A stretch of DNA of 64,000 nt from Leucothrix pacifica (lineage in GTDB: Bacteria; Pseudomonadota; Gammaproteobacteria; Thiotrichales; Thiotrichaceae), in NCBI RefSeq assembly GCF_003172875.1, contig NZ_QGKM01000046.1, forward strand, positions 1 to 64,000, in the 5' to 3' direction. Made by a program: the position numbers and the translations under genes. Numbering within the stretch: the stretch's first letter is position 1; the number at the start of each line of letters is the position of its first letter. The notes beneath the pieces are model-generated. The model was not told the DNA's origin. It did no database searches and was given only the letters and a program-made list of their open reading frames with translations. This document shows, piece after piece, positions 1-64,000 of this stretch.

Positions 1-235
1 TTTACCACGACTTGGGCACTTTGATGCCGCAGGCCGGGAGTATTCACCTCTTTTCGGTCTGATTAACCACTCTGATTTAAGGTTGGGATGCGTTCATATC
101 ATTCTCCTAGAGGGTGTTATGTTCTATCAAATCATACCACAGGGATATCTGATATATTAGTTAAAGGCCGCTAGGGTATATCGCTTGTTGGTGTTAGGCA
201 ATGGTTAGCATTGGTTGTGGGGTGAAATTTGAATG
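1..235. other. window-edge stretch without a supported gene
   Basis: No gene can be supported here. One plus-strand frame stays open from base 2 to a TAG near 157, but its product has no recognisable motif and its start lies outside the window. On the minus strand an AGGAG followed by an ATG near 100 opens only a six-codon peptide. The stretch may hold the end of a neighbouring gene or a decayed one. Confidence 0.3.
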
Positions 236-973
236 TTATGCATCATCATAATCTTCGAATAATTGGCGAAAATACCTTTCCGGCGAGTCGAGGAATGATT
301 TAGTCAGCTGGTAATGACTACTCTCTTTATAGTCGATTTGCTTAATTTCCCCATCATCGAAACTGATAACTTTCGCACCGGGATAGCTCAACAGAATAGG
401 GGAATGTGTCGCTATCAAAAACTGTGCATGGCCTGGAGCTTCAAGCTGGTTAATAATACTCATAAACGCTAGTTGTCGTTGGGGTGATAATGCTGCCTCT
501 GGCTCATCTAAGATATAGAAGCCGTGCTCAAACCTGTTTTCAAATAACGCCAGAAAGGACTCACCGTGTGATTGTTTGTGGAGTGATTTGCCTCCGTAAG
601 CGCGAAGATTTGATACCTCCTCAATATACGTTGCGAAATTAAAAAAACTTTCCGCTCTCAGGAAAAAGCCTTCTGTAGTGCGCGGCAGCCATGACAAGCG
701 TAGCGCTTTGGCCAACTCGGATCGATCTTCAAATGACTCTCGATAGTGATCACGGTTGCCCCCTTCGGGATCGAAACCACAACATTCTGCTACTGCTTCT
801 AATAAGGTTGATTTACCACTGCCGTTTTCCCCGACTAGCATTGTGACTTTGGAGTCCAGAGCGATGTTTATTCCTTTGTCATAGGCAGGAATATTGAAAG
901 GAAAGCGGGATCTGTCGAAGTTTTCTTCGAGACTGGTGATGCTGTGGAGGAAGGGAGCGCCTAATTTGGGCAT
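236..973 (-). CDS. AAA/ABC-type ATPase (OLD/RecF-like, single domain)
   Basis: This is a 245-residue nucleotide-binding protein with ABC/SMC-type motifs. Walker A GENGSGKST is at residues 48-56, a signature-like KQSHGES at 133-139, Walker B with catalytic Glu (FYILDEPE) at 152-159, and an H-switch ATHSP at 188-192. Proteins of this AAA_15/AAA_21 type bind and hydrolyse ATP as dimers, and many relatives act on DNA or in defence. No nuclease (Toprim) domain follows, so it is shorter than OLD nucleases. It is monocistronic and divergent from the toxin-antitoxin pair on its right. The fold is certain; the biological role cannot be read from the sequence. Confidence 0.85.
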   Translation of the reverse strand: MPKLGAPFLHSITSLEENFDRSRFPFNIPAYDKGINIALDSKVTMLVGENGSGKSTLLEAVAECCGFDPEGGNRDHYRESFEDRSELAKALRLSWLPRTTEGFFLRAESFFNFATYIEEVSNLRAYGGKSLHKQSHGESFLALFENRFEHGFYILDEPEAALSPQRQLAFMSIINQLEAPGHAQFLIATHSPILLSYPGAKVISFDDGEIKQIDYKESSHYQLTKSFLDSPERYFRQLFEDYDDA

Positions 974-1103
974 GGTATTGGCTCTTTGGAGTTAGTTGGT
1001 TTCATCGGTGCTTTATTATTGTGGTATCACTATTCGATAAAGTATAGCTTCATATGTTATATTTGATACCAACGTGTTGATCTCAATTTTGGAGAGTTTA
1101 GTC

Positions 1104-1433
1104 ATGGCTTTTACCTTACGCCTTAATGAAGAAGAGGAACATAATCTTCAGGCAATTATGAAACAGGAAGGATATAAAACGGCAAGTGAAGCTGTTCGTC
1201 GTTGTGTGAATGAGCACTTACCTCTCAAATCATACAAGGATGAGTATTTACGCATTAAAGAATCCTACACTAGCTTACTAAAAGCGTTGGAGCAGAAAAA
1301 ACAAGCTGAGGATGAATTAGAGGCACAAATCACGCAAAGACTTGCACAGCTTGATAATGGTGAGATTGAAATATTAGATGGCCCGACAGCCTTGCAGAGT
1401 TTAAGAAAACGGTCATTGGATAGAGCGCAATAA
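1104..1433 (+). CDS. ribbon-helix-helix antitoxin
   Basis: This 109-residue protein begins with an RHH-type DNA-binding segment (MAFTLRLNEEEE, then a helix with KTASEAVRRCVNEH). A charged coiled-coil-like stretch rich in Glu, Lys and Gln follows and probably binds the toxin. I chose ATG 1104 rather than the longer frame from 1074 because GGAGAG at 1091-1096 is correctly spaced and the RHH strand then starts at the N-terminus, as in ParD/RelB-type antitoxins. Its stop overlaps the toxin start by one base (TAATG at 1431-1435), so translation is coupled. Such antitoxins usually repress their own promoter. Confidence 0.8.
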   Translation: MAFTLRLNEEEEHNLQAIMKQEGYKTASEAVRRCVNEHLPLKSYKDEYLRIKESYTSLLKALEQKKQAEDELEAQITQRLAQLDNGEIEILDGPTALQSLRKRSLDRAQ

Positions 1434-1744
1434 TGCGTTATGTCCTACACCCTGAAGCATACGAAGATATTGAAAATACCGTTGATTTTTATGATGGTAG
1501 GGTTGCCGGTCTAGGTGCTCAATTTATTGATCAGCTTGAATCTGATCTTCTGAAAGTTGCCGATGCGCCTGAGCAATTTTTCTGTGCTTATCCGAAAACT
1601 AAAGTATATCGTTATCCGATGAAGCGTTTTCCTTACTCGATTTTCTATCGGATAGATGCTAGTTATGTCACGGTAATTACTGTGGTGCATCAGGCGAGAG
1701 AGCCGTTGCAGTGGTTGGATAGATTGGACCCTTCACAAAAATAG
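1433..1744 (+). CDS. RelE/ParE-superfamily toxin
   Basis: This 103-residue protein has the small alpha/beta layout of the RelE/ParE superfamily: HPEAYEDIENTVDFYD at the N-terminus, then strands ending in RYPMKRFPYSIFYRID and VTVITVVHQAREPLQW. The C-terminal pattern (a YxIFYR strand, then xxVxxVxHQxR) is typical of plasmid-stabilisation ParE-like toxins, which act on DNA gyrase or on mRNA at the ribosome. It overlaps the RHH antitoxin by one base, forming a standard antitoxin-first type II module. The target is not predictable from this sequence. Confidence 0.85.
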   Translation: MRYVLHPEAYEDIENTVDFYDGRVAGLGAQFIDQLESDLLKVADAPEQFFCAYPKTKVYRYPMKRFPYSIFYRIDASYVTVITVVHQAREPLQWLDRLDPSQK

Positions 1745-1781
1745 GCTCTGTTACTGGTTTACTTGGGTGCTTCCTCTTACT

Positions 1782-2186
1782 ATGAACAACAATAAATCCA
1801 CCATAATCTTCGACGGCATCTGCAACTTCTGCAATAGCTCCGTCAACTTTATAATCGCCCGAGATCCCGAAGGCAAATTCAGCTTCGCACCTATGCAAGG
1901 TGAAACGGCCCAAGCCTTAATGAAACAACACGGAATCGATAACCCCAACCTAGATACATTCCTGCTAATCAAAGACGGCAAACTCTACCAACGTACAGAT
2001 GCCGCGCTTGAAATCACCAAAGACCTGACAGGGTTCTGGAAGTTATTTCGAGTATTTGTAATTGTACCAGCTCCGATTCGAGATGTTTTTTATCGGGTAT
2101 TTGCAAAGTATCGTTACCGGCTTTTTGGTAAAAAGGATGTGTGCATGGTTCCGACTCCGGAAGTGCGTGAGCGGTTTTTGGGTTGA
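1782..2186 (+). CDS. DCC-family thiol-disulfide oxidoreductase-like protein (DUF393)
   Basis: This 134-residue protein belongs to the YuxK/DCC family. The diagnostic DGICNFCN lies close to the N-terminus, followed by a thioredoxin-like region. The conserved C-terminal part ends KYRYRLFGKKDVCMVPTPEVRERFLG. Family members are proposed disulfide oxidoreductases using the CxxC pair, but substrates are unknown. An upstream in-frame GTG at 1767 would add five residues; ATG 1782 gives the short N-terminus usual for the family. It lies 37 bp after the ParE-like toxin and may share its transcript. Confidence 0.85.
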   Translation: MNNNKSTIIFDGICNFCNSSVNFIIARDPEGKFSFAPMQGETAQALMKQHGIDNPNLDTFLLIKDGKLYQRTDAALEITKDLTGFWKLFRVFVIVPAPIRDVFYRVFAKYRYRLFGKKDVCMVPTPEVRERFLG

Positions 2187-2279
2187 GCTAATTTAAGCGC
2201 AAATCCCTCACAGCAAAGGGCTAAAGTGTCGTATTCAAAATAGCAGATGCACAGTTATTGAGACTGAAATGGAGACACG

Positions 2280-2321
2280 ATGCAAAACACGAATTCTGGA
2301 AGAATTTTAATCAAACGATAG
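2280..2321 (+). CDS. possible 13-codon leader peptide
   Basis: ATG 2280 has a good Shine-Dalgarno (GGAG at 2271-2274) and opens a 13-residue frame that stops six bases before the amidohydrolase ATG. The amidohydrolase start itself has no evident ribosome site, so the short frame may deliver ribosomes by re-initiation. This is read only from spacing and motif quality. Confidence 0.35.
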   Translation: MQNTNSGRILIKR

Positions 2322-2327
2322 AAATTT

Positions 2328-3743
2328 ATGACTACAAAACTAATCACTAATGCCAAAGTCCTCGTAACCATGGACGCTGACCGCCTAGAAATCCCCGACG
2401 GTGCAATCCTAATCCGCGACAATGTGATCGAAGCTGTAGACACCACCGCAGAATTAGAAAAATACTGCACAGAGCAGGGAATCACCCCAGATGAAACCAT
2501 CGATGCAACCGGCACCGTCATCATCCCCGGTTTAATCAACTGCCATCACCACCTCTACCAAACTCTGACCCGTACTGTCGGTACAGCCCAAGGTTTATCC
2601 TTATTCGACTGGCTAAAAACACTCTACAAAATCTGGGGAAAAATGGACGGTGAAGCGGTGTATGTCAGCGCCAAAGTTGGTCTGTCGGAGCTATTATTAT
2701 CCGGCGCCACCACGGTCGCTGATCACCTGTATTTATTCCCCAACGGTGCAAAGCTGGATGATGAAATCCGTGCTGCGCAAGAGCTGGGCGTGCGTTTCCA
2801 TCCCACGCGTGGCAGCATGAGTTTGGGTGAGAGTCAAGGTGGTCTGCCACCAGATTCAGTATGTCAGGATGAAGAGAGTATTCTGGAAGATTGTATTCGC
2901 GTCATTGAGGAGTTTCACGATGCTGAGATGCACTCAATGTTACGCATAGGCTTGGCACCGTGTTCGCCGTTTAGCGTGACGGGTGAGTTGATGAAAAAGA
3001 CGGCTGATCTGGCGCGTAAATACCCCAAAGTAAACCTGCATACGCACCTTGCTGAAACCATCGACGAAGATCGTTTTTGCATGGAGAAATTTGGCATGCG
3101 TCCGTTGGAATATATGGAGAGCGTGGGATGGCTGGGAGATGATGTATGGTTTGCGCACATGGTGCACCCGTCGAGTGATGAGATTGTGCAGATGGCAGAG
3201 ACCCGCACCGGTATTTGTCATTGTCCGAGCAGTAATATGATACTGGCGTCAGGTATTGCACCGGTACGTGAGATGGTGGATGCGGGCATGAAGGTCGCTT
3301 TGGGTGTGGATGGTTCTGCCAGTAATGATGGTAATCACATGCTGGGTGAAGCACGTCAGGCGATGTTATTGCAGCGCGTTGGCTGGCCTGGATTTGAAGC
3401 GTGGGCGGATCGTTTTTCGGCGCGTGAGGCGTTGGAGCTGGCGACGTTGGGTGGTGCGCGAGTGCTGCGTCGTGAAGATGATATTGGTAGTCTGGAAGTT
3501 GGTAAGTCTGCGGACTTGGTGGCGTTCCGCATTGATGGATTAACTCATGCGGGCGGGCAGAGTGATCTGGTTGCGTCCTTAATGACTTGTGCACCGGGCA
3601 CGGCTTGGTTGTCGATTATTAATGGGCAGGTGGTGGTGCGTGAGGGTGAATTACCGCACGTTGATTTACCGCCGCTCATTAAACGGCACAATGAGATTGC
3701 AGCAGGGATGTTGGCTTCTGATTCCGATAAACCGATGAATTAA
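2328..3743 (+). CDS. amidohydrolase, 8-oxoguanine deaminase type
   Basis: This 471-residue metal-dependent amidohydrolase is of the cytosine-deaminase/AtzB clade. Metal ligands are visible: HHH at 73-75 (the HxH site), His238/His240 in LHTHLAE, His277/His280 in FAHMVH, and Asp328 in VDGSASND. The segment FHPTRGSMSLGESQGGLPPD around 158-177 matches what I know of bacterial 8-oxoguanine deaminases, which hydrolyse 8-oxoguanine to urate and ammonia in purine salvage. A related hydroxy-triazine or guanine-type substrate cannot be excluded. It stands alone in front of the demethylase-like gene; a shared pathway is not evident. Confidence 0.8.
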   Translation: MTTKLITNAKVLVTMDADRLEIPDGAILIRDNVIEAVDTTAELEKYCTEQGITPDETIDATGTVIIPGLINCHHHLYQTLTRTVGTAQGLSLFDWLKTLYKIWGKMDGEAVYVSAKVGLSELLLSGATTVADHLYLFPNGAKLDDEIRAAQELGVRFHPTRGSMSLGESQGGLPPDSVCQDEESILEDCIRVIEEFHDAEMHSMLRIGLAPCSPFSVTGELMKKTADLARKYPKVNLHTHLAETIDEDRFCMEKFGMRPLEYMESVGWLGDDVWFAHMVHPSSDEIVQMAETRTGICHCPSSNMILASGIAPVREMVDAGMKVALGVDGSASNDGNHMLGEARQAMLLQRVGWPGFEAWADRFSAREALELATLGGARVLRREDDIGSLEVGKSADLVAFRIDGLTHAGGQSDLVASLMTCAPGTAWLSIINGQVVVREGELPHVDLPPLIKRHNEIAAGMLASDSDKPMN

Positions 3744-3787
3744 CCACTCTGAAGGCAAAATTACACCAATGACTGAGCTAATTTAGA

Positions 3788-3814
3788 ATAAAAAAACGCC
3801 CCAAATAAGGGGCG
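3788..3814 (-). terminator. intrinsic terminator reading leftward
   Basis: A CGCCCC/GGGGCG hairpin with a six-base loop (3797-3814) is flanked on its left by an A-run. It is therefore a classic terminator only for a minus-strand transcript. Both neighbouring genes are on the plus strand, so the RNA it would end is unaccounted for. Confidence 0.6.
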
Positions 3815-3995
3815 CGAAGGGGAGAGATGTTGCTGTAGGAGTGAGTGTATTGTGCTTAGAAATCATGTAGGAAATAAGGAAGAAACATGGAGAAAGTATG
3901 GAGATGCGCTTAATTAGATAGAGTTGCGGATCAAGCATTGACTCATCTGTCCATTATCAAGACACTGGTGTTAAAACTAGGTAGGAGAATGGAGT
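3815..3995 (-). ncRNA. candidate minus-strand small RNA or plus-strand uORF leader
   Basis: The minus strand is pyrimidine-rich with repeated CTCC motifs and runs into the leftward terminator. This composition suits a small RNA that pairs with Shine-Dalgarno sequences. On the plus strand the same stretch reads as several GGAG motifs and mini-frames: ATG 3827 (three codons) and ATG 3887 (eight codons to TAA 3911-3913). No convincing minus-strand promoter is visible, so both readings stay open. Confidence 0.3.
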
Positions 3996-6044
3996 ATGTC
4001 AAAAGACCCGTTGTTACAGCCGTTCCAGCTCAAGCATTTGACGCTGAAAAACCGAATCATGACGACCAGTCATGAGCCAGCGTATCCCGAAGATGGCATG
4101 CCGAAAGAGCGTTATATTGCCTATCACGCTGAGCGCGCCAAAGCCGGTGTTGCACTGGCAATGACTGCAGGTTCTGCTGCGGTTAGTAAAGACAGTCCTC
4201 CTGTATTCAATAATATTCTGGCCTACACCGACGAAGTTGTGCCTTGGACGCAGCGCCTGACTGATAGTCTGCATGAGTATGATTGTGCCGCGATGATCCA
4301 ACTCACGCATCTGGGACGCCGCACCACATGGGATAAGGGTGATTGGCTGCCGTCTGTCTCTTCTTCCAAACACCGCGAACCGGCGCACAAAGCCTTTCCA
4401 AAACTCATTGAAGATTGGGATATCGCGCGGATTATCAACGACTTTGCAGATGCTGCCGAGCGCATGAAAGCTGGTGGTATGGATGGGATTGAGCTGCAAG
4501 TTTATGGCCATTTGCTGGATCAATTCTGGTCGCCATTATCCAATGATCTGGTTGGACCTTACGGTGCGGATACACTGGAAAACCGTCTGCGTTTCCCGAT
4601 GGATGTGCTCGAAGCTGTTCGCAAGCGCGTTGGGGATGAGTTCATCGTAGGAGTACGCTATACAGCAGATGAGGCGCAAAAAGGCGGCATTACCGAAGCC
4701 GAGGGTGTCGATATTTCCAAGCGTTTGGCAGCTTGTGGCATGGTCGATTTTCTCAACGTTGTAAAGGGGCGAATTCATACCGACCCTGCTATGACGGATC
4801 TGATTCCGATACAAGGCATGGCCAATGCGCCGCATCTGGACTTTGCCGGTAAGGTTAAACAAGCCACTGATTTACCCGTGTTTCATGCAGCCAAAATTCC
4901 GGACTTGGCAACCGCACGACATGCCATATCAAGCGGCCTGTTGGATATGGTCGGTATGACACGAGCACACATGGCTGACCCGCATATCGTGCGCAAGCTG
5001 GAAGCAGGGCAGGAACATGAAATCCGTCCTTGTGTGGGCGCAACGTATTGTTTGGATCGCATTTATCGTGGCGCGGAAGCACTGTGTATTCACAATGCAG
5101 CAACGGGGCGTGAATTAACCATGCCGCATGATATACCGGCGGCAGATACGAAGAAAAATATAGTGATTGTTGGGGCCGGGCCAGCAGGTTTGGAAGCGGC
5201 CAGAGTAGCGGCAGAGCGTGGGCATAAGGTCACCGTATTTGAAGCTGCACCGGATGCCGGTGGACAGGTTCGTTTAACCGCACAATCACCTCGTCGACGC
5301 GAAATGATCTCCATTATCGACTGGCGTTTGGAGCAGTGTGCCAAGCACAATGTAGAGATCAAATACAATCATTGGGCAGAGGTGGAGGATGTGACGGCAT
5401 TAAACCCGGATGTAGTAATCATTGCCACTGGTGGTTTACCAAATACGGAGCTATTTGAAACCAAGCGCGGCGAGCAAGCGCATGTGATTACCGCCTGGGA
5501 CTTGATTGGCCGAGATGTGAAGCCCGCCGAGCATATATTGATCTACGATGAGTCGGGTGACCATCCCGCATTACAGGCAGCAGAGATTGCGGCGAATGCT
5601 GGTGCTAAGGTGGAGGTTATGACGCCGGATCGCTCCTTATCACCGGATATTATGGCGATGAATCTGGTGCCATATATGCGCGCGCTGCAAGATAAAGATG
5701 TCACTTTTACAGTGACGCGTCGTTTGCTGGATGTTGCGCGTGATGGCAGTAAGTTGGTTGCCACCATCGGCACTGATTACAGTGATCACAGCTATCAGGC
5801 GGAATATGATCAGGTGGTGGTTAATTACGGTACGTTGCCGTTGGACGATCTGTATTTTGAGTTGAAACCGCTGTCATCAAATGAAGGCGCGGTAGATCAG
5901 GATGCTTTGGTTAAAGGTAAACCGCAGACAATGAGGCCAAACGAATCGGGTGGATTCCAACTGTTTCGAATTGGTGATGCAGTGTCTGCACGTAACACGC
6001 ACGCAGCGATTTATGATGCCTTGCGGTTGGTGAAGGAGATTTAA
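3996..6044 (+). CDS. dgcA: DgcA/N-methylproline-demethylase-like flavoprotein
   Basis: This 682-residue protein belongs to the trimethylamine-dehydrogenase/2,4-dienoyl-CoA-reductase family. Residues 1-340 form the old-yellow-enzyme FMN barrel (LKNRIMTTSHEPAY, IQLTHLGRR, GIELQVYGHLLDQFWSP), then a Fe-S region, then an FAD/NAD fold starting IVIVGAGPAGLEA near 389. The overall sequence resembles DgcA of the dimethylglycine/N-methylated amino-acid pathway, which oxidatively removes an N-methyl group. Three cluster cysteines are seen (346, 352, 364), while the position expected for the fourth is Ala349. No DgcB or glycine-betaine genes are adjacent, so the exact substrate is uncertain. Confidence 0.8.
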   Translation: MSKDPLLQPFQLKHLTLKNRIMTTSHEPAYPEDGMPKERYIAYHAERAKAGVALAMTAGSAAVSKDSPPVFNNILAYTDEVVPWTQRLTDSLHEYDCAAMIQLTHLGRRTTWDKGDWLPSVSSSKHREPAHKAFPKLIEDWDIARIINDFADAAERMKAGGMDGIELQVYGHLLDQFWSPLSNDLVGPYGADTLENRLRFPMDVLEAVRKRVGDEFIVGVRYTADEAQKGGITEAEGVDISKRLAACGMVDFLNVVKGRIHTDPAMTDLIPIQGMANAPHLDFAGKVKQATDLPVFHAAKIPDLATARHAISSGLLDMVGMTRAHMADPHIVRKLEAGQEHEIRPCVGATYCLDRIYRGAEALCIHNAATGRELTMPHDIPAADTKKNIVIVGAGPAGLEAARVAAERGHKVTVFEAAPDAGGQVRLTAQSPRRREMISIIDWRLEQCAKHNVEIKYNHWAEVEDVTALNPDVVIIATGGLPNTELFETKRGEQAHVITAWDLIGRDVKPAEHILIYDESGDHPALQAAEIAANAGAKVEVMTPDRSLSPDIMAMNLVPYMRALQDKDVTFTVTRRLLDVARDGSKLVATIGTDYSDHSYQAEYDQVVVNYGTLPLDDLYFELKPLSSNEGAVDQDALVKGKPQTMRPNESGGFQLFRIGDAVSARNTHAAIYDALRLVKEI

Positions 6045-6187
6045 CCATGCGTAGTATAAATACAGCGTCGTAGTTCACTCCAGAACGTCGGAAATCTTAA
6101 ACACAAGTTCAGGGTTAGGGGAGTATTTGATGTTTCCAATCTGAGTCAGTGATGTTTGTCATGGAGTGACCGCTCGTAGGTTTCTCG

Positions 6188-6245
6188 TTGACATTAGACT
6201 AGGAATGATAAACAGTTAATTAACTAATAAGTTAAATAGTTAATT
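6188..6245 (+). promoter_or_regulatory. putative promoter/operator of the desaturase operon
   Basis: A consensus -35 TTGACA is at 6188-6193. It is followed by AT-rich sequence with a perfect palindrome AGTTAATTAACT (6214-6225) and further GTTAA repeats up to the ATG at 6246. An ArsR-type repressor is encoded in the same operon, so these repeats are a reasonable autoregulatory site. The -10 element is not clear. Confidence 0.35.
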
Positions 6246-7235
6246 ATGAGCATAGATACTCCCCGCTTTATCACACCACCAGAACCTGATCCCGCACTTC
6301 ACGGCTCAATCCATTTTTCTCCGCTCAAATCACTGTGGATGTCATCCATGTATCTGATTGCCATTATTGGTGGCGTACTTACATTTAGTGCGGATGCCTT
6401 GTTGGTTTTCCTCGTCACCTCAGCGATTATACTGTGCTTGGGTCACTCACTTGGCATGCACCGTCGACTCATCCATAACAGCTACGAATGTCCGAAGTGG
6501 TTGGAATATAGCTTTGTTTACCTCGGTGTGCTTGTCGGACTTGCTGGTCCAATCGGCATGATGAGAACGCATGATCTGCGTGATTGGGCGCAGCGTCAAA
6601 AGCATTGTCATGATTATTTTGCGCACCAACAGCCAATGATGACGGATTGGTTTTGGCAGGTGCACTGCGATATTAAACTTAAGTTTTCACCCGAGTTCAC
6701 GTCAGAGGAGCATATCAGGGATGACAAAATGTACGCCTTTATGGAGAAGTACTGGATGTGGCAGCAGCTGCCTTTAGCGATTCTGTTAGGTTATTTTGGT
6801 GGTATCAGTTGGATTGTTTGGGGTGTCTGTATGCGGGTTGCAGTTAGCGTGACCGGACATTGGTTAGTGGGATATTTTGCGCATAATCAGGGTGAAAAAC
6901 ACTGGCATGTAGAAGGAGCCGCCGTGCAAGGCTATAACATCAAACATATTGGTCTACTGACCATGGGCGAATGCTGGCACAACAATCACCATGCTTTTCC
7001 GGGGTCTGCCAAACTTGGACTTCATGCGAATGAAGTGGATCCGGGATGGTGGGTATTGCGAGTCTTGGAAAAAGTGGGCTTGGTATGGAATATCAAACTA
7101 CCAAAATACTTAGCTGAACGACCGGAGTTGAGAGTAGTACCAAAGCAAACCGATATTGCCGGTTCAGTGCCAAAGCACATCGGCTCCACTGACTCAGTAC
7201 TGGCATCAAACTACAGGAGTAGCAACAATGGATAA
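6246..7235 (+). CDS. membrane acyl-CoA/fatty acid desaturase
   Basis: This 329-residue di-iron membrane desaturase shows the three histidine clusters: HSLGMHRRLIH (67-77), a second box HD...HCHDYFAH (109-127), and HNNHH near 244-248. Hydrophobic segments lie around residues 33-63 and 87-107 and in the middle of the protein. The family inserts a cis double bond, usually delta-9, into acyl chains at the cytoplasmic membrane. It is followed by an ArsR-type regulator whose start overlaps its end by eight bases, and then by a membrane SRPBCC protein, suggesting a regulated lipid-modification operon. Regiospecificity is not readable. Confidence 0.88.
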   Translation: MSIDTPRFITPPEPDPALHGSIHFSPLKSLWMSSMYLIAIIGGVLTFSADALLVFLVTSAIILCLGHSLGMHRRLIHNSYECPKWLEYSFVYLGVLVGLAGPIGMMRTHDLRDWAQRQKHCHDYFAHQQPMMTDWFWQVHCDIKLKFSPEFTSEEHIRDDKMYAFMEKYWMWQQLPLAILLGYFGGISWIVWGVCMRVAVSVTGHWLVGYFAHNQGEKHWHVEGAAVQGYNIKHIGLLTMGECWHNNHHAFPGSAKLGLHANEVDPGWWVLRVLEKVGLVWNIKLPKYLAERPELRVVPKQTDIAGSVPKHIGSTDSVLASNYRSSNNG

Positions 7236-7542
7236 TATTAATCTGGTTTTCGAAGCTCTTTCCTCAACGCCGAGACGCAAAATTCTCAGTTATTTATCCG
7301 CAACACCACTGACTGCCGGAGAAATTTCTGAACGCTTTGAAATGAGTAAACCGGCCTTGTCGAAGCACCTGAAAATACTGCAAACCGCTAATCTCATTAC
7401 GGGTGAAAAGAAAGGGCAGTATATGCATTACAGTCTCAATCGTGACAATTTGGTCAGTAACTTGCAGGATTTTGCAGCGAACTTCTGTCCGGTTGGTTCC
7501 GGGCTTAAGAAAGAAAGCAAACAGATTGCAGACAAGGATTAG
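7228..7542 (+). CDS. ArsR-family transcriptional regulator
   Basis: This 104-residue winged-helix protein begins MDNINLVFEALSSTPRR. The recognition-helix region is ERFEMSKPALSKHLKILQ, followed by a wing (ITGEKKGQYMHYSL). ATG 7228 is chosen because AGGAG lies at 7215-7219 and the fold then starts at the usual place; a longer in-frame extension runs back into the desaturase gene. No cysteine pair of the ArsR metal-sensing type is present. It resembles the metal-independent regulators often paired with SRPBCC (AHSA1-like) genes, as here. It probably controls this operon. Confidence 0.85.
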   Translation: MDNINLVFEALSSTPRRKILSYLSATPLTAGEISERFEMSKPALSKHLKILQTANLITGEKKGQYMHYSLNRDNLVSNLQDFAANFCPVGSGLKKESKQIADKD

Positions 7543-7550
7543 GAGGCGGT

Positions 7551-8531
7551 ATGTCAGATCAAGCATCAGTGCCAGATCAAAAACCGGCAAACCAAGAATC
7601 GATACCAGACCAAAAATCACCCAAAGCAATAAGGCCTTCCCTATTTATTTTGTTTTGCATCATTATCGTGGTATCGATTGCCATGCATTTGATACTACGC
7701 TCCGATATTTCGGGAGCGGCTATTTTGTATGTGGGAATTCCATCGGTGATTGCCGTTTTACTGCTGCCGTTTACCGCGACGATGTCGAAACAGGGTTGGA
7801 AATCTTCTTTCGCTCGACTATCCATGTATTCCCTGATTATTATGCTAGCCAGTTCGGCAATATTGTTTGAAGGGTTCCTATGTGTCGTGATGTTTATGCC
7901 GATTTATTTTGGCGTCATCTTTATCGTTTTTCTGATCAAGTTGGCCTACGAACACAATAAATCAAAAAGCCGCCTGCATCTTCATGTATTACCACTATTA
8001 TTGTTTGTGGCTGCACTGGAAGGAATTTCACCAGAACTAAGTTTCAACCGCTACAACGCTGTCAGCGCAACCAAAGTAGTCAATGCTAGTATCCCTGAAG
8101 TTAAGCACAATCTGATTCAACCGGTGGAACTGAATCAGGAGCGCCATTGGTTTTTATCGTTGTTTCCGATGCCATATCAAATGGATGCAAAGGCGCTCGA
8201 AGAAGGCGATATCCATACCATTCACTACCGTTATCACCGCTGGTTTGTGACGAACACACACGAAGGTTATACCAAGCTCAAGGTGGCCGAGGTGTCTGAC
8301 CGGAGCATTCGTTTAGAGGTGTTGGATGACACGAGTTACCTTGCAACTTATTTGAACGCCTTGGGTACTGAGATTTCTATGCATCCGCTTGATGGAGGCA
8401 GCACAGAGGTGACGCTTACTATCAAGTACGAGCGTTTACTTGATCCGGCGTGGTATTTTGATCCGATGCAGAAGTATGCGACGAAGTTGGTTGGGGAGTA
8501 TTTGATTGGTGTGATGATGGAAGGTCATTAA
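7551..8531 (+). CDS. membrane protein with C-terminal SRPBCC-like domain
   Basis: This 326-residue protein has a polar N-terminus with repeated PDQK motifs. Several membrane helices between about 28 and 160 follow (for example LFILFCIIIVVSIAMHLIL and IYFGVIFIVFLIKL). The soluble C-terminal half (about 170-326) has the spacing of an SRPBCC/START-like lipid-binding fold: an HTIHYRYHRWFVTNTHEGYTKL strand pair, then a final amphipathic helix. Genes with this domain commonly sit next to ArsR regulators, as here (eight bases after the ArsR stop). A role in membrane lipid handling with the desaturase is inferred from context only. Confidence 0.65.
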   Translation: MSDQASVPDQKPANQESIPDQKSPKAIRPSLFILFCIIIVVSIAMHLILRSDISGAAILYVGIPSVIAVLLLPFTATMSKQGWKSSFARLSMYSLIIMLASSAILFEGFLCVVMFMPIYFGVIFIVFLIKLAYEHNKSKSRLHLHVLPLLLFVAALEGISPELSFNRYNAVSATKVVNASIPEVKHNLIQPVELNQERHWFLSLFPMPYQMDAKALEEGDIHTIHYRYHRWFVTNTHEGYTKLKVAEVSDRSIRLEVLDDTSYLATYLNALGTEISMHPLDGGSTEVTLTIKYERLLDPAWYFDPMQKYATKLVGEYLIGVMMEGH

Positions 8532-8651
8532 GTGAGAACAATTAATATGCGGAGCTCAGCGCAAACTAGCGTACTGGTCAGCGAAACACCTGAAATGTAT
8601 TTAATATATTGAACATCTTCTTGCTTACCAGAGGTTTTTATCCTTGTAATA

Positions 8652-8668
8652 TTAACGGCAGGCGTTAA
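8652..8668 (+). repeat. short inverted repeat before the DUF4143 ATPase gene
   Basis: TTAACG and CGTTAA face each other across five bases, ten bases upstream of ATG 8679, where a ribosome site would be expected. It could be an operator. A comparable AACGTTA core occurs before the DUF4143 gene at 48174. Confidence 0.3.
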
Positions 8669-8678
8669 AATTGCAAGA

Positions 8679-9848
8679 ATGATTAAAAGACCTCTCGCAC
8701 ACAATAAAATTGAAAAAGCGCTTAAGCGACAGCCTGCGGTTGCAATGATTGGGCCGCGTCAAGTTGGAAAAACAACACTGGCTAAGTCAATTGCTCAGGA
8801 TAGACCTTCAATCTACCTAGACCTTGAACGGGCCGAAGACCGTGCAAAATTAAGTAGCCCAAGAACTTACTTAAAAAGCCATCAAGATAAGTTAGTTGTA
8901 TTAGATGAAATACACCGAGTCCCTGAGTTATTCAACGAGCTGAGAGGGATCATTGATGAAGGAAGAGAAAGTGGGCATGGGAATGGTCGCTTTTTAATTC
9001 TTGGTTCAGCCTCTATGGATTTGATGCAACAATCAGAAACGCTGGCTGGTCGAATTGCTTATATTGATCTGCCGCCTTTACTGTATACCGATACACAAGA
9101 TATTGGCCTCAATACCTTATGGCTTCGAGGGGGCTACCCAAGGAGTCTTCTAGCTGCAGATGACGAAGATAGTTTCGATAACCGGCTAGACTTCATTCGC
9201 TCATACCTAGACCGTGATGTCCCCATGTTTGCACCACGTATGTCTGCAACGTCCGTGGGTAATTTATGGACTATGCTAGCTCATGGGCAAGGGGGGCTGC
9301 TTAACTCATCAAAACTAGCTGGAAACCTCGGTGTTTCAAGTCCTGCCATCAGCCGTTACTTAGATCTTTTAACTGACCTATTGCTTGTTAGGCGCCTGCC
9401 TCCTTATTTTACCAATACCAAAAAAAGGTTAGTTAAAGCGCCTAAAACATATGTGCGGGATAGTGGTTTGGTTCATGCGCTCTTAGGTATCGAGTCGCGG
9501 GACGAACTGCTAGGACATCCCGTTGTAGGAAGTAGCTGGGAAGGTTTTGTTATTGAAAATATACTCAGTGCTGCCCCTCGTCGAACACAAGCCAGTTTTT
9601 ATCGTTCCAGTGCAGGGGCTGAAATCGATCTGGTTTTAAACATGGGGGCCAAACATGGTGTTTGGGCAATTGAAATAAAGCTTTCAGAAGCTCCAAGCAC
9701 TAGTAAAGGCTTACACTCTGCAATGATCGATATTCAACCTGACAAAACATTTATTGTTTATTCTGGTAATGATCGTTACCCAAAGACAGACAGTATTGAG
9801 GTCATTCCTTTGTCTGACTTGTTGGATGAATTACTCGCCTTACATTGA
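8679..9848 (+). CDS. AAA_14/DUF4143 ATPase
   Basis: This 389-residue ATPase has Walker A GPRQVGKTT at 25-33, Walker B LVVLDEIH at 72-79, a sensor-type GSAS after LILG, and a C-terminal DUF4143 domain. The PD-(D/E)XK-like pattern in that domain is AEIDLVLN ... WAIEIKLS near 310-335. A winged-helix segment (LAGNLGVSSPAISRYLDLL) links the two. These proteins are frequent in mobile and accessory regions and are of unknown function. It is one of three in this window. It is monocistronic, and no partner gene is adjacent. Confidence 0.85.
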   Translation: MIKRPLAHNKIEKALKRQPAVAMIGPRQVGKTTLAKSIAQDRPSIYLDLERAEDRAKLSSPRTYLKSHQDKLVVLDEIHRVPELFNELRGIIDEGRESGHGNGRFLILGSASMDLMQQSETLAGRIAYIDLPPLLYTDTQDIGLNTLWLRGGYPRSLLAADDEDSFDNRLDFIRSYLDRDVPMFAPRMSATSVGNLWTMLAHGQGGLLNSSKLAGNLGVSSPAISRYLDLLTDLLLVRRLPPYFTNTKKRLVKAPKTYVRDSGLVHALLGIESRDELLGHPVVGSSWEGFVIENILSAAPRRTQASFYRSSAGAEIDLVLNMGAKHGVWAIEIKLSEAPSTSKGLHSAMIDIQPDKTFIVYSGNDRYPKTDSIEVIPLSDLLDELLALH

Positions 9849-9909
9849 TTATGGGCGAGAATCTGGGGTAGTTAATCGGAAATCTGTCAATAACGTAAAT
9901 AGCTTCCCT

Positions 9910-10317
9910 TTAATCCTTGTAATTAATAGTAGTCAAGGCAAATCCTTCATCAATCCAGCCAGTAATACCACCAGCCATGATTTTCACCGGACGACCAAGT
10001 TTCGCTAATCTAACCGCTGCTTTAGCTGCACCATTACAGTGTGGCCCAGCGCAGTAAACCACAAACAGCATGTCTTCATCCCATGCCTTCAGCTTTGAGG
10101 CGACGATTTTCCCATGTGGCAGATGCACCGCGCCCGGCACGTGACCAGCGTTATAAAGCGCTTTGTTTCTCACATCCAGCAATACAAATCCTTTGTCCTC
10201 TTGCTGCAAAGCGTCGTGGGTATCCCAGCAGTCTGTTTCAAACTCGAATTGCTTCTCAAAATGGGTTAGGGCATCACTTGAATTAGCGGCAGGTACTGCG
10301 GTTACGTTATTAGTCAT
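9910..10317 (-). CDS. rhodanese-like sulfurtransferase domain protein
   Basis: This 135-residue single-domain rhodanese has the N-terminal motif FVLLDVRNKALYNAGHVPGA and an active-site loop starting at Cys89 (CAGPHCNGA). It ends GRPVKIMAGGITGWIDEG. It transfers sulfane sulfur from a donor to a thiophilic acceptor in the cytoplasm. It is transcribed divergently from the FtrA/GlxA regulator, with 95 bp between starts. Such a rhodanese next to an FtrA-type regulator is a recurrent arrangement, which suggests it is a target of that regulator. Confidence 0.9.
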   Translation of the reverse strand: MTNNVTAVPAANSSDALTHFEKQFEFETDCWDTHDALQQEDKGFVLLDVRNKALYNAGHVPGAVHLPHGKIVASKLKAWDEDMLFVVYCAGPHCNGAAKAAVRLAKLGRPVKIMAGGITGWIDEGFALTTINYKD

Positions 10318-10412
10318 GTCGGATTACTTGTTTGTTTTCCTGAAGATGAGTCTATTGTGTTGCAAAGCGTCAGGCGCTAACATTGGCAGAAATGACAATA
10401 TACGTTTAAATA

Positions 10413-11405
10413 ATGACAAATGCTCAAGACTCCAAAACCGTTGTTGTATTGATTTACGAACAGCTCTGCATGTTTGAATTCTCCTGCGTTGCTGAAGTGT
10501 TTGGCTTGCCACGTCCGGAAATGGGGAGTAATTGGTATCAATTCAAAACTGTCTCGATAGATGGAAAACCGGTTAACACGCAATATCATGGACAAATTAG
10601 CCCTGATATTTCATTAAGTGCGCTTGAAAAGGCAGATCTGATTATTATCCCCGGTTGGTCAGGAATCGACGATGATGTACCGGCTGAGGTCATAGATAAG
10701 TTGTGCCAATTACATGCGGCGGGTACGCGATTGACGTCCATCTGTTCTGGGGTAAAAGTGTTGGCATCGACAGGTCTGCTTAATAAAAAATCAGCAACCA
10801 CGCACTGGCGCTACATCGATACCCTTAAGAAAAAACATCCGGAAATCGATGTGAAAACGGATGTACTTTATATCGATCATGAGTCTTTGCTGACATCAGC
10901 GGGAAGTGCAGCAGGGCTCGATTTATGTCTGCATATTGTGCGAAAAGATTTTGGTAGTGATATCGCCAATCAGGTTGCCCGACGTTTGGTGATACCGCCA
11001 CTGAGGGAAGGTAGTCAGGCACAATTTGTACAGCAGCCAGTGCCGTCGAATGATCGGGGAATGATTTCACCGGTGCTGGATTTAATGCACAGTCAGCTGG
11101 ATCAGCCACACCCGACGGCTAAGCTGGCGGCGACGATGAATCTGAGTGAGCGTACGTTTTTGAGGCGCTTCAAAGAGGCAACCGGTACCACGCCTGGCGA
11201 ATGGTTGAGTGAGGCGCGGGTGCAACGTGCTAAGACATTGCTGGAAAGTACTGATCTGAGTGTTGAACGGGTGGCGGCGCAGGTTGGCTTTGGTACGGCA
11301 ATGACCTTGCGGCATCATTTTAGAAAGCGGCTACATATATCTCCGGTGTCTTATCGGAAACAGTTTTCTACCCAAGATATGGGGGTGACCCAAAGAAGGT
11401 TGTAA
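10413..11405 (+). CDS. ftrA: GlxA/FtrA-type AraC-family regulator
   Basis: This 330-residue protein has an N-terminal DJ-1/PfpI-like domain (about 8-195, with the elbow SICSGVKVLA and the motif SAGSAAGLDLCLHIVR). A C-terminal AraC double helix-turn-helix spans about 220-320 (AATMNLSERTFLRRFKEATG, then VAAQVGFGTAMTLRHHFRKR). The DJ-1 part usually acts as an effector sensor without amidase activity. It is divergent from the rhodanese gene and likely regulates it. The symbol is by similarity to FtrA-annotated proteins; the effector is unknown. Confidence 0.8.
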   Translation: MTNAQDSKTVVVLIYEQLCMFEFSCVAEVFGLPRPEMGSNWYQFKTVSIDGKPVNTQYHGQISPDISLSALEKADLIIIPGWSGIDDDVPAEVIDKLCQLHAAGTRLTSICSGVKVLASTGLLNKKSATTHWRYIDTLKKKHPEIDVKTDVLYIDHESLLTSAGSAAGLDLCLHIVRKDFGSDIANQVARRLVIPPLREGSQAQFVQQPVPSNDRGMISPVLDLMHSQLDQPHPTAKLAATMNLSERTFLRRFKEATGTTPGEWLSEARVQRAKTLLESTDLSVERVAAQVGFGTAMTLRHHFRKRLHISPVSYRKQFSTQDMGVTQRRL

Positions 11406-11452
11406 TTTGAGTCAGTTCTTAATCCATAATCTGAGCGAGTTGGCTAAAGAGC

Positions 11453-12466
11453 TTAACGGCTCTGATCCTTATCAGGCATCACCTGGCGCAACCAATCACT
11501 CATTTCAGAATAGAGCGGCATCGAAGTCGCTAATACATTGCGATGTCCTGCGCCCGGTACCGTCAGCCATTTTCGGTTACGGCTCCCTAGCGCGTCATAC
11601 AAATCTTGCCCTTGCTGAATCGATACAAAGTTGTCCTGATTACCATGCACCAGCAAGGTTGGTAGCTTGACGTGCTGGGCGACCTGCCGGGGACGAATTG
11701 AACGAATGGTTGGGCGTTGTTGCAAGTTGCGTTCGATATCCAGTAACGACAGCAGTGCCGGAAAGACCGGCTTCCATGGTTCAGGGATCTGAGACTCCAG
11801 CACGCCTTCTAAACTCGCAAAGCTACTCACTACCATCATGGCATCCCAATCAGATGAAGCTTCACCGGCAGCATTCACGGCAAATGCACCACCCATCGAC
11901 ATTCCCCATAGCGCAGCAGGCTCGTCGGGCAGGCCAAACTCATTGCGGATATCTTCCAGTACTTTAGCGGGTAGTTGACGCTCGAAATCGCTGCTGCCAA
12001 AACTCATGGATTGCAGTGGGCTATCGCCGTGGGCGGGTAAGTCAGGTAATACGCAACGAAAGCCAGCAGCAACGAAACGTTCGGCGACAGGAAGTAGGTC
12101 CTCCTTACGACCTTTACGGCCATGCAGCAGCACAATAATCCCCTGAGTGCGCCCATACGCAGGCAGCTTTGCGCCTTTTTCTGATAATTGTTGGCGAAGC
12201 TTTTTTCCACGTCTTGAAGCGCCCGCGAGTCCATCAGGTTCTACCAATAAACAAGGCACTTGGCCGTCAAGACAGTTATGGCTGATGATACTTAAGCCGT
12301 AGTCGGCAGGGTTGTTGATTCGTTTCATGTGGTACTCCTGAAGTGCCCGACGCGGTGGTGAGAAGATGGCAGCATTGATTTGATGTGCAATCAGCAGTAA
12401 TGCAATGGAGCAAACTGTGAGCAGGGCAGCCAGTGTTCCAACGGTACGTCGGTTAGTGTTTTTCAT
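11453..12466 (-). CDS. membrane-anchored alpha/beta hydrolase
   Basis: This 337-residue protein starts with a short basic segment and one hydrophobic helix (residues 10-30, LAALLTVCSIALLLIAHQ), giving either an anchor or an uncleaved signal. The alpha/beta-hydrolase domain follows: HGRKGRKEDLL near the oxyanion turn, the nucleophile elbow WGMSMGG, an acid region near LLVHGNQDNFV, and the catalytic His in GAGH near the C-terminus. It is a serine hydrolase, probably facing the periplasm. The substrate cannot be inferred. It is convergent with the FtrA-type gene and monocistronic. Confidence 0.8.
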   Translation of the reverse strand: MKNTNRRTVGTLAALLTVCSIALLLIAHQINAAIFSPPRRALQEYHMKRINNPADYGLSIISHNCLDGQVPCLLVEPDGLAGASRRGKKLRQQLSEKGAKLPAYGRTQGIIVLLHGRKGRKEDLLPVAERFVAAGFRCVLPDLPAHGDSPLQSMSFGSSDFERQLPAKVLEDIRNEFGLPDEPAALWGMSMGGAFAVNAAGEASSDWDAMMVVSSFASLEGVLESQIPEPWKPVFPALLSLLDIERNLQQRPTIRSIRPRQVAQHVKLPTLLVHGNQDNFVSIQQGQDLYDALGSRNRKWLTVPGAGHRNVLATSMPLYSEMSDWLRQVMPDKDQSR

Positions 12467-12681
12467 TATTAGTCATTTTTTAATCATTACAGTGTAATCT
12501 GATTTTTAGTATAGGGAGAGGATTTGCAGATAATGTGCAGAAGGCGCGTTATTTTTGTGGATTAGTCTTTAATAAGTAATATTGAGATTATTTAAGATGC
12601 ATGAAGTCATATAGAAACAACTAAATAGCTAATAATTGATTTATATTAATGTTTTGTTTCTTATTTTAACCTAATAAGTTG

Positions 12682-12709
12682 TTTACATTTTGCACATTTC
12701 AGGTATTCT
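12682..12709 (+). promoter_or_regulatory. sigma70 promoter of a small RNA
   Basis: TTTACA (12682-12687) and TATTCT (12704-12709) are separated by 16 bases, so transcription should start near 12716. No gene of normal size follows before the terminator at 12826-12860. Confidence 0.55.
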
Positions 12710-12715
12710 CATGGC

Positions 12716-12860
12716 TTACTTACGTTTTCCAGAGACAGAGTTGTGGAATTTGTGTTGTTAGCGCGTACAAGGGAGCGTATCCATCAAGGATGATGAGATC
12801 AGCATGATTAGGTGCTGAATCCCCAAGCCGCATAAGCTGCCCTCTTATGCGGCTTTTTTT
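12716..12860 (+). ncRNA. candidate small regulatory RNA, about 145 nt
   Basis: A good promoter and a strong intrinsic terminator bracket 145 bases that contain no plausible gene. Inside, CATCA-AGGA-TGATG (around 12782-12795) would fold into a five-pair hairpin presenting AGGA in the loop, as in a CsrA/RsmA binding site. The terminator stem is long and GC-rich. It does not match a small RNA family I can name. It points toward the metY-type gene on the opposite strand and ends 42 bp before that gene's stop. Confidence 0.55.
12826..12860 (+). terminator. strong intrinsic terminator
   Basis: An eleven-pair stem (AGCCGCATAAG with CTTATGCGGCT) and a seven-base loop are followed directly by a T-run. 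There is no T-run on the other strand, so it serves rightward transcription only. Confidence 0.85.
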
Positions 12861-12902
12861 CTTGAAAGCTATCTCTTGCAAAATAGCTTGTTTATGGAGG
12901 TA

Positions 12903-14174
12903 TTAAACGGCTTCAAAGGCCTGTGTGAGGTCAGCGATAATATCATCGATATGTTCAATACCAACACAAAGGCGCAACATCTCTGGCGATACACCTGCAC
13001 TTTTTTGCTCCTCTTCAGACATCTGGCGATGAGTTGTTGAGGCAGGGTGGCAAGCCAATGTTTTGGTATCACCAATATTCACTAAACGCTTCACAAGTTT
13101 CAGGGAATCATAAAAACGTACGCCTGCTTCATAGCCACCTTTAATACCAAAAGTTAGTAATGACGAAGGCTTACCATCCAGATATTTCTGCGCGAGGTCA
13201 TAATATTTATCACCTTCCAAACCTGCATAATTGACCCACTCCACCTCGTCGTGATTTTTCAGGAAAGTGGCCACAGCCAAAGCATTGTCACAGTGACGCT
13301 CCATACGAAGAGGCAGTGTCTCAATGCCCTGCAATAGCATAAATGCGCTCATTGGCGACAAGGCAGCACCGGTATTTCTGAGTGGCACGGTACGTGCGCG
13401 GGCAATAAAGGCAGCCGGGCCAAAGGCTTCGTTATACACAACGCCGTGATAAGCAGGTTCTGGCTCACTGAAAATCGGAAAGCGATCGGTGTGCTCAGTC
13501 CATGGGAATTTACCAGAATCAACGATGATGCCACCGAGTGTGGTACCGTGGCCGCCCATGTATTTGGTTAGTGAGTGAACCACGATGTCTGCGCCATGTT
13601 CGATTGGGCGTAATAACGCAGGCGTTGCCACCGTGTTATCGACAATTAATGGTACACCATGACGATGTGCCGCCTCAGCGATAGGCGCGATATCAACAAT
13701 GTTACCGGCAGGGTTACCGATTGTTTCACAGTAAACCGCTTTGGTATTTTCATCGATGAGTTTTTCAATATCAGCCGCACTATCGCTATCAGCAAAGCGC
13801 ACTTCGATGCCTTGCTTTGGCAACATATGCGCTAGTAATGTGTAGGAGCCACCGTACAGTTGAGGGGTACTGATAATGTTATCACCCGCCTCCGCAAGGG
13901 TGAGCAATGCATAGTTAATCGCTGCCGAGCCTGCTGATGTTGCCAGTGCCGCGATACCACCTTCCATGGCAGCAACACGCTTTTCAAGTACATCCCAGGT
14001 TGGATTCATAATGCGTGTATAAATATTTCCGGGAACGGCTAAATCAAACAGGTCAGCACCGTGCTGAGCATCGTCGAACTCATAAGCTACGGTTTGATAA
14101 ATCGGTACCGCACAGGATTTTGTTACCGGATCTGTTTCATAACCTTCATGGGTACAGATAGTTTCAATTTTCAT
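12903..14174 (-). CDS. metY: O-acetylhomoserine sulfhydrylase (MetY/MetZ type)
   Basis: This 423-residue protein belongs to the Cys/Met-metabolism PLP family. The N-terminal motif is MKIETICTHEGYETDP, and the PLP lysine is in HSLTKYMGGHGTTLGG. The segment DTKTLACHPASTTHRQMSEEEQ and the overall length are typical of O-acetylhomoserine aminocarboxypropyltransferases. The reaction is O-acetylhomoserine plus sulfide (or methanethiol) to homocysteine (or methionine) plus acetate. I start at ATG 14174 because a GGAG lies just upstream; the frame could begin 16 codons earlier. A second such enzyme is at 21243. Confidence 0.88.
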   Translation of the reverse strand: MKIETICTHEGYETDPVTKSCAVPIYQTVAYEFDDAQHGADLFDLAVPGNIYTRIMNPTWDVLEKRVAAMEGGIAALATSAGSAAINYALLTLAEAGDNIISTPQLYGGSYTLLAHMLPKQGIEVRFADSDSAADIEKLIDENTKAVYCETIGNPAGNIVDIAPIAEAAHRHGVPLIVDNTVATPALLRPIEHGADIVVHSLTKYMGGHGTTLGGIIVDSGKFPWTEHTDRFPIFSEPEPAYHGVVYNEAFGPAAFIARARTVPLRNTGAALSPMSAFMLLQGIETLPLRMERHCDNALAVATFLKNHDEVEWVNYAGLEGDKYYDLAQKYLDGKPSSLLTFGIKGGYEAGVRFYDSLKLVKRLVNIGDTKTLACHPASTTHRQMSEEEQKSAGVSPEMLRLCVGIEHIDDIIADLTQAFEAV

Positions 14175-14282
14175 CGTTTCTCCTCGCTCTGAGTATTGAA
14201 TTGGGTTGGGATTGGTTAGCATTAGTATAACGCCTGATAACAGTGGATTCAGCTTATCGGGGGGATGCTGACTGTTTAATTA

Positions 14283-15017
14283 TTAAAACAAATGACTATC
14301 ATCAAGATATTGTTCTGTCTCTGTTAGCTTGCCACTGGCGATGATTTTGCCAGAATCCATTACCACCAGATTATCCGCTAGCCGCCTGACTTCTGCAGGG
14401 GAGTGCGTGACATAGAGAACTGGTATGGCTAATTCCTGATGCAGTCGTTCCAGAAACGGCAAAATCTCACGTTTGCGTTTCATATCAAGTGCGGATAATG
14501 GCTCATCCATGAGCAGTAACTGTGGGCACACAGCCAAAGCACGTGCGATTGAGACACGCTGACGCTCGCCACCGGATAGTCGATCAGGCTTGCGATGAAG
14601 TAAGTTTTCGATACCTAACAGGTCGATCACTTGCTCCAATTGATCGTTGTTTTGACTTTGACCACAGCGCTTTTGACCGTACTGTAAGTTTTTTAAAGCC
14701 GACAAATGCGGAAATAAACTGGCTTCCTGAAACACATAGCCGATGGGGCGTTGATGAGTGGGCAGGCGAGTTGATTGACTGCTGTCTTCCCATACCGATT
14801 GATCCACTTGAAAAAAAGCGATTTGGGGTTTTTCCAGCCCGGCAATGCAGCGCAATAAGGTACTTTTTCCACAGCCGGAATGGCCAAAAATAGCCGTCAC
14901 ACCACGCCCTGAAAAACTGCCGTCTACATCCAGTGAAAACTCATCTCGTTGCAGCTGAAAGTGGAATTTTATACTGTCTTTTTCAGTGCTGGCAGTAGCT
15001 TCGGCTCGCTCAGACAT
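14283..15017 (-). CDS. modC: molybdate ABC transporter ATPase
   Basis: This 244-residue ABC ATPase has Walker A GHSGCGKST, signature LSGGERQRVSIARAL, Walker B LLLMDEPLSALD and H-loop VTHSP. It would energise molybdate uptake through ModB. The C-terminal TOBE/MOP molybdate-binding domain of typical ModC (about 350 residues) is missing, so regulation by bound oxyanion is probably absent. Its start overlaps the modB stop by eight bases, giving translational coupling in the modE-modA-modB-modC order. ModC is assigned by operon position and by the upstream modB and modA. Confidence 0.9.
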   Translation of the reverse strand: MSERAEATASTEKDSIKFHFQLQRDEFSLDVDGSFSGRGVTAIFGHSGCGKSTLLRCIAGLEKPQIAFFQVDQSVWEDSSQSTRLPTHQRPIGYVFQEASLFPHLSALKNLQYGQKRCGQSQNNDQLEQVIDLLGIENLLHRKPDRLSGGERQRVSIARALAVCPQLLLMDEPLSALDMKRKREILPFLERLHQELAIPVLYVTHSPAEVRRLADNLVVMDSGKIIASGKLTETEQYLDDSHLF

Positions 15018-15693
15018 GTTGCACTCGTAGCGGCGTTTTAATCACGGTATACATCACCAGGAGCACCAAAAATGAAAAGCCTAACAAGAGGGCGGCCAGC
15101 CAATGTGCCTGTGTGTATTCCAGCGCTTCAACATGATTATACAATTGCACGGAGACCAGTCGCGTCTTATCCGGGATGTTGCCACCAATCATCAAAACAA
15201 CGCCGAATTCGCCTACGGTGTGCGCAAAGCCAAGAATGCCTGCAGTAAAAAAGCCGGGCTTTGCCAGTGGAATAGTGACCGAGAAAAAGCTGTCTATTGG
15301 ACTAGCTCGCAAGGTGGCGGCAACCTCCAATGGGCGTGGGCCGATGGCTTCAAAAGCATTCTGCAACGGCTGTACCACAAAGGGCAGCGAGTAAATGCAG
15401 GAGGCGAACACTAGTCCGGTGAATGTAAATGGCAGCGTGCCAAGTCCGATAGCATCTGTAAAACGACCCAGTGCACCTTCCGGTCCCATCAGCACCAATA
15501 AATAAAAGCCCAGCACGGTAGGTGGTAAAACCAAGGGCACTGCGATCAATGCACTCAGTAAGGGCTTCCAGCGAGACTGTGTATTACTCAGCCACCAAGC
15601 GACCGGCGTACCCAATATCAGCAAAATAAGCGTCGTGAGTGAGGCGACTTTGAAGGTCAGCCAGAGTGCGGAGTAATCAGCGGAGGTAAGCAT
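15010..15693 (-). CDS. modB: molybdate ABC transporter permease
   Basis: This 227-residue inner-membrane permease has about five or six hydrophobic helices (for example LTTLILLILGTPVAWWLS and VLPPTVLGFYLLVLMG). The EAA-type cytoplasmic loop reads ATLRASPIDSFFSVTIPLAKPG. It forms the channel for molybdate delivered by ModA. I use ATG 15693; a GTG two codons earlier is also in frame. It overlaps modA upstream by about 17 bases and modC downstream by eight, so the three are co-translated. Confidence 0.92.
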   Translation of the reverse strand: MLTSADYSALWLTFKVASLTTLILLILGTPVAWWLSNTQSRWKPLLSALIAVPLVLPPTVLGFYLLVLMGPEGALGRFTDAIGLGTLPFTFTGLVFASCIYSLPFVVQPLQNAFEAIGPRPLEVAATLRASPIDSFFSVTIPLAKPGFFTAGILGFAHTVGEFGVVLMIGGNIPDKTRLVSVQLYNHVEALEYTQAHWLAALLLGFSFLVLLVMYTVIKTPLRVQHV

Positions 15694-16528
15694 AATCACA
15701 AGACTGATCAGATTCAGCTAGCTGCACTGATGTTGGCAGATCATATCCAAATGAGCGGATCAGAGCGTGAGTGCTTTTACGCTGTAAAAACTGACTAAAT
15801 TCGGTCGCTGCATCTTTATGCTTAGCTCGTTTGAGTATCACTGCGTATTGGTCGATAGGCTCATGATAATCACGGGGGATAAGCCATTGTGAACCTTTAA
15901 GGGATTCTGGATGATGCTGAACCTGCGACAGTGCCACAAAGCCTAAATCGGCATTGCCCGTTCGCACGAATTGATAAGTCTGAGAGATATTTTCACCTTT
16001 AACAACTCGCGGTTTAAGGTGTTGTTCAATGCCCAAAGCACTTATCACTTGCTCGGCAGCTTTGCCATACGGTGCTAACTTGGCATCTGCCAAAGCAATA
16101 TAACGAAACTTATCAGACTTCAGTACATCACCAGAAGTATCGACAAGCTCCTGCTTTCCTGACCACAGCACCAGACGCCCCTGCGCATAAATGAATTCAC
16201 TTCCGGAGACGGCAAGTTCTTTTTCTAATAAACGTGTCACCTTGTCTTGATCTGCCGACAAAAATAAATCGAAGGGTGCGCCATGTCTGATCTGCGCCAT
16301 CAACTTGCCGGAAGAGCCGAATGACAGCGTGACTTTGTGACCGGTCGATTCAGTAAATTGCTGACTAATCGCCTGCATCGGTTTGATGAAATTTGACGCT
16401 ACAGCGACCAACAGATCATCTGCAAATGCTGGAGTGCTGCTAATCCCCAGTAAGATGCTCAGCACGATTGATCTGAGCAATTTGCGTGGGCTTAGTGCAG
16501 CCATTGCCTGTGGAACAGGGTTATTCAT
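15677..16528 (-). CDS. modA: periplasmic molybdate-binding protein
   Basis: This periplasmic solute-binding protein has a signal peptide (RKLLRSIVLSILLGISSTPAFA). The ModA pattern follows: VAVASNFIKPM, LSFGSSGKLMAQIRHGAPFDLFLSAD and FVALSQVQ. It captures molybdate or tungstate for ModB. The frame extends to ATG 16561, which overlaps the modE stop as ATGA. I prefer ATG 16528 because a ModE-like operator occupies 16520-16542 and the shorter start gives a normal signal peptide. Either start is possible. Confidence 0.9.
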   Translation of the reverse strand: MNNPVPQAMAALSPRKLLRSIVLSILLGISSTPAFADDLLVAVASNFIKPMQAISQQFTESTGHKVTLSFGSSGKLMAQIRHGAPFDLFLSADQDKVTRLLEKELAVSGSEFIYAQGRLVLWSGKQELVDTSGDVLKSDKFRYIALADAKLAPYGKAAEQVISALGIEQHLKPRVVKGENISQTYQFVRTGNADLGFVALSQVQHHPESLKGSQWLIPRDYHEPIDQYAVILKRAKHKDAATEFSQFLQRKSTHALIRSFGYDLPTSVQLAESDQSCDYAYLR

Positions 16529-16542
16529 TTCAAAACATAACG
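16520..16542 (-). promoter_or_regulatory. second ModE-like operator before modA
   Basis: GTTAT and ATAAC arms face each other over 12 bases. The 23-base element differs at only one position from the one at 16933-16955 before modE. It lies at the modA start, suggesting separate ModE control of modA. Confidence 0.55.
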
Positions 16543-16557
16543 ACTGGTAAATAGTTT

Positions 16558-16941
16558 TCATAAGGTAATCTGACCAGAACGTTTTTCCATAAAATCACGC
16601 ATGTCTTGTTCGACCTCACGGAATAACTGAATCGCGCGTTCTCCGGTATCAGTCAGGCTTGCGCCACCTCCGCCTTTACCGCCCGTAGAGCTAGTCACTA
16701 GTGGTTGGGTGCTGTGAGTGTTCATTGAATTAACGAGCTGCCAAGCCTGCCGGTAAGACATTTTCATGGAGCGTGCTGCGCCACTGATGGAGCCGTGCTC
16801 TTGAATGCGTTCCAGCAAAATAACGCGACCTGTGCCAAGAAATGTGCCTTCTTCGTTGGCAATCCAGAAGCGACCACGTAGGTGGTATGGCTGAGTAGCT
16901 TGAGTGGTTGAGGTAGTTTGTGTGCTCATAGCGTTATTCAT
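16558..16941 (-). CDS. modE: ModE-type molybdate-responsive repressor (DNA-binding domain only)
   Basis: This 127-residue winged-helix protein begins with YHLRGRFWIANEEGTFLGTGRVILLERIQEHGSISGAAR. The recognition region SGAARSMKMSYRQAWQLVNSMN and the flexible GGKGGGGASLTDTG segment are diagnostic of the ModE N-terminal domain. The tandem molybdate-binding domains of E. coli ModE are absent, so it is the short form. The frame extends to a TTG at 16965; I prefer ATG 16941 (or 16929). It is the first gene of the mod operon and likely represses it. Confidence 0.85.
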   Translation of the reverse strand: MNNAMSTQTTSTTQATQPYHLRGRFWIANEEGTFLGTGRVILLERIQEHGSISGAARSMKMSYRQAWQLVNSMNTHSTQPLVTSSTGGKGGGGASLTDTGERAIQLFREVEQDMRDFMEKRSGQITL

Positions 16942-16960
16942 ATCAAAACATAACGCTATG
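16927..16960 (-). promoter_or_regulatory. ModE operator, perfect 11-bp inverted repeat
   Basis: CATAGCGTTAT and ATAACGCTATG are perfect inverted arms separated by 12 bases. The CGTTAT/ATAACG core matches the known ModE site pattern. It overlaps the modE start codon region, and possible promoter hexamers (TTGCTC, TATGAA) lie within it. Binding would block the mod promoter. Confidence 0.7.
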
Positions 16961-16993
16961 AGCAAGTTATCAAAGGAGGTAGGCCGTGATAAT

Positions 16994-19030
16994 TTAAGCG
17001 ATCTGCCTGAGTAATCTGCGCATCTTTTTCAGACTATCCTGACCGTCCGTAGTGCCGTTGGGTTCATAGCAAAGACGTTGGTAAAGCAGGGAGAATGACA
17101 ATATATCATCAGCCTTATCCGGCACTTTTTGACTGGCCAGCAGCGCGAACTCCGTCGCGGTTTGTTTGGGCTCACGCTTGATGCCGCGTTTTTCTAACTG
17201 CTTACAAAACTTACGATACAAGCGATGTTCATAGGCTTCGTAACTACGCTTTTTCATTAACCCCAGCATGACAAACCACAAGAGGAAAATGCCTAAAAAC
17301 AGCAAACCAACCAAGGCGGCTAAGGGGACTGATGAGAGTTTATCCAGAATCATTTTCAATAAGTTCGCCTGTGATGCTTTGTCATAACCTAAAATCCAGC
17401 GTTTCCAACCATACTGAATCGCATCCATCTTGGCGCGAATGCCATCCAGCCATTTGAACTGTCGCACTGAAAACAGCTGATCTTCCAGAAAACTACCTTC
17501 GTACTCGACGGCAGCCTCTAAGCCACCTTCTACCCGGCTTGGCGCGACTCTGGCTGTCGGATCAATTCGCACCCAGCCTTTGCCTGCCAACCAGACTTCG
17601 GTCCAGGCATGCGCATCGTATTGGCGTATCGACACAAAATCACCGGACTCACTCCATTCTCCGCCTAAGTAACCCACTACAATTCGGGCGGGTATACCGG
17701 CTGCCCGCATCAGAAATACAAAGCTGCCGGAGTAGTGAGAGCAAAAGCCACGCAATGATTCAAATAAGAATTTATCGATGGTGTCACTGTCGCCTAACAA
17801 TGGCGGACGCAGTGTGTAGTAGTAATTTTCCTGATGGTAGTGATCCAGTACTTTGTCGATATAAGCCTGATCGCTACCTGCTTCAGCACGCCATTGTTTG
17901 GCTAGTTCGCGGCTTTTTGGATTGCCTGTTTCTGGTAGTTGTAAGGCGACTTTACGGCTGTAATCGGTCAGCTCGACATCGCGAATTGCATCGGGGTAAC
18001 TGATGGCCTTCATCAATAATGAGCTTTGAATGTCTCCCCGCGACATCACGCGATAATCACCTAACTGCAGTATCTTCCCGGAAGCACGGGTGGTGGGTGT
18101 CAGGGTAAATAACCAGGGTTGTCCGGTCTTCTCATATATCGCTTCATATTCCATGGGATCACCGCGAAGTTCTATATTGTCAGACTCCCACGGCTGCTTG
18201 AAAGATAGCTCGGACTTGAGGTCTTCCGTGTCGTATTCATGCTCCAGTTGTGACCAGGTCACGCCATCAAAATGATTCAGCACCAAGCCGCGCCAGTACA
18301 GCTCGTCAGCAGCGGGTGTTTTGTCAGTAAAGCTAACACGAAACGCCAACTCATCAGATTTACTCAAGTTCGCAATATCACCCGGCGCCATAGTGTCACC
18401 GACGCCGGTTTTAGCATGGCTTTCAAAGCTGGGAATCACCCACAGAGGCGAAAAGCGAGGCATCAAGACAAACACCAGCGCCATTAAGGGCAGACATTGC
18501 AATAGCATTAGTGCTGCCGTGCTAAGGCTGGAGCGTGTGGCATATTGACTAAGTTGTTGTGCCGGGGATTGCTGATTGGCGATAAGTGCGCCGGTCAGGA
18601 TAATCAGCGAGATCACGCCGTAAGCGCCTGCCAAGATCGACTGGCTAAATAAGAAACTAATCGCCACCAAAAAGTAGCCGATAAAGACCACGACCAAAGC
18701 ATCTCGTTGCTTCACGACTTCAAGTGATTTAAAGGCAAAGCCCAGCAATAGAAGCGATACCATGGTATCTAGCGACAGCAAAGTCATATCGCTGGCTAAT
18801 ACACCCGCCACGCCTAACGTAATCACAAATAAGCGGACTAATAATTTCGGCTGGGCACTGTGCCCCTTGATCACTCTGATGCGCCAATAGGTCGCTGCCA
18901 GCATCACCGGGACTAACCAGACAGGCAGATTAAAGGCAAAGGGTAGCATCACGATTAACTGTGCTGCCAGCAACCATACCATGCCACGATAGGTCACTTG
19001 ACGGGAGATCTGATAATCGTTATCAAGCAT
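16994..19030 (-). CDS. TgpA-like membrane transglutaminase (DUF3488-transglutaminase-DUF4129)
   Basis: This protein of about 678 residues has an N-terminal block of five or six membrane helices (to about residue 200). A periplasmic transglutaminase-like core follows, with catalytic Cys in LRGFCSHYSGSFVFLMRAAG, His in YDAHAWTEVWL and Asp in WVRIDPTARVAP. A further helix (SSVPLAALVGLLFLGIFLLW) and a cytoplasmic DUF4129-like tail complete it. Pseudomonas TgpA is an essential member with this build. The start is ATG 19030, overlapping the DUF58 gene by eight bases. With DUF58 and MoxR it forms the common MoxR-DUF58-transglutaminase cluster, whose substrate is unknown. Confidence 0.9.
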   Translation of the reverse strand: MLDNDYQISRQVTYRGMVWLLAAQLIVMLPFAFNLPVWLVPVMLAATYWRIRVIKGHSAQPKLLVRLFVITLGVAGVLASDMTLLSLDTMVSLLLLGFAFKSLEVVKQRDALVVVFIGYFLVAISFLFSQSILAGAYGVISLIILTGALIANQQSPAQQLSQYATRSSLSTAALMLLQCLPLMALVFVLMPRFSPLWVIPSFESHAKTGVGDTMAPGDIANLSKSDELAFRVSFTDKTPAADELYWRGLVLNHFDGVTWSQLEHEYDTEDLKSELSFKQPWESDNIELRGDPMEYEAIYEKTGQPWLFTLTPTTRASGKILQLGDYRVMSRGDIQSSLLMKAISYPDAIRDVELTDYSRKVALQLPETGNPKSRELAKQWRAEAGSDQAYIDKVLDHYHQENYYYTLRPPLLGDSDTIDKFLFESLRGFCSHYSGSFVFLMRAAGIPARIVVGYLGGEWSESGDFVSIRQYDAHAWTEVWLAGKGWVRIDPTARVAPSRVEGGLEAAVEYEGSFLEDQLFSVRQFKWLDGIRAKMDAIQYGWKRWILGYDKASQANLLKMILDKLSSVPLAALVGLLFLGIFLLWFVMLGLMKKRSYEAYEHRLYRKFCKQLEKRGIKREPKQTATEFALLASQKVPDKADDILSFSLLYQRLCYEPNGTTDGQDSLKKMRRLLRQIA

Positions 19031-20003
19031 GTGCCGCACCTTCGGCAGGTAAGCCGTATAAGGCCAATGCCGTCAAACACCGCACTTTATGCCCTTCACC
19101 GCTGGAGGGTTCGATCACTTTACCGGGAATGCGCAGGCCAAATTGTCGTTGTTCATTATTAAATTGCAGCACCATTGCCGACAGGTGTGACAGGCGTGGT
19201 TCGATGCCTGCGATATTGAGTTTCTCCCAATCCAACCATGCTTCATGGCTTTCATAATCCACAAAAGATTTAGTGTAGAGATCACCTGTTTTCGCAAATT
19301 GTCCCCAATGAATATGGCGCGGTGAATCACCTGCCTGATATTGGCGAACGCCAGCAAAATCATTGGAGCCACCGGAAATTTCAACACCTTCATCGGTCTC
19401 GTCACCGGCCTCACGTTTATCAATCTGATTACTGTTTTCGATAGGTTCGGGATACACAATCGCATCCATATCCACCGCCGCATACGACCATGCCGTGGTT
19501 AAGCCGGTGGGGTAGCGCGTAAAGATATCGAGTCGTGGCGGGCTGAAGCGGCCACGGTCTTTGGTGCTGTGGGATAACTTGATGCGAGTGGATTGCTGTT
19601 CCTGCAAGTTCAGCTCAACGAGGTCTTCGTTTTTCCAACCAAAATAGATGGCACTTTTGCGCTGGTTTACTGGTCGCGAGACTTCCAGCTCCAGAACCAT
19701 TTTTTCACCGGCAAAGCAGGGCTCGGCGCCCACGGCTTTAATCGTGAGTCCGGCGATATTTTTATAGGTGTATAAAATATTGATTACCAGTAAAGCGATG
19801 AGCCAGAAGCACACCACATACACCAGTGAATTTTGGAAATTAATGCCAAGCAAAAATAACAGAATGATGATCGCTATCAGGCCCACACTGATTTTGCTGG
19901 GCACGATAAAAATAGTTTTTTGTGAGAGTGTTTGTTCGCGAACTCTGGGGAACCGATTGGCGACAAAGTCCTTAACGCTAAACACGCACTCCCCCGATAA
20001 CAT
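19023..20003 (-). CDS. DUF58 domain protein
   Basis: This protein of about 326 residues has two adjacent membrane helices (VGLIAIIILLFLLGINFQ and FWLIALLVINILY). A soluble beta-rich part follows, with the DUF58 signature GSNDFAGVRQYQAGDSPRHIHWGQFAKTGD near residues 205-234. It is the middle gene of the MoxR-DUF58-TgpA cluster. DUF58 proteins contain a von Willebrand-like fold and are thought to work with the MoxR ATPase. The start is uncertain: ATG 20003, TTG 20006 and GTG 19985 (with GGGGGAG just upstream) are all possible. Confidence 0.88.
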   Translation of the reverse strand: MLSGECVFSVKDFVANRFPRVREQTLSQKTIFIVPSKISVGLIAIIILLFLLGINFQNSLVYVVCFWLIALLVINILYTYKNIAGLTIKAVGAEPCFAGEKMVLELEVSRPVNQRKSAIYFGWKNEDLVELNLQEQQSTRIKLSHSTKDRGRFSPPRLDIFTRYPTGLTTAWSYAAVDMDAIVYPEPIENSNQIDKREAGDETDEGVEISGGSNDFAGVRQYQAGDSPRHIHWGQFAKTGDLYTKSFVDYESHEAWLDWEKLNIAGIEPRLSHLSAMVLQFNNEQRQFGLRIPGKVIEPSSGEGHKVRCLTALALYGLPAEGAAHA

Positions 20004-20913
20004 CAACCGTATTGAGAATATGTCTGGCTAGCTGATCACCTTGTGTTTCACGACGCCCGACCAAACGGTGGCCGGCTACAGCAACAAAAACAGCCTGCAC
20101 ATCTTCCGGCAGAACATGATCGCGGCCCTGAATTAACGCCCAGCTTTGAGCGCTTCTTATGAGTGCTAGTGCTCCACGAGGCGATAGCCCCAATAAACAC
20201 AGATCACGCTCACGTGTTTGCGCGATCAGGCGTTGCACATAGTCCAGCAAGGCGTCGGTCATTTTGATTTTGGGGACTTGGTGCTGCAATGCGATTAACT
20301 GTTCCTGAGTGATACAGGTTTGCATCGCGGCCAGTGAACCACGTCCGTGCTTGCCTTGTAATAATTTACGCTCAACCTCTGGAGTGGGGTAGCCGAGTGA
20401 GACCCGCAGCAAAAAACGATCCAGTTGTGACTCAGGCAGCGGGAATGTACCGGATTGGCTTTGCGGGTTTTGCGTGGCGATGACAAAGAACGGATCTGGC
20501 AGGTGATGTGATTCACCATCAATACTAACCTGTCGCTCTTCCATCGCTTCCAGCAGCGCGCTTTGCGCACGCGGTGTGGCACGGTTTAATTCATCCGCCA
20601 GAAAAATTTCACTAAAAATAGGACCGGGACGAAAATTAAACTCACTGGTTTTGCCATCAAATACCGTCGCGCCCACCACGTCCGCGGGTAATAAATCACT
20701 GGTGAATTGCACCCGTTTGTAATCAAGACCAAACACATTGGCCAAGCCGTGCGCCAAGGTGGTTTTACCCATGCCCGGTAAATCTTCCAGTAGTAAATGG
20801 CCACCAGCGAACAGTGCCGTTAAGGCGAGTCTGACCTGGTTGGGTTTACCTAAAATAACATGATTTAACTGCGCAGAAGCGTTGTGGATGAGCTGTTGGG
20901 CGGTTTGGGTCAC
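19978..20913 (-). CDS. MoxR-family AAA+ ATPase
   Basis: This 311-residue AAA+ ATPase has Walker A LEDLPGMGKTTLAH, a Walker B region IFLADELNRATPRAQSALLEAMEER and sensor 1 FFVIATQNP. The C-terminal lid is typical of MoxR. MoxR proteins act as chaperone-like ATPases for maturation of partners, here presumably DUF58 and the transglutaminase downstream. It starts with GTG (20913) and overlaps DUF58 by about 26 bases. It is the first gene of the cluster; no clear promoter element was identified. Confidence 0.9.
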   Translation of the reverse strand: MTQTAQQLIHNASAQLNHVILGKPNQVRLALTALFAGGHLLLEDLPGMGKTTLAHGLANVFGLDYKRVQFTSDLLPADVVGATVFDGKTSEFNFRPGPIFSEIFLADELNRATPRAQSALLEAMEERQVSIDGESHHLPDPFFVIATQNPQSQSGTFPLPESQLDRFLLRVSLGYPTPEVERKLLQGKHGRGSLAAMQTCITQEQLIALQHQVPKIKMTDALLDYVQRLIAQTRERDLCLLGLSPRGALALIRSAQSWALIQGRDHVLPEDVQAVFVAVAGHRLVGRRETQGDQLARHILNTVDVIGGVRV

Positions 20914-21179
20914 TGTGTTGTCTCGGGGTAGTTGTTATTTTTATGATCAAGCTAACCTTAGAGCAGTTATTGAGCGAATTCAATTGTTACCCGCGCAGCG
21001 GTCTATTGCCGTTTTTTCCGGAAAAATATGCGCTGGAGCGTTGCTGATATCTCGTCGATCCATTGTGCGAATGGACGGTCTTATCGGAGGTGTACCAGTA
21101 ATGAAATTACCGTAAACAGGTCTCAGGGGTCTTATTGTTATGCACTGCGCATTTTTACAATCCATTACAGATTTACCTT
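20914..21179. other. intergenic stretch between divergent moxR and metY operons
   Basis: No gene is supported in this gap. I looked for a SAM-type riboswitch before the metY-type gene and did not see the expected helices. The only clear signal is the promoter at 21180-21208. Confidence 0.4.
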
Positions 21180-21208
21180 TTGACTTTGCCGGATTGGCGG
21201 TCTAATAA
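21180..21208 (+). promoter_or_regulatory. sigma70 promoter of the metY-hydrolase-fadN operon
   Basis: TTGACT (21180-21185) and TAATAA (21203-21208) are separated by 17 bases. This is a near-consensus promoter about 28 bases upstream of the ATG at 21243. Confidence 0.7.
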
Positions 21209-21242
21209 TCCTTGCTGCCAACAAGAATATGGAAACCCACGC

Positions 21243-22550
21243 ATGAGCCGTTCATCTTACTTACAACCCGATACCATCGCATTGCACACTGGCTATCAGC
21301 CGGAAAGTGATCATGGTTCCCGAGCCGTTCCAATTTATCAAACCACCTCTTATGTGTTTGATAATGTTGATGAAGCCTCTTCACTGTTTAACGTGGAGCA
21401 GGGTGGGCATATTTATAGCCGCATTACCAATCCAACTGTCGCCGTGCTGGAACAGCGAATTGCAGCCTTAGAAGGTGGTAGTGGTGCGATTTGTACGGCA
21501 TCGGGCATGAGTGCCCTATACACCACCTTTATAACCTTGTGTTCGGCGGGTGATCACATCGTTTCCTCTGCGCAGATTTATGGTTCAACCGCGACCTTAT
21601 TGCGTCACACACTCAAACGCCTTGGTATTGATTGCACCTTTGTGGCGATTAATGATCAGGATGCAGTGAAGGCAGCGATTCAGGACAACACTAAAATGGT
21701 GTTCTGCGAATCCATCGGTAATCCCGGCTTGGAAGTCGCTGACTTAGATGCTATCTGTGAAAGGGCTCATGCAAATGGCTTACCGGTTGTCATCGATGCA
21801 ACCTTTGCTACCCCTAGCCTTTGCCGACCCATTGAGCACGGTGTGAATGTGGTAGTTCACTCTGCCACCAAATGGATGGGCGGACACGGTGTTGCTGTCG
21901 GTGGTGTGATTGTCGATGGTGGTAATTTTGACTGGAAGGAAAGTGGCCGTTTTCCTGAACTGACTGAGCCTTATGCACCGTTTCACGGTATGAAATTTTG
22001 GGAAGAGTTTGGCCCTTCAGCACTTGCCATGCGTATGCGCGCTGAGTCCATGCGTGACTTGGGTGCAGCGATGAGTCCGCACAATGCCTTCTTGTTGTTG
22101 CAAGGGATCGAAACCTTAGAGTTACGCATGAAGCAGCATGTGATCAATGCTCACGAACTGATGAATTGGTTGAATGAAAACGATGCGGTGTCGTGGGTGA
22201 ATCACCCTGATCTTGAGACGAATGAAACGCACGAAGTGGCAAAACGTCTGTTCCCGAATGGAGCTGGTTCAATGCTGTGCTTTGGGGTGAAAGGTGGGCG
22301 CGCAGCCGGTGCGGCCTTTATTGATGCACTGCAATTGGGTTCTAATTTGGCCAATGTCGGTGATTCCCGCACACTGGTGTTGCACCCTGGTAGCACCACG
22401 CATTCACGACTGGACGCGGAGCAAATGAAAGCCGCTGGCATTAGTGAAGACATGATTCGTGTATCGGTGGGTATCGAGTCGATTAAAGATATTAAAGCTG
22501 ACTTCGCCGCAGGCCTAAAAGCAGCGCAACGTGTGGCGGAGGCAAGCTAA
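21243..22550 (+). CDS. O-acetylhomoserine sulfhydrylase paralogue
   Basis: This 435-residue Cys/Met-metabolism PLP enzyme has LHTGYQPESDHGSRAVPIYQ at the N-terminus and the PLP lysine in HSATKWMGGHGVAVGG. The C-terminal motif is VGDSRTLVLHPGSTTHSRL. It resembles O-acetylhomoserine sulfhydrylases and also homocysteine-forming or methanethiol-using relatives. I start at ATG 21243 because it follows the promoter at 21180; an in-frame extension to 21135 would begin upstream of it. It overlaps the next gene by one base (TAATG). A role in assimilating methanethiol with the downstream beta-oxidation-like enzyme is only a hypothesis. Confidence 0.88.
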   Translation: MSRSSYLQPDTIALHTGYQPESDHGSRAVPIYQTTSYVFDNVDEASSLFNVEQGGHIYSRITNPTVAVLEQRIAALEGGSGAICTASGMSALYTTFITLCSAGDHIVSSAQIYGSTATLLRHTLKRLGIDCTFVAINDQDAVKAAIQDNTKMVFCESIGNPGLEVADLDAICERAHANGLPVVIDATFATPSLCRPIEHGVNVVVHSATKWMGGHGVAVGGVIVDGGNFDWKESGRFPELTEPYAPFHGMKFWEEFGPSALAMRMRAESMRDLGAAMSPHNAFLLLQGIETLELRMKQHVINAHELMNWLNENDAVSWVNHPDLETNETHEVAKRLFPNGAGSMLCFGVKGGRAAGAAFIDALQLGSNLANVGDSRTLVLHPGSTTHSRLDAEQMKAAGISEDMIRVSVGIESIKDIKADFAAGLKAAQRVAEAS

Positions 22551-23338
22551 TGGAATTACAAGTAAATGGCGTTAAAAGCTACGCAGCCACTGGTGGAAAA
22601 GAATTTGATAGCAGTCTGCCGACGGTCTTATTTTTACACGGCAGCGGCATGGATCATCGGGCGTGGGCATTGCAAACGCGTTGGTTTGCCTTCCATGGTT
22701 TCTCCGTATTAGCACCTGATTTTCCGGGGCATAGTTTGTCAGCCGGTGAGCCACTGGAAAGCATCGAAGCGATGGGCGAATGGTTGGTTGATTTTTTAGC
22801 CGCTGCTGGCGTGAAAAAAGCACATGTGGTGGGCCACTCACAAGGCTTCCTATCTGCACTGGAGTTGGCAAAGAATGTGCCTGAAAAAGTGATGTCATTA
22901 TCAGGAATTGGCACGGCTGCTGCGATTCCGGTGAATCCGGCTTTAATTGAAACCGCGCAAGCCTCGGCTGCCAAAGCCGCTGATCTTATGTTGCAGTGGG
23001 GCTTTGGGCCGGGTGCGCAATATGGTGTGAGTGCGGTTCCGGGGATGCAGCCTATCGCAATTGGTCGTCAGATTATGTCGGGGAATCCTTTAGCAACCGA
23101 CTTAATAGCTTGCTCTAACTATGAGAGTGGTAGCGCGGTTGCTGAGGCGCTGGATATTCCAACGTGCTTGGTTCTGGCAGGAAAAGATCGCATGACACCA
23201 TTAAAAGCGGGTAAAGCACTGGCTGGACTGATGAATGCGCAGGTGACTGTTTTGCCTATACATGGGCATATGTTGCCGGTGGAGGCACCGAAAGAGTGTT
23301 TGCAAGCCTTAAGAGACTTCATTAGTAGTCGGGGATAA
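22550..23338 (+). CDS. alpha/beta hydrolase
   Basis: This 262-residue alpha/beta-hydrolase has the oxyanion segment FLHGSGMDHRAW, the nucleophile elbow VVGHSQG, an acid region near LVLAGKDRMTP, and the catalytic His in HGHMLPVEAP near the C-terminus. No signal peptide is seen, so it is cytoplasmic. Its start overlaps the metY-type stop by one base and it ends seven bases before the next gene, so the three are one operon. It could be a thioesterase, lactonase or acyl-ester hydrolase acting on an intermediate; the substrate is unknown. Confidence 0.85.
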   Translation: MELQVNGVKSYAATGGKEFDSSLPTVLFLHGSGMDHRAWALQTRWFAFHGFSVLAPDFPGHSLSAGEPLESIEAMGEWLVDFLAAAGVKKAHVVGHSQGFLSALELAKNVPEKVMSLSGIGTAAAIPVNPALIETAQASAAKAADLMLQWGFGPGAQYGVSAVPGMQPIAIGRQIMSGNPLATDLIACSNYESGSAVAEALDIPTCLVLAGKDRMTPLKAGKALAGLMNAQVTVLPIHGHMLPVEAPKECLQALRDFISSRG

Positions 23339-23345
23339 TTGAATT

Positions 23346-25799
23346 ATGGAAATCAAAAAAGTAGCAGTGATCGGTGCTGGAACCATGGGTGCGGGTATCG
23401 CAGGACAAGTCGCCAATGCAGGTGTTGAGGTGTGGTTGTTAGACCTTCCCACTGACAACGGCACGGATGCAGAGGGCAATCCGCTGAGTGTGAACGCTGT
23501 TGCGGAGCGAGGACTTGAGCGCCTGCGTGACCCTGATTCACCGGGCCTGATGAGTGAGGAAGCTGAGTCACGGATTCACTTAGGCAACACCCGCGATGAT
23601 TTCCATCAGCTAGCGGGTTGCGACTGGGTGGCTGAGGCCATCGTTGAGCGCTTAGATATTAAGAAAGACCTGTATAAGCGCTTGGATGAAACCTGTCATG
23701 ATCAGGCGATTATCACCTCGAATACCTCAACCATTCCCATTAAATTATTGGTTGAGGATATGCCGGAGGCGTTCCAAAAGCGCTTTGCCATCACACACTT
23801 CTTTAACCCTGTGCGCTTTATGCGCCTGTTGGAATTAGTCAGGGGTGAGCATACTGATCCGGCAGTGATTGATGTGCTGGATGCGTTCTGTGAGGAGCGT
23901 TTGGGTAAAGGCGTGGTGAACTGCGCGGATACACCGGGATTCCTCGGTAATCGCGTTGGTGTTTACGCCATTCAATGTGCGCTGCATGCGGCGTTGGATT
24001 TGGGATTAAAACCGGCTGAGGCAGATGCTTTATTTGGTCGTCCGATGGGCATTCCGAAGACAGGTGTGTTTGGTTTGTACGACCTGATCGGTATCGACTT
24101 GATGTCTGATGTGGTTCAGAGTTTGGTGAATATCCTGCCTGATGGCGATTCGTTCCATGCAGAAGCGGGCGTTGTGCCATTAATGAGCGAGATGATCGCC
24201 AATGGTCAAACCGGAAACAAGCAGGGCAAAGGTTTTTATCGCACAGATGAAGCGACCAATACGCGTTATGTGCTGGATTTTGATAGCGGTGAATACATCG
24301 AATCTCCGCGCTTGAATCTACCATTGGCAGAGCGTGCAGAAGCCGAAGGTTTGCATGTCCTACTGGAAGATGATGGATTATACGGACAGTTCGCGTGGCG
24401 TGTGTTGTCGCGTACGCTGACCTATGCCGCCTCGTTGATTCCGGAAGTGGGCGATGATCCGGTACCGGTCGATGATGCCATGAAGCTCGGTTATAACTGG
24501 ATTCAGGGGCCGTTTGAAATGATCGATGCCATTGGTGTGGATGCGTTTATTGCGCGTTTGGATGCCGATGGTATTGCGGTGCCTGACTTCCTGCGTCAGG
24601 CAGCGGGTTCAAGTTTCTATCGGGTGAGTAGCACAGCTTCGGATGAGGTGTCTGCTGGTGCATCTACTGATTCAGCTGATGTCGCTGCTTCCGCTGAGTT
24701 ACAAGCCCTGCAAGCGGGCAAAATATGGAAGACGATTAGTCATCCGGAAGGCGTGGTTCGCTTTACTGAAAAACGCCAAACCATGAAGCCAGAAAACAGC
24801 AACGCGGTTGCCAGTTGGTACAATATTGATGACGTGGCCTTGGTTGAATTTCACAGTAAAGCCAATGCGCTGGATGCCGACTCAATGGCGTTACTGGAAG
24901 ATGCCATTAGCAATGTGTCCTCACAAAATCTACGCGGTTTGATCATTCATAATGATGCACAGCATTTCTCTTGCGGTGTAAATCTCAATGGCGTACGCGA
25001 GTTTTTCCGTAATGAAGATATGGATGGTCTGGATCAGTTTTTGGATCATTTCCAGCGAACCGTTCACAGTATGGCAACGGCAGACTTCCCTGTCGTCGCA
25101 GCGCCATCTGGCATGTCTTTGGGTGGTGGTTTTGAAGTGGTGTTGCATGCCAAGCAAGTGATTTGTCATTCAAACTCTGTCATGGGCTTGGTGGAATCAC
25201 TGGTCGGCGTAGTGCCGGGGGGCGGTGGTTGCAAAGAGACCTTATACCGCTGGGTTGATCAGCTTGGTTGCGGCGATGACATCACTAAGGCTTCGTGGAA
25301 AGCGTTTATGAGCTTGGGTTATGGCCGTACCGCCAGTTCGCCAATTCTTGCCAAGAAGTTAGCGATGCTACGGGATAATGACCGCTTTGAAATGAATCGT
25401 GATCGTTTGTACAACAAGGCGTTTGCGGCAATTGATCAGGCGACGGCAGGCGGTGATTCGTCAAATGGTGATTCAGCAAGTGGCAGTACTCACACAGCAG
25501 GTGATCAGCAAGCATTTAATCGTCCAGCCTTAGTCATGCCGGGTGAAACGGTATTCCATGACATGGTGCAATGGCTGAAGGATGGGCACGCGAAAGGCAT
25601 GTTCACACCGCACGATATTGTGGTGGGTTCTGAAATGGCGCGGATTGTGACTGGTGGTGAAGTAGCCGCTGGCACGCTGTGTACCGAGCAGGATTTGTTT
25701 GATGCGGAGCGTAGTTCATTCCTGAGGTTGGTTGCTACGGCTGGGACGCGTGAGCGGATTAATACCATGTTGGATGCGGGGAAGCCGGTTCGTAACTAG
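23346..25799 (+). CDS. fused 3-hydroxyacyl-CoA dehydrogenase/enoyl-CoA hydratase (FadN-like)
   Basis: This 817-residue two-part enzyme has the dehydrogenase first, as in FadN and opposite to FadB/FadJ. The NAD fold is VAVIGAGTMGAGIAGQVA at the N-terminus. Catalytic residues are seen in SNTSTIPI, ITHFFNPVRFM and TPGFLGNRVG. The crotonase part (about 485-760) keeps both active-site glutamates (LGGGFEVVLHA and MGLVESLVGVVPGGGG). Ser/Gly/Asp-rich linkers near residues 430 and 700 are unusual insertions. It hydrates enoyl-CoA and oxidises 3-hydroxyacyl-CoA. Context with a sulfhydrylase suggests a specialised acyl-CoA rather than general fatty acid breakdown. Confidence 0.88.
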   Translation: MEIKKVAVIGAGTMGAGIAGQVANAGVEVWLLDLPTDNGTDAEGNPLSVNAVAERGLERLRDPDSPGLMSEEAESRIHLGNTRDDFHQLAGCDWVAEAIVERLDIKKDLYKRLDETCHDQAIITSNTSTIPIKLLVEDMPEAFQKRFAITHFFNPVRFMRLLELVRGEHTDPAVIDVLDAFCEERLGKGVVNCADTPGFLGNRVGVYAIQCALHAALDLGLKPAEADALFGRPMGIPKTGVFGLYDLIGIDLMSDVVQSLVNILPDGDSFHAEAGVVPLMSEMIANGQTGNKQGKGFYRTDEATNTRYVLDFDSGEYIESPRLNLPLAERAEAEGLHVLLEDDGLYGQFAWRVLSRTLTYAASLIPEVGDDPVPVDDAMKLGYNWIQGPFEMIDAIGVDAFIARLDADGIAVPDFLRQAAGSSFYRVSSTASDEVSAGASTDSADVAASAELQALQAGKIWKTISHPEGVVRFTEKRQTMKPENSNAVASWYNIDDVALVEFHSKANALDADSMALLEDAISNVSSQNLRGLIIHNDAQHFSCGVNLNGVREFFRNEDMDGLDQFLDHFQRTVHSMATADFPVVAAPSGMSLGGGFEVVLHAKQVICHSNSVMGLVESLVGVVPGGGGCKETLYRWVDQLGCGDDITKASWKAFMSLGYGRTASSPILAKKLAMLRDNDRFEMNRDRLYNKAFAAIDQATAGGDSSNGDSASGSTHTAGDQQAFNRPALVMPGETVFHDMVQWLKDGHAKGMFTPHDIVVGSEMARIVTGGEVAAGTLCTEQDLFDAERSSFLRLVATAGTRERINTMLDAGKPVRN

Positions 25800-25885
25800 G
25801 CTGCTACGGTCGATGCGCCAGATACTATGGGTGCTGTCCAAGATTACGTCATTAGTGCTCGTGAACCGCTCCATCACCAGAGTCA

Positions 25886-25935
25886 CTATTGTTCCAAACA
25901 TTGTTTCATTAATGGAACAAACTATGGAACAATAG
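25886..25935 (+). promoter_or_regulatory. complex palindrome upstream of the variant fic gene
   Basis: CTATTGTTCCA (25886-25896) and TGGAACAATAG (25925-25935) are perfect 11-bp outer arms. Inner TTGTTTCAT and ATGGAACAA form a second pair, giving four TGTTCCA-type half-sites. It ends five bases before the fic ATG and overlaps the place for a ribosome site, so it is probably an operator. A closely similar palindrome follows the gene at 27033-27078. Confidence 0.6.
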
Positions 25936-25939
25936 AGGC

Positions 25940-27028
25940 ATGCTAAGTACACGACAATCACAAATACTTGACTTATTTATCGATGAGCCGGACGAGGCGC
26001 TCAGCGCTGGCGACCTTCTTCCTCAGTTTGACATTGGAAGAACTAGCCTGTTCCGGGATCTTACAGCACTAACCGAGGCTGGCTTGATCGAGGCAAGTGA
26101 AGGCAGTACACGTTCACGTACATACCGCCTACATCCAAATTCAGATGAGTACATTCGATGGGATTTGTCTCGCCCACCGCAGCAACGCTATGAAGTCAAT
26201 TACCGTCCTGAGCTATTGATCAACTACCAACCAAACAAGAGCTACTTTCTGACTGAAGAACAACGGGAAGTAATGGCCGAGGCAGGATCAATTTCGGAAG
26301 ATCAAACACTTGAACAAGGCAGCAAAAACTATAACCGTCTCATTGCAAGCCTATTAATTGACTTGGCCCATGCATCCTCCAATCTGGAAAACGTTCCGAT
26401 CTCATGGCTGGATACCAAAACGCTTATCGAGTTTGGAGAACGCCCTGATGGCTTGAACGAAACCGAACTCAGAATCGTGTTGAATCACAAAAAGGCGATT
26501 ACTCATCTTACTGAAAATGCTCGTGAAATGAGTATTGATCCAAAGGATTTATTTGATCTGCATACTCTGATCGCAGATGGATTGATTCCTGAGAGCGCCG
26601 CTATTGGCCGCCTGAGACAGCGAGTTGTCCGGTTCTCAGACAGTCGTTATCTGCCACCTGATAATCCTCACTTATTGCGAGATGCGTTTGAGCTTTTTTG
26701 CGAAAAGGCAGACGCCATTAAAAATCCATATGAGCAAGCATTTTTTGCCATGTCTTTTTTACCGTACCTTCAGCCTTTTCAGGATGGTAACAAACGCACC
26801 TCCCGCTTGACGATGAACATCCCTCTGCTCAAGCATCAGCTGGCACCTTTTTCATTTTCAGACATCAAAAAACGAGATTATATGTTTGGTTTGCTGGCTT
26901 TTTATGAACGAGGTCAGCATCGATTTTTGGCGAATGCATTCGTTAAGTCTTACCAAAAAACAGCTCCTCGATATGCCGAGTTACTTGACTACGTTCAACA
27001 GGGCGGTGCTTTGGGGTCATTAACCTGA
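25940..27028 (+). CDS. Fic-family protein with N-terminal winged helix and altered active-site motif
   Basis: This 362-residue protein has a winged-helix-like domain at 1-65 (AGDLLPQFDIGRTSLFRDLT) and a Fic fold behind it. An inhibitory-helix-like motif SSNLEN is at 146-151. The Fic motif reads QPFQDGNKR at 278-286, so the catalytic histidine of HPFxxGNGR is Gln278. Classical Fic proteins transfer AMP or another nucleotide onto proteins using that histidine, so canonical AMPylation is doubtful. The gene is bracketed by two similar palindromes, and the winged helix is a candidate reader of them. The function is unknown. Confidence 0.8.
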   Translation: MLSTRQSQILDLFIDEPDEALSAGDLLPQFDIGRTSLFRDLTALTEAGLIEASEGSTRSRTYRLHPNSDEYIRWDLSRPPQQRYEVNYRPELLINYQPNKSYFLTEEQREVMAEAGSISEDQTLEQGSKNYNRLIASLLIDLAHASSNLENVPISWLDTKTLIEFGERPDGLNETELRIVLNHKKAITHLTENAREMSIDPKDLFDLHTLIADGLIPESAAIGRLRQRVVRFSDSRYLPPDNPHLLRDAFELFCEKADAIKNPYEQAFFAMSFLPYLQPFQDGNKRTSRLTMNIPLLKHQLAPFSFSDIKKRDYMFGLLAFYERGQHRFLANAFVKSYQKTAPRYAELLDYVQQGGALGSLT

Positions 27029-27032
27029 GCAT

Positions 27033-27078
27033 ATTGTTCCAAGGTTTGTTCCATCAGTGAAACAAACTTTGGAACAAT
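27033..27078 (+). promoter_or_regulatory. 46-bp near-perfect palindrome downstream of the variant fic gene
   Basis: The two 21-base halves (ATTGTTCCA, then GTTTGTTCCA, mirrored by TGAAACAAAC and TGGAACAAT) differ at two positions. It starts four bases after the fic stop. It lacks a T-run, so it is not an ordinary terminator. Its half-sites match those of the upstream palindrome. Confidence 0.6.
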
Positions 27079-27219
27079 TGCCAGGCTCACTCAATAACAG
27101 CTCAATTTGCTGGCTCAACGTGCATCGACTTCAATTGGTATCTAGCCATGATAAAACCCTTAATAGAGCCAATTTGTCGTGAGTTATTACGATGCTATGG
27201 TTGAATTCACTCGCTAGCG

Positions 27220-28428
27220 TTACTTACCCTTGTTCAAATCAGATAATTCTTCGCTATTCCAAATTTTTCGCTTAAAACGTGGATTTTTAGAAGACATATC
27301 AATTTTGTAAGGATTTTTTTCTGGTTGTGAAGGCAAGTCCAGAATGCTTGCTAGCTCTTGCCCGAGCCACTTTTCAACTTTAAGTACCACAAGCTTCTTA
27401 CGCAAACGCCCCTGTTCATCACGGTTCAGGATCGTTGGTAAGGTGTTTAAAGTCAAAATCTCACCGATTGCAGGGTGCGCCATACGCTCACGACCTTCAT
27501 CACTCGCATAGAAATGTGAAACTGCAAACACCATACGTTCAGGCTTTATTTTTTGTAAGAACTGACAAGATTTAACTACCGTACCACCCGTACGAACCAT
27601 GTCGTCGAACAATACAATACTGCAACCATCCAGCCCTTCAAATGTATGCTCACTTTCACTATGCAGTGTGATATCCACTTTGCGTTCGTTGGTACGTTCT
27701 TTGTCTAGCATAATGAATTTAGCTTTAGACAAACCTAGCGTGTCGTACATCTCTTTTACAAAGTCACGTGCGCCTTTATCCGGTGCGCACAACACAAGAC
27801 CTTCACCTTCTGGCCCGTAATTTAAAATATCGCTATTTAATAAGTAATGCGCGTAAATTTGATAAGGGATCAAATTATGGAAGTCACCTTCAAAAATATC
27901 TGAGAAAATACGCTGTACAGAGTAAGAGTGGTTATGAATCGTTAACACGGTATCAACGCCAGCAAGTTTTAATAATTCCGCATAGAGTTTTGCGGTAAAT
28001 GCCTGGCCGTCAAACTTCTTAATGTCATTAATATCACGCTCAAAATGAGTCTCACCCAGGTCTGCATGTGGGCCACGATCCTGTGCGCTGTAAAACAGAT
28101 CAGGCTCAACTAGTACAACACGCATCGCACCATTTTCTTTCGCTGTTCTTGCGATAAGCAAATTAGACATCGCGAGTTCTTGTCGGGTCTTAGTATGACT
28201 ACTGGTACTGACAATAATGACGGTTTTACCATCTAGCGTTTGACCGATTGACTCCATATTCAACTCATCGGAAATGAAGCGAGGGCAAAACTCTGTGTTC
28301 ATAAATGTTTTCATGCTGATTAAATCAGCAATATCTTCATGCTGCCCCATGGCATAGGCAATGTCGATGGCAAACGGGTTATCAGACGTGTTACTTACAA
28401 CGACAGTATTACTAGCCGAGAAACTCAT
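27220..28428 (-). CDS. divergent ribose-phosphate pyrophosphokinase (PRPP synthase-like)
   Basis: This 402-residue protein has the PRPP-synthetase build of two phosphoribosyltransferase-like halves. The PRPP-binding loop reads VLFDDMVRTGGTV near 275-287, a variant of VDDMIDTGGT. An N-terminal segment DIADLISMKTFMNTEFCPRF occupies the place of the usual GNANxxLA region. LVLCAPDKGARDF fits the second-domain phosphate site. It is longer than E. coli Prs (about 315) with a basic C-terminal tail. It would make PRPP from ribose-5-phosphate and ATP, but the substrate may differ. It is monocistronic and lies at the edge of the accessory region. Confidence 0.75.
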   Translation of the reverse strand: MSFSASNTVVVSNTSDNPFAIDIAYAMGQHEDIADLISMKTFMNTEFCPRFISDELNMESIGQTLDGKTVIIVSTSSHTKTRQELAMSNLLIARTAKENGAMRVVLVEPDLFYSAQDRGPHADLGETHFERDINDIKKFDGQAFTAKLYAELLKLAGVDTVLTIHNHSYSVQRIFSDIFEGDFHNLIPYQIYAHYLLNSDILNYGPEGEGLVLCAPDKGARDFVKEMYDTLGLSKAKFIMLDKERTNERKVDITLHSESEHTFEGLDGCSIVLFDDMVRTGGTVVKSCQFLQKIKPERMVFAVSHFYASDEGRERMAHPAIGEILTLNTLPTILNRDEQGRLRKKLVVLKVEKWLGQELASILDLPSQPEKNPYKIDMSSKNPRFKRKIWNSEELSDLNKGK

Positions 28429-28531
28429 GGGAAATCCTTGTTTGAAGCAGTTTTTTGAAAAGAGGGGAGAATTCAGAGGTGCATTTTAATGTTTAAGCAA
28501 CCTAAGCGCTACAAATCCTACCATGAAAAAT

Positions 28532-28632
28532 CAACACAAGAAGCCAGTGACGCACTGACTCTGCTAAAGAACAAAAACTTCACCGCACACGCCACCATCA
28601 TCAGTATGACGGGCGGTGATCGACGATATTCC
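28532..28632 (+). pseudogene. relic of the 5' part of a HerA-like ATPase gene
   Basis: Bases 28532-28619 closely match 41861-41950 inside the HerA-like gene and keep its frame (product STQEASDALTLLKNKNF...). The match then resumes at the region corresponding to about 41979, after loss of some 40 bases that encode the Walker A loop. No start codon or continuation is present. It is a dead fragment of a gene whose intact relative lies 13 kb away. Confidence 0.75.
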
Positions 28633-28660
28633 GCCAAATTATTACGGTAGTTTTCTATAG

Positions 28661-28978
28661 ATGGATGACTGTACTAACATAGTCACCATGACAGATCATT
28701 CAGACTCTTACACATATCGGGCGCGGTTGCAGCAGAAACTGAAGCAACAGGCGATTACACAGGATGACACCGGCTGTTGGATTTGGCAGGGGCAGCTAGC
28801 CAATAGTGGCCACGGCAAACTAAAAATTCAGGTGGAAGGCGTGGTGAAAGTGGTGAGTGCTGAACACGCCAGTCACATTGCCTTTTTAGGTGAGGTGCCC
28901 ACGCGACATTTGGTGAAGCAGGGCTGCGGGAACCGGCTTTGTGTGAATCCGGAGCATTTGGAGTTGCTGGAGATTTGA
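28661..28978 (+). CDS. small HNH-endonuclease-like protein
   Basis: This 105-residue protein (or 96 if ATG 28688 is used) has the layout of short phage-type HNH nucleases: GCWIWQG near residue 43, then HASHIAFLGEVPTRHLV, then the zinc and catalytic segment CGNRLCVNPEHLELL at the end. The HASH, Cys and NPEH residues correspond to the usual H-N-H positions. Such proteins cut DNA and are found as free homing-type or phage enzymes. It stands alone between two gene relics. No convincing ribosome site precedes either start. Confidence 0.6.
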   Translation: MDDCTNIVTMTDHSDSYTYRARLQQKLKQQAITQDDTGCWIWQGQLANSGHGKLKIQVEGVVKVVSAEHASHIAFLGEVPTRHLVKQGCGNRLCVNPEHLELLEI

Positions 28979-29019
28979 GTGGCAAACCCGACCTCTGATA
29001 CCCAAGACCCCAAATGAAA

Positions 29020-29220
29020 TGATTGATATATTCATCAAAATAGTTATATTGGTCTAAAATGATTAATATATTCATCATATGCTAAACGACATCAGCCAAC
29101 AACCTGCACCGCCCTCCAAGCGCGTGGCATTACGCAGCAGCTCACTTAGCTCATCCAATTGGATCGCACCACGATCGGTACACTGTTGTACCATATCGAC
29201 CTCAGGATACGATGGCATTG
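29020..29220 (+). pseudogene. relic of a hipB-like antitoxin gene with its operators
   Basis: From 29020 the sequence parallels 33261 onward, the intact hipB region. Two 18-bp palindromes TGATNNATATATNNATCA (29020-29037, 29060-29077) sit 40 bases apart as in the intact copy. ATG 29079 opens with the same MLNDISQ. After that, small deletions and substitutions destroy the HTH, though blocks such as TGGATCGCACCACGATCGG remain. No hipA follows; the next gene is on the other strand. Confidence 0.75.
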
Positions 29221-29225
29221 AGGAT

Positions 29226-30503
29226 TTAATCGTCAGCTGGCATATCACGCGCTACCCGAAACCCATAACTCTGACTGCGGTCTGTGAGGCCGGCACTACT
29301 TCGGTAAGACGGGCGAATATTGAGTCCAGACCCGTCCCATGCACCACCACGACGGGTAATGAGGCCATTAGAAGCGCAGCCTTCCCGCCACTCAGAGCTC
29401 TCATCCGGTGCTGAAATATAATTGTTGTGCCAACAATCAGCAACCCACTCCCAGGCATTTCCGGACATATCCTGCAGATTGAAGTCATTGGCCGGGAACT
29501 GACCCACTGCTGCAGTATGCTCAAATGTATCTAACCCTCCCTGACCTTTAAAGTTGGCACGATTGTGATCAGCCTGACTGCCCCAAGAGTATGCTGTGGC
29601 ACTGCCACCACGTGCGGCATACTCCCACTCTGCTTCGGTAGGTAAGCGATAGTTACTGTCTTTAGTTTGATTTAGCCACTTAATGTAGGCGAGAGCATCC
29701 GGACGGTTGAGACACACAACTGGGTGGTTTTCATCTTGCTCAAAGCCGGGCGACCGCCAGTTGGCTGATTTATCCATAATCCAGCGAGGCGAAGGTGACT
29801 CAGGGTCCTGAATAACACAACCATGTGATTCGGCTTTGGTCTGATAACCAGTAGCGTCCACAAACCGGAGGAACTGGCCCACGGTGACCTCATGTTGAGC
29901 AAGTTCAAAGGGCTTCACTGTTACCGGGTGAGCGGGGTACTCATTGTCACGACAGCCACCCGCCGCATTATCCCAGCCATCACTGCAGCCCATCATAAAC
30001 TGGCCGCCCGGTATTGGAAGCATATTGGGGTAGTCGCCCGGCCCTTGATCACCACTGATGATCTGATACTGCTTACCAAACTGAGACAGATCGATACGGG
30101 TTCCGGTGGGCGATAATGCAATACGCTCTGATTGCTGTTGTTGGCTTAAAAAGAAATGGGATGCAAAAAAAGCGAATAACCCGGTCATCAGGCCAAACAA
30201 CCCCACTAAGCCAACACGCAACCAACGCGTCCAGCCGGTATTGGCTCGCCGGTGAATCTCTGCACTGGCACGACGGTATTCGACACGGGCCTCTTCTGGC
30301 GATATGGTATTGAGAGCACGCATCGGGGGTGTTGATCGCTCGACTGCTTCGATTTCTCTGCTGAGTAAGTATTCCTTGATTTCCCGAGCTTCCCGATGCG
30401 TTTTATTGTCAGGATCCATGGGGATTTCCCCGTGAAGTACTTTTTCCCACTGCTCATTGTCATCACGGGGTATCAGTGTTTGTTTAGTGTCTTTATTACT
30501 CAT
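29226..30503 (-). CDS. membrane-anchored SUMF1/formylglycine-generating-enzyme-like protein
   Basis: This 425-residue protein has a cytoplasmic N-terminus (about 1-90), one membrane helix (VGLVGLFGLMTGLFAFFASHF) and an outer FGE-sulfatase domain: PGGQFMMGCSDGWD, ELAQHEVTVGQFLRFVDATGY, YRLPTEAEWEYAARGG, LQDMSGNAWEWVADCW and RRGGAWDGSG. The active FGE cysteine pair expected after RGGSW is not present, so formylglycine formation is unlikely. Just upstream on the same strand lies the tail of an ECF sigma factor, suggesting it was once a sigma-linked membrane protein. The present role is unknown. Confidence 0.8.
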   Translation of the reverse strand: MSNKDTKQTLIPRDDNEQWEKVLHGEIPMDPDNKTHREAREIKEYLLSREIEAVERSTPPMRALNTISPEEARVEYRRASAEIHRRANTGWTRWLRVGLVGLFGLMTGLFAFFASHFFLSQQQQSERIALSPTGTRIDLSQFGKQYQIISGDQGPGDYPNMLPIPGGQFMMGCSDGWDNAAGGCRDNEYPAHPVTVKPFELAQHEVTVGQFLRFVDATGYQTKAESHGCVIQDPESPSPRWIMDKSANWRSPGFEQDENHPVVCLNRPDALAYIKWLNQTKDSNYRLPTEAEWEYAARGGSATAYSWGSQADHNRANFKGQGGLDTFEHTAAVGQFPANDFNLQDMSGNAWEWVADCWHNNYISAPDESSEWREGCASNGLITRRGGAWDGSGLNIRPSYRSSAGLTDRSQSYGFRVARDMPADD

Positions 30504-30524
30504 AAGCCAACGGTTGTTTTATGC

Positions 30525-30635
30525 CTAGCAAAGTTCATCACGCAATTGTTTAAGGCGGCTGCGCAGTATCGAGATTTGTTTTGTTACAGCGCTGACAGTT
30601 CTGCCTGTAATTTGGGCAATATCGGCACGACTTAG
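30525..30635 (-). pseudogene. C-terminal relic of an ECF-type sigma factor
   Basis: The minus strand encodes LSRADIAQITGRTVSAVTKQ, then ISILRSRLKQLRDELC and a stop. This is the helix-turn-helix of sigma region 4. The frame is closed by a stop immediately before it at about 30636, so the rest of the gene is gone. It ends 21 bases before the FGE-like gene. The break coincides with the start of foreign fragments on the other strand. Confidence 0.7.
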
Positions 30636-30926
30636 TCATTTGAAGATGAAAAGAGTGATGCAACGAGCGCCAACACGCCGGATACTCAGCAGGCAGATAC
30701 CGCGAAAGCCGCTCAATCAAGCAAGCCGGAAGGTAAATTGACTTGGTCAAAGGTGTTGCAGGATCAGATTAAAGTGGTGCGGGAGCAATTGGCATTGTCG
30801 CCATTACCCGCCGATGCATTGACGGTGCAATTCAAGCGTAATCCGAAAGGGGTTCAGGATGTGCTGGATGCCTTGGTTGCACTGGGTATGGTGACTGAGG
30901 AAAGTGGCGAGTATCGCTTGGTGTGA
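30636..30926 (+). pseudogene. spliced relic: uma2 snippet joined to a methyltransferase-like C-terminus
   Basis: A 97-codon frame with no start. Bases 30636-30662 match the uma2 gene near 32294 (product SFEDEKSDA against SFEDDKSDV). From 30668 the sequence encodes a different tail (KLTWSKVLQDQIKVVREQLA ... VQDVLDALVALGMVTEESGEYRLV). This resembles the small winged-helix tails of class I DNA methyltransferases, though that assignment is tentative. The first 100 bases of the tail recur at 31780-31879. Another start (TTG 30738) would give 62 residues, but expression is doubtful. Confidence 0.5.
30668..30767 (+). repeat. 100-bp direct repeat, copy A
   Basis: This copy matches 31780-31879 with a single difference (T at 30747 against C). 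The two copies lie 1.1 kb apart and flank the MazE/PIN module. Copy A continues into a longer coding tail, while copy B is cut and joined to a fic fragment. Confidence 0.9.
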
Positions 30927-30951
30927 TGCAATAAATCTTTCTCTCGCAAGT

Positions 30952-30989
30952 GTGCCACTTTTGACTTACAATTGTGGCACGCCTATAAA
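30952..30989 (+). promoter_or_regulatory. promoter and operator of the MazE-like/PIN module
   Basis: TTGACT (30961-30966) and TATAAA (30984-30989) are 17 bases apart, a near-consensus promoter. Inverted arms GTGCCAC (30952-30958) and GTGGCAC (30974-30980) enclose the -35 element, so bound antitoxin would block polymerase. AGGAG at 30992-30996 serves ATG 31003. Confidence 0.75.
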
Positions 30990-31002
30990 AAAGGAGAGCA
31001 CC

Positions 31003-31254
31003 ATGGAAGCAATAGCACTTTCTGTCGGTAAGCAAGGAAGAATAGTTATCCCTGCTAATTTAAGACAACAGCTAGCGATTACAGCGGGATCTCATTTAAT
31101 AGCTTGGGTCGAAAACGGCCGTTTGATATTAGAAACAAAAAATCAACTTTGGCAGACGATACATGCCGCCTCTAATCATATTCCGCAAGATACTGATTTA
31201 GCCCAAGAGTTAATTGATGAGCGAAGAATTGCAGCAGCCAAGGAAAATCAATGA
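31003..31254 (+). CDS. AbrB/MazE-type antitoxin
   Basis: This 83-residue protein has a swapped-hairpin AbrB domain at the N-terminus (LSVGKQGRIVIPANLRQQLAI, then GSHLIAWVENGRLILE). A polar C-terminal tail (AQELIDERRIAAAKENQ) is suited to bind the PIN toxin. ATG 31003 is preceded by AGGAG at correct spacing; the long upstream extension of the frame is not credible. It overlaps the toxin by four bases (ATGA). It should bind the inverted repeat over the promoter and autorepress. Confidence 0.88.
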   Translation: MEAIALSVGKQGRIVIPANLRQQLAITAGSHLIAWVENGRLILETKNQLWQTIHAASNHIPQDTDLAQELIDERRIAAAKENQ

Positions 31255-31640
31255 GTGCTAAGTCGTATTTACTCGACGCCTCAGCATTGCTGGCAGCTAT
31301 TCATAACGAACTTGGTGGTGAACTCGTTCAACAGATAATCGAAGAGTCAGCTGTCAGTAGTGTTAATTGGTCGGAAGTCTTACAAAAACTGAATAGGGCC
31401 GGTGCAGACACACAAGCAATAACTGCGGCGTTAAAGGCGTTAGGGTTAGAGATTATTGTTTTTAATGAGGATGATGCAACTATCGCAGCAAGCTTGTGGC
31501 CTGAGACTAAATCACTTGGTTTGTCACTGGCAGACAGAGCCTGTTTGGCGACGGGAAGGCGTCTTAAGCTAACGGTGGTTACGGCTGATAAAGTTTGGCA
31601 ATCATTGGACGCTGAGCAAAAGATAAAACTCATTAGATAG
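31251..31640 (+). CDS. PIN-domain toxin (VapC-like ribonuclease)
   Basis: This 129-residue PIN protein has acidic residues at the expected places: LLDASALLAAIHNE at the start, NWSEVLQKL, then SLADRACLATGRRL and VVTADKVW. PIN toxins cut tRNA or rRNA in a metal-dependent way until neutralised by the antitoxin. It follows the AbrB-type antitoxin with a four-base overlap, the standard arrangement. The module is flanked by the two copies of the 100-bp repeat. Confidence 0.88.
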   Translation: MSAKSYLLDASALLAAIHNELGGELVQQIIEESAVSSVNWSEVLQKLNRAGADTQAITAALKALGLEIIVFNEDDATIAASLWPETKSLGLSLADRACLATGRRLKLTVVTADKVWQSLDAEQKIKLIR

Positions 31641-31771
31641 CTTTACCTTTTTCAAGCGGTAGATATTCTTCAGGACTCCTACAGCAGCTCATAATCAAGC
31701 TTCACCGCAACACTAGATCCAACAAGCCCAACACGAGAAGCTAACACTAACCAATATTTACAGCGTGTTAG

Positions 31772-31963
31772 AAAAGCTCCGCCAACACGCCGGATACTCA
31801 GCAGGCAGATACCGCGAAAGCCGCTCAATCAAGCAAGCCGGAAGGTAAATTGACTTGGCCAAAGGTGTTGCAGGATCAGCTTATTCCTGCCAATCAGCTC
31901 TACCATTACGCGCAAAGTGCAGGGCGACTCAGCCGGCAGACATTTCTGCATGTACTAGACTAA
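31772..31963 (+). pseudogene. chimeric relic: methyltransferase-like tail fused to a fic start
   Basis: An open frame without start. Copy B of the 100-bp repeat (31780-31879) continues in frame into LIPANQLYHYAQSAGRLS, the N-terminal part of the wrecked fic gene at 32690. The junction lies in GATCAG, present in both parents, which points to microhomology joining. It stops at TAA 31961-31963. The bases 31641-31771 before it hold no gene that I recognise. Confidence 0.6.
31780..31879 (+). repeat. 100-bp direct repeat, copy B
   Basis: It is 99 percent identical to 30668-30767, in the same orientation. Its right boundary coincides with the junction to the fic fragment. Confidence 0.9.
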
Positions 31964-32014
31964 ATATCAGAACCCATGCAGTATAAGGTCTAAAGTCAAA
32001 AGAAGAGTTCTCCT

Positions 32015-32590
32015 ATGCCTGCTCAACAAAATATTCACATCTCCACCGAAGAATACCTCCGAGCAGAAAGAGAATCTGACACCAAAAGTGAGTATTTGAA
32101 CGGCGATATTTTCGCTATGGCAGGAGCCAGTCGGGCGCACAACCAAATCACTTCAAACCTTGTCGTTTCATTAGCCGGTAAATTGTTAGAACGTCCTTGC
32201 AGCGTATATGTCAGCGACATGAAAGTCCGAACGAAAACACGTGAGACAAATAAATACAGCTATCCCGATGTTGTTGTCACTTGTGGCGATGAATCATTTG
32301 AAGATGACAAGAGTGATGTATTGCTTAATCCACTGATTATCATCGAAGTGTTGTCAGAATCTACTGAAGCTTACGATCGTGGTTTGAAGTTTTTTCACTA
32401 CCAGTTAATACCTTCTTTGCGCGACTATTTGCTGGTTACTCAGGACTATTGTCGTGTGGAGCACTATCAGCGTCGCGATGATAATCAGTGGGTTTATTCT
32501 GAGTATCACAACCTTGACGATGAAGTGAAGATTGCTACTTTAGATTGTAGTGTGAGCACTGCTGAGATTTATCGTCGGGTTGGACTATAG
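32015..32590 (+). CDS. Uma2-family endonuclease
   Basis: This 191-residue DUF820/Uma2 protein has the restriction-enzyme-like fold: ISTEEYLRAERESDTKSEYL, then GDIFAMAGASRAHNQI, then SDMKVRT, YSYPDVVVTCG and IIIEVLSEST. The PD-(D/E)XK residues are in YPDVVV and IEVLS. The family is widespread and multiplies in genomes, but its biological role is unknown. It is preceded by the chimeric relic, and part of its sequence occurs as a snippet at 30636. A second Uma2 lies at 36332. Confidence 0.9.
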   Translation: MPAQQNIHISTEEYLRAERESDTKSEYLNGDIFAMAGASRAHNQITSNLVVSLAGKLLERPCSVYVSDMKVRTKTRETNKYSYPDVVVTCGDESFEDDKSDVLLNPLIIIEVLSESTEAYDRGLKFFHYQLIPSLRDYLLVTQDYCRVEHYQRRDDNQWVYSEYHNLDDEVKIATLDCSVSTAEIYRRVGL

Positions 32591-32634
32591 CCTTCGTCTT
32601 TTCATGCACATTACATATGATGCAATTAGGTTTG

Positions 32635-32690
32635 TTATTCGCGTCAAAATACCGCAATAAATGACGCGAATAATTGATATAATCGCGTCA
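32635..32690 (+). promoter_or_regulatory. operator/promoter of the wrecked fic gene
   Basis: Perfect 12-bp arms TTATTCGCGTCA (32635-32646) and TGACGCGAATAA (32662-32673) are 15 bases apart. A consensus TATAAT follows at 32678-32683, and a third CGCGTCA runs into the ATG at 32690. The intact fic gene at 45945 has the same element with the same spacing. Confidence 0.65.
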
Positions 32691-33252
32691 TGAACTCTAT
32701 TTGGCAACATGCCGACTGGCCCAACTTCCGATATGCTGATCAGCTTATTCCTGCTAATCAGCTCTACCATTACGCGCAAAGTGCAGGGCGACTTAGCAAC
32801 CAGTTACAGGGGATTCCTGACGATCAGCGTTTGGATGCGTGTGTTGACCTTAACTCACCTTTGGTTTGTCACCATTCACCCATTTGATGATGGTAACGGA
32901 CGCATCGCTCGCGCATTAGCCGACCACGCGCTGGCACAAGACACACGTCAACCCGTTCTGCATAGCTTATCGACTGCCATTGAGCAGAATAAACAGGCCT
33001 ATTACGACCAGTTGGAGCAAACACCAAGCGGTGATGAATGAACGACAGCGGATGGTGGTGTCGGATTTGTTTAGTAATGGTGTCGATGGCGACCCGCGTT
33101 CGGTGAATCGAAATAAGTACGTGAAAAGGGCGAAGTGTTCACCGAGTACGGCACTGAGGGATTTGCAGGATCTGGTGGGTAAATCAGTGCTGGTGCAGTT
33201 GCCGGGGGAAGGGCGGAATACGCGATATGGTTTGAATTTGGGCGGTTACTAG
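32690..33252 (+). pseudogene. wrecked Fic-family gene
   Basis: Three frames together follow the intact Fic protein at 45945. The start MNSIWQHADWPNF through RLDACVDL is in frame one; THLWFVTIHPFDDGNGRIAR through YYDQLEQ is in a second; MNERQRMVVSDLFSNGVDGD to the end (NTRYGLNLGGY) is in a third. About 150 codons are missing between the first two blocks and about 45 between the last two. The Fic motif itself survives. The promoter and operator are intact, but no full product can be made. Confidence 0.85.
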
Positions 33253-33260
33253 TGCAAGAA

Positions 33261-33318
33261 TGATTGCTATATCCATCAAAATCGCTATATTGGCGTAAAA
33301 AGACAGATATATTCATCA
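33261..33318 (+). promoter_or_regulatory. paired operators of hipBA
   Basis: Two 18-bp sites of the form TGATNNATATATNNATCA, both degenerate, at 33261-33278 and 33301-33318 lie 40 bases apart just before ATG 33320. The dead hipB relic at 29079 has better-matching copies at the same spacing. HipB-type autorepression is the likely use. Confidence 0.5.
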
Positions 33319-33319
33319 T

Positions 33320-33559
33320 ATGCTAAACGACATCAGCCAAACAATCCGCTCGGCCCGCAAAGCGCGAGGCATGACACAGCAGCAGTTAGCGGAACTCACC
33401 CAACTGGATCGCACCACGATCGGCGCGCTTGAGCGCAATGACTATAATGACTTAGGCATCCGTAAGGTTGAGCGCGTTTTGATGGTGCTTGGCAAAACGC
33501 TGAATTGTGAAGATGTGGGTATGCCAACACTCGATGATCTGGTGAAACAGAATGGCTAA
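33320..33559 (+). CDS. hipB: HipB-like HTH antitoxin
   Basis: This 79-residue XRE-type protein has the helix-turn-helix RKARGMTQQQLAELTQLDRTTIGALERN at about 12-39 and a short C-terminal tail. It overlaps the HipA-like gene by eight bases, so the pair is co-translated. HipB neutralises the HipA kinase and represses the operon. A degraded copy of the gene and its control region lies at 29020-29220. Confidence 0.85.
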   Translation: MLNDISQTIRSARKARGMTQQQLAELTQLDRTTIGALERNDYNDLGIRKVERVLMVLGKTLNCEDVGMPTLDDLVKQNG

Positions 33560-34742
33560 TGCGGATGTTTATGTTGGAAAGCCGCAGGCAAAACAGGTTG
33601 GCTTGCTGGAGTCTCAACAAGGCCGCCATGTGTTTAGTTATCGGCATGACGCGTCGGAAGCGTTATCTGTAACCATGCCGTTGCGGGCAGAAAGCTATCA
33701 ATACGATGGCCTTCATCCAGTGTTCCAAATGAACCTGCCGGAAGGTGCCTTGCGTGAAGCATTGGAGCGAATGACGGCTAAGCAATATGGTAGTGATGAC
33801 TTAACCTTGCTGACGTTACTGGGGCAGAATCAAATTGGCCGTATCAGTTATGCGCGTTCAGGTGAGAGCTTGCCCAATCAGCAAGGCGAGTCTCTGACGT
33901 TGGATGCATTGCTGGGTAATAACGATGCGGATCTGTTTCGGTCTTTATTGCATCGATACGCGATGACCTCGGGCGTGGCTGGCGTACAACCGAAAGTGCT
34001 GCTGGATGTTCAGAAGCGTCTGACATTGCCTGTTGAGCACTACATCGTAAAAGGTTGGGGCGATGAGTATCCACATTTGGCGTGTAATGAATACATTTGC
34101 ATGAGCATCGCCAAGAACGCAGGTTTGACGGTGCCAGAGTTTTATTTGAGTGATAACGCGCAGCTTTTTGTCACGAAACGATTTGACCTTGATGAGAATG
34201 ACCAACCGCTTGGATTTGAGGACTTTTGCGTACTTCAGGGAAAAACCACCAAGCAAAAATATGACAGCTCTTTAGAGGCTTGCACCAACAGCTTGCGGCA
34301 GTTTGTTTCTCCTGAATATCAAGCAGAAGCATTGCGCGATTTTTACAAGCTACTCTATCTGAATGTCCGCATTCGAAACGGTGACGCACATCTTAAAAAC
34401 CACGGCATTATCTACAAAGACCTGAAGGGGTATCGTGCCGGTGGCTTTCCTGAACAAACGAGAATTGCTGCACCAGTTTTTGATTTGGTCAGTACTGTGC
34501 CGTATTTGCCGCAGGACTCGATGGCATTAACACTGACGGGCAGTAAACGCTGGCCGAAGATGAAGGTGCTGGAGCGTTTTGGGATGCAGCATTGTGGGTT
34601 GAAGGCTGAGGCCTGTGAAGCGATTTATGATGACGTGGAGCAGGCGATTGTAGCCGTCAAATCAGAGCTAGAGGCGTTGGCGGATAAGTTTTCCGGGTTT
34701 GCGCCAATTGCTGAGAAAATGGCTGGGTTGTTTGAGGGTTAA
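33552..34742 (+). CDS. hipA: HipA-like serine/threonine kinase toxin
   Basis: This 396-residue protein has the N-terminal HipA subdomain (VYVGKPQAKQVGLLE, and FQMNLPEGALREALE near 60-75). The kinase core has AGVQPKVLL, HYIVKGWGDEYPHLACNEY, LFVTKRFDLDEN, and the catalytic loop RNGDAHLKNHGIIY. HipA phosphorylates a translation factor such as glutamyl-tRNA synthetase and causes dormancy. Length and layout suggest a complete, active kinase. It is downstream of hipB with overlap. Confidence 0.88.
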   Translation: MANADVYVGKPQAKQVGLLESQQGRHVFSYRHDASEALSVTMPLRAESYQYDGLHPVFQMNLPEGALREALERMTAKQYGSDDLTLLTLLGQNQIGRISYARSGESLPNQQGESLTLDALLGNNDADLFRSLLHRYAMTSGVAGVQPKVLLDVQKRLTLPVEHYIVKGWGDEYPHLACNEYICMSIAKNAGLTVPEFYLSDNAQLFVTKRFDLDENDQPLGFEDFCVLQGKTTKQKYDSSLEACTNSLRQFVSPEYQAEALRDFYKLLYLNVRIRNGDAHLKNHGIIYKDLKGYRAGGFPEQTRIAAPVFDLVSTVPYLPQDSMALTLTGSKRWPKMKVLERFGMQHCGLKAEACEAIYDDVEQAIVAVKSELEALADKFSGFAPIAEKMAGLFEG

Positions 34743-34778
34743 TGTTCGATAGAGTAACTGGCTGGGTTGTGTTGGAAA

Positions 34779-36125
34779 CTATTTTCCTTGAACAAACCAA
34801 TCCAAATAATCTTCCAGCTGACCAGCTAGAAAGTAAGGAAGGTTCAGTAATTGATACTCTTTCCCAGCCAGTGTTTTCACTGTTTCTACATTGAGCGGCC
34901 CAGCATACAAACGCACTGCCCAGTGGTGCTCGGCGTGATCTATAAAAGAATGCAATGAGCGCAGTCGTCCCGTAGCCCCAGACTTCACTTCGATAGGAAT
35001 AGCGTTATTTCTATGTGCCAATATAAAGTCTACCTCAGCGTTGGACTGACGCTTTTCACGCACCCAGAAGTAGGGCGAAAACAGCATTGAGTCATGACTG
35101 GCTAGTAGTTCTTGGCCAACTAAATGCTCGATAATTCTGCCACCATACAACGAGTTCAAATCGTTGCTGCCAAAAACTTCTGTCTGAATACCAGAGAAAA
35201 AATTCACTAAACCAGTATCCAGCAGTTGTAACTTGGGTGATTTTTTTAAGTTCGGCGTCAATGGTAGTTGAGTACTGGTGACAGGATAAATACGGCGCAG
35301 CAGTAATGCCTTTTCAAGCACAAGCATAGCCTCTGAAATATCTTTAGAGCTGTATTTAGATTGTCCAAAACCTGCCATTTTGATGCGATTACCTGCTTCA
35401 TGGAATGCGCTTTGAATGACATGGCGAATGACCGCAGCTTTAGAATCTTTGCTAGCGTACTTTTCAACATCATCAAGGTAGGCTGTGATCAGGCTTTCAT
35501 AGATGCTTTTGAGTGGTGCTAAATTTTTTGATTCGGCGTAGCGTTGAACCACCTCAGGCATACCGCCTATGAGTGTGTAGCGATGGAATAATTTGAGTAA
35601 TTTATCGTGAGCAAATGCAGGTAAAGGGATGCGATGAAGCATTTCCACTGCTTGAGTTTCTTCGGTTGCCACCAGAAATTCTTCAAAGCTTAGTGGGTGC
35701 ATTCGTAAGTATTCGACTCGACCCACTGGAAAGCTAATATGCCGATCGAGCAGGCTTTCCAATAGTGATCCTGCGGCAATGACGTGTAGGTGGTTTAACG
35801 TTTCGTAAAAGTAACGCAGTACCGCGACGGCTTCGGGTGAGCTTTGAATCTCGTCGATAAACAACAAGGTTTGGCTTTTTTGCGGGTCTTTATCTTTTAG
35901 GAAACAGATGGCTTCGAATAGCTCTTGTGCTGTATATCCTTGCTCGAATAAGTGGCGGTCTTCCTCAAGTTCGAGGTTTAAGTAAATGTATTGCTCGAAG
36001 CTTTCAGCCAATATTGAGACGGCTGTGGTTTTGCCGACTTGTCGTGCACCACGCAGGATTAAAGGCTTGCGGTGGGGCTTTTCAGACCACTTCGTGAGTG
36101 AGTGTAGTATGCTTCGGTTAAACAT
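34779..36125 (-). CDS. AAA_14/DUF4143 ATPase, second copy
   Basis: This 448-residue ATPase has Walker A GARQVGKTT at 26-34, Walker B LLFIDEIQ near 88-95, a GSLLESLL sensor segment, and a DUF4143 C-terminal part with a nuclease-like pattern (AEVDFILAHRNNAIPIEVKSG). It is more divergent and longer than the copies at 8679 and 48174. It is convergent with hipA and monocistronic. Family function is unknown; the frequent accessory location suggests a role in mobile DNA or defence. Confidence 0.85.
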   Translation of the reverse strand: MFNRSILHSLTKWSEKPHRKPLILRGARQVGKTTAVSILAESFEQYIYLNLELEEDRHLFEQGYTAQELFEAICFLKDKDPQKSQTLLFIDEIQSSPEAVAVLRYFYETLNHLHVIAAGSLLESLLDRHISFPVGRVEYLRMHPLSFEEFLVATEETQAVEMLHRIPLPAFAHDKLLKLFHRYTLIGGMPEVVQRYAESKNLAPLKSIYESLITAYLDDVEKYASKDSKAAVIRHVIQSAFHEAGNRIKMAGFGQSKYSSKDISEAMLVLEKALLLRRIYPVTSTQLPLTPNLKKSPKLQLLDTGLVNFFSGIQTEVFGSNDLNSLYGGRIIEHLVGQELLASHDSMLFSPYFWVREKRQSNAEVDFILAHRNNAIPIEVKSGATGRLRSLHSFIDHAEHHWAVRLYAGPLNVETVKTLAGKEYQLLNLPYFLAGQLEDYLDWFVQGK

Positions 36126-36331
36126 ATTTTCCTAAAGTAAGGGTTATTTATAGTTTAAAATAGCACAAAGTAATTGATAAATTCTTATTAAATTTGACTA
36201 GAGTAAGAGATATTTTTTTGGTTAGTGATTGAGGCTTGGGCAGCCAATGTAATGCGGGTTATTGTTGTTAATATTTCTGTATGGCCCTTCGCATGCTATT
36301 CTTTCTTTAAGTCCGATTACGTGAGGCCAAC

Positions 36332-36901
36332 ATGCAACAAGCACCACTTCTACCAATCAGCCCAGAAGACTACCTCCGTGGAGAGCGCGACGGTGATGTG
36401 CGCCACGAGTATGTGGATGGCCAAGTTTATGCGATGGCTGGAGCGGGTGAAAATCACAATATTATCGCCCTAAACATCGCTACCGAGCTTCGTAGAGCCG
36501 CACGTGGCACCGATTGTCGTGCTTTTATCTCGGATATGAAATTACGCCTTGCAGAACTGAACCGGTTTTATTATCCCGATATTTTGTTGGCTTGTGATCC
36601 CGACGATAATAACGCTTATTTCAAAGAACATCCTTGCCTCATCGTTGAAGTGCTTTCACCTTCTACTGAAGCCACTGACCGGCGCGAAAAACTGCATGCC
36701 TATCAGCAGATTGCATCGTTAAAAGAGTATGTTTTAGTCTCTCAGGAAGCGCAGCGAATTGAGTTGTACCGGCGCAGTGAGGATCACTGGCAGTATTATT
36801 TACTGGATGATCCGGCGGATATTCTACAACTTGAGTGTTTGGATTTGGCGCTTGGTATGGGAGTGGTGTATGAGGATGTGTTTGAACTGCAGGAGCAGTG
36901 A
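36332..36901 (+). CDS. Uma2-family endonuclease, second copy
   Basis: This 189-residue DUF820 protein starts QQAPLLPISPEDYLRGERDG, with GQVYAMAGAGENHNII, SDMKLRL, FYYPDILLAC and CLIVEVLSPSTEATDRR. The fold and putative metal residues match the paralogue at 32015, but identity is moderate at protein level, so this is not a recent duplication. It is monocistronic in front of the decayed antitoxin gene. The role of the family is not known. Confidence 0.9.
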   Translation: MQQAPLLPISPEDYLRGERDGDVRHEYVDGQVYAMAGAGENHNIIALNIATELRRAARGTDCRAFISDMKLRLAELNRFYYPDILLACDPDDNNAYFKEHPCLIVEVLSPSTEATDRREKLHAYQQIASLKEYVLVSQEAQRIELYRRSEDHWQYYLLDDPADILQLECLDLALGMGVVYEDVFELQEQ

Positions 36902-36946
36902 GTAAACTAAATTGAAGTGAAGTGACTTTGTGAAGGAGTGGTAACA

Positions 36947-37230
36947 ATGGAAAAGATATTATTTGAAGACCTAAAACAGAGTCTAAAAGAAGCCAAAGCA
37001 ATCAGAGCAGGGGAGATGAATGCCTCTCGCCGGTTTACAGTTAACTCTATTGATATAAAAGCAGTACCGGCTAAACTGGCTTGTCCCAGAATGAATTTGC
37101 TTAGATGATTCAGATCAGTACCCGCTCACTGCAGAACTGGGAGCAAAGCGATGTAACCCAACTGGGCCAGTAGCAAGGTTCCTATTTACTCAAAGATAGT
37201 TCTACCATTCTTATCGCTTTGAGCCGGCAA
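36947..37230 (+). pseudogene. decayed HTH antitoxin gene (NadS/HigA type)
   Basis: ATG 36947 has a good AGGAG (36934-36938) and reads MEKILFEDLKQSLKEAKAIR, then a segment like the VKAVR linker of NadS-type antitoxins. Frameshifts follow: the HTH remains visible in other frames (ISTRSLQNWEQS near 37111-37146), with stops. The intact frame ends at 37108 after 53 codons. No toxin gene is adjacent. Confidence 0.65.
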
Positions 37231-37336
37231 TCAAAGCGCTCCTAGATAATATTCCAGTAATCTACTTTCAGCCAATCCTCTCATTGGTTTATAATATGAT
37301 GCTATTATGATGAAAATATAGGTAAAAGGTTTTATT

Positions 37337-37963
37337 TTGTATTTGAGAATTGATGCGTTTTTTGTATTCGCAATTGCTCTCGGAGTGGTTGCCTGCGGTG
37401 GAGGGTCTGATGGGGGAGGCTCTGACTCTGAAACAACAGAGATTACTCCGCCAACAATAGTTCCACCAGAGGGGGATAACTCTCTGAGTAATGAGCTCAC
37501 TTTGAGTTTATTGGAGGGTGTATGGCAAGGCTCGCTAACTTCCTTTTTGGAAGGCACAGATACCAAACAGTGTGAATGGGATCTCACATTAAACTTAACA
37601 TCTAGACAAGTTCAAGGTAGTGGCGAAGTCCTAAATGGTGTTTTTTATGGTGATGTATCCGCAGAGCTGCTTTACGCCTTCGGTGAGGAAAGTGAGCACT
37701 GCATTTCGGATAGCTTTGAGCTTGATTGGAGCGCTTTTTGTTACAGTGCTTGGTATAAAAGCTATGTTCCCTCAGCTTTTATAGCTGCTGACTATACTTG
37801 TTTGAATGATATGGATCGTTTGGGTGGAGAGAATGTCGATCTGTATAGATCAAGCAAACTCAGCTATTTCCTAAATAAGTCGCGCCTAACATATGATGAA
37901 ACAACTATCACAATTGGTAGGCGTAATCGTGATGATACGAAAATGATTTTAGAAAGGCAGTGA
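37337..37963 (+). CDS. putative lipoprotein of unknown function
   Basis: This 208-residue protein has a signal segment FFVFAIALGVVAC, with Cys20 as a likely lipidation site, followed by a GGGSDGGGSDSE linker typical of outer-membrane lipoproteins. The body has five or six further cysteines (TKQCEWDL, HCISD, AFCYS, YTCLND). It starts at TTG 37337 with AAAGG upstream. No domain is recognised. It is monocistronic. The low GC and lack of relatives that I know suggest an accessory gene. Confidence 0.55.
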   Translation: MYLRIDAFFVFAIALGVVACGGGSDGGGSDSETTEITPPTIVPPEGDNSLSNELTLSLLEGVWQGSLTSFLEGTDTKQCEWDLTLNLTSRQVQGSGEVLNGVFYGDVSAELLYAFGEESEHCISDSFELDWSAFCYSAWYKSYVPSAFIAADYTCLNDMDRLGGENVDLYRSSKLSYFLNKSRLTYDETTITIGRRNRDDTKMILERQ

Positions 37964-38172
37964 CATAGATTATTCAAACTATCGAAGTGGATACACACAT
38001 TCACAAAAGTGAGAAGTTGGCGAGATTATGTTCATGGGTTTACCTGAAATGGTTTCAAGCCTTAATGTACGAGAGTAAGTGATCGGGCTTCCATATCATC
38101 AAAGAAACTCTGTGAGCTCTGAAAACTAGCATGTAAGATAAATTGTGAAATGTCAGCTCAGGATTAGAATTA

Positions 38173-40074
38173 ATGAAGAAATCGTACCCTAGTATTTTGA
38201 TGCTACTTATTTCAATAGTCCCGTCTATTTGTGTGAGTGAGCAAACGATTCCTATCGAGGCATCCAAAGTAGAATCGACAGATGAATTAGGTAGTGCCTC
38301 GGCTCAGTATTCAATTGGTAAGCAGTATTTTAATGGGGCCGGAGTTGAGCAAAGCTATAAAACAGCCTTAGATTGGTTCATAAAAGCAGCTGCACAAGAT
38401 CATGCAAACGCTCAAGCCTTTTTGGGTTATATGTACCGGAATGGTTTCGGAGTTGAGCAAAGCTATAAAACTGCCTTAGATTGGTATACAAAAGCGGCTC
38501 GGCAAGACAATGCAAACGCTCAATCCTCTTTAGGCTATATGTACAGGAAAGGTCTCGGAGTTGAGCGAAGTTACAAAACTGCTTTAGATTGGTATATGAA
38601 AGCGGCTGAGCAAAACTATGCTAAGGCTCAATCCTCTTTAGGTGATATGTATTATAAAGGACTCGGAGTTGAGCAAAGCTACAAAACAGCCTTAGATTGG
38701 TATACAAAAGCGGCCGAGCAAAATTATGCAAAAGCTCAATCCTCTTTAGGCTATTTGTACTATGAAGGGCTTGGAGTTGAGCAAAGCTACAAAACTGCCT
38801 TAGCTTGGTATACAAAGGCGGCTGAGCAAAATCATGCAAACGCTCAATACTATTTGGGCTTCATGTACAGGGATGGTCTCGGAGTTGAGCAAAGCTACAA
38901 GATCGCCTTAGATTGGTATACAAAAGCCGCTGAGCAAAACTATGCATACGCTCAATCCTCTTTAGGCTATTTGTACTATAAAGGACTTGGAGTTGAGCAA
39001 AGCTACAAAACTGCCTTAGACTGGTATAAAAAAGCGGCTGAGCAAAACTATGCAAAAACTCAACACTATTTGGGTTTCATGTACCAGGATGGTCTCGGAG
39101 TTGAGCAAAATTACAAAACTGCCCTAGATTGGTATACAAAAGCCGCTGAGCAAAACTATGCAAACGCTCAATCCTCTTTAGGCTATATGTACTTTAAAGG
39201 ACTCGAAGTTGAGCAAAGCTACAAGGTTGCCCTAGGTTGGTATACAAAAGCGGCCGAGCAAAACTATGCAAAAGCTCAGTTCGGTCTAGGCTATATGTAT
39301 TATAAAGGACTCGGAGTTGGGCAAAGCTACAAAACTGCCCTGGATTGGTACACGAAAGCGGCCGAGCAAAACTATGTAAAAGCTCAGTTAGGCCTAGGCT
39401 ATATGTACTATAAAGGACTCGGAGTAGGGCAAAGCTACAAAACTGCCCTAGATTGGTATAAGAAAGCGGCTGAGCAAGACAATGCAGATGCTCAATCCCG
39501 TTTAGGCGCTATGTACTATAAAGGATTCGGAGTTGAGCAAAGCTACAAAACTGCCATAGATTGGTATGAGAAATCAGCCAAACAAGGTAATAACGAAGCT
39601 CAGTTTAGCTTGGGTAATGCATATGAAAGTGGAGAAGGCAGGCCCCCTGACCTTGCGAGAGCATTTGAGTGGTATGAAAAATCTGCCAAACAAGGAAATG
39701 CTAGATCTCAGTTGCAGCTTGGCTTTTTTTATAGAAATGGTTACGGTGTATTGAAAAATTTGAAGAAGTCTTTCTATTGGTTTGAAAAATCAGCCGCACA
39801 GGGCAATGCAGATGCTGAAACACAAATTGGCATTTCGTACTTAAGCGGTGAAGGCGTTCTCAAAGATTACAAATTAGCCTTGAAGTGGTTTTATAAGGCT
39901 GCAAATAAGAATGAAGTGTATGCTCAATTTCTCATCGGAACCATGTACTGTGAAGGGCAAGGCGTCAGAAAAGACCTTCACGAATGTGCCTTATGGGTCA
40001 AAAAGTCCTATGAAAATGGTTTATCTGTAGCTGCTGAAACTTGGAATGAATATGAGTTGTGGAATCATATTTGA
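38173..40074 (+). CDS. secreted Sel1-repeat (TPR-like) protein
   Basis: This 633-residue protein has an N-terminal signal peptide (SILMLLISIVPSICVS). Sixteen 36-residue Sel1-like repeats follow, of the form G-hydrophobic-GVEQSYKTALDWYTKAAEQ. About twelve consecutive repeats (residues 55-486) are nearly identical; the last four have diverged. Sel1 repeats form alpha-helical solenoids that bind proteins, here probably in the periplasm. The repeats are also conserved at DNA level, so the copy number may vary between strains. It is monocistronic in an accessory setting, and its partner is unknown. Confidence 0.85.
   Translation: MKKSYPSILMLLISIVPSICVSEQTIPIEASKVESTDELGSASAQYSIGKQYFNGAGVEQSYKTALDWFIKAAAQDHANAQAFLGYMYRNGFGVEQSYKTALDWYTKAARQDNANAQSSLGYMYRKGLGVERSYKTALDWYMKAAEQNYAKAQSSLGDMYYKGLGVEQSYKTALDWYTKAAEQNYAKAQSSLGYLYYEGLGVEQSYKTALAWYTKAAEQNHANAQYYLGFMYRDGLGVEQSYKIALDWYTKAAEQNYAYAQSSLGYLYYKGLGVEQSYKTALDWYKKAAEQNYAKTQHYLGFMYQDGLGVEQNYKTALDWYTKAAEQNYANAQSSLGYMYFKGLEVEQSYKVALGWYTKAAEQNYAKAQFGLGYMYYKGLGVGQSYKTALDWYTKAAEQNYVKAQLGLGYMYYKGLGVGQSYKTALDWYKKAAEQDNADAQSRLGAMYYKGFGVEQSYKTAIDWYEKSAKQGNNEAQFSLGNAYESGEGRPPDLARAFEWYEKSAKQGNARSQLQLGFFYRNGYGVLKNLKKSFYWFEKSAAQGNADAETQIGISYLSGEGVLKDYKLALKWFYKAANKNEVYAQFLIGTMYCEGQGVRKDLHECALWVKKSYENGLSVAAETWNEYELWNHI
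38335..39630 (+). repeat. tandem 108-bp repeats, about 12 units, inside the Sel1 gene
   Basis: The units differ by few bases, and some variants alternate (YLGFMY units interspersed with SSLGY units), which points to amplification of multi-unit blocks. Unit length is a multiple of three, so gains and losses keep the frame. Confidence 0.9.
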
Positions 40075-40733
40075 GAAACTAGGGAATCTCTAAATACTCC
40101 TCTATTTGGTAAATTGATCTGGGCCATCAACAGAATGAGCAGGAATTGCCTAATTTTTTGAGGTGTAGCTATTCACCATAAAGCGAGATACGTGACCATT
40201 TAAAGTATGTGAAATATCGGTAATGGCTTAGCAATATAGTGTTAGCTCCAAAAAAGATTTTCTATTAAGTTTGTTCGAAGCTCTTAGATGAGTTCCATGG
40301 TTTAGTCATTTTGAGTGAATCGGTCTACTGGTAGCTTAGCAAATATTTGTCTGACATTTTAATATAGAATAATAGTTAGCACATAAATAAAACGATACAA
40401 ATTGAAATATTTCAAGATTATGTAATTAAAAACTTACTACATAAAAATTCTAAGTTGGTACTTAGTTTTCGTTTTTTTAATTCCTGATACATTTTTTGAT
40501 GAGCAATATTTTTTGGCGTTATAGAACTGAAGAAGATACGGATGATGCTATTTTTGTGAAAACATACAAGCCTAGTGTTTATGGGTTGGGAGATACAATA
40601 AAACTCGAAGTAAGCTCAATTTATTTCTACGAAGAATATATTGAAAATAGGATGGTTTGTAAGATTCCGCATCAGACCTTTATTCTTAATAACCTATAAT
40701 TATGATTTTCCCCAGAAAAAACAATTTCTGGCT
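40075..40733. other. AT-rich intergenic stretch with one doubtful small frame
   Basis: No gene can be supported. A plus-strand frame 40496-40699 (67 codons, TTG or ATG 40499) lacks a ribosome site and known motif. A weak hairpin (CCAGAAA/TTTCTGG, 40712-40731) lies right after the stop of the AbiGi-like gene on the minus strand but has no T-run. Confidence 0.35.
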
Positions 40734-41462
40734 CTACATATCTCGTCTGATACTTTCCAAAGAAATAACTCTCGAAAATAGAATTTTTAAGTCTGCACTT
40801 GGATAATGGTCTAATTGGTTTTGCATAAAGTTAATAATATTAGGAATATCGCTATCTTTAGGAACAAACACATAGGAGACATCTGATGGCACAAATTTAA
40901 GTGACGAAAACTCTCGTGTCTTAGCATGTTTTTCCTCCAGTATGTTTTTTTCCTCAAACTGATCGCGACGAAGGTAGTTGGTTACTTCATCATGAGAGGG
41001 AACGAATCTCCACTCGGACTCCTGATAAAAATCTTTCTCTACAGGTACCCCCTCTTGAATCATTTTTCCTACAGTTGGTTTTGAATGAGCTATTAGGTAT
41101 CTAGAGTCATCAGCAGGAGTATTTTCTTCGGCTTTAGTATTTTTAGTGTGTTTAAAAATTCGTTTCACACAACTGGACAAAGCACTGCCACTAGAAATAT
41201 AAATAAGAGGATTAAGATTGTTTTTTTCAGCCCATGCTTTGGATAGACCAATACCATATGAACCATAAGAATCAACATGGTCATTAATACGAGCTAATGG
41301 GATATCGCAAAAACACACCATTGGAAAAGCCACAAAATCCTTACCTCCTTGCCATTGAATATCTTCAAGGCAATACCTTGGCCAAAATCCATTTTTCATA
41401 ATATCGAAGAGTATTTCTTCATTTTTTGTGAAGTGAAATAAACTGTTTGAGCGAGGTCGCAT
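40734..41462 (-). CDS. AbiGi-like abortive-infection protein
   Basis: This 242-residue protein begins RPRSNSLFHFTKNEEILFDI, followed by KNGFWPRYCLEDI, FVAFPMVCFCDIPLARINDH and YGSYGIGLSKAWA. This is the N-terminal pattern I associate with the AbiGi family (PF10899), the antitoxin-like half of the lactococcal AbiG abortive phage-resistance system. The usual AbiGii partner is not adjacent. The nearest neighbour, a HerA-like ATPase, is divergent, 339 bases away. It may be an orphan or work with another partner. Confidence 0.65.
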   Translation of the reverse strand: MRPRSNSLFHFTKNEEILFDIMKNGFWPRYCLEDIQWQGGKDFVAFPMVCFCDIPLARINDHVDSYGSYGIGLSKAWAEKNNLNPLIYISSGSALSSCVKRIFKHTKNTKAEENTPADDSRYLIAHSKPTVGKMIQEGVPVEKDFYQESEWRFVPSHDEVTNYLRRDQFEEKNILEEKHAKTREFSSLKFVPSDVSYVFVPKDSDIPNIINFMQNQLDHYPSADLKILFSRVISLESIRRDM

Positions 41463-41801
41463 AATTCCCCTGTAGAGTTAATTGTATGTTCGGCGGGCGA
41501 TTATATGGGTTTTCAGGAATAAGTAAGTACATCTAAACTATTGATTCAACATTAATTAAAAATTTCAGTGACTTTAGGTTAAAGTCGAAAAGATTGTTTA
41601 AATTAACTTAATGGTTGTTTGGCAGGCATCATAGCACAAATATTGAGTGGTATGTCCGTTTTTAATCGAAAAGCTCAGCCACTAACCCCGACAAGTCAGT
41701 TCATTAAGCCCGCCAAAACCAACCCCACCCAAACCAAAGACAAATCCCCCAATCATGCGCTATCATCACCCCTAATAAAACTCAAATAACGGGGAACAAA
41801 A
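41463..41801. other. intergenic region between the AbiGi-like and HerA-like genes
   Basis: No gene is supported. It must carry both divergent promoters, but I found no clear hexamer pair. GGGGAAC just before ATG 41802 is a weak ribosome site. Confidence 0.35.
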
Positions 41802-44147
41802 ATGGTAGAGATATACGAAAAACTTGGCTTGTTTTACTTAGGTAAAGACGTTGATAAAACAACGCAAGAAGCCAGTGACGCCCTGACTCTGCTAAAAAAC
41901 AAAAACTTCACCACGCACGCCACCATTATCGGTATGACGGGCAGTGGTAAAACCGGTCTGGGGATCGGCATTATCGAGGAGGCGGTGATCGACAATATCC
42001 CCTCGATCGTGATCGATCCAAAAGGCGATATGGGTAACTTATTGCTCGCAGACCCTGAGTTTTCTCCGAAGTCATTCGAGCCTTGGATTGCAGACGAAGC
42101 CAAAAACAAAGAACAAGATGTGGCGGAGTACGCGGAAAAAACCGCAGCGATGTGGCAAAAAGGCATCGAAAGCCACCATCAAGACAGCGCTCGCGTGGCG
42201 AAATTTGCCGCGATGGAAAAGACGATTTACACACCCGGCAGCAGCGCCGGTGTCAGCGTCAATATCCTAAGCTCACTCGATACGCCTCCTGCTGAAGTGC
42301 TGGAAGACAGCGACTCCTTTTCCTCGTACATCAACTCCACCGTCAGCAGCTTGCTATCGCTGATCGGCGTTGACGCAGACCCTGTTGAATCAAAAGAATA
42401 CATCTTGTTGGCGCAGATCATTACCAATGCGTGGATCGCGGGTGATGACATCACCTTGGAAGACTTAATCGGGCGCATTATTGCACCGCCATTTAAGAAA
42501 ATCGGTGTGTTACCGCTGGACTTGTTCTACACGCAAGCGGATCGCTTTAAATTCGCTACCAAATTCAATTCAATTATCGCCTCGCCAACATTCAAATCTT
42601 GGCTGGAAGGTGACAATTTAGATATCCAAAAGCTGCTTTACGATGACAACGGTAAAGCCAAGGTCGCGATCTTCTCAATCTCACATTTAAGTGATGACGA
42701 GCGTATGTTCTTCGTTACTTTGCTACTGAATAAGTTTGTGGCTTGGATGCGCAGACAAAGTGGTACCTCGGCGCTCAAGACTTTGCTGTATATGGACGAG
42801 ATTTACGGCTTCTTCCCACCGACTAAAAACCCACCCAGCAAAGAGCCGATGATGCTGCTGCTTAAACAGGCGCGTGCTTATGGTGTGGGCGTGATTTTGA
42901 GTACGCAAAACCCGGTCGATCTGGACTATAAAGGCCTGTCGAATATGGGGACGTGGTTTATCGGTCGCTTGCAAACCACTCAGGACGTGGATCGCGTAAT
43001 TGATGGTTTAGGTGGTCAAGTTGGCTCTAGCTACGATAAAAGTGAAATTCGTAGCCTGCTGTCGAATATGAAAAAACGCACCTTCTTCCTGAAAAGTGCG
43101 CATTTGGATGATATCCGTTTATTCAGCACGCGCTGGGTGATGAGTTATCTGAAAGGCCCATTAAGGCGCGATGAAATATCGGTGCTAATGGACGCCGCGA
43201 AAGCGAAAAAAGTGCAGACGGCTGAGGGATTGGAAGCGGCAGCGCCAGTGCAAAAAGTGGCTAAGGCGGAGGGTTTTGAAACCTTTACCGATCTTCATGA
43301 CAGCATCCCGCAGTTCTATCTGCCGAACCTATCACCATCAAAACAATATGTGCCGATGATTGTGGCGGACTGTTCCGTGGGCTTTTTCAACCAAAGTCGC
43401 GGCATTAATGAGGAAGAAAACTACCACTTAAGCTTGGAGCTGGATGCCTCTGATCGCAGTGTTGATTGGGACGCTGCCAGCACGGATGATGAAACTGTCA
43501 AAGGCTTTGATCGCTTGCCGAGACGTGCGCCGGAAGGGGCGTTATATGCGGAAACGCCAGAGTTCTTAAATGAAGACAAATCTCTGAAGTCGACCACCAA
43601 GTCACTGTCGGACTGGCTATATCACGAGCATGAACTTGAGCTATTCCGCTGTAAAAAGCCTAAATTGGAGTCTCAGCCTTATGAGTCCAGAGGAGATTTT
43701 GAGGTGAGGGTGGCGGATGCCTTAAATGATGAAAAAGAGAAGGCGATTGAGAAGCTGCAAGAAAGCTACCGCAAAAAAGAGAAGGTGCTCATCGACCGAT
43801 TGATGCGTTATCAAATTGCGGTTGAGCGGGAAAAAGCGGATACCACCAGCTCAATGATGAATGCGGGTGTGACATTGCTGGGTGCCTTGTTTGGGACTTC
43901 CCGTGCTTCTGTTGGTCGTGCTGGTGCGCGAGTGCTTAAGGCGCGTGGTGATATTGGGCGTGCGGAACAGCGTGTGCAAAAGGTGGAAAACGATATTATT
44001 GAGCTGGAAGATGAGCTAGAAGATAAGATCACTAATCTGATGGATGATTTTGATGTGAGTAATGTCGAGATCGAGAAATTTCAGATTGAACCCAGACGTT
44101 CTGACGTTCGAATCCATGATGTTGCGGTGGTGTGGAAGCCCGTCTAG
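41802..44147 (+). CDS. HerA/FtsK-like P-loop ATPase (DUF87 type)
   Basis: This 781-residue ATPase has Walker A GMTGSGKTGLG near 46-56, VIDPKGD after the P-loop, Walker B LLYMDEIYGFFPP, and LLLKQARAYGVGVILSTQNP with a sensor Gln-Asn. This is typical of HerA-type DNA translocases. A long charged coiled-coil (about 640-690) and a glycine-alanine segment (SMMNAGVTLLGALFGTSRA) lie in the C-terminal part. HerA pumps act in DNA end resection with NurA, and relatives occur in defence systems. No nuclease is next to it. A piece of this gene lies dead at 28532-28632. Confidence 0.8.
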   Translation: MVEIYEKLGLFYLGKDVDKTTQEASDALTLLKNKNFTTHATIIGMTGSGKTGLGIGIIEEAVIDNIPSIVIDPKGDMGNLLLADPEFSPKSFEPWIADEAKNKEQDVAEYAEKTAAMWQKGIESHHQDSARVAKFAAMEKTIYTPGSSAGVSVNILSSLDTPPAEVLEDSDSFSSYINSTVSSLLSLIGVDADPVESKEYILLAQIITNAWIAGDDITLEDLIGRIIAPPFKKIGVLPLDLFYTQADRFKFATKFNSIIASPTFKSWLEGDNLDIQKLLYDDNGKAKVAIFSISHLSDDERMFFVTLLLNKFVAWMRRQSGTSALKTLLYMDEIYGFFPPTKNPPSKEPMMLLLKQARAYGVGVILSTQNPVDLDYKGLSNMGTWFIGRLQTTQDVDRVIDGLGGQVGSSYDKSEIRSLLSNMKKRTFFLKSAHLDDIRLFSTRWVMSYLKGPLRRDEISVLMDAAKAKKVQTAEGLEAAAPVQKVAKAEGFETFTDLHDSIPQFYLPNLSPSKQYVPMIVADCSVGFFNQSRGINEEENYHLSLELDASDRSVDWDAASTDDETVKGFDRLPRRAPEGALYAETPEFLNEDKSLKSTTKSLSDWLYHEHELELFRCKKPKLESQPYESRGDFEVRVADALNDEKEKAIEKLQESYRKKEKVLIDRLMRYQIAVEREKADTTSSMMNAGVTLLGALFGTSRASVGRAGARVLKARGDIGRAEQRVQKVENDIIELEDELEDKITNLMDDFDVSNVEIEKFQIEPRRSDVRIHDVAVVWKPV

Positions 44148-44235
44148 CGTGAGGTGAGTCAGCTGGAGATATATGACTAAATCCCTGTTTCAGATACTCT
44201 TGGGCATTGCTTAAGATAATTCAGGAGAGGGATTT

Positions 44236-45150
44236 ATGTTTAGGATAATGGCGTTTGTACTGTGCTCGTTACTGGCGAGTGTGTCGATGGCCTACGAGCT
44301 GAAGATTCACAAGGTTGATGACAATGTCTACGCGCTGGTTGGTGATTTAAGCCAACGCTCCACAGACAATCTTGGCAATAACTCAACCCATGGCGTCATT
44401 GTTACTGACGAAGGCGTGATTCTGATTGACTCAGGTGCGAGTTATCTTGGCGCAAAGCAGATCCATGAAGCCATTCAAACATTCACTCAGCAGTCCATTA
44501 AAATCGTCATTAATAGTGGCGGGCAAGATCATCGTTGGTTGGGGAATGACTACTTCCAGCAGCTCGGCGCTACCATTATTTCCTCGCTTGAAGCCAAAGC
44601 AGATCACCAAAACAGAGCGGATGAGCAGCTAGCTTTTCTGGAGTCCTTGTTGGGTGATAGTTTAAAAGGCACTAAGCCGTTCTTCGCCACGCAAACGTTT
44701 GATACTGAGCTGAAGCTGTCACTGGGCGGTGTCGATTTGGAGTTGTACCACTTTGGCCCCGCGCATACTGCGGGTGATAGTATTATTTGGATGCCATCAA
44801 CGCGTATTATGTTCACGGGTGATGTCGTTTATAACAACCGCATGTTGGGCATTGGCCCTGCCAGAAATTTTCAGAGCTGGATCGATGTGTTTGAAAAGAT
44901 GGCGAGCTTTAAACCAGATTATATTATCCCCGGTCATGGTAACCCTTCGGTGTTGGAGACTGCCACGATCAATACCTATCAATACCTCCTGTTTTTGAGA
45001 GCCAAAGTTGCTGAGATTTTGGATAACGATGGTGGGATGGTTGATGCGACTAAGATCGATCAGTCGGAGTATGAATATTTAGAAAACTTTGAAACCATTG
45101 CCGGGAGAAATGCTCAGGCGGTTTTCGAGCAGATGGAGTTCGACTATTGA
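44236..45150 (+). CDS. periplasmic metallo-beta-lactamase-fold protein with altered metal site
   Basis: This 304-residue protein has a signal peptide (IMAFVLCSLLASVSMA) and an MBL fold: THGVIVTDEGVILIDSGA, then NSGGQDHRWLGN at 93-104, FGPAHTAGDSIIW, MFTGDVVYNN and PGHGNP. The HxHxDH motif reads S94, G96, D98, H99, so two zinc ligands of the first site are lost while the Asp-His and later His/Asp ligands remain. It may bind one metal or act non-hydrolytically. Family relatives include SoxH-like and quinoprotein-relay hydrolases. It is followed by tdk, and linkage is weak. Confidence 0.8.
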   Translation: MFRIMAFVLCSLLASVSMAYELKIHKVDDNVYALVGDLSQRSTDNLGNNSTHGVIVTDEGVILIDSGASYLGAKQIHEAIQTFTQQSIKIVINSGGQDHRWLGNDYFQQLGATIISSLEAKADHQNRADEQLAFLESLLGDSLKGTKPFFATQTFDTELKLSLGGVDLELYHFGPAHTAGDSIIWMPSTRIMFTGDVVYNNRMLGIGPARNFQSWIDVFEKMASFKPDYIIPGHGNPSVLETATINTYQYLLFLRAKVAEILDNDGGMVDATKIDQSEYEYLENFETIAGRNAQAVFEQMEFDY

Positions 45151-45249
45151 GTTTTCATACGCCTGCATAGCTCTATGGCCAAGAGTCGATTAATATGGGG
45201 AGGGTCATGAAAATTGATCCTCCTTTTTCGTTATTAGCAGACAGGTAAT

Positions 45250-45828
45250 ATGGCTAAGCTCTACTTCTACTACTCCACCATGAACGCAGGAAAATCCACC
45301 ACCCTACTGCAATCTAGCTTCAACTATCGCGAGCGAGGCATGGATACGTTCCTGCTTACCGCAGCGCTAGATGATCGCTACGGCAAAGGCAAAGTCACCT
45401 CCAGAATCGGCCTGTCACAAGAGGCTGAGCTGTTTCACCAAGAAGATAATTTGTTTGAGGTGGTGGCGGATCATCATTTTAATTCATCGGTTAATTGTGT
45501 GTTGGTGGATGAGGCGCAGTTTTTAACTAAAGAGCAGGTTTGGCAGCTGTCTGATGTCTGTGATCAGTTGAGTATTCCGGTGTTGTGCTATGGCATTCGC
45601 ACGGATTTTCAGGGGCAGTTATTTCCTGGTAGCCAGTGGTTGCTGGCGTGGGCGGATATGTTGGAAGAGCTGAAAACGATCTGTCATTGTGGCACTAAGG
45701 CGACCATGGTGGTGCGGGTTGATGAAAATGGTGATGCGATTCAGGAAGGCTCGCAGGTTGAGATTGGTGGAAATGATCGATATGTGTCGCTTTGTCGGAG
45801 GCATTTTAAAGAGGCTTATTTGCGCTAA
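45250..45828 (+). CDS. tdk: thymidine kinase
   Basis: This 192-residue type II thymidine kinase begins [20 protein letters not shown], where STMNAGKST is the P-loop. VLVDEAQFL is the Walker B-like DE motif. A zinc-binding region is formed by [17 protein letters not shown] and CRRHF near the end, and [10 protein letters not shown] makes the lasso. It phosphorylates thymidine to dTMP in salvage. Length and motifs match E. coli Tdk. It lies at the right side of the accessory region. Confidence 0.95.
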
Positions 45829-45889
45829 CTAGCTTTGCCAAAAGTATGATCAGTTTGCTATAGATTTTGGAGTGGCGCGATTAGATGGT

Positions 45890-45944
45890 TTATTCGCGTC
45901 ATTTTGTTAATGATTATGGCGCGAATAACTGCCATAATCGAGCC
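45890..45944 (+). promoter_or_regulatory. operator/promoter of the intact fic gene
   Basis: Arms TTATTCGCGTCA (45890-45901) and TGGCGCGAATAA (45917-45928) pair with one mismatch across 15 bases. CATAAT at 45933-45938 is a likely -10. The element and spacing are those of the wrecked fic gene at 32635. Confidence 0.6.
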
Positions 45945-47075
45945 ATGAACTATTTATGGCAACAGCCCAAATGGCCCGACTTTGTATACAGTATCAGTAA
46001 TATTCCGAACGATGCTCTGTATCAATACTCCCAGTCAGTGGGTCGTTTATCGTTAAATCTGGAAAGAACAGCTGAAGATTTACGAGTAGATGCTGTGCTG
46101 GATTTGATGGTGAAAGAGGCAGTGACGACTTCAGCGATTGAAGGCGAAACACTAAATCCTGATGACGTTCGTTCGTCTTTGAAAAATCACCTTGGCTTAA
46201 CCCATCCAACTATTCACATTCGGGATCCTCGGGCGCAGGGTATTTCTGCATTAATGGTGACGAACTATCGTGATTATGAGTCTGATCTTACCGAAGCGGT
46301 TTTATTCCAGTGGCATCGGATGGTGCTCCCAAAAGCTTATGATACCTGGGGTAGGCCTCTTAAAGTAGGTGAGTGGCGCACGGAGGGAATTGAGGTTGTT
46401 AGTGGCCCGCCACACAAACAAAAAGTCCATTTTGAAGGGCCACCAGCGGAGCGAGTTTCTGAAGAAATGGTGCGCTTTTTCAGTTGGTATAACCGAACTA
46501 ATCCCATCAATTTATCGGCAGATCAAATACCCATGATTGGCCCGGTACGTGCGGCGATTGCTCATCTTTGGTTCGTCACCATTCACCCATTCGATGACGG
46601 GAATGGTCGAATAGCGCGCGCTTTGTGTGACCATGCTTTATCTCAGGATGCACGGTATCCAATGTTGCATAGTTTGTCGGCAGCGATTGATGGCAGACGT
46701 AACGAATATTATGAGCAACTTGAGCTCGTACAGTCAGCGGAAATGGATATTAATAGTTGGCTTTTATGGTTTGTCGAAGTTACCTGTGAGTCAGTAAAAA
46801 TCACAGAGAGGATCATTGATTTTACGCTGAAAAAAGCGAGTTTTATGAAGCGGCACCAAGCCGTCCTCAATGAGCGTCAAACGCAAGTGGTGTTGGGGTT
46901 GTTCGATAATGGCGCTGACGGTGATCAGAAGTCAGTTAATAGAAATAAATACGTGAATCAAACGAACTGTGCGCCGCGAACTGCTCTGCGGGATCTTACG
47001 GATTTGGTTGATAAAGGTGTGCTGGTTAAATTGCCGGGCTTAGGACGAAATACTCGCTATGGATTAAACCACTAA
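45945..47075 (+). CDS. Fic-family AMP transferase (intact)
   Basis: This 376-residue protein begins MNYLWQQPKWPDFVYSI (DUF4172-like N-terminus). The inhibitory motif is TTSAIEGETL, so the (S/T)xxxE(G/N) rule is met. The catalytic Fic motif is HPFDDGNGRIARAL. A C-terminal winged-helix-like segment (MNERQ-like region, then TALRDLTDLVDKGVLVKLPG) follows. It should transfer AMP to a target protein when the inhibitory helix is relieved. I start at ATG 45945 because the longer frame would begin inside the operator. The C-terminal domain may bind that operator. Confidence 0.88.
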   Translation: MNYLWQQPKWPDFVYSISNIPNDALYQYSQSVGRLSLNLERTAEDLRVDAVLDLMVKEAVTTSAIEGETLNPDDVRSSLKNHLGLTHPTIHIRDPRAQGISALMVTNYRDYESDLTEAVLFQWHRMVLPKAYDTWGRPLKVGEWRTEGIEVVSGPPHKQKVHFEGPPAERVSEEMVRFFSWYNRTNPINLSADQIPMIGPVRAAIAHLWFVTIHPFDDGNGRIARALCDHALSQDARYPMLHSLSAAIDGRRNEYYEQLELVQSAEMDINSWLLWFVEVTCESVKITERIIDFTLKKASFMKRHQAVLNERQTQVVLGLFDNGADGDQKSVNRNKYVNQTNCAPRTALRDLTDLVDKGVLVKLPGLGRNTRYGLNH

Positions 47076-47102
47076 ATTGTCCAACAGCTTATTGGACAAT
47101 TT
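47074..47102. terminator. hairpin between convergent fic and cobJ
   Basis: AAATTGTCCAA and TTGGACAATTT form an 11-pair stem with a seven-base loop overlapping the fic stop. There is no long T-run on either side. It may act as a bidirectional terminator or be a protein site. Confidence 0.45.
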
Positions 47103-47134
47103 AGTCAACTGGTTCTGCCTGAGGCAGGAGAAGA

Positions 47135-47911
47135 TTAAAGCTTCTTACTATATCCACGCGGCGTATAAACCCACTCCTTAGACCCATTCACAATATGCCG
47201 TGATTCGCTATTCCCCACCGACACTAGCGTGAACATATCCACATCCTTAGCATCCAGTTGATCCAGTGTGATAATGGTAATTTCCTCATCCTCACGCGTC
47301 AGCTGGCGGCCAATCAAAACTGGCGTCGAAGTAGGGCGATACTCCAATAAAATATCCCGTGCCGTATTCAACTGCCAATCGCGCTTGCGTGAGACTGGGT
47401 TGTAGAACGACACCACAAAATCACCTTGTCCGGCGCTTTGAATACGCTTTTCAATGGTTTCCCAAGGCGTTAGCAAATTCGATAATGAGATGGTGCAGAA
47501 GTCATGGCCCAGCAAGGCTCCGACGCGACTGGCTCCGGCCTGCATCGCGCTAATGCCGGGAACCACTTCAATCTCTACATCTAACCACTCCGGATGCTGT
47601 TCTTTACCGCTAAGTTGTTGATCCAGTAGTTCGAATACCAAGGTCGCCATGGCGTAAATACCGATGTCTCCACTTGAAATAAGCGCCGTCGTTTTGCCGC
47701 TGGCTGCGAGGTCTAATGCCAAACGCGCGCGGCCGATTTCTTCACCTAATGGCAGGTCGTGGTGGGTTTTTCCCTCACAGATTTGCCCGAGTAAGTCGAG
47801 GTATAGGCCATAGGCTACCAAGTCGGAGCTGACCTGAATGGCGCTGGCTGCTTTTGGGGCTAATAACTGAAGGTCGCCGGGGCCGGTGCCCACTACAAAT
47901 AATTTGCTCAT
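47135..47911 (-). CDS. cobJ: precorrin-3B C17-methyltransferase
   Basis: This 258-residue SAM-dependent tetrapyrrole methylase begins KLFVVGTGPGDLQLLAPKAASAI, with ISSGDIGIYAMATLVFELL, VVPGISAMQAGASRVGALLGHDF and SFYNPVSRKRDWQL. These are CobJ/CbiH family hallmarks. It methylates C17 with ring contraction in cobalamin synthesis; other genes present here (cbiG, cbiD) suggest the anaerobic cobalt-first route. It is separated from the other cob genes by about 4 kb of unrelated genes. Confidence 0.92.
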   Translation of the reverse strand: MSKLFVVGTGPGDLQLLAPKAASAIQVSSDLVAYGLYLDLLGQICEGKTHHDLPLGEEIGRARLALDLAASGKTTALISSGDIGIYAMATLVFELLDQQLSGKEQHPEWLDVEIEVVPGISAMQAGASRVGALLGHDFCTISLSNLLTPWETIEKRIQSAGQGDFVVSFYNPVSRKRDWQLNTARDILLEYRPTSTPVLIGRQLTREDEEITIITLDQLDAKDVDMFTLVSVGNSESRHIVNGSKEWVYTPRGYSKKL

Positions 47912-48087
47912 AAGGTGTGTCTGTCTGGGTTCAATGTGGGTGCGATTGTACGGGAAGTCAGAGTGTCGCCCAAGAATCGTTTGCGGATAGGGTAACGATA
48001 AAGTTTATGTTTTGTGTATATGAAGTATACAGGGTACAATTTATAGTGGTTTGGTGTTGACGCTTTGTGGTTGAAAATCTACTATAA

Positions 48088-48142
48088 TTCCGATTTTAAC
48101 GTTATAATTGAAATATCATTTCCGTTTTTAGCGTTATAAGTG
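48088..48142 (+). repeat. 23-bp direct repeats upstream of the third DUF4143 gene
   Basis: TTCCGATTTTAACGTTATAA and the related TTCCGTTTTTAGCGTTATAA start 32 bases apart, three helical turns, so a dimeric protein could bind both on one DNA face. Both contain an RCGTTA core. They lie 32 bases before the gene start. Confidence 0.5.
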
Positions 48143-48173
48143 TAACTCATAAAAACTTTTCTTGGAGCAGAGC

Positions 48174-49349
48174 ATGTTTATTCAGCGATTGTTAGCCGAT
48201 GAAATTATCGAAAAGTTATCATATGAGCGCTCAAAAATAGTTGTTATTTATGGCGCTCGGCAAGTCGGTAAAACGACCCTCGTTGAGCATATACTGGACA
48301 AGACAGACTACAAAACGCTGCGCGTTGATGGGGATGAGGCGATTTACAATGATGTTTTATCCAGCCAAGACAGTACCAAATTAGGTTATCTCGTTCAGGG
48401 TTATGACCTGATATTTATAGATGAAGCTCAACGTATCAAGAATATTGGTATCAATTTAAAAATTCTGCATGAGAAATTCAAACATCTGAAAATTATTGTG
48501 ACTGGTTCGTCTTCGCTCGATTTAGCCAATCAGATCAAAGAGCCGCTGACAGGAAGAACCCATACGTACCGGTTGTATCCGATATCGTGGATGGAGTTAG
48601 CAGAAAGGCACAACCCATTTGAATTACAAACGAAGCTGGAAGAACGCCTCATTTATGGTCATTATCCCGAGGTTTTCCAGCTGGAAGGGCAAGTGGATAA
48701 GGTTGAGTATCTGAGACATCTTAGCAGTGATTATTTATATCGGGATGTACTGGAGCTTGAGAATATTCGCCATAGTCACAAGCTCCGTGATCTTCTAAAG
48801 CTGTTGGCATTTCAGGTGGGATCGGAGGTTTCCTATAGTGAGATAGGCACGCAGTTAGGCTTGTCTCGTCATACGGTTGCGGATTATATCGACCTACTAG
48901 AAAAGTCGTTTGTGCTGATTACGTTGCGAGGGTTTAGTCGTAACTTGCGCAAAGAAATTTCAAAAAAACCAAAGATTTACTTTTATGATTTGGGTATTCG
49001 CAACAGCCTGATTGACAATTTTGCTTGGTTAAATAGTCGAAATGATATTGGCGCATTATGGGAAAATTTTCTGATCATGGAGCGCCTGAAACGAAACGAG
49101 TACAGCAAGCACTATTGCTCCAGCTATTTTTGGCGGACCTATACCGGGGCTGAGCTGGACTATATTGAGGAGTTCAACGGCGAACTTTGGGGTTACGAAT
49201 TCAAATGGTCTAAGAATAAGCCGAATGCTCCTAAGGCGTGGGTTGATAATTATGACGGGCAGTATGAGTGTGTGAATAAGAATAATTTCTTGCCGTTTGT
49301 CTTACAACACATGGCTCATACCACAGGAAGCACCGACCATGACCACTAG
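48174..49349 (+). CDS. AAA_14/DUF4143 ATPase, third copy
   Basis: This 391-residue ATPase has Walker A GARQVGKTT near 27-35, Walker B LIFIDEAQR, a GSSSLDLANQIKEPLTGR segment, a winged-helix hinge (IGTQLGLSRHTVADYIDLLEKS) and the DUF4143 nuclease-like motif (GAELDYIEEFNGELWGYEFKW). I start at ATG 48174 because GGAG at 48164-48167 fits. It overlaps the HD-domain gene by 11 bases. Two direct repeats precede it and may be its operator. Function is unknown. Confidence 0.85.
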   Translation: MFIQRLLADEIIEKLSYERSKIVVIYGARQVGKTTLVEHILDKTDYKTLRVDGDEAIYNDVLSSQDSTKLGYLVQGYDLIFIDEAQRIKNIGINLKILHEKFKHLKIIVTGSSSLDLANQIKEPLTGRTHTYRLYPISWMELAERHNPFELQTKLEERLIYGHYPEVFQLEGQVDKVEYLRHLSSDYLYRDVLELENIRHSHKLRDLLKLLAFQVGSEVSYSEIGTQLGLSRHTVADYIDLLEKSFVLITLRGFSRNLRKEISKKPKIYFYDLGIRNSLIDNFAWLNSRNDIGALWENFLIMERLKRNEYSKHYCSSYFWRTYTGAELDYIEEFNGELWGYEFKWSKNKPNAPKAWVDNYDGQYECVNKNNFLPFVLQHMAHTTGSTDHDH

Positions 49350-49932
49350 CAACGAACGCTTGCAACAGCAATTAGCCTTTCTCACCGAAGCCGATAAACT
49401 AAAGTCCGTACTACGCGCGACAACATTGTGTGATGGCTCACGTCGCGAGAACTCAGGTGAACACTCCTGGCACATCGCCTTGTACGCCATGACGTTAGCA
49501 GAGCACAGTAACCGCCCGATTAATATCTCGCGCGTGATCAAGATGCTGCTGATTCATGACATTGTGGAAATCGATGCGGGCGATGTGCCGGTACATGCAA
49601 AACATGATGTTGCCGAGCAGGAAGCCAAAGAGCAAGTAGCGGCAGATCGTTTGTTTGGTCTACTGCCGGATGATCAACGTGATGAATTCCGTGCGATTTG
49701 GGATGAGTTTGAAGCGGCTGAATCGGATGATGCGATTTTTGCCAAATCTATTGATCGCGTGCAGCCGGTAATTTCTAATCTGGAAACCAATGGTGGTACA
49801 TGGCCAGAGTTCAATGTTACGCCGGAGCAGTTGGAATCGCGGGTTGGGGTTAAAGTGACGCGTGGTGCGCCGGCGGTTTGGGAGGTTTTGCAGTCTCGGA
49901 TTCGGGCTTGGTTTGGGCCTCATAAAGTTTGA
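49339..49932 (+). CDS. HD-domain phosphohydrolase (YfbR-like)
   Basis: This 197-residue HD protein begins LAFLTEADKLKSVLRATTL. The metal motif SGEHSWHIALYAMTLAEH gives the first histidine, and LLIHDIVEIDAGDVP gives the HD pair; a later aspartate is in KSIDRVQP. The family includes 5'-deoxynucleotidases such as YfbR and other nucleotide hydrolases. ATG 49339 (AGGAAG upstream) gives the family N-terminus; it overlaps the ATPase gene by 11 bases, so the two are probably co-translated. The substrate is not certain. Confidence 0.85.
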   Translation: MTTSNERLQQQLAFLTEADKLKSVLRATTLCDGSRRENSGEHSWHIALYAMTLAEHSNRPINISRVIKMLLIHDIVEIDAGDVPVHAKHDVAEQEAKEQVAADRLFGLLPDDQRDEFRAIWDEFEAAESDDAIFAKSIDRVQPVISNLETNGGTWPEFNVTPEQLESRVGVKVTRGAPAVWEVLQSRIRAWFGPHKV

Positions 49933-50063
49933 GTACTAACAACACTCCTTTTTCACGGGTTATCTCATGGTTGGTCACGTCTGGTCACGTCTGGTTTTTA
50001 GTGTTTGCTATGAAAGGTAGATAGTATATCGACATGTTTTTGGTTACCTGTTGCTGGTGAGAT

Positions 50064-50669
50064 ATGAGCGTACAATTCTTTAGATGGCTTCTAAGTATGG
50101 TTTTATTGGTTTCTGCTGCTTGCCAAGCTGAGCCAAATGACGACTTATCTGTGCTTCTGGAAAAAATTTCCTCTGAAATGTCGATTAAAAACCAGAAAAG
50201 GGATGATCTCGATTTACAGACCAACGCGGCTTACATGGCCAAGTTTGGTCATGAAATAGAGCCATTTTTTGATAGTGATGCTATTAATATTGTTGTTCAT
50301 CTTAAATCAAGAATTGGCAATTTAGATTGTTCCGATGTCGCTTTAAATGATCTGGAAACATTGCATATCATTTTCAAGAATTTCAAATACTTGGATGACA
50401 TGTGTTTATCTGAGTTTGATTTGGAACGAGATATAGATTTTTTGTCATTGTATTCTAGTGATGCCTCACTCGTTGCACTACTTGAAAAGTATGATTCCAT
50501 GAAAGGAATCTTGCCAATCTCAGAGAGGGAGCTATACGATATGGCTTTTATTTACTGTGGCAAACAAGTTTTGAATTTTCTCGAGCAAAGAGATGTGACA
50601 GAAGGAGTTGTATTTGATCAAGCTGACTTTGAGCTTAGGGAGTCGTCTGAATTACATTCTTGCATTTAG
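50064..50669 (+). CDS. secreted or lipid-anchored protein of unknown function
   Basis: This 201-residue protein has a signal region MSVQFFRWLLSMVLLVSAAC. The Cys in SAAC is a possible lipidation site, though cleavage after CQA is also plausible. The mature part is acidic and helical with three more cysteines (LDCSD, MCLSEFD, YCGKQV). I recognise no domain. A TGGTCACGTC tandem lies in the upstream gap. It is monocistronic between the HD gene and trmA. Confidence 0.5.
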   Translation: MSVQFFRWLLSMVLLVSAACQAEPNDDLSVLLEKISSEMSIKNQKRDDLDLQTNAAYMAKFGHEIEPFFDSDAINIVVHLKSRIGNLDCSDVALNDLETLHIIFKNFKYLDDMCLSEFDLERDIDFLSLYSSDASLVALLEKYDSMKGILPISERELYDMAFIYCGKQVLNFLEQRDVTEGVVFDQADFELRESSELHSCI

Positions 50670-50847
50670 TGATCCGGAAGTAGGTATGCCTTTGCCCTTT
50701 GTATGTCACCTTACTCTGATACGGTGATGCTTGTGTTCCTAAAAAAGCCTGCTACCGAAAAAATCAATCAGAAAAATCTAACGAACCCCTCACATTTTTG
50801 ATAGATTGCCCACCTCTAACCAAACCGCCTAACGTACGACACCATCT

Positions 50848-51936
50848 ATGCACTCAAACAACTTTCAGCCCGAGCAATATGAATCCCTGTGGCAGCAAAA
50901 AACTGTCGAAACACGTTCGTTGTTTGGTGACTTAGCCATTCCAGAGCCAGAAATTCACGCATCACCCAACAGTGGTTTTCGCATGCGTGCTGAATTTAAA
51001 GTCTGGCATGAGGGCGACGAGTGGAACTACGGCATGTTTGAAAAAGGCACCAGCCATACGCCTTACAAAGTCACAGAATTCCCGATTGCCAGTGCTGCGA
51101 TCCAAGCCCTAATGCCACGTTTGAGAGAGGCGATGCATGGTTCTGACCAACTCAGTCGCCGACTCTTTCAAATAGACTTTTTAAACACGCTACATGGCGA
51201 CATGTTAGTCACCTTGCTGTATCACAAAAAGTTTACCGATGAATGGCTAGAGAAAGCACAACAACTTGCTTCACAGCTCGATATCAAAATTATCGGACGT
51301 GCCCGCAAGCAAAAGATTTGTACCCATGATGACTGGGTGTTGGAGGCTTTGGAAGTGCAAAACGAAACCTTCTACTACCAGCAAAAAGAAGGCAGCTTCA
51401 CTCAACCCAATGCCTACATCAATCAGGGAATGCTCAACTGGGCCTGTGAACAAGCCGGCCAAAACAACGATGATTTACTGGAGCTTTACTGCGGCAACGG
51501 GAATTTCACATTACCGCTGTCCCGTCGGTTTAATAAAGTACTCGCTACAGAAATTAGTAAAACTTCAATCAATAGCGCGCTGTTTAACTGCGATAAAAAT
51601 GACATTAACAATATCGAATTTGTGCGCATGTCGAGTGAGGACTTTACGGATGCACTTAATGGTGTACGGGCATTTCGCCGCTTGAAAGGTGTGGAGCTGG
51701 ATGACTATGACATCAATACAGTATTGGTTGATCCGCCACGTTCAGGGCTTGATGATGGCACGCTTGAACTAATCAGCCGGTACTCACGAATTGTGTATAT
51801 TTCGTGTAACCCTGAGACGCTGGTAAACAACTTAAAGGCACTTGAGGCTGAGTTTAAAATAGAGAAATTGGCTTTCTTCGACCAGTTTCCTTATACGCAC
51901 CATGTTGAGACTGGCGTGGTGCTGACGAAGCGGTGA
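50848..51936 (+). CDS. trmA: tRNA (uracil-54-C5)-methyltransferase
   Basis: This 362-residue protein has the TrmA/RlmD family layout without a TRAM domain or Fe-S cysteines, typical of TrmA. The N-terminal part contains SGFRMRAEFKVWHEG. The SAM fold has LLELYCGNGNFTLPLS. The catalytic Cys is in IVYISCNPETLVNNL and the PPR motif in VDPPRSGLDDG. It makes 5-methyluridine at position 54 of tRNA. This is a housekeeping gene at the right edge of the accessory region. Confidence 0.95.
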   Translation: MHSNNFQPEQYESLWQQKTVETRSLFGDLAIPEPEIHASPNSGFRMRAEFKVWHEGDEWNYGMFEKGTSHTPYKVTEFPIASAAIQALMPRLREAMHGSDQLSRRLFQIDFLNTLHGDMLVTLLYHKKFTDEWLEKAQQLASQLDIKIIGRARKQKICTHDDWVLEALEVQNETFYYQQKEGSFTQPNAYINQGMLNWACEQAGQNNDDLLELYCGNGNFTLPLSRRFNKVLATEISKTSINSALFNCDKNDINNIEFVRMSSEDFTDALNGVRAFRRLKGVELDDYDINTVLVDPPRSGLDDGTLELISRYSRIVYISCNPETLVNNLKALEAEFKIEKLAFFDQFPYTHHVETGVVLTKR

Positions 51937-52071
51937 TTTTTTAGAGCAGGACGACAAAGCACTGACTCACTTAAGGACAAGATAGTATCGTCTGAAGTTT
52001 AGCGTGCTTCAAAGCGCAAATGCTGCATGCAAATTGACAGGTAATGATTGAGCGAGTTAAGGCTTAGCTCA

Positions 52072-52842
52072 TCAAGCATGAGGCGATGCCGGATAACTCC
52101 GTGCAATCGCACAAGTCGCCCGCGCTGTTTTCTGCTTAACCAGCACTAATTCGGCTGTCTCACCCGTGATCTGCTGTGCAGCATATAGCGCTGCAGATTC
52201 CGCCACACCATTCACCCCAACCACGCTAAACACATAATCCGAGCGTGTACTCAGAAGCTCATCAACTGTATTCAGCGCTGCAGCATCGTAAGTATTAAAC
52301 GGCTTATCAAGGTGTTGTGACAGTGTAATCAAGCCCGCTTCATCAGCCTTAATATCGATACTGTTGATGTCCTGAATCTGCGCCATTTCCAAACCTGCTT
52401 GCGCCAGACAATTGGATAATAATTCTGCGAGATGATCTGCCGGACAACCTCTCTCACAGCCCATACCCACGCTATAAACCGGTTTTAAATAAGGCTTGGC
52501 TGTGGTCATTACCAACCGCGCTCCCAGAATATCAGCCACCTCAGCCGCCCAGTCATTAGCACCACCTTCATGTCCGGAGAGTAGAGGAATCACAAATTGC
52601 CCCAATTCATCCAACACCAACACGGCGGGGTCGCTGTGTTTGTCTTGCAGCACTGGCGCGAGTGTGCGCACGGCGATACCGGTAGCGCAGATCAAAATGA
52701 GGCGTTCACCCAAGCAAAAAGCATCCTGCACACTGGCGGAAAAAGGCTTTGGTTTGTGCCAGTGTTCGCTGTCGTCGATTGCTGCGTGAAGGCGCTCGCC
52801 TAAGATTTTACCTGCGTCAGTCAGGGAAATAATCCGAACCAT
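52072..52842 (-). CDS. cbiG: cobalt-precorrin-5A hydrolase
   Basis: This 256-residue protein begins [18 protein letters not shown]. The CbiG N-terminal region holds [27 protein letters not shown] and [23 protein letters not shown]. The C-terminal CobE-like domain is [19 protein letters not shown]. It opens the delta-lactone of cobalt-precorrin-5A, releasing acetaldehyde, in the anaerobic route. I prefer ATG 52842, just after the cobI stop; a GTG at 52866 is also in frame. It is the last gene of the cbiC-cbiET-cobI-cbiG operon. Confidence 0.9.
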
Positions 52843-52843
52843 A

Positions 52844-53572
52844 TTAGCCACGATCCCGCTGTTCACGAATCACCACAAATACTGAAAAATATGGCCCTTT
52901 AGTGTGTTCCAGTGTCGTCACATCACGCACAATTTTTTCCTGCTCACGACTAATATATTCCAGATAATGTGCATCGGCAGTGCGCTTGGTTTCTTCCAGA
53001 ATATCCAATAAACGCGGGCGGGAACTGCCAGCTTTCATAATTACCACGGTGTCGTGATTCAATAGCGTGTCGCGAATATGCGCATCACTATGGCGGCCAC
53101 TAATCACGGCAAATGATTCTTTGAGCAGCGTTAATGGCTTTAATAATGCCGCTGATGAGGAGTGTACAGAGGAAATTCCCGGCACGACCTGACAGGTGTA
53201 ATCGTCTTCGAGCCGATCCAGTAAGTACGCAAACGAGCCAAAAAATAACGGATCACCTTCACAGAGAAACACCACATTTTGCCCCTTATCCAAAGCATCG
53301 CGAATCTCTACGGCAGCAGCGTCATACGCTTCATTGGCCAAGGTGCGGTCTTTTGACATCGGCATCGGCACAGCAATTTCAGCCGGTGCTTTAGGTGCTG
53401 ACTCAATGCTTTGCGACGCGATTTGTCGCGCTTGTGAGCGGCCACCGTCGATACCGATATAGCTAATCACATCTGCTTCATGGATCAGGCGGTGCGCCTT
53501 GAGCGTCATTAACTCCGGATCACCGGGGCCGACACCGACGCCGTAAAATATGCCACGGGATTGTTGTGTCAT
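52844..53572 (-). CDS. cobI: precorrin-2 C20-methyltransferase
   Basis: This 242-residue tetrapyrrole methylase begins [24 protein letters not shown], the typical CobI/CbiL start. It continues with [22 protein letters not shown] and [21 protein letters not shown]. It methylates C20 of (cobalt-)precorrin-2. Its ATG overlaps the cbiET stop as ATGA. Whether it acts before or after cobalt insertion depends on the rest of the pathway; cbiG and cbiD suggest after. Confidence 0.92.
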
Positions 53573-55161
53573 GATGTGTTTACCACTGTTTTGGTGAATT
53601 TGAATAGCGTGACTGTCAGGCTAGGGCGGTAGAGTAATTGCCCCGCAAGCTGACCGCCTTTACTGATGGCGACTTGCAGTGTTTCTACATCGCACCGATT
53701 GGGCGTGCGGTCAGACATGCTCTGTGCAAATTGGATGAGCTGCACTCGGCTAGTTTCCATGACTGCACTGGCGACGATCACGCCATTTAGCGGCAAGTCC
53801 TCCCATAGCGATTCCAGCAGATTTGGCAATTCACCATCACTACCGCCAATGAATATTTTATTTGCTGCGGGCAAGTCCGAGAGCACTTCTGGCGCACGTC
53901 CATTGACCGGCTTGAGATTATCGACCACACCAAATCGTTGTTGATTCTGCTGCAAACAATCGAAGCGTATAGCGTGGTGTTCGATGGCATGAACCGTTCC
54001 TAATGGATTCCACAGTGCCCATTCCACGGCAACGCCACCACAGCCTGCACCAATGTCCCAGCCGATATCGCCGGGTGCTGGTTGCAGTAATGAGAGGATT
54101 GCCAGCCGCACTTCGCGCTTGGTGATTAGGCCGCGACCGGCTTCGCTATCGGTAATGAAATGTTGGTCGGGGATGCCGGGGAAACTAGGTAAATATTTTG
54201 ATTGGCCGATAACTTTGATAATGGTGACTTGGAGCGGGTCAAAGCTCAAAGTTTGCTTGGCTTGGCGTGTTAATTCTGATTTCATTTCAGCGGATTCAGC
54301 GGATTCAGCGGATTCAGCGGAGTCGCCATCGCCACTCTCATCGCTTGAGTGGTTTGATGCTTGAAATTTGGAGTCGACACATGATGCGTTGCATGCACTT
54401 AACTCCGAAGCCGTAAACTCACGCACCAGCTGATCCTGATACCCCAACCGCTCACAAACCCACAGTCGTGATTCACCAAAACCAGCCTCATCACAGAGCG
54501 CCGCCAATGTCTGCGGTGTACTGTGCTGATCGGTCAAAATCACCAAATACTGTTGCTGTGCCAGATGACGACGCAGTGTCAAAACCGGCCGCCCGTGAAG
54601 GCTAATCACCTTGGCATCTTGCAGTGATAAACCAATCGCGTGGCAAGCCGCTTGAATGCTGGATACCGCCGGATAAAATCGCAATTTCTCCGAGGTAAAT
54701 TGCTTAGACAGCCAACGACCAATACCGTAATAGAGCGGATCTCCTGAAGCGAGTATCACCACTTGCTCCGCACCCGATTCATCAATCATCGCTTTGAGCT
54801 GATTAAGCTTTGGCAAAACCTCCATCCGCTGATTCAATGCTTGGGATGCTTGGGATGCTTGGGATGCTTGGGATGCTTGGGATGCTTGGGATGCTTGGGA
54901 TGCTTGGGATGCTTGGGATGCTTGGGATGCTTGTGGTTGCTGCGACTTTGCCGCCTCCAATAACGGCTTAACAATTTCCAACTGTCGCTCAGAGCCAATC
55001 ACTAACTCTGCACTCAATAGAGCTGCACGCGCCTCATCCGAGAGCTGTTCCGTCTCCGTTACACCCAAACCAACCACATGAATCAACGGCTGGTTAGCCT
55101 CGGAATCACTAGACCTGTTCGATAATTGGCTAATCTCATTATCCACAACAATTAATACCAC
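53569..55161 (-). CDS. cbiET: bifunctional CbiE/CbiT (CobL) precorrin-6/7 C5,C15-methyltransferase
   Basis: This protein of about 530 residues is a fusion. CbiE comes first (LIHVVGLGVTETEQLSDEAR, VVILASGDPLYYGIGRWL, VSSIQAACHAIGLSLQDAK), then CbiT (LAILSLLQPAPGDIGWDIGAG, IFIGGSDGELPNLL). It methylates C5 and C15 and removes the C12 acetate. Two low-complexity arrays are inserted: Gln-Ala-Ser repeats inside CbiE and Ala-Glu-Ser repeats in the inter-domain linker, both from 9-bp DNA units. GTG 55161, overlapping cbiC by ten bases, is my start; it could be GTG 55146. Confidence 0.88.
   Translation of the reverse strand: MVLIVVDNEISQLSNRSSDSEANQPLIHVVGLGVTETEQLSDEARAALLSAELVIGSERQLEIVKPLLEAAKSQQPQASQASQASQASQASQASQASQASQASQASQALNQRMEVLPKLNQLKAMIDESGAEQVVILASGDPLYYGIGRWLSKQFTSEKLRFYPAVSSIQAACHAIGLSLQDAKVISLHGRPVLTLRRHLAQQQYLVILTDQHSTPQTLAALCDEAGFGESRLWVCERLGYQDQLVREFTASELSACNASCVDSKFQASNHSSDESGDGDSAESAESAESAEMKSELTRQAKQTLSFDPLQVTIIKVIGQSKYLPSFPGIPDQHFITDSEAGRGLITKREVRLAILSLLQPAPGDIGWDIGAGCGGVAVEWALWNPLGTVHAIEHHAIRFDCLQQNQQRFGVVDNLKPVNGRAPEVLSDLPAANKIFIGGSDGELPNLLESLWEDLPLNGVIVASAVMETSRVQLIQFAQSMSDRTPNRCDVETLQVAISKGGQLAGQLLYRPSLTVTLFKFTKTVVNTS
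54286..54321. repeat. 9-bp tandem array (four units), Ala-Glu-Ser coding
   Basis: Four perfect copies of TTCAGCGGA lie in the linker between the CbiE and CbiT parts. Being a multiple of three, changes in copy number do not break the frame. Confidence 0.9.
54837..54935. repeat. 9-bp tandem array (ten perfect units plus one imperfect), Gln-Ala-Ser coding
   Basis: Ten copies of ATGCTTGGG run from 54837 to 54926, followed by one with a single change. They encode a Gln-Ala-Ser repeat within the CbiE half. Slippage could change length without frameshift. Confidence 0.95.
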
Positions 55162-55793
55162 TCGCCCTTCAAACACCGCAGCAAAGCATTGCAAGTCGCA
55201 GCCGACACCGCACTGCCACCCATTCGCCCCAGCAGCGTAATACACTCAATTCCTAGTTGCTCATGCACATCCCAAAGCGCCTGTTTAGACTCCGCCGCGC
55301 CCACAAACCCCACGGGCATCCCAATAATTAATGCCGGTTTTGGCGCACCTTGCTCAATCATTTCCAACAAACGAAACAGCGCCGTCGGCGCATTACCAAT
55401 AATCACCACGCTACCCGTCAGTTTCTCCTGCCAATAGTGCAGGGCGGCCATGGATCGCGTCTCGCCACTGTCTTTAGCGCGCGCAACCGTTCTGGGATCA
55501 TTGAGATAGCACAGCGGTGGTTGCGCAATCATGCGCTTGGTCACGCCTTGTTTCACCATCTCCACATCACACAAAATCGGCGCATTCGCTGCCAGTGCCG
55601 CCAAACCACTTTCACAAGCATTGGCACTAAAACGCACTTGCTCAGCCACTTCAGGAATGCCGACGCTATGCACAATCCGCATGACCACTTGCTGTTGTTC
55701 ACGGCTCAGTCCATCAAGATTAGTCAGCTCTCGGATCTGCCGGAAGCTTTCTTGTTCGATGCTCTGCGGAGAAATAATGTAGTCAAAAGGCAT
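55152..55793 (-). CDS. cbiC: precorrin-8X methylmutase
   Basis: This 213-residue CbiC/CobH protein begins DYIISPQSIEQESFRQI and contains RIVHSVGIPEVAEQVRFS, the motif of the catalytic histidine. It continues with ILCDVEMVKQGVTKR, VIIGNAPTALFRLLEMI and LIIGMPVGFVGAAESK. It moves the methyl from C11 to C12, giving hydrogenobyrinate or cobyrinate. It is the first gene of the operon cbiC-cbiET-cobI-cbiG and is complete. Confidence 0.94.
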   Translation of the reverse strand: MPFDYIISPQSIEQESFRQIRELTNLDGLSREQQQVVMRIVHSVGIPEVAEQVRFSANACESGLAALAANAPILCDVEMVKQGVTKRMIAQPPLCYLNDPRTVARAKDSGETRSMAALHYWQEKLTGSVVIIGNAPTALFRLLEMIEQGAPKPALIIGMPVGFVGAAESKQALWDVHEQLGIECITLLGRMGGSAVSAATCNALLRCLKGEWY

Positions 55794-55930
55794 GTCGTGC
55801 TCATTCAGGGAGGTGGGCGTTGATTATAACGTAATGCGTGGTTAGCACTATCAGTGAGATTGAGGTGTATGGGGTTATTTGGATAACAAATCATTCCACT
55901 AAATTTACGGGTGAGTTGTCAGAAAAAAGC

Positions 55931-56671
55931 TCAACCTTGCTGCAACACAGACCCAACTAGCTCAGAAATACTATCGAATGTACTGCCTAGCACAGCCGCC
56001 GGTGGTCTCTCCAGCAACAGCACCGGAATTTGCAATTGTCTGACAGCGAGCAGCTTAGCAGGCAAGTTACCACCACTGTGTTTGCTAACAAGTACTTCAA
56101 TTCGGTGCGATTCCAGCAACGCGATTTCATCATCTAACGCGAACGGCCCGATACCCTGAGTCCAGTCAACCCAGTCCGGCACTAAGTGCTGCGGAATAAC
56201 CGCTGTACGATGCAGAAAACGCTGGTTTTCCTGACGATGCATAATCAGCGCAGCCAGCATGGATTCGGTCAATTGCCCCTGCGTTAAAAACACCGATGAA
56301 TACGGGCGCAGCTGGCGTAATAATTGCCCCCAATCTGCGAAGGATTGCCAGTGATCATCAGGTGTTGGCAGCCAATCAGCGCGTCGAAATCGCCAATAAT
56401 GCGTACCGGTTTGTTGTGAAACGCGCTCGGCAGTTTGCGTCATGGTCTGTGCAAAGGGGTGGGTCGCATTGATAATATCGGTGATGCCTTGTTCGCGCAC
56501 AAACTGAGCCAGCCCGCCACGCTTGGAAAAGCCACCACTGACCACTTCACACGGCAAATCAGGCTGTCGCACAATGCCTGCGAGGCTGTAGATAACCGTC
56601 ACGCCTTGCTCGTGCAGGGCGCGTGCAATGGCTTTGGCTTCGTGTGTGCCGCCGAGGAGTAAAATTTTCAT
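55931..56671 (-). CDS. cobK: precorrin-6A reductase
   Basis: This 246-residue CobK/CbiJ protein begins MKILLLGGTHEAKAIARALHEQG. GGFSKRGGLAQFVREQGITDIINATHPFAQTM fits the NADPH-binding and catalytic region, and the C-terminal part reads VSKHSGGNLPAKLLAVRQLQIPVLLLERP. It reduces (cobalt-)precorrin-6A with NADPH. It lies 137 bases upstream of cbiC on the same strand, so it may be co-transcribed. It is divergent from hupE. Confidence 0.92.
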   Translation of the reverse strand: MKILLLGGTHEAKAIARALHEQGVTVIYSLAGIVRQPDLPCEVVSGGFSKRGGLAQFVREQGITDIINATHPFAQTMTQTAERVSQQTGTHYWRFRRADWLPTPDDHWQSFADWGQLLRQLRPYSSVFLTQGQLTESMLAALIMHRQENQRFLHRTAVIPQHLVPDWVDWTQGIGPFALDDEIALLESHRIEVLVSKHSGGNLPAKLLAVRQLQIPVLLLERPPAAVLGSTFDSISELVGSVLQQG

Positions 56672-56894
56672 GATAAATCTGAGTGATGTAGTACGTAAAA
56701 GCTTACCGTAAATTAAGCATGAGGCGCTTTAAATTTTTTAAAATGAGAAGTATGTTCATTATCAGTTACGCCATTCTCTGTACTGCTAAAATAATGTTGT
56801 TCCAGCCATTGCAAAGCCTCTAATGATGCAATACTCTACCCTAAAGTATGAAGAATTAATTATTCGTATTATTTTAAATATTAGGAGCTATAAA

Positions 56895-57491
56895 ATGCAT
56901 GGATTGAAACGCCTCATGGCAGTTAGTCTTGGACTATTTATTCTGAGTTTGACCTCTGTAGCCGTTGCGCACGATGGCACAGGTATTGCCGGTGGTTTCC
57001 TGAGTGGTTTCACTCACCCAATCGGTGGTTTAGATCACGTCACAGCAATGTTTGCCGTTGGTTTATGGGGCTTCTTTTTAGGTCGTCCGGCGATGTGGAT
57101 TTTGCCTGTTGTATTCCCATTAGTCATGGCAGGCGGTGGCGTTTTAGGTCTGCTGGGTGTACCGGTTCCAATGATTGAGCCAGGTATTGCCGTTTCATCT
57201 ATCGTGCTGGGTCTGTTGATTGCCTTGGCTGTTAAAGCACCGCTATGGGTTGCATCAATCATCGTTGGTGCGTTCGCTATTTTTCACGGTTACGCACACG
57301 GTGCGGAGCTACCATCAGCTGCAAATCCACTGGCATATAGCGTTGGTTTTGTGATCTCAACGGGTCTGCTGCACTTGGCTGGTATCGCGTTTGGTGAGCT
57401 GGGTCGCTTCTCTTGGGGCAAATATGTGGTACGTGCAGGCGGTGGTTTAATCGCGCTGGCAGGTGTTGGTTTTCTAACCGGCGCTATCTAA
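56895..57491 (+). CDS. hupE: HupE/UreJ-family nickel/cobalt permease
   Basis: This 198-residue membrane protein has a cleavable signal (MAVSLGLFILSLTSVAVA) followed by HDG, an N-terminal metal-binding motif of the family. GFLSGFTHPIGGLDHVTAMFAVGLWG carries the HPxxGxDH signature in helix one, and HGYAHGAELPSA is the second motif. There are six or so helices. It takes up Ni2+ or Co2+. Being divergent from cobK and next to nikR, either metal is possible; cobalt for B12 is attractive. ATG 56895 has AGGAG at 56883-56887. Confidence 0.9.
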   Translation: MHGLKRLMAVSLGLFILSLTSVAVAHDGTGIAGGFLSGFTHPIGGLDHVTAMFAVGLWGFFLGRPAMWILPVVFPLVMAGGGVLGLLGVPVPMIEPGIAVSSIVLGLLIALAVKAPLWVASIIVGAFAIFHGYAHGAELPSAANPLAYSVGFVISTGLLHLAGIAFGELGRFSWGKYVVRAGGGLIALAGVGFLTGAI

Positions 57492-57520
57492 TTCACGCCA
57501 GACAAAACCTCTGGAAAGTC

Positions 57521-57553
57521 GAGTGAGTCTGTCGGTTAATCGGCAGATCACTC
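57521..57553 (+). terminator. hairpin terminator after hupE
   Basis: GAGTGA pairs with TCACTC, and TCTGTCG with CGGCAGA (one G-T pair), around a six-base loop, with TTCTTTC following. It overlaps the 3' end of the convergent nikR. It is a moderate intrinsic terminator for rightward transcription. Confidence 0.5.
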
Positions 57554-57955
57554 TTCTTTCATCGGCACCATAAACAGTCGACCATGTAACACTCCCGGTT
57601 GACTGATCACGCCATCTGCAAACGCCTGTATATCAGGCGTTTTGCCTTTCAGTACAACACTCTCCAGACACCGATCATGATTTAGGTGTACATGCAGAGT
57701 GGACAAACTAATGTCATGATGCCCGTGGTGCCTATCCGTCAGGCGGCGCGCCAAATCCCGCTCGTGATGGTCATACACATAGCTCAGACAACCCACACTT
57801 TCACTATCTGGCTCGGTTTCTACACGTTCCTGATTGAGCTTTCCACGAATCAAATCGCGAATCGCCTCGGAGCGGTTTTTATACCCTTTTCGGGCGATAA
57901 ACGACTCGAATTCTTCCGCTAACTCATCTTCCAATGAGACTGTAAATCGCTCCAT
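57548..57955 (-). CDS. nikR: nickel-responsive regulator NikR
   Basis: This 135-residue protein has an RHH DNA-binding N-terminus (MERFTVSLEDELAEEFESFI, NRSEAIRDLIRGKL). The ACT-like nickel domain contains SYVYDHHERDLARRLTDRHH and the ligand segment STLHVHLNHDRCLESVVLKG, where His, His and Cys bind nickel as in E. coli NikR. It represses nickel uptake genes when nickel is in excess. It is convergent with hupE, the likely target, although no clear GTATGA-N16-TCATAC site was found. Confidence 0.93.
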   Translation of the reverse strand: MERFTVSLEDELAEEFESFIARKGYKNRSEAIRDLIRGKLNQERVETEPDSESVGCLSYVYDHHERDLARRLTDRHHGHHDISLSTLHVHLNHDRCLESVVLKGKTPDIQAFADGVISQPGVLHGRLFMVPMKEE

Positions 57956-58000
57956 CGTTATCTCTCCCCAGATTAATGGATCCAGCGTTACCGATCATGA

Positions 58001-58453
58001 TTAAGCGGTGGTGACGTACTTTAGAATCTCCACCACCTGAGCAGGCGTCTTCGCCCATGCCATCGCAGCACTATCCACCTCCTTTAACGGGTGAATAATG
58101 TCCTCATCGTGCAGGGTGATGTAAGGCTTGCCCAAAGCGGCTAGTTGGCCTGCATCAAACGCAGCATTCCACTGCTTGTATTTATCACCAAAACGCACCA
58201 CCGCGATATCGCACATCTCGATCAGATTTTTAGTGCGGATGGCATTCACTTTTGAAGATTGATGATCGCGCCAGAATGCATTGTCATTCTCCATAAGCAA
58301 ATCACCCGCGGCATCGCTGGCTTCGTGATTAGTTACTGCAGACGTAAAGCTCACCGGTAAGCCAAGCTCTTTTGCGCCTTGCTCAATTTGCTCGCGCCAG
58401 TCGGTGTGGATTTCGCCGGAAAGGTAAACGGTCCAGCTGATTTGTTCGTTCAT
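58001..58453 (-). CDS. ytoQ: YtoQ-family protein
   Basis: This 150-residue protein begins with WTVYLSGEIHTDWRE, the family hallmark. LLMENDNAFWRDHQSSKVNAIRTKNLIEMCDIAVVRFGDKYKQWNAAFDAG and GKPYITLHDEDIIHPLKEVD follow. The fold is Rossmann-like, related to nucleoside 2-deoxyribosyltransferases, but activity is not established. It is monocistronic between nikR and cbiD. Confidence 0.85.
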   Translation of the reverse strand: MNEQISWTVYLSGEIHTDWREQIEQGAKELGLPVSFTSAVTNHEASDAAGDLLMENDNAFWRDHQSSKVNAIRTKNLIEMCDIAVVRFGDKYKQWNAAFDAGQLAALGKPYITLHDEDIIHPLKEVDSAAMAWAKTPAQVVEILKYVTTA

Positions 58454-58557
58454 GATAACCTCTGAAATGTATGGGGTGGGGTACGCATAAGAAGCGCATT
58501 ACCTTAATGCTGTGAATGCTAGCATATTGAGAGAAAAGAAGGGATTGCCTAATCGAG

Positions 58558-59838
58558 CTATAGCAGACTTTGTGTGGCTTTATCCTGCGCTAGTCCAACC
58601 CTTTCGCCGGCTCTATTGACTGCCCAAACCTCGATAGGGAAGTCCTGCTTCACTGTTTTCTTGGCAACTTCGAGAGCATTCGCGCAGATCACACTGGCCA
58701 AATCCACACCCTGCGACTGGCACAGGTTTAAAGCTTCGATGCTGGTATTGGCCTCGCGTATTTGCTGTTGTAATGACTCATCCGCACCGGCAGTTTTGGC
58801 GCTGTTGGCGAGGTAGTCAAAGTCAATTGATGACACCCGGCTGTGTAAATCCAAATGTCCCATGGCCAGCTTGCTTAACTTGCCAAACCCTCCACAAATG
58901 CTGAGTCGCTCCACCGGATGATGCCGTACATATTTCAGCACCGCACCAACAAAATCACCCATTTCAATCAGTGCCATTTCAGGCAATTGGTAGTGTGTAG
59001 CAATAAAGGTTTCGGAGCTATTACCGGTACACGCCGCAATATGCCCGAGGCCATTGGCGCGGGTGACGTCAATGCCTTGATGAATGGAGGCGATGTAAGC
59101 CGCACAGGAAAACGGGCGCACGATGCCGGTGGTGCCTAAAATGGAAATACCACCGATAATGCCTAAGCGCCCGTTCATGGTTTTGAGGGCGATTTTCTCG
59201 CCACCTTCCACGCCCACGGTGACTTCAAAACCACCGTCATAGTTAAAAAGCTCAGCCAATTCACGCAAATGCTCGCGGATCATTTTGCGTGGCACAGGGT
59301 TAATCGCGGGCTGACCAACAGGGATAACGATGCCGGCGCGAGTGGCGGTGCCGACGCCTTCACCCGCCTTGAAAACAACAGGAGCAGGCTTTGTGGTTGG
59401 TAACGTTGCTTGCTCGTGTTCAGTTAGTGGTAGCGCTGAATCATTCACTGTTTGAGCTAATGCATCTGGGAGGCTTTTTGATGTTTTTTTTCCGCGACTG
59501 CCAGCGACTTTGCCAGTGGGTAGATCTGCCTGAGCGAGTTGTAAGGCAGTTTCTCTATCCAGTAATTTGAGTTGAACATACACCCGTGCGCCATGTGTGG
59601 CGTCAGGATCATCACCGCCGTCTTTAATGGTTGAAGCGGTCGCGCTGTCGGCATCGCATTCGAGTCTGGTGATTGGCATGGAAACCAGCTTGCCTTTGGG
59701 GAGGGTGATTTCAACGGAGTCCAATTGCTCGCCTGCCAATAAATAGCGTGCTGCGGCGACTGTGCAGGCCGTGGCACAACTGCCGGTGGTTAAGCCGGTG
59801 CGTAGGGGGCGGGGTTGTTCGTCGGTTTCTGGCTTCAT
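58558..59838 (-). CDS. cbiD: cobalt-precorrin-5B C1-methyltransferase
   Basis: This 426-residue CbiD begins [23 protein letters not shown], the highly conserved N-terminal motif. It continues with [64 protein letters not shown] and [32 protein letters not shown]. It uses SAM to methylate C1 in the anaerobic cobalamin route. At about 426 residues it is longer than the usual 360-380 owing to an insertion around 115-160. It is monocistronic; with cbiG it argues for an oxygen-independent pathway. Confidence 0.94.
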
Positions 59839-59859
59839 GGTGTGCGTGCTTTATCTAGT

Positions 59860-60159
59860 TTAATTTTCAATATGACGCTCTGTATCCATCGACTGATGTA
59901 GCACCCGAACAATCGTAATATAGCCACTTTCCTCAGGAGTATAATAGATCCGGTGAGAACCACTCGGATAGCTTCGCAAGTTTTCGACAATGATCGCTTC
60001 CGATTTACCATGCTGTGGGTTTTCGCTGAGGTGTTCAACCATGTTGATTATTTGCTGGTAATAGCGGTCCGCTTGCTCAACGCCCCAAGTGTCTAAGCCA
60101 TAAAACCATATGTTCTCTAAATCGTCATCAGCTGCTCGCGTGAAATGATATTTCAACAT
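59860..60159 (-). CDS. ParE/RelE-type toxin
   Basis: This 99-residue protein begins MLKYHFTRAADDDLENIWFYGLDTWG, with QADRYYQQIINMVEHLSENP and RSYPSGSHRIYYTPEESGYITIVRVLHQSMD. This is the ParE fold with its C-terminal VRVLHQ motif. It probably inhibits DNA gyrase. The antitoxin gene lies five bases upstream on the same strand. Confidence 0.9.
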   Translation of the reverse strand: MLKYHFTRAADDDLENIWFYGLDTWGVEQADRYYQQIINMVEHLSENPQHGKSEAIIVENLRSYPSGSHRIYYTPEESGYITIVRVLHQSMDTERHIEN

Positions 60160-60164
60160 GATGC

Positions 60165-60422
60165 TTATGAGATTCCTCTGGCTTCCAGTGCCTCCGCACG
60201 TTTCTTAGCAAAACGCTCGTGGTGTTGTTCGCCAGTAATGGTGCCACTATCCAGACCTTTTTGAATCTCATCTCTCAAGCGCTGTACTTTCATTTCATGC
60301 TCTTCCAGCATACGTAAGGCCGTGCGAACTACCTCACTGACCGAGGCGTAATTACCTGAGCTAACTTGGTTGCTAATGAACTCCTGAAAGTGTTCATTCA
60401 ATGAAATAGAAGTATTTTTCAT
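60165..60422 (-). CDS. ParD-type antitoxin
   Basis: This 85-residue ParD begins MKNTSISLNEHFQEFISNQVSSGNYASVSEVVRTALRML, the RHH domain. A tail (RDEIQKGLDSGTITGEQ) wraps the toxin. AGGAGAT lies seven bases before the ATG. It sits upstream of parE in the usual order and should repress from the palindrome at 60457. Confidence 0.9.
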   Translation of the reverse strand: MKNTSISLNEHFQEFISNQVSSGNYASVSEVVRTALRMLEEHEMKVQRLRDEIQKGLDSGTITGEQHHERFAKKRAEALEARGIS

Positions 60423-60456
60423 GAAAGTATCTCCTAGATGGATATGTAGCTAACAA

Positions 60457-60471
60457 TACCAAAAATTGGTA
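60457..60471 (-). promoter_or_regulatory. ParD operator
   Basis: TACCAA and TTGGTA are perfect arms over three bases, 35 bases upstream of parD. This is a typical site for RHH autorepression. Confidence 0.55.
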
Positions 60472-60790
60472 ATTATTGAAAATAACGCAGTAGAGGGGCT
60501 ATCGGTATAGTTGTCAGTGCGTGTTCGTGGGGTGAACTTATGAAAAGGTAGCTCAGGAATCAAGATTTGCTTGGTGCTTTTTTAAAACTAGAAAAAAACA
60601 GGTAAATTAAAAGCTTAACAGTACGGATCACCTTCTCTTTTAGGGGAGTCACTTTTAAGGGTTCTTTTTCCATATCAAAACGCTCTGCTTGTTTAACGAA
60701 TAGATCTGATTATGCTACCATTAAAATTAAGACATTTTGTTGGTTTTTATTTTTCGACTCATTATTTATGTTTGTTTAAGAAGGATTGGT
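60472..60790. other. gene-free stretch between parD and a small membrane protein gene
   Basis: I see no coding region, terminator or RNA gene here. The part just before 60791 is AT-rich and must carry the promoter of the following gene. Confidence 0.35.
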
Positions 60791-61003
60791 ATGTTGAAAT
60801 ATTTAGCAATATTTTTGGCGCTTCTACTCAGCCAATATGCAATGGACTATTTCATATTGAGCCATAAGTTACGGTGGTTCCCATTGATTAATACGCTGAT
60901 AGGTTTGGTTATCATCTTCATAATTGAGAAACACTTACCCAAGAAACAAGGGCCAGACATAACCCCACCTAATAAAAAAGAAATGTGGGAAAAACACAAT
61001 TAG
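60791..61003 (+). CDS. small two-helix membrane protein
   Basis: This 70-residue protein has two hydrophobic helices (YLAIFLALLLSQYAMDYFIL and FPLINTLIGLVIIFII) and a positively charged tail (EKHLPKKQG ... NKKEMWEKHN). ATG 60791 has AAGGA just upstream; the longer frame from 60737 lacks a site. I do not recognise the family. It is convergent with the AraC-type regulator gene. Confidence 0.6.
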   Translation: MLKYLAIFLALLLSQYAMDYFILSHKLRWFPLINTLIGLVIIFIIEKHLPKKQGPDITPPNKKEMWEKHN

Positions 61004-61014
61004 TGCTGTTGATA

Positions 61015-61872
61015 CTAAGAATACGCCCGCTGATAAACTCTAGGTGTCACCCTAAACTCCTTCCGAAACGCCCGCGCAAAATGACTAGCAGTCCCATAAC
61101 CACAATGCTCACCCACCTGCCCAATCGGTACCTGATTTCGCAACTCAACCGCCGCTAATTCCATCCGCTGCTTCAACAAAAACTGATACGGCGACAAGCC
61201 CATACTTTGCTTAAACATATGCGAAAAGTGATAAGTACTCATGCAAGCCTCACCCGCCAACTGTTCCAGCTTAATATCCTGATCAATATTCGCCTGCATA
61301 TAATCAATCACACGTGACTTAACTTTAGGCGACAAACCACCCCGAATTGCCTCAGCTTTAAACTCTCGGTATTGCGCCAGTAAATGCAGAATCAAATGCT
61401 GTTGCACATCTTGCAGGAGCAAACGATTACTCATATCCGTCGGATTAATATTCGCCAGTAAAAACTGCAAACCCGCCGTCAGCTGAGGATCTGACTCAAA
61501 CGTCAGATCCGGCAAATGTAGAGAGCGAGGGTCAATATCCAACGCCGTCAGACCAAGATAATTCAAATGCGTGTCGGTAAAGTAAAAATGTACTAAACGC
61601 AGCGGTTGCCCCACCACCCAGTCTGAGGTGTGATCAGCCGGAAAGAAACACAACTTATTTGGGCCGCCCAAACAGTCCTTCATATCCGTGCGATAGGTGT
61701 CATGTCCACCTTCGATATATAGGCTCAGCGTGTGCAAATGCTTGTTATAAGTAATGACTCGATCAGCTTCATTTTGCCAGACCGCCAGTGACACATCGTT
61801 TTGAATATCAATGTAGTCCAGACACTCCGCTTTAGACTCAAGCATCGGCGTAGAGAGTAATCGCTTAGTCAT
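61015..61872 (-). CDS. AraC-family transcriptional regulator
   Basis: This 285-residue protein has an N-terminal cupin-like sensor (about 1-170) and the AraC double helix-turn-helix at the C-terminus: KLEQLAGEACMSTYHFSHMFKQSMGLSPYQFLLKQRME and VGEHCGYGTASHFARAFRKEFRVTP. It probably activates or represses the divergent EamA transporter gene, 219 bases away. The effector is unknown. Confidence 0.88.
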   Translation of the reverse strand: MTKRLLSTPMLESKAECLDYIDIQNDVSLAVWQNEADRVITYNKHLHTLSLYIEGGHDTYRTDMKDCLGGPNKLCFFPADHTSDWVVGQPLRLVHFYFTDTHLNYLGLTALDIDPRSLHLPDLTFESDPQLTAGLQFLLANINPTDMSNRLLLQDVQQHLILHLLAQYREFKAEAIRGGLSPKVKSRVIDYMQANIDQDIKLEQLAGEACMSTYHFSHMFKQSMGLSPYQFLLKQRMELAAVELRNQVPIGQVGEHCGYGTASHFARAFRKEFRVTPRVYQRAYS

Positions 61873-62091
61873 GCTGAACCATCCCGATCCACGAAGTGCT
61901 GACGAGCGCTGCAGTTTGTAATAGCTCTGATGTTGATTGGCTGACTTAGTAATCTCATACTTTGAAAGTAATCTAATTTTTCAGGCACAACAATACTTCG
62001 ACGAGGTGAGGTGTTAAAAAGCGCAAGAATTGGTTCTAAGTTGCAGTGAGTTAGTCGCTACAGTAGTCACTCATTCAACACTGGAATCGAA

Positions 62092-62994
62092 ATGACCGCC
62101 TTTTTATACATCGTTACGGTACTCGTCTGGGGAACCTCCTGGCTTGCCATCACTTTCCAAAGCGGCCCCGTGGATAGCTTGATCTCCATATTCTATCGCT
62201 TTGCCTTGGCGAGTTTACTTTTGCTGCCGTTTTTATACCTGACAGGGCGTTTACAAAAAGCACGCCGCGCCGATCACCTGTGGTTCTTCCTGCAAGGCTG
62301 CTGCATGTTTTCATTCAACTTTATTTGCTTTTACCACTCCTCAAAATACATGGCGAGTGGACTGGTTTCTATCGTGTTCTCCGCGGCCATTTTCTACAAC
62401 GCGATTAACAACAAACTCTTCTGGGGTGTCACGCCAAGCAAGTCCGTGTATGGGGCAGGAGTGTTGGGCATTAGCGGGCTGACCTTGCTGTTCTGGCAAG
62501 AGTTAATGCAAACCGAAGCATCGCATGAGTTACTACTAGGAATAGGCTTGGCAGCATTGGGCACATTCGGTTTTTCACTGGGGAATATGATCACCGTGCG
62601 CCACAAGAAACATGACATTAACCCGCTCACCAGCACCGCCTATGGCATGAGTTATGGCACCGCCGTCTTGCTCCTGATTATCTTTGTGACCCAAACGCCT
62701 GTGACGTGGGATGACCGACCGCTGTATGGGTTTAGCCTTGTTTACCTGTCCGTTTTCGCCTCGATTATTGGATTTACGGCTTATCTGTCGTTGGTGAATC
62801 GTATTGGCGCGAATCAGGCAGCGTATGCCACGGTGGTGTTTCCCGTCATTGCTTTGGCGTTGTCGTCGGTGTTTGAGGATTATACGTGGGGCGTAATGAA
62901 TAGCTTGGGCTTGGTGCTGGTGTTGTTGGGGAATGCGGTGGCGATGAATTTGGTGAAGTTTCCCAAGAGAGCTACTGTTCCTGTGAAATTGTGA
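62092..62994 (+). CDS. EamA-family (DMT) transporter
   Basis: This 300-residue membrane protein has ten helices in two EamA repeats: FLYIVTVLVWGTSWLAITFQ at the start with the typical WGTSW motif, and a second repeat from about 145 (LLLGIGLAALGTFGFSLGNM). DMT proteins export amino acids or other small metabolites. The divergent AraC gene is the likely regulator. The substrate is not readable. Confidence 0.88.
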   Translation: MTAFLYIVTVLVWGTSWLAITFQSGPVDSLISIFYRFALASLLLLPFLYLTGRLQKARRADHLWFFLQGCCMFSFNFICFYHSSKYMASGLVSIVFSAAIFYNAINNKLFWGVTPSKSVYGAGVLGISGLTLLFWQELMQTEASHELLLGIGLAALGTFGFSLGNMITVRHKKHDINPLTSTAYGMSYGTAVLLLIIFVTQTPVTWDDRPLYGFSLVYLSVFASIIGFTAYLSLVNRIGANQAAYATVVFPVIALALSSVFEDYTWGVMNSLGLVLVLLGNAVAMNLVKFPKRATVPVKL

Positions 62995-63008
62995 TATGAC
63001 TGGTGAAG

Positions 63009-63114
63009 GTATTCTATATTTACCGAGCATGTTAGTCGATTGGGTATCCCCGTTGTAAACTACGATCCGGCTGAATTAGATGATGAGTTGGATATTTGGA
63101 GCGTTGGTCAATGA
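63009..63114 (+). pseudogene. short gene tail upstream of the DUF1016 gene
   Basis: A 34-codon frame between stops, without a start, ends VNYDPAELDDELDIWSVGQ and overlaps the next ATG as ATGA. It looks like the tail of a gene once co-transcribed with the nuclease gene, but I do not recognise it. Confidence 0.3.
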
Positions 63115-64000
63115 GTAAATCACTAGGGCAGAAATACAACGGTTTATTAACCGCAATCTCCGACACGTTTAGTCAGGGACAAGCAAAAACGGTTTCTGCG
63201 ATTAATGCGGGGTTGGTGACAACCTATTGGCAGATTGGCCAGCACATTGTTGAATTTGAACAACAAGGGCAAGCGAATGCTGAGTACGGCAAGCAGTTAC
63301 TGAGTAATCTCAGTAAAGACCTCAAACTCAAGCATGGCAGAGGGTTTAGCTTGTCAAACCTCAAGCGATTCCGTCAGTTTTATCTGGCTAATCGAAATGG
63401 TGCGACAGTGTCGCACCAATTGAGTTGGTCGCATCATGTAGAGCTTTTGAAGATAGATAATGACACCGAACGTGCTTTTTATCTCAACCAAGCGATTGGG
63501 GCGAATTGGAGCGTCAGAGAGCTGAAGCGCCAAAAAGACACAGGGTTGTTCTTGCGGTTAGCGGCCAGTAAAAATAAAGAAGAAGTCATGGCTTTAGCAC
63601 AACAAAACACCTTAGTGGAAAAGCCGAATGACATACAAAGAGACAGCTATGTATTTGAGTTTTTAAATCTACCCGAGCGCGAAGCTTACAGCGAACGAGA
63701 TTTAGAAAGCGCTTTGTGTGAACACTTAGAGCATTTCCTGTTAGAGCTAGGGAAGGGGTTTACTTTTGTTGGTCGCCAATACCGAATCACGCTAAACAAT
63801 ACTCATTACAAAGTTGACCTCGTTTTCTATCACCGTATTCTGCGTTGCTTCGTGCTGATTGACTTAAAAATCAATGATGTGAAGCATCAGGATATTGGCC
63901 AAATGAATATGTACATGGGGTACTTCGCGGCTGAGGAAAATATTGAAGATGACAACCCGCCGATTGGCATTATTTTGAGTAAAGACAAGGACGAATTACT
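63111..64000 (+). CDS. PDDEXK nuclease of the DUF1016/YhcG family, cut by window end
   Basis: The frame starts at ATG 63111 and is open to the end of the window (296 codons). DUF1016 N-terminal features are NAGLVTTYWQIGQHIVEFEQ and LSKDLKLKHGRGFSLSNLKRFRQFYL. The C-terminal nuclease core is FTFVGRQYRITLNNTHYKVDLVFYHRILRCFVLIDLKI, which supplies the PD-(D/E)XK acidic and lysine residues. YhcG-type proteins are found with restriction and mobile genes. The remaining C-terminus is outside the window. Confidence 0.88.
   Translation, partial: MSKSLGQKYNGLLTAISDTFSQGQAKTVSAINAGLVTTYWQIGQHIVEFEQQGQANAEYGKQLLSNLSKDLKLKHGRGFSLSNLKRFRQFYLANRNGATVSHQLSWSHHVELLKIDNDTERAFYLNQAIGANWSVRELKRQKDTGLFLRLAASKNKEEVMALAQQNTLVEKPNDIQRDSYVFEFLNLPEREAYSERDLESALCEHLEHFLLELGKGFTFVGRQYRITLNNTHYKVDLVFYHRILRCFVLIDLKINDVKHQDIGQMNMYMGYFAAEENIEDDNPPIGIILSKDKDEL

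What the first reader, a model, noticed from the sequence alone, without database searches (positions are those of the whole stretch)
25886..27078. A fic gene bracketed by two similar complex palindromes
The same arrangement, ATTGTTCCA outer arms with a second nested TTTGTTyCA pair, lies five bases before the ATG and again four bases after the stop of the variant fic gene. The downstream copy has near-perfect 21-base arms but no T-run, so it is not a normal terminator. The gene product itself starts with a winged helix that could bind the sites. A gene enclosed between two of its own operators could be looped, silenced from both ends, or move as a unit. I know of no described example.
Basis: partly seen in the sequence, partly recalled or inferred. 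Interest (0 to 1): 0.72.

Follow-up and report, generated by a model that had tools for sequence, protein, structure and literature searches.

The report
Self-binding sites around fic-like regulator
A bacterial gene that joins a DNA-binding domain to a Fic domain lacking the usual catalytic histidine is preceded by a conserved four-part DNA site that is most likely its own off-switch; the matching site behind the gene is real but peculiar to this genome, and one more stray copy lies elsewhere in the same genome.

Summary
Both palindromes are 44-bp arrays of four 8-bp half-sites at a 12-bp period: TTGTTYCA-N4-TTGTTYCA-N4-TGRAACAA-N4-TGRAACAA. None is expected by chance.

The upstream array is very probably the auto-operator of the fic product. 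Six of six orthologues found (43-72% identity, Thiothrix to Azonexus) carry the same architecture 7-32 nt before their start codon. The half-sites are conserved while the N4 spacers pair only as chance predicts, so it reads as protein-binding DNA rather than an RNA stem. More distant N-terminal-HTH Fic genes often have their own, different inverted repeats at the same place. The closest known case is CccR of Yersinia, a Fic-HTH autorepressor with a 46-nt palindromic operator.

"Bracketed by two operators" is not general: none of the five other orthologues has a 3' copy. A third, 94% identical array lies between convergent genes elsewhere in this genome. Two relatives without the orthologue carry solitary arrays. 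The 3' copy is best read as a duplicated operator, possibly a roadblock or auxiliary site. Gene mobility has no support.

The Fic active-site His is Gln throughout this subfamily, so classical AMPylation is doubtful.

The parts
25889..25932 (.). Upstream four-half-site array (putative auto-operator); full palindrome 25886-25935; half-sites at 25889, 25901, 25913, 25925
   Evidence: Same architecture 7-32 nt before the start codon in six of six orthologues.
25940..27028 (+). fic-like gene, 362 aa: N-terminal winged-helix-like domain plus Fic domain with the motif Q278-PFQDGNKRTSR (catalytic His replaced by Gln)
   Evidence: PF02661 43.7 bits (cut-off 24); HTH_11 and MarR_2 below cut-off.
25940..26161 (+). 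N-terminal winged-helix-like DNA-binding domain (residues about 1-74), recognition-helix region GRTSLFRDL
   Evidence: Weak Pfam HTH hits. R34, T35, L37, F38, R39, D40 invariant in 6 orthologues. Predicted helices 4-15, 23-30, 34-46 and strands 61-63, 71-73 in a low-confidence model.
26375..26392 (+). Class II-type inhibitory motif (S/T)xxxE(G/N): SSNLEN, residues 146-151
   Evidence: S146 and E150 invariant in five orthologues, position 151 N or G.
27034..27077 (.). Downstream four-half-site array, 5 nt after the stop, between convergent fic and the minus-strand phosphoribosyltransferase-like gene
   Evidence: Not present behind the other orthologues.

Best explanation
The fic product is a self-regulating DNA-binding protein. 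Its N-terminal winged helix recognises TTGTTYCA, and two dimers or a tetramer occupy the four evenly spaced half-sites of the 44-bp array just before the start codon, blocking transcription of fic (negative autoregulation). The Fic domain, with Gln in place of the catalytic His, more likely serves for dimerisation or nucleotide sensing than for AMPylation. The 3' copy is a secondary operator copy specific to this genome. If occupied, it could stop RNA polymerase at the gene's end (roadblock, as LacI at O3) or hold a loop with the upstream array 1145 bp away. Shown here: the sites, their conservation upstream, the domains and the residue change. Inferred: binding, repression, stoichiometry and any role of the 3' copy.
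For: Array upstream of fic in this genome, Thiothrix-group G055, G095 and G096, Thiolinea disciformis and Azonexus hydrophilus, 7-32 nt before the ATG. In the family only 5 of 63 genomes have the orthologue and all five have the array; among 58 without it two have a solitary array. In 367 other genomes of the class one 3-mismatch hit only, none with 0-2. Half-sites conserved (outer pairs 95%, inner 81% complementary) while spacer pairing equals chance (20/40 against 18.7 in shuffles, P 0.35), and position 6 differs in step across the half-sites (C/T in this genome, mostly G in relatives). Of 18 scored loci of more distant Q-type Fic genes, seven have a significant inverted repeat ending 1-29 nt before the start, of different sequence; none has a clear second array downstream within the flanks held. 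Precedent: CccR (Fic-HTH) represses itself through AGATAATCAT-N26-ATGATAATCT (PMC9755527).
Against: No binding or expression data. No sigma-70 promoter was recognised around the array. HTH matches are below Pfam cut-offs and the structure model has mean pLDDT 62.6. Solitary arrays in two genomes without a recognisable orthologue (G009, G028) are not explained by autoregulation. The 3' copy is not conserved, so its function may be nil. G096 and Thiolinea arrays are imperfect.
Confidence: 0.75

Rival explanations
1. The palindromes are RNA hairpins: a 5' leader structure and a 3' mRNA-end structure or bidirectional terminator between convergent genes.
For: Stable folds, -24.8 to -28.0 kcal/mol, z about -7. 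The 3' copy lies between convergent genes, as do two of the three solitary arrays.
Against: No T-run. Spacer pairing at chance and inner half-sites broken as stems in G055, G095, G096 and Thiolinea while the half-site sequence persists. No Rfam match. A solitary array in G028 has no pairing spacers at all.
Confidence: 0.12
2. fic with its two arrays is, or was, a mobile cassette, and solitary arrays are scars left when fic was lost by recombination between flanking copies.
For: Gene neighbours differ between species and the orthologue is patchy (5 of 63 genomes). Solitary arrays exist in this genome and in two others. G012 keeps a C-terminal fic remnant of 47 aligned residues at 85% identity.
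Against: No other orthologue is flanked on both sides; no recombinase next to fic; no target duplication seen; no array beside the G012 remnant; no matches in plasmids, phages or viral contigs. Flanks of solitary arrays show no similarity beyond about 50 bp, apart from one weak 64-column match, and no fic remnant.
Confidence: 0.08
3. The arrays belong to another regulator or to a chromosome-organising protein of this bacterial family, and fic is only one of its targets.
For: Arrays occur in G009 and G028, which have no detectable orthologue or matching winged helix (G028 best E 0.07). The site at C109 is not at a promoter.
Against: All five fic orthologues in the family, and one in Azonexus outside it, carry the array; it is nearly absent elsewhere and only 1-3 copies occur per genome. 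The wider Fic family has other repeats at the same place.
Confidence: 0.12

Closest known systems
CccR of Yersinia pseudotuberculosis (PMC9755527)
   Same: Single protein with Fic and HTH domains, class II inhibitory motif, represses its own gene through a palindrome of similar length (46 nt) near the promoter.
   Different: HTH at the C-terminus, intact catalytic His (H192), toxic AMPylation of FtsZ, two half-sites 26 bp apart rather than four at a 12-bp period; no second operator was seen in the passages read.
CbFic2 of Coxiella burnetii (PMC10628234)
   Same: Class II Fic with winged helix that binds DNA; DNA drives dimerisation.
   Different: C-terminal winged helix, active (de)AMPylase with HPFDDGNGR motif; no specific operator known.
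LacI and operator O3 (PMC3711431)
   Same: Repressor gene with an operator for its own product at its far end; roadblock gives autoregulation. Proposed analogue for the 3' array.
   Different: O3 also serves the neighbouring lac operon; a different protein family; here no binding is shown.
Lambda CI with OL and OR (PMC3708714)
   Same: Repressor gene between two multi-site operators of its own product; looping over 2.3 kb.
   Different: Phage operators with lytic promoters; HTH of another family; here the loop is hypothetical.

Membership tests
Fic AMP-transferases | Fic fold / Pfam PF02661 | tested here: met
   43.7 bits against cut-off 24; best fold matches are FICD and other Fic proteins although the model is weak.
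Fic AMP-transferases | Active-site motif HxFx(D/E)GNxRxxR with catalytic His | tested here: not met
   QPFQDGNKRTSR; Gln in all five aligned orthologues and in the more distant relatives listed.
Class II Fic proteins | (S/T)xxxE(G/N) inhibitory motif N-terminal to the Fic motif | tested here: met
   SSNLEN, residues 146-151.
CccR-type autoregulatory Fic-HTH proteins | DNA-binding domain plus palindromic operator at the own promoter | tested here: met
   By sequence only: six of six orthologues; binding not tested.
CccR-type autoregulatory Fic-HTH proteins | C-terminal HTH and catalytic toxicity | tested here: not met
   The HTH-like domain is N-terminal and the catalytic His is absent; toxicity itself not tested.
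FicTA toxin-antitoxin modules | Small adjacent antitoxin gene | tested here: not met
   No such ORF beside fic: neighbours are a large FadB-like gene and a convergent phosphoribosyltransferase-like gene.
Intrinsic terminator | Stem followed by T-run | tested here: not met
Palindromic repeat / mobile element | Multiple copies, target duplication or recombinase | tested here: inconclusive
   Three copies in this genome; no recombinase or clean empty site.

The most novel reading that the evidence does not exclude
The Fic-like regulator controls transcription ends as well as its own start: arrays placed between convergent genes (behind fic, at C109, in G009) act as regulated roadblocks or loop anchors for both strands, with the His-less Fic domain as the ligand or nucleotide sensor that sets occupancy.
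Probability: 0.12. Interest if true: 0.7.

Novelty: new variant of a known kind. Interest (0 to 1): 0.42.

Why it matters
[quoted passage not shown] That suggests a Fic fold used as a transcription-factor module rather than as a toxin. The four-half-site array and its specific sequence make this directly testable, and the extra copies at gene ends offer a natural test of operator function away from promoters.

Tried and rejected
Wrong spacing in a first pattern scan (4-4-3) gave no hits and was replaced by 4-4-4. Terminator reading rejected: no T-run. Rfam: nothing. Viral, phage and plasmid collections: no array. Empty-site test failed: the genus relatives keep the flanking genes in other surroundings, so no clean pre-insertion site exists in the genomes held. 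Structure prediction gave a low-confidence model (mean pLDDT 62.6) used only for helix order. The C109 copy was considered as a regulated promoter and rejected, since it lies at the 3' ends of two convergent genes.

Full report
Observation. The fic gene (25940-27028, +, 362 aa) is preceded by a palindrome at 25886-25935 and followed by one at 27033-27078. Written in register, both are the same object: four 8-bp half-sites TTGTTYCA at a 12-bp period, two forward and two reverse (44 bp). Both match TTGTTNCA-N4-TTGTTNCA-N4-TGNAACAA-N4-TGNAACAA with no mismatch; shuffles of the window give none even at three mismatches. In the whole 5.0-Mb assembly the pattern occurs three times, without a mismatch each time: before fic, behind fic, and on contig C109:14004-14047. 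The C109 copy is 47/50 identical to the upstream copy and lies between the 3' ends of two convergent genes with no fic nearby.

Conservation. Six orthologues were found: this one, G055 (68%), G095 (72%), G096 (gene altered), G022 = Thiolinea disciformis (43-44%) and Azonexus hydrophilus (57-59%). All six have the array, with half-site mostly TTGTTGCA outside this genome (ATGTTGCA in Azonexus), 7 to 32 nt before the start codon. The five others have no downstream copy. Of 63 genomes in the family, six match the array pattern within three mismatches; Thiolinea's array falls just outside it. Two of the six, G009 (perfect) and G028 (one mismatch), carry a solitary array and no orthologue or matching winged helix. 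In 369 genomes drawn from the class, only the own genome, G009 and one 3-mismatch hit appeared. So the upstream array goes with the gene, the 3' copy does not, and solitary arrays exist.

DNA site or RNA stem. Over ten arrays the outer half-sites are 95% and the inner 81% complementary, but the spacers pair no better than when dealt out at random (20/40 against 18.7, P 0.35). Conserved half-sites with free spacers of fixed length point to a protein read-out of DNA. The RNA folds are stable but need not be functional.

Protein. Pfam finds Fic (43.7 bits) and weak HTH families at residues 2-58. The AlphaFold model is of low confidence but orders the first elements as helix-helix-helix-strand-strand. 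The Fic motif reads QPFQDGNKRTSR: the catalytic His is Gln in every orthologue aligned and in the more distant relatives listed (QAFIDVNKRTSR and similar). The inhibitory motif SSNLEN is kept. Loss of the His argues against classical AMPylation; that the domain then acts as a sensor or dimeriser is inference.

Wider family. Seven of 18 scored loci of more distant Q-type Fic genes have a significant inverted repeat ending 1-29 nt before the start (for example AAAAGTGTCGTAAT-N17-ATTACGACACTTTT in G009), each with its own sequence. Others show direct repeats such as TGGCGGATA. These tests used simple base shuffles and loci that are partly close relatives of each other, so the number is a guide. 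Autoregulation from an upstream array may thus be common in this group.

Mechanism. Most likely the protein binds its upstream array and represses itself, as CccR does through a 46-nt palindrome (PMC9755527). For the 3' copy two precedents exist: a roadblock as LacI at O3 (PMC3711431) and looping as CI between OR and OL (PMC3708714). Neither was tested here. A mobile cassette is unsupported: the flanking genes in G003 and G006 lie in other surroundings and give no clean empty site, and phage, plasmid and viral collections hold no copy.

Verdict. A real, well-conserved auto-operator in front of an unusual His-less Fic regulator; an extra 3' copy peculiar to this genome; and a small set of solitary copies that remain unexplained.

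Noticed in passing
L040:5005-5048 (own genome, C109:14004-14047): Third perfect copy of the array, between convergent dehydrogenase-like and YkgJ-like (cysteine-rich) genes, far from any fic.
   Followed up: partly
L061:6189-6232 (G009) and L063:3844-3887 (G028): Solitary arrays in two family members that lack the fic orthologue; the G009 copy is a perfect palindrome next to a PIN-type toxin-antitoxin pair.
   Followed up: partly
L044:1577-2800 (G096): The fic orthologue carries an in-frame run of about a dozen Gly-Ala-Ile repeats inside the Fic domain and diverges near its 3' end; possibly a decaying gene or an assembly fault.
   Followed up: no
L022:1498-1674 (G012): Remnant of the C-terminal part of the same fic gene (47 aligned residues, 85% identity) without an array nearby.
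   Followed up: partly
L086, L087, L098, L102: Distant Q-type Fic genes of Thiothrix-group genomes have three to six copies of TGGCGGATA-like repeats overlapping their start region.
   Followed up: partly
window 30904-31640: AbrB-like and PIN-domain-like gene pair, probably a VapBC-type toxin-antitoxin module.
   Followed up: no
window 16921: Another inverted repeat of 21-4-21 geometry (16 of 21 pairs), the only one besides the two arrays in the window.
   Followed up: no
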